Shown here: in pieces, positions 1 to 7,928 of the stretch | Layout: each line of letters starts with the position of its first letter | Position numbering within the stretch: position 1 is the first letter of the stretch | DNA from: Planctomycetaceae bacterium TMED10 | GTDB lineage: Bacteria; Planctomycetota; Planctomycetia; Pirellulales; UBA7805 | DNA: 7,928 nt | Reading direction: 5' to 3' | Assembly: GCA_002168195.1 (NCBI GenBank) | Contig: NHBP01000114.1 | Span: 1 to 7,928 of the forward strand | Translations under genes and position numbers: made by a program | The notes under the pieces: generated by a model | The model's database searches: none | The model's input: only the letters and a program-made list of their open reading frames with translations | What the model was told of the DNA's origin: nothing

Positions 1-1119
1 GATCTTTTCCCCTTGCGCGCCTTGCCAGTTGAGTTCTCCCATCCACCAAAAGGTTACATAGCCCTGTTTGTCGATCAAATACACGGTCGGCCACATCGTA
101 TTGCCCCAGGCCTTCCAGTTGCGGAGTTGATTATCGAGCAGCACTGGAAAGTCGAAACCGGCTTCTTGCATCTTTTGCCGCACGTTGGCGACATTGTGCT
201 CCGGTGCGGTCTCCGGAGTGTGGATGCCGATCATGACCATGCCCCGATCTTTAAAATCTTTTTGCCAGCCCCTGTACCAGGGGTAATTGCGGATGCAGTT
301 GATTCATCCGTAGGTCATGAAGTGCAGCACGATCACCTTGCCGTGGAGGTCTTGCATCGTGAGAGCGGGCGTGTTGAGCCAACCGTGTGCGGAGTGGAGT
401 CGGGGCGCCCTGAACTTGATGTCGCCCAGATTTGCGGTGTTGAAAGATTCACCTGCCAGGCTGTTCCATTTTTGCTGCTGCGATTCTTCCAGGATGGCAG
501 CAATATTTTGATCGGCTTGTTTCTCGATCGCCTGAAGTTCCGCCTGGAGGCGATTCCCCGGTTCACCCTTCGATTTCTTTGCTTGCCGTTCGCTGCGACT
601 TTTTTTTGCCGTCTCGATCACCTTGGCAATCTGTTGCAGTTGCGCATCGGTCAGTTGCAACGCATGGTGAATATCGGCTGTAAGCAGGGATTCGATTCCC
701 TGGACGCGGATGACGATCTGATTCAATCGCTGCTGCTGCTCGGGGCTGAGGATCTTATTTACTTCGGGTCGCGTCTCAGAGATTAGTCGTGCGAGTGCCG
801 CCGCATTTTCGGCAGGCTCGAGCGGTCGTATCTTCCAGAGTCGGCTGTCCACCGCGTCGGTCAGTTGACGCACCGCGTGGGTCTGCTTGTCGGTAAGGCA
901 AAGCGATTGCTGCACGAACGGATCGCGGATGAGCACCAAGTAGGGATTGGTGACAACCGACAGACTCGTAGCAGAGGCTTTTTTTTCACTCGCGTCTGGC
1001 CGATTCGCCGACTCTTCAGCGGTTGCCGCACCGCACCGCAGTAAACTGCCCGTGGTTGCAAGCAGCACGACGGCAACGAGCGGCAGCAGAAGCCGCGAAA
1101 ACCAGGAGACCGGTATCAT
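1..1119 (-). CDS. Predicted selenoprotein: exported TlpA/redoxin-like thioredoxin-fold protein with a UxxC active site (C-terminus beyond window)
   Basis: This probably acts as an extracytoplasmic thiol-disulfide (selenol) oxidoreductase. Residues 1-35 form a signal peptide, with a hydrophobic core from L10 to L27 and a likely cut after ATA. Residues 58-225 are helical, charged and Gln-rich, with LTxxQ-like motifs (LTDKQ at 75, LSPEQ at 124, LTDAQ at 156) resembling Spy/CpxP-type repeats. A redoxin domain begins near 236; its strand VIVLHFMTYG ends at G271. The next codon is TGA (304-306), then INCIRNYPWY. Related TlpA/DipZ-type proteins carry CINCxR here, so the TGA replaces the first active-site Cys (U272, with C275). 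The frame stays open to base 1, giving 101 more codons with typical fold features (MVMIGIHTPE, FPVLLDN, a probable cis-Pro WPT at 343-345, VYLIDKQGYV). Length seen is 373 residues, incomplete. The ATG at 1119 has only a weak, distant AGGA. A nonsense mutation or sequencing error is the alternative, but the exact Cys position and the hairpin that follows argue for selenocysteine. Family is confident; Sec decoding is strong inference. Confidence 0.85.
269..283 (-). promoter_or_regulatory. SECIS-like hairpin just downstream of the UGA
   Basis: In the minus-strand RNA, CCCCUG (283-278) pairs perfectly with CAGGGG (274-269) around the loop GUA (277-275). If the closing pairs open, the loop reads UGGUACA, which carries a GGU like the apical loop of the E. 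coli fdhF SECIS. The loop starts 26 nt after the UGA, inside the roughly 16-37 nt spacing known for bacterial SECIS elements. The hairpin lies within the codons for YPWYRG, where the Arg is encoded by AGG, which completes the stem. A 6-bp GC-rich stem can occur by chance, so position is the main support. Confidence 0.7.
304..306 (-). other. In-frame UGA predicted to encode selenocysteine (U272)
   Basis: The TGA follows HFMTYG and precedes INCIRNYP in one continuous frame. It occupies the first cysteine position of a CxxC redox motif, the commonest site for Sec in thioredoxin-fold selenoproteins. No other stop interrupts this frame between 1119 and 1. Confidence 0.82.
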
Positions 1120-1201
1120 TTTAGTTTTTTACGATTCCTGCTCGGTGGTAGGCGTGGCCGTCATCATCCACAACGGACTTTACAATTTAACGAACCCCTT
1201 C

Positions 1202-1229
1202 ATTTTATGAAAACCGGACAATTGTGCAA
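1202..1229 (-). promoter_or_regulatory. Candidate sigma-70-like promoter for the selenoprotein gene
   Basis: Read on the minus strand there is TTGCAC (1229-1224), a 16-nt spacer, then TAAAAT (1207-1202; 5 of 6 with TATAAT). A start near 1195 would leave a leader of about 75 nt before the ATG at 1119. The -35 box is weak (3 of 6), so this is tentative. Confidence 0.3.
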
Positions 1230-1314
1230 AACATCGAAGTTGACTCGGCGAAGCGGGGCCATGCGGCCACGATTTGTTGGCGGCGAAGTGGTAGCTTTAA
1301 AACAGCAAGAAATT

Positions 1315-1320
1315 TATAAT
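1315..1320 (+). promoter_or_regulatory. Candidate -10 box (TATAAT) for the DUF2237 gene
   Basis: A perfect TATAAT lies 48 nt upstream of the ATG at 1368 in the AT-rich part of the divergent intergenic region (1120-1367). No good -35 box is visible 16-18 nt upstream, so support is limited to the -10 match and its position. Confidence 0.35.
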
Positions 1321-1367
1321 CTCTGACGTATCATCTAAATTTCATCGTATCTTTGAGCGGGGCAAGC

Positions 1368-1751
1368 ATGGCGGAACAAAAAAATGTGCTGGGAGGTCCA
1401 TTGCAAGTCTGCTGCACTTCTCCCATGGCAGGATATTATCGGGACGGTAGTTGCAGAGTCGCGGCCGGAATGGAAGCGAGAAATACCCTTTGCGCGGAGG
1501 TAACCGAAGATTTCCTGGAGTTTACTCGCCTACGCGGCAACGATCTGCTAACCCCGAATGCGGAGTTGGATTTTCCCGGACTCAAGCCGGGCGATCGGTA
1601 TTGTCTGTGTCCACGCAATTGGAACGAGGCATTCAAAGCAGGTGTGGCACCACCGGTTGTCCTCGAGGCTACGCATCTGGATACCTTGGAGTCGATTGAC
1701 CTCGATGATCTACAGGCGCACGCGATCGACGGTAAAGCAAATATCCAATAG
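1368..1751 (+). CDS. DUF2237 family protein (COG3651-like)
   Basis: A 127-residue protein matching the widespread DUF2237 family, whose biochemical role is not known. Family hallmarks are NVLGGPL at 6-12, the Cys pair C15-C16, GYYRDGSC at 22-29, RGNDL at 56-60, FPGLKPGDRYCLC at 69-81, W85, and APPVVLEATH at 94-103. It has six cysteines (15, 16, 29, 42, 79, 81); the CC and CLC pairs suggest metal binding or disulfides, but that is inference. There is no signal peptide or membrane segment, so it is probably cytoplasmic. An upstream in-frame TTG at 1353 would add five residues; the ATG at 1368 is preferred because members of the family begin a few residues before NVLG. The last 83 bases overlap, antisense, the C-terminal tail of the PEP-CTERM gene. 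It is divergent from the selenoprotein gene. Confidence 0.9.
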   Translation: MAEQKNVLGGPLQVCCTSPMAGYYRDGSCRVAAGMEARNTLCAEVTEDFLEFTRLRGNDLLTPNAELDFPGLKPGDRYCLCPRNWNEAFKAGVAPPVVLEATHLDTLESIDLDDLQAHAIDGKANIQ

Positions 1752-2430
1752 GGATGGTCGATTCATACGAACGCCGTCTGCTTCTACGCATCCAGCCGAA
1801 AAGAAAACCGACTGTCGCAAGCAGTAAAGTCGATGGTTCGGGGGACGGGTTCGGTGATAGGTCCAGTGTGCCACTCCAAGAGATTGCTCGGCCAGTCTGG
1901 GTCATTGAAAAGCGGAGACTGGCAGGGTCCCCGCCGGCCGGCGTATGATTCGCATAGGCGATTGCTCCGGAAACCGAGCTATTGTCGAAAAGCCCTAAGA
2001 CATGGACGTCAACGAAATAGTCACTGCGGGATATCATCTGGCTGGAATTTGCGGTGAATATCCCGTAATCCGCGGATCCGAATACGAGTGTAGAGAGATT
2101 GTTCAGATCAAGCTCCCAGACGGGCAAACTGATAGAAGAAAAAAAAGGGACCGCTGCGAAGTCACCTGTGCCGGGGTTGGCGAACAAATGGTGGATATTG
2201 AACTCGTCGGTGTTCGAAAGTGTAATGCCCGGATCAACGAACAGGCCAGCCGAGCCGAGCGGATCGGAGCCGTAAAAAGAATCCGCTCTCGCAACAGTCA
2301 CCTCACCAGCGAGTAGCACAGCAATGAGTGTGATGAGCTGCGCGATGCGTACACATCTTCCCCCGTGCGTTTGAGGGCCGAGCCGTTTCGGGAGTTTGCG
2401 AGTCGCTGTCTCGACTGTCGCGGTTTGCAT
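1669..2430 (-). CDS. PEP-CTERM sorting-domain protein with an atypical C-terminal extension
   Basis: An exported protein of the PEP-CTERM/exosortase system, in which the C-terminal signal is recognised and processed by an exosortase and the protein is moved to the cell surface. From the ATG at 2430 it has 253 residues: a basic N-terminal stretch, a hydrophobic segment IAQLITLIAVLLAG ending near VARADS (signal peptide), and a middle region rich in Ser, Asn, Gly and aromatic residues that looks like a beta-sandwich of unknown function. The sorting domain is at about 197-220: PEPST, a hydrophobic helix (LLLATVGFLFGW), then MRRSRRR. Normally such proteins end within a few residues of the Arg cluster; this one continues for 33 residues, all but a few codons of them antisense to the DUF2237 gene. 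The start is uncertain: a GTG at 2505 would lengthen it to 278 residues, and ATG 2475 is also possible. AAGGCGG lies directly before ATG 2430. Sorting call is strong; function of the mature part is unknown. Confidence 0.8.
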   Translation of the reverse strand: MQTATVETATRKLPKRLGPQTHGGRCVRIAQLITLIAVLLAGEVTVARADSFYGSDPLGSAGLFVDPGITLSNTDEFNIHHLFANPGTGDFAAVPFFSSISLPVWELDLNNLSTLVFGSADYGIFTANSSQMISRSDYFVDVHVLGLFDNSSVSGAIAYANHTPAGGDPASLRFSMTQTGRAISWSGTLDLSPNPSPEPSTLLLATVGFLFGWMRRSRRRSYESTIPIGYLLYRRSRAPVDHRGQSTPRYPDA

Positions 2431-2618
2431 CCGCCTTGATCGCAAAACGATTTTTGCGCAACCCCATGGATGCATCTTACTGAGTGTTTTGAAAAGCGAT
2501 TTCACTAGCGAATCCAGATGAGCTTTAGCAGGGGAGAGGTGGGCTTGGTGAGAGAGGTTCTCTGGCGTGACTTGCCTGTCCGAAGCTCACTCTAGCCACA
2601 AATTGTACAACTGTTGGC

Positions 2619-2676
2619 AACCTCAGTTTCCATTCGCAGTCGTTCGTAGCCGATCAGTGAGGTTAACCTCAGTTTC
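2619..2676 (+). repeat. 12-bp direct repeat, two exact copies
   Basis: AACCTCAGTTTC occurs at 2619-2630 and again at 2665-2676, a 46-bp offset. The second copy includes the right half of the perfect palindrome, so the repeat extends the shared half-site by GTTTC. Confidence 0.6.
2658..2671. promoter_or_regulatory. Perfect 14-bp palindrome, putative operator
   Basis: TGAGGTTAACCTCA is a perfect inverted repeat with no spacer. A second copy (2698-2711) matches 12 of 14 bases, and a degenerate one (2612-2625) matches 10 of 14. It lies about 180 bp upstream of the regulator start at 2842. Perfect two-fold symmetry plus recurrence suggests a dimeric DNA-binding protein; which one is unknown. Confidence 0.5.
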
Positions 2677-2697
2677 TTCACATGCAATTTCATGCGC

Positions 2698-2711
2698 TGC
2701 GGTTGACCTCA
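2698..2711. promoter_or_regulatory. Second copy of the palindromic site
   Basis: TGCGGTTGACCTCA matches the perfect palindrome at 2658-2671 at 12 of 14 positions. It starts exactly 40 bp further on, about four helical turns, so two dimers would sit on the same DNA face. Confidence 0.42.
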
Positions 2712-2841
2712 TTACATTTTCATGGCTTAATAGATTCTTGCTTTTGGTAGTCGCGATTGGCGGGTCGCATGAAACTAAGCACACCGTCTGCTTAGCCGTC
2801 ATGTTGTGTTGTAATTTCCAGAATACATGACGTGATCAAAA

Positions 2842-3423
2842 ATGCTGGTATACTTTACGGATAAAAGCGGAACCATTCTTTGGCTCTCGGACGTGCACCC
2901 GGACCACCGGCAGTCGGGGATATGCCCCGGAGATTTCGTCGGGACGAATCTATTCGATGAAACGCATATGGTGATCACGAGTGGTAAGGATCAACTGAGA
3001 TACGCCTTCGAAAGTTGTGCCCAGTCCGGCGAGACTGTCCAATGCGAAATCTGCGCGGAGGTTGCCAGCACTGTGGGAAGATGGCTGCTGAAGCTTGATC
3101 GAATTGAAGAGAATCGAATTGCCATCCGCTCTTGCAGTTTGCCTTACGCACTCCATGATCTCTCCAGCCGCGCAAATCAAGTCATGGGGTTGATTTCAGA
3201 CGGGCTCAACAGCGTCCAGATCGCCCGTCGTCTGGGAATCACATTATCGGCGGTTGAAAAACATCGCAGTAAAATCAAAAAAATCCTAAGATTAGGTGAT
3301 GAGCAGCAACTGCCCGTGGTAGCTCGCCACCTGATTGATCAAAGCGGGTATTTCTTCGATACCGTCAATCCGACAGACGCGGGATTCTGTTGTGCAAGTT
3401 GTATGAACGAGGCGCACCAATAA
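2842..3423 (+). CDS. PAS-like sensor with C-terminal LuxR-type HTH, transcriptional regulator
   Basis: A 193-residue cytoplasmic regulator. Residues 1-100 look like a PAS-type sensory fold, with the opening strand VYFTDKSGTILWLSDV, FVGTNLFD near 32, and central and late strands to IAIRSCSLP. Residues 107-151 are a GerE/LuxR helix-turn-helix (LSSRANQVMGLISDG, then NSVQIARRLGITLSAVEKHRSKI), which binds DNA. It lacks a phosphoacceptor receiver domain. It has eight cysteines, including two CxxC pairs (68-71 and 184-187, the latter preceded by C183) and a Cys-rich C-terminal tail, which may sense redox state or bind a metal or cofactor; this is inference. The ATG at 2842 has no clear Shine-Dalgarno. 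A transporter gene follows 45 bp later on the same strand, so this protein plausibly regulates that gene and possibly the divergent PEP-CTERM gene across the palindromic sites. The HTH is certain; the PAS call is moderate. Confidence 0.82.
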   Translation: MLVYFTDKSGTILWLSDVHPDHRQSGICPGDFVGTNLFDETHMVITSGKDQLRYAFESCAQSGETVQCEICAEVASTVGRWLLKLDRIEENRIAIRSCSLPYALHDLSSRANQVMGLISDGLNSVQIARRLGITLSAVEKHRSKIKKILRLGDEQQLPVVARHLIDQSGYFFDTVNPTDAGFCCASCMNEAHQ

Positions 3424-3429
3424 ATCAAT

Positions 3430-3445
3430 CGATTGTGTACAATCG
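3430..3445. promoter_or_regulatory. 16-bp inverted repeat between regulator and transporter
   Basis: CGATTGT and ACAATCG are perfect 7-bp arms around a 2-bp centre (GT), just after the regulator stop codon and 23 bp before the transporter ATG. A 2-nt loop would make a poor RNA hairpin and no T-run follows directly, so a protein-binding site fits better than a terminator. A related TTGTACAA core occurs upstream of the regulator at 2603-2610. Confidence 0.4.
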
Positions 3446-3468
3446 AGATTTTGGAATGTAGCGTCATA

Positions 3469-4629
3469 ATGTCTGCAACCGATTCCCAAACCATGTTGCT
3501 CGTTGCCACCGCCGCCGGCCTCTTTCTGGGCGGACTGTGCGCGGCGGTCATCGGTAGCATCAAACTGCCGATGTCGCGGCGATTGGGAATGGACGAGGGT
3601 CGCGTCGGAGTGCTCGTCGCCTCATTCAGCATCACTTTCTTGCCGGTGGTAATTATCAGTGGTTGGATGATCGATTCACTCGGTGTCCGCCTCGTCCTCC
3701 TCTTTGCACTGATCGGTGTGGCTATCGGCTTAACACTACTCGCCTTCGCGGGGAAATTTTTTCAGGCCATCTGCGCAGCAATCTTTTTGAGCGTGGCCTG
3801 GAGTACGCTGATCAATGTGGTTCACGTGATGATCCCGATCGCGTTTCCTGGTTCAATCGTGACCGGCACGAATGTGGCCGATGTATTCTTCTCGCTCGGC
3901 GCGCTGACCACACCGCTGCTGGCCGCACAGATGGTCCGCGGCGAAACATATCGCGGACTCCTGTTTTTGATCGCCATCGTTGCAACCTTTGCCGGGAGTT
4001 TTTGTCTGCTTCTGCCCGCTGCGACGATGGTACCAGAGGTCGAGGCGCCAGCCGATGGGATGTCGTTTCTTCAGCACCCGCGCATTTGGCTCTGCGGCGT
4101 TGCCCTCTGTCTGTTCGGGCCGATCGAAACCACGTTTGCGACGTGGACCAGTTCCTATCTGGTTGAAAAAGGTTATAGCGATCGGTTCGGAACGCGGATG
4201 ATCTCTGGTTTCTGGGGTGCAAGTATGATCAGCCGCCTGGTCGTTGCTTTTGTGCTACCGCTCTTATGGTTTACCACCAAAGAAACCTCGATCGTGCTGA
4301 TCCTTTCGGTCGTGGCGACGCTCGTGACGCTGCTGATTGTGATCGTGCCTGCTCGCCGTGCAGCGCCCTGGTTGGTCATGGCCGCGGGGCTCGCATGCGG
4401 ACCGCTGTTTCCCACGGTGCTGGCTATTCTGTTTCTCGGTTTCGATCCTTCGATGCATGGTCGCGCGCTGGGAACCACCCTGGCGATCGGCAATCTCGGC
4501 TATACGCTCACGCCGCTGATTGTGGGGCTGGTAGCACGTAAGACGACCGTGCAGCGAAGTTTTATCGTGCTCACATTCTCGGGAATTGGTCTAATAGCGG
4601 TATCGATTGCGCTTTTGCTGCACGTGTAA
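3469..4629 (+). CDS. Major facilitator superfamily transporter, substrate unknown
   Basis: A 386-residue inner-membrane secondary transporter with about 12 hydrophobic segments, the usual size for the family. The first segment follows a very short N-terminus (LLVATAAGLFLGGLCAAVIG). The loop between helices 2 and 3 carries motif A: G65, D69, G72 and R74 in GWMIDSLGVR. The central loop near residues 185-200 (VPEVEAPADGMSFLQHP) separates two six-helix halves, and the second half opens with WLCGVALCLFGPIETTFATW. I cannot assign a substrate; sugar or other organic-solute carriers with similar halves are possible. An in-frame TTG at 3433 would add 12 polar residues and overlap the palindrome, so the ATG at 3469 is chosen; its ribosome site is weak (GGAA). 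It lies 45 bp behind the LuxR-type gene and ends 12 bp from the convergent cysteine desulfurase gene, with no obvious terminator between. Confidence 0.88.
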   Translation: MSATDSQTMLLVATAAGLFLGGLCAAVIGSIKLPMSRRLGMDEGRVGVLVASFSITFLPVVIISGWMIDSLGVRLVLLFALIGVAIGLTLLAFAGKFFQAICAAIFLSVAWSTLINVVHVMIPIAFPGSIVTGTNVADVFFSLGALTTPLLAAQMVRGETYRGLLFLIAIVATFAGSFCLLLPAATMVPEVEAPADGMSFLQHPRIWLCGVALCLFGPIETTFATWTSSYLVEKGYSDRFGTRMISGFWGASMISRLVVAFVLPLLWFTTKETSIVLILSVVATLVTLLIVIVPARRAAPWLVMAAGLACGPLFPTVLAILFLGFDPSMHGRALGTTLAIGNLGYTLTPLIVGLVARKTTVQRSFIVLTFSGIGLIAVSIALLLHV

Positions 4630-4641
4630 CGCGCAAGGCCG

Positions 4642-5853
4642 CTACTGACCAGTCATGGAACTCATGGCCCGTAATCGCTTGACGGACTCGGCCAGAATCT
4701 TGATCGTCGCGTCGATCTCCGACTCAGTCGTAAAACGGCCCAAACCAAATCGCAGGCTGCTGCGCACTGCGTCGTCGTTAAGTCCAAGTGCCTTAAGCAC
4801 GTGGCTCGGCGCTGGCTCGGCAGCCGTGCACGCACTTCCGGCGCTCAGTGCCACCTGGCCGCCGGTGCTGAGCATCAGTGATTCACCATCCACGTACCGA
4901 AACTGCACATTCAAGTTGCCGGCCAGCCGCATACTTGGATCACCCAGCGGTGGACCATTGAGCACGACCCCCTCAATCTGCTCCTGCAATCCGCCAAACA
5001 ATCGGTTACGGAGGCGATCGAGCCGAGAGGTCTCGGTAGAAAGTTCCTCGTTTGCCAGTTCCATCGCCCGAGCCAGCCCTACAATGCCCGGTACGTTGAG
5101 TGTGCCGCTTCGCAGACCACGCTGATGCCTGCCGCCGAAGAGTTGGGCAGTGATGGGGGCTTTGCCCCGCTGTCGCCGCGTTACTAAAACACCAACGCCT
5201 CGGGGACCATACAGCTTGTGGCCGGAAAAACTCACAAGATCAATACCCAGCATTTTAATATCCAGTGGCATTTTACCGACCGCCTGCGCCGCGTCGGTAT
5301 GCAGCAGGATATTCCGACTTTTGCAGAGGCCCGCGATTTGCTCAAGCGGTTGAATCACGCCGATTTCATTGTTGGCGAGCATCACCGAAACCAGTGACGT
5401 TTCGTCACGCAGTGCCGCCTCGAGCGCTGCGATGTCAATCCGCCCTGCATCCGGCGAGGCCTGCCCGGCGACCGGCACCAGCGTGACCTTCCAGCCATCT
5501 TTGGCTAATTCTGCGAGTGGGTCGAGTACCGCGCGGTGCTCGGTTGCCACGCTCACGATGTGTCCGGCCTCTTTTTTTCTCCGCCGGGTGTGATAGGCCG
5601 CAGCGCCGAGCAAGGCCAGGTTATTACTTTCAGTCGCGCCGCTCGTAAAGACAATTTCATTGGCTTGCACACCGAGTAGACCCGAAATGGTCGCCGTTGC
5701 CCTTTCGACCGCCTCGGCTGCTTCGGTTCCGAACGGATGCGTGATGCTGCCAGCGTTGCCGTAATGCTCGCTCAGATAGGGCAGCATGGCTTCAATCACC
5801 CGCGGATCGACGCGGGTGGTCGATTGATTATCGAGGTAAATCCGCTCGCTCAC
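4642..5853 (-). CDS. iscS: Cysteine desulfurase, class I (IscS/NifS-like)
   Basis: A PLP enzyme that removes sulfur from L-cysteine to give alanine and an enzyme persulfide, supplying Fe-S cluster assembly and tRNA thiolation in the cytoplasm. The 403 residues cover the whole family length. Visible features are YLDNQSTT at 6-13, GNAGSITHPFG at 32-42, FTSGATESNN at 69-78, catalytic H106 in ATEHRAVLD, D187 in HTDAAQ (pairs with the pyridine nitrogen), the PLP lysine K213 in SGHKLYGP, RSGTLN at 268-273, and the sulfur-carrying C342 in SAGSACTAAE, which is the class I arrangement. The end lacks the C-terminal tail that E. coli IscS uses to bind IscU, so NifS is an equally fair label. It starts with GTG at 5853, preceded by GGGGGA. 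It is the last gene of the leftward queA-Nudix-desulfurase set, 23 bp after the Nudix stop. Similar enzymes can supply selenium, but nothing here shows that role. Confidence 0.93.
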   Translation of the reverse strand: MSERIYLDNQSTTRVDPRVIEAMLPYLSEHYGNAGSITHPFGTEAAEAVERATATISGLLGVQANEIVFTSGATESNNLALLGAAAYHTRRRKKEAGHIVSVATEHRAVLDPLAELAKDGWKVTLVPVAGQASPDAGRIDIAALEAALRDETSLVSVMLANNEIGVIQPLEQIAGLCKSRNILLHTDAAQAVGKMPLDIKMLGIDLVSFSGHKLYGPRGVGVLVTRRQRGKAPITAQLFGGRHQRGLRSGTLNVPGIVGLARAMELANEELSTETSRLDRLRNRLFGGLQEQIEGVVLNGPPLGDPSMRLAGNLNVQFRYVDGESLMLSTGGQVALSAGSACTAAEPAPSHVLKALGLNDDAVRSSLRFGLGRFTTESEIDATIKILAESVKRLRAMSSMTGQ

Positions 5854-5876
5854 GTTTCCCCCGTTTTCGCTTGCCT

Positions 5877-6500
5877 TTACGAGTCTTGTGGTGCAAACAG
5901 GGCGCGAACACTAATTTGCGACCACGTTTCAAAGGCGTCCAGGTCGGCCACAATGTCGGCCACCGGCAAAAATCCTGCTGCGCAGATTTCGGCTTCGCGG
6001 GCGGCGACCTGCGGTGCCTCAAGGTCGAAGATGTGCAACACCCCCAGGTGGACCTGCCCGACAGGCGTGGCATCGTCGTTGATCAGCCCGACGCATGATT
6101 CAGTGTAGCTTGTGTCGATCGCAATTTCTTCGGCAAGTTCCCGCTGCATTCCTTCTCGATAAGGATCGCGATCCTCGCCCGCATCGGTGTGCGAAATGTG
6201 TCCGCCGATACCGACACTCTTTTTGGCGTGCAGTCGCGATTCACCCTGTCCGCTACCGCGGGTGTATTGAAACAGGTGAACCGTGCCCTCAGTGTCGGTG
6301 TAACGAAAGAGACAATACGGTATGAGTTGCTTGAACGAAGGGTCTTCTTCGACCGCATCCCGCGAGCGATACGACGTGTACTCTGGATGGAGCAACTCCT
6401 GAAGCAATTCAGTTTTTGCGGAAAAGCCTTGAAAGAGACCCAGGGCGTGGAATCGCTCGGTGGGGATGACCAGCACTTGTTCGGTTTGTACTTCGCTCAC
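5877..6500 (-). CDS. Nudix-fold hydrolase / phosphoesterase-like protein
   Basis: A 207-residue cytoplasmic protein of the Nudix superfamily, which typically cleaves nucleoside diphosphate-linked compounds; the substrate here is not predictable. The Nudix region is at about 97-128: GIGGHI, then an acidic stretch (TDAGEDRD), then the helix R120-E121-L122-A123-E124-E125-I126-A127-I128. This matches REUxEExGU except that Ala replaces the Gly, and Asp112 sits at the position of the usual upstream Glu, so the box is somewhat divergent. The metal-binding Glu residues are kept. GQVHLGVLH at 148-156 fits the strand after the box. The N-terminal 70 residues (VLVIPTERF, GLFQGF, a Tyr/Asp-rich stretch) form an extra domain. 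The GTG start at 6500 is chosen because a perfect AGGAGG lies 8 nt upstream; an earlier in-frame GTG at 6590 would overlap queA and place that ribosome site inside the gene. It sits 86 bp after queA and 23 bp before the desulfurase. Confidence 0.85.
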   Translation of the reverse strand: MSEVQTEQVLVIPTERFHALGLFQGFSAKTELLQELLHPEYTSYRSRDAVEEDPSFKQLIPYCLFRYTDTEGTVHLFQYTRGSGQGESRLHAKKSVGIGGHISHTDAGEDRDPYREGMQRELAEEIAIDTSYTESCVGLINDDATPVGQVHLGVLHIFDLEAPQVAAREAEICAAGFLPVADIVADLDAFETWSQISVRALFAPQDS

Positions 6501-6508
6501 GATTGAAT

Positions 6509-6514
6509 CCTCCT
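6509..6514 (-). promoter_or_regulatory. Strong Shine-Dalgarno site (AGGAGG) deciding the Nudix start
   Basis: AGGAGG on the minus strand is followed by an 8-nt spacer and then GTG at 6500-6498. It is the best ribosome-binding site in the window and fixes a GTG start that a longest-frame rule would miss. Confidence 0.8.
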
Positions 6515-6542
6515 GAAGGCAGCGTTCCGTGGCAGAGCGTGC

Positions 6543-6548
6543 AGTATA
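6543..6548 (-). promoter_or_regulatory. Possible -10 box for an internal Nudix-desulfurase promoter
   Basis: TATACT on the minus strand (5 of 6 with TATAAT) lies in the 86-bp gap after queA and would start a transcript with a leader of about 36 nt carrying the AGGAGG site. No convincing -35 box is seen. Confidence 0.22.
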
Positions 6549-6586
6549 CCCGGCCGCGAGCCGATTCGGCAGGTCGCCACCGCCAG

Positions 6587-7633
6587 TCACAGAATCAGCA
6601 TCGCATCGCCATAGCTGTAAAAGCGATATTCTTCCTCGACTGCCAACTCGTACGCGCGGCGGATCAGCCTATCGCCCCCGAATGTGCGGACCAGGACCAA
6701 TAGCGTGGTGCGAGGCAGGTGGAAGTTGGTCAGCAGCGCATCGACCCCCTGAAACGTGTAGGGCGGGTGAATGAATAAATCGGTCGGGCCCTCAAACGCA
6801 CCGAGCGTGCCGCCGTGTGCCGCCGTCTCAATCACCCGCATCGAGGTGGTGCCGACCGCGACGACCCGGTGCCCTTCATTGCGGACCCGCGTGAGTGCTG
6901 AGGCTGTGGCCGGTGAAAGCTGAGCCCATTCGCTGTGCATCGGGTGTTCACTCAAAGAGTCGCTGGCGATCGGCCGGAACGTTCCGGTGCCGACATGCAG
7001 GGTGACCTCTTGTCTTTGAATCTTTGCGGCCGATAGCTGTTCGAGGAGTGCATCGGTAAAGTGCAATCCGGCCGTAGGGGCCGCGACCGAACCGGGATGT
7101 CGTGCATACACGGTCTGGTAGCGGCTTTCATCTTCAGGCAGCATTTCCCCACCCCGAATATAGGGCGGCAGCGGTGTACGGCCGACTTGCTCGAGCAACT
7201 GATAGGGTTCTTGTTCGCTGTCGGTGTGCACGATCCAGCTACTGTCGTCCTCCTGAGCGATAAGCGTGAGCGTGGTGGCCGGTCGCCCTTCGCGATCGAT
7301 CAGTTGCACACTCTCACCGGCCCCAATTTTTCCGCGCGTGCGGCCGAGTACCTTCCACAAACCGCCTGCATCGGATTCAAGGAACAAACCCTCCCAGCGT
7401 CCGCCGGTGGCAGTTCGCTTGCCGACCAATCGGGCGGCTACGACACGCGTATCGTTGAGTACCAGAGAGTCACCCGCAGCAAGCAACTGCGGAAGATCGC
7501 GAACATAGCGATGCTCGATCGAATCACTTTTGCGATCGACGACCATTAACCGGGCATCCGAGCGGTGGGCGAGCGGCTGCTGGGCAATCCGCTCTTTCGG
7601 GAGTGTGTAATCGTAGGCGTTCAGTTCGCTCAT
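6587..7633 (-). CDS. queA: S-adenosylmethionine:tRNA ribosyltransferase-isomerase (QueA)
   Basis: This enzyme transfers and isomerises the ribosyl group of S-adenosylmethionine onto 7-aminomethyl-7-deazaguanine at the wobble position of tRNAs with GUN anticodons, forming epoxyqueuosine, the penultimate step of queuosine synthesis. At 348 residues it has the normal family length. Signature segments are AYDYTLPKERIAQQP at 6-20, LVLNDTRVVAARL at 57-69, GRTPLPPYI at 151-159, GSVAAPTAGLHFT at 181-193, HVGTGTFRP at 213-221, NFHLPRTTLLVLV at 303-315 and YGDAMLIL at the end. The start is the ATG at 7633, because MSELNAYDYTLP is where the family begins; an upstream in-frame ATG at 7678 would add 15 unconserved residues. 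No strong ribosome site is visible. It is the first gene of the leftward set with the Nudix and desulfurase genes. Identification is secure. Confidence 0.96.
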   Translation of the reverse strand: MSELNAYDYTLPKERIAQQPLAHRSDARLMVVDRKSDSIEHRYVRDLPQLLAAGDSLVLNDTRVVAARLVGKRTATGGRWEGLFLESDAGGLWKVLGRTRGKIGAGESVQLIDREGRPATTLTLIAQEDDSSWIVHTDSEQEPYQLLEQVGRTPLPPYIRGGEMLPEDESRYQTVYARHPGSVAAPTAGLHFTDALLEQLSAAKIQRQEVTLHVGTGTFRPIASDSLSEHPMHSEWAQLSPATASALTRVRNEGHRVVAVGTTSMRVIETAAHGGTLGAFEGPTDLFIHPPYTFQGVDALLTNFHLPRTTLLVLVRTFGGDRLIRRAYELAVEEEYRFYSYGDAMLIL

Positions 7634-7906
7634 GCGAGAAGTGTATCGAGTCTTCCCCGTCGGCGGTACGCGGAACACCCATCAAACCGGACCACTTCGA
7701 GGCGGTGCACAAGATGCTGGGGGCAGGACCCACCGGCCCCCCAAGGGATGGTTGGACCCCCGAATCGCGAAGCGGTGTGGCACAAAATGGGAATTTTTTT
7801 TGACCTGCAATACGCTTCGTTTTTGGCTTTCAACGCCGATTTACCCTAAAAAAACCGCGTTAAAAATCCGCTTGACGAAACCCTGTTCGCGGGTACATTT
7901 GGGTCC
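7634..7906. other. Intergenic region upstream of queA with G/C-run hairpin
   Basis: No gene is convincing in these 273 bases. The stretch holds GGGGGC (7719-7724) and GCCCCC (7736-7741), which can pair around an 11-nt loop, several further G and C runs up to about 7760, and an eight-T run at 7794-7801. The rest is AT-rich and leads into a rightward promoter candidate. Confidence 0.45.
7872..7899 (+). promoter_or_regulatory. Sigma-70-like promoter pointing out of the window
   Basis: TTGACG (5 of 6 with TTGACA) at 7872-7877, a 16-nt spacer, and TACATT (4-5 of 6 with TATAAT, depending on weighting) at 7894-7899. It is the best -35/-10 pair in the window. Transcription would begin close to 7906. 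Confidence 0.5.
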
Positions 7907-7928
7907 ATGTGGTTAAGAGTGGTAGAAA
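7907..7928 (+). CDS. Possible start of a gene running off the right edge
   Basis: An ATG at 7907 opens a frame reading MWLRVVE up to the edge. It lies only 8 bp after the candidate -10 box, so if it is a real start the message would be almost leaderless; otherwise this is simply the 5' leader of a gene further right. Only seven codons are visible, so product and reality cannot be judged. Confidence 0.2.

Follow-up and report, generated by a model that had tools for sequence, protein, structure and literature searches.

The window analysed here, a stretch of 7,928 nucleotides from the Planctomycetaceae bacterium TMED10 assembly (G000:C50:1-7928), opens with a predicted selenoprotein gene on the minus strand (1..1119). 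Read from 1119 to 1, its frame holds 373 codons, and the only stop among them is a TGA at codon 272 (304..306), at the first Cys position of what would be a CINC motif. The gene runs past the end of the window, which contains 373 of its 390 codons, and its 3′ end lies on a second contig of the same assembly (C13, L011:1935-1988). This contig overlaps the window contig by 1934 bases at 99.74% identity (5 mismatches, no gap). It, too, carries the TGA, and with the 17 codons and the TAA that it adds, the gene is complete at 390 codons. The original prediction had described a frame with a single TGA, flanked by HFMTYG and INCIRNYPWY and followed by a Trp-Pro; translation and the overlapping contig confirm the frame, and both sequence features are present as described (LHFMTYG-U-INCIRNYPWY, with W343-P344 further on). 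Its count of 101 codons after the TGA is correct up to the end of the contig, but the gene has 118 sense codons after the TGA. The two contigs may not be independent witnesses of the TGA.

Divergent from the predicted selenoprotein gene, and having the upstream region in common with it, is a DUF2237 gene (1353..1751, plus strand), beyond which lies the gene of a PEP-CTERM-motif protein (1669..2505, minus strand). On the other side, contig C13 continues (L011:1988-7947) with Pfam matches to an M28 peptidase, an FG-GAP protein, a sulfotransferase and a molybdopterin-binding piece, and with an open reading frame that by eye looks like formylmethanofuran dehydrogenase subunit B and had no Pfam match. 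Further into the window, queA (6587..7630) is 84% identical to its copy in the congener G004 and 55-66% identical to those of the other eight relatives with queA among the 12 searched, values that appear consistent with the window contig belonging to the same genus.

The read-through protein begins with a likely signal peptide (1021..1119, minus strand; hydrophobic helix at residues 11-26), recognised from the sequence and from a low-confidence part of the structural model, and on the look of this N-terminus the protein is likely exported. It is followed by an all-helical, LTXXQ-like domain (residues 52-236; 412..966, minus strand), which is complete before the UGA, and by a DipZ-like thioredoxin/redoxin domain (residues 236-373; 1..414, minus strand). 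The latter gave a profile match to the C-terminal domain of DipZ (PDB 2hyx, E 1.6e-42), and the model agrees with that structure at 38% identity and an rmsd of 1.1 over 137 residues. A test for the thioredoxin fold found it present, with a CxxC-type pair formed by U272 and C275, and the Trp343-Pro344 step (88..93, minus strand) is the putative cis-Pro of the fold. The peroxiredoxin motif PxxxTxxC/U is absent, Leu265 standing at the Pro position and T or A at the Thr position among homologues. The domain resembles the thioredoxin domains of DipZ (2hyx, 5cyy), SOQ1 (7djj/7djk) and NHLRC2 (6gc1), and differs from these proteins in having a predicted Sec for the first Cys, a helical domain in front and a model that ends with the thioredoxin domain. 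DipZ itself carries a CINC motif. The profile match and the structural comparison thus support the thioredoxin fold and the kinship with DipZ that had been proposed; of the two types named there, TlpA and DipZ, the former fits less well than the DipZ/SOQ1/NHLRC2 type.

The part in front of the thioredoxin domain had been described as an LTxxQ-rich helical region. It is indeed helical, and the LTXXQ assignment is weakly supported: the Pfam match passes by its summed score and falls below the cut-off in the homologue P0122, and Foldseek with the helical domain returned nothing at E ≤ 0.001. In a second structural look, STV, Spy and CnrX, which we take to be one superfamily, occupied ranks 1-4. 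Together, the Pfam match and these ranks make the domain weakly similar to the Spy/CpxP/CnrX (LTXXQ) group of periplasmic proteins. There is no Cys among its conserved columns. A search of NCBIfam 20.0 gave no model over the cut-off for the read-through form, a single-domain form or one truncated form.

The homologue alignment, made from the best 120 of 588 database matches, places the UGA on a catalytic Cys. Cys occupies both the 272 and the 275 positions in 119 of these 120 homologues, and the remaining one (P0002, 90% identical to our protein, from a cluster of 26 sequences) ends exactly at the TGA position; in every other row that is not truncated (119 of 119), the UGA is thus matched by the first Cys of CINC. 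Cys275, the second residue of the UxxC pair (295..297, minus strand), is invariant in all 120 non-truncated rows, the query included, and so is Trp343-Pro344 (120/120). Our main reading, to which we would give a probability of about 0.92, is that the UGA is decoded as Sec272; the product would then be a DipZ-like selenol thioredoxin, likely exported, that acts as a reductant on extracytoplasmic disulfides or other oxidised sulfur groups. The same decoding had been put forward originally, and it is supported by the alignment with Cys homologues, by the recurrence of the UGA at 23 other loci, by the presence of selB, tRNA-Sec and selD, and by a hairpin with a covarying pair.

Using the degenerate pattern U-I-N-C-x-x-N-[FLYHQ]-P-x-Y, which variants with other residues escape, we found 30 stretches in the genome contigs of GTDB, 21 of which (from 20 genomes) are read-through redoxins homologous to the query; the other nine had no phmmer match to it and were dropped. 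The records are labelled Planctomycetota or one of its groups (17), Actinomycetota (2) and Armatimonadota (2, one MAG), and one locus sits in a record titled as a complete genome (CP036526). When 396 genomes of the order were searched, 115 gave matches at E ≤ 1e-30, and in six of them (G000, G012, G387, G283, G235 and G207) a TGA fell inside the match, at the same codon in every case. Among them G012, from another family of the order, is 38% identical to our protein, and only G283 adds a locus not yet counted. Including our own, there are 24 loci with a TGA at this codon, the 23 others being the 21 pattern loci, G012 and G283 (L131, L135 and L146 were equated with L066, L063 and L079, respectively, on contig or genome size and an identical reading). 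In viral contigs the UINC pattern had no match. Identity to our protein after the UGA is 47-63%, arguing for conservation of the read-through part in relatives; before the UGA, two-domain forms whose N-terminal part is full reach 29-37%, and single-domain forms 43-60% over the 25-37 residues immediately before the UGA, so the higher identity after the UGA partly reflects a contrast of domains. In eight of the 24 loci (L052, L053, L057, L060, L064, L067, L073 and L078) only 78-149 codons are open before the UGA, indicating that single-domain forms use the UGA too.

The consequences of this UGA can be seen in protein databases. A profile of the pre-UGA part matched 41 proteins, 30 of which end at the U site; where named, all 30 are called ‘hypothetical protein’, and their TGA stop is presumed from the position. 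Conversely, a single-domain U-form query matched 450 proteins; of the 120 listed ones, 30 are fragments, 107-116 residues long, whose sequence starts just after U (28 by a stricter test). Judging from these entries, gene calling splits the family in two, and catalogues would mostly hold its cut-short halves. The same data bear on the possibility that the TGA is a nonsense mutation or a sequencing error, i.e. that the gene is a pseudogene or contains a wrong base. Such an explanation could appeal to a metagenome assembly with 7% contamination and to the congeners, four of five having no homologue at E ≤ 0.001 and the fifth a distant one only. However, the TGA recurs at the same codon in the overlapping contig (perhaps not an independent one) and in the 23 other loci, CP036526 among them, the 47-63% identity persists beyond it, and 30 database proteins, P0002 among them, have their last residue at this very position. 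We regard this explanation as already largely refuted and give it very little chance.

It is similarly improbable that the code has changed and UGA stands for an ordinary residue such as Trp, or is generally read through as a stop. In favour of this, six of the 120 listed proteins (of 450) from the single-domain search have W at the U position, which probably stems from gene callers using code 4. Against it, queA in the same window terminates in TGA, and because of this neighbour UGA can be taken as an ordinary stop elsewhere in the genome; Trp occurs in none of the 119 full-length rows from the two-domain search (best 120 of 588), Trp would abolish the CxxC pair, and the genes for Sec and a tRNA-Sec are present. 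Of the sel genes whose presence had been proposed as a check, selB, selC and selD were all found in the genome, and selA was not. The selB match scores 361 bits (cut-off 242) and the tRNA-Sec, with anticodon UCA, 68.6 bits (cut-off 47). The cut-off for tRNA-Sec is not strict, since two more loci of our genome barely exceed it (50.9 and 47.2 bits), as do five of 14 control genomes. The selD gene (348 bits; L021:1246-2541, plus strand, contig C26) itself contains an in-frame TGA (ASCAGUAGK), so that selenophosphate synthetase would likely be a selenoprotein as well. As for selA, it was not found in our assembly (97% complete, 7% contaminated) and is present in four of five congeners at E < 1e-137; an assembly gap is the likely reason.

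The Sec machinery also accompanies the U forms elsewhere. selB is over the cut-off in 20 of 22 U-form genomes, of the other two G123 having it in pieces and G133 not at all, and selA is found in 21 of 23, each time at E about 1e-80 or better, our own genome and G133 being the two without it. For comparison, among 117 relatives (our own included) selB exceeds its cut-off in 39 and selA reaches E 1e-80 in 39, with 75 passing the low cut-off of selA. Cys-form relatives (match at E ≤ 1e-30) have selB over the cut-off in five of 26, a difference from the U forms with p 5e-7 that serves as a guide only, as the two sets were not drawn alike.

Downstream of the UGA lies a predicted bacterial SECIS hairpin, CCCCUGGUACAGGGG (269..283, minus strand), whose loop begins 26 nt after the UGA. 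The limits for bSECIS elements given in PMC13188914 are a loop of 3-9 nt with G in its first two positions, a stem of 4-16 bp, a loop 16-37 nt after the UGA and an MFE of -7.5 or below. The search for a bacterial SECIS element that had been suggested thus ended in a hairpin within published limits, with a GUA loop at +26, a 6-bp stem and a folding energy of -12.0 kcal/mol over the 53 nt that start at the UGA. Folded alone, it is not more stable than dinucleotide shuffles (z -0.57), and an Rfam search of the window returned nothing at E ≤ 1. The same hairpin, CCCYUGGUACARGGG or a near variant with its GUA loop at +26, occurs in 18 of 19 planctomycete loci examined, the exception being L055. We aligned 18 of the 24 U loci, all sharing this hairpin; the alignment omits L055 and four Actinomycetota/Armatimonadota rows, which have other hairpins, and L132, which was found later and by eye has the same one. 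Columns 27/35 form a U-A pair in 10 rows and a C-G pair in eight, with no mismatch, and both sides change at columns 24/38 as well (3 rows). The covariation score, the number of cells paired and the number of cells changed on both sides were each reached by 0 of 500 shuffles; the other two of the five measures, pairs changed on both sides (238/500) and further pair types (499/500), were not above shuffles. Four of the seven pairs never vary, the outermost fails in six rows, and the switch between U-A and C-G also swaps Lys for Arg in the protein. In at least two clades of the tree U-A and C-G rows are intermixed (L058/L135 beside L081/L065; L060/L064 beside L078/L053), which makes it likely that the pair changed more than once. 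As a SECIS candidate based on comparison, the hairpin offers a switch of two bases that can be put to the test.

In Cys homologues the hairpin is largely missing. Of the 26 Cys-form loci L023-L049, 24 were aligned (L037 and L047 were left out); over these, the columns in question are paired in 34.5% of cells, a value not above that of shuffles, and the inner stem is absent from 23 of the 24. The best stem in the allowed range has on average 6.4 pairs in 23 U forms and 4.6 in 24 Cys forms (p 5e-7), and folding relative to simple shuffles is stronger in U forms (mean z -1.6 vs -0.6). The U rows labelled Actinomycetota/Armatimonadota (L052, L057, L067 and L073) share an unrelated hairpin, CUGCCGAGUUACGGCAG, with its loop at +24; in L057 the lowest-energy fold over 53 nt differs from it. 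The Singulisphaera-labelled U form (L055:4988-5050) has neither hairpin and shows a longer stem by free folding only, an analysis that left out L063, whose site is too close to the end of its locus. The one Cys form with an inner stem, L023 (1741-1803, minus strand), comes from a genome with no selB over the cut-off (G098) and keeps five inner pairs of a SECIS-like hairpin, a possible relic of a return from Sec to Cys.

With Sec272 in place, the protein could work as follows. SelB with Sec-tRNA would bind the hairpin and insert Sec272, and the N-terminal signal would direct the protein to export. Sec272 would then attack the oxidised substrate, with Cys275 resolving the selenenyl-sulfide, and electrons would come from a membrane reductase of the CcdA/DsbD type, as is known for this fold. 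The helical N-terminal domain may act as a Spy/CpxP-like client-binding part. Since an MsrB domain is fused to Cys homologues and MsrB lies near the U-form genes of L052 and L132, methionine sulfoxide repair is weakly suggested as one candidate use of the enzyme: the domain is annotated in six of the best 120 (of 588) homologues (P0024, P0039, P0044, P0087, P0088 and P0100; checked in one of them, P0024), and tblastn over all fetched loci placed MsrB near the U-form gene in those two loci only. One may also ask whether both products matter, much of the translation stopping at 271 to yield a free Spy-like helical protein and Sec read-through being a selenium-regulated minority. Sec insertion in bacteria is often inefficient and the helical domain is finished before the UGA, which speaks for this, but the truncated form would carry a stranded start of the thioredoxin domain (residues 236-271), and in the single-domain forms with the same UGA truncation would leave a stub only; we consider such a division of labour unlikely.

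Cys-form redoxins and redoxin-MsrB fusions belong to the same family as our protein, with CINC for UINC and Cys for Sec, and the inner stem of the hairpin is missing from 23 of 24. In a tree of 120 rows, 23 of them U forms, the U and Cys labels need 12 changes, and strongly supported branches force at least four; its bootstrap is not fully settled, L071 was left out, L135 stands for L063, and every second listed database protein was used. The exchange of Cys and Sec in the family thus appears to be a repeated one. The original claim that the UGA sits at the catalytic Cys is confirmed and at the same time refined: in this large family Sec and Cys were exchanged several times, and the UGA here is not an isolated case. 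More tentatively, at somewhat under even odds, we suggest that these are widespread, uncatalogued exported selenoproteins in which Spy/CpxP-like client-binding helices and a selenol thioredoxin would together form a combined periplasmic holdase and selenium-dependent repair reductase; on this view the family would have switched many times between Sec and Cys, and different phyla would have come to place unrelated SECIS hairpins, two or more of them, at one position. With the enzyme present in related bacteria in both a Sec and a Cys version, the family lends itself to asking which advantage selenium brings beyond the cytoplasm.

Redoxins with a UxxC motif are already familiar as predicted selenoproteins. 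A 2026 review (PMC13188914) names two such groups, ‘Redoxin family protein, UxxC’ on the one hand and ‘Prx-like thiol:disulfide oxidoreductase, UxxC’ on the other; entries of the former are PF08534 with HEU0032618.1 (Table 1 of PMC13188914) and MBA3499694.1 (PMC9312934). By these descriptions our protein is like the former in being a predicted UxxC selenoprotein of the redoxin clan, and it may belong to the same family as HEU0032618.1. With the latter (PF00578, UxxC/UxxU) it shares a PF00578 domain and the UxxC, and it differs in its helical partner, none being named in the passages on that family searched in PMC13188914. Prx-like and thiol-disulfide isomerase-like UxxC families also appear in the GOS survey (PMC2398784) and the Sargasso survey (PMC1088965). 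GOS ‘Prx-like 3’, likewise predicted to be UxxC and of the redoxin clan, is perhaps related going by its description; its fusion partner has three conserved Cys according to PMC2398784, unlike the helical domain here, which is without a conserved Cys. Selenoproteins are reported from two planctomycetes in PMC4807772, whose table S9 is a list of such planctomycete proteins. The family is not described in the main-text portions of the literature searched, and the terms searched for are absent from PMC5029168 and PMC12013277. Our loci would thus add likely selenoproteins to a phylum for which the literature, as far as it was searched, describes few.

Several other observations were made along the way. 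Clustering by blastp of 183 crude open reading frames from 24 sources showed that the top neighbour families of U-form genes occur in four loci each, the commonest being, by eye, DUF1501-like and sulfatase-like. Among single-domain homologues, P0169 and P0171 have Ser at the active-site Cys/Sec position (SxxC). UAG as a Sec codon was rejected: the matches with TAG in G187 and G313 encode Cys at the active site, and their TAG lies further upstream; these Cys forms (L134/L148 and L147, respectively) are likely broken genes or errors. The inner TGAs in the matches of G009 and G012:C46 are ordinary frame ends and not Sec codons, and the one in the G030 match belongs to a different redoxin. This redoxin (L150, G030:C78:200-2200, local 550-891, plus strand) carries a ResA-like motif, DFWAHW-U-GAC, in which TGA takes the place of the first Cys codon, and, selA and selB both being over the cut-off in G030, is a second candidate selenoprotein.
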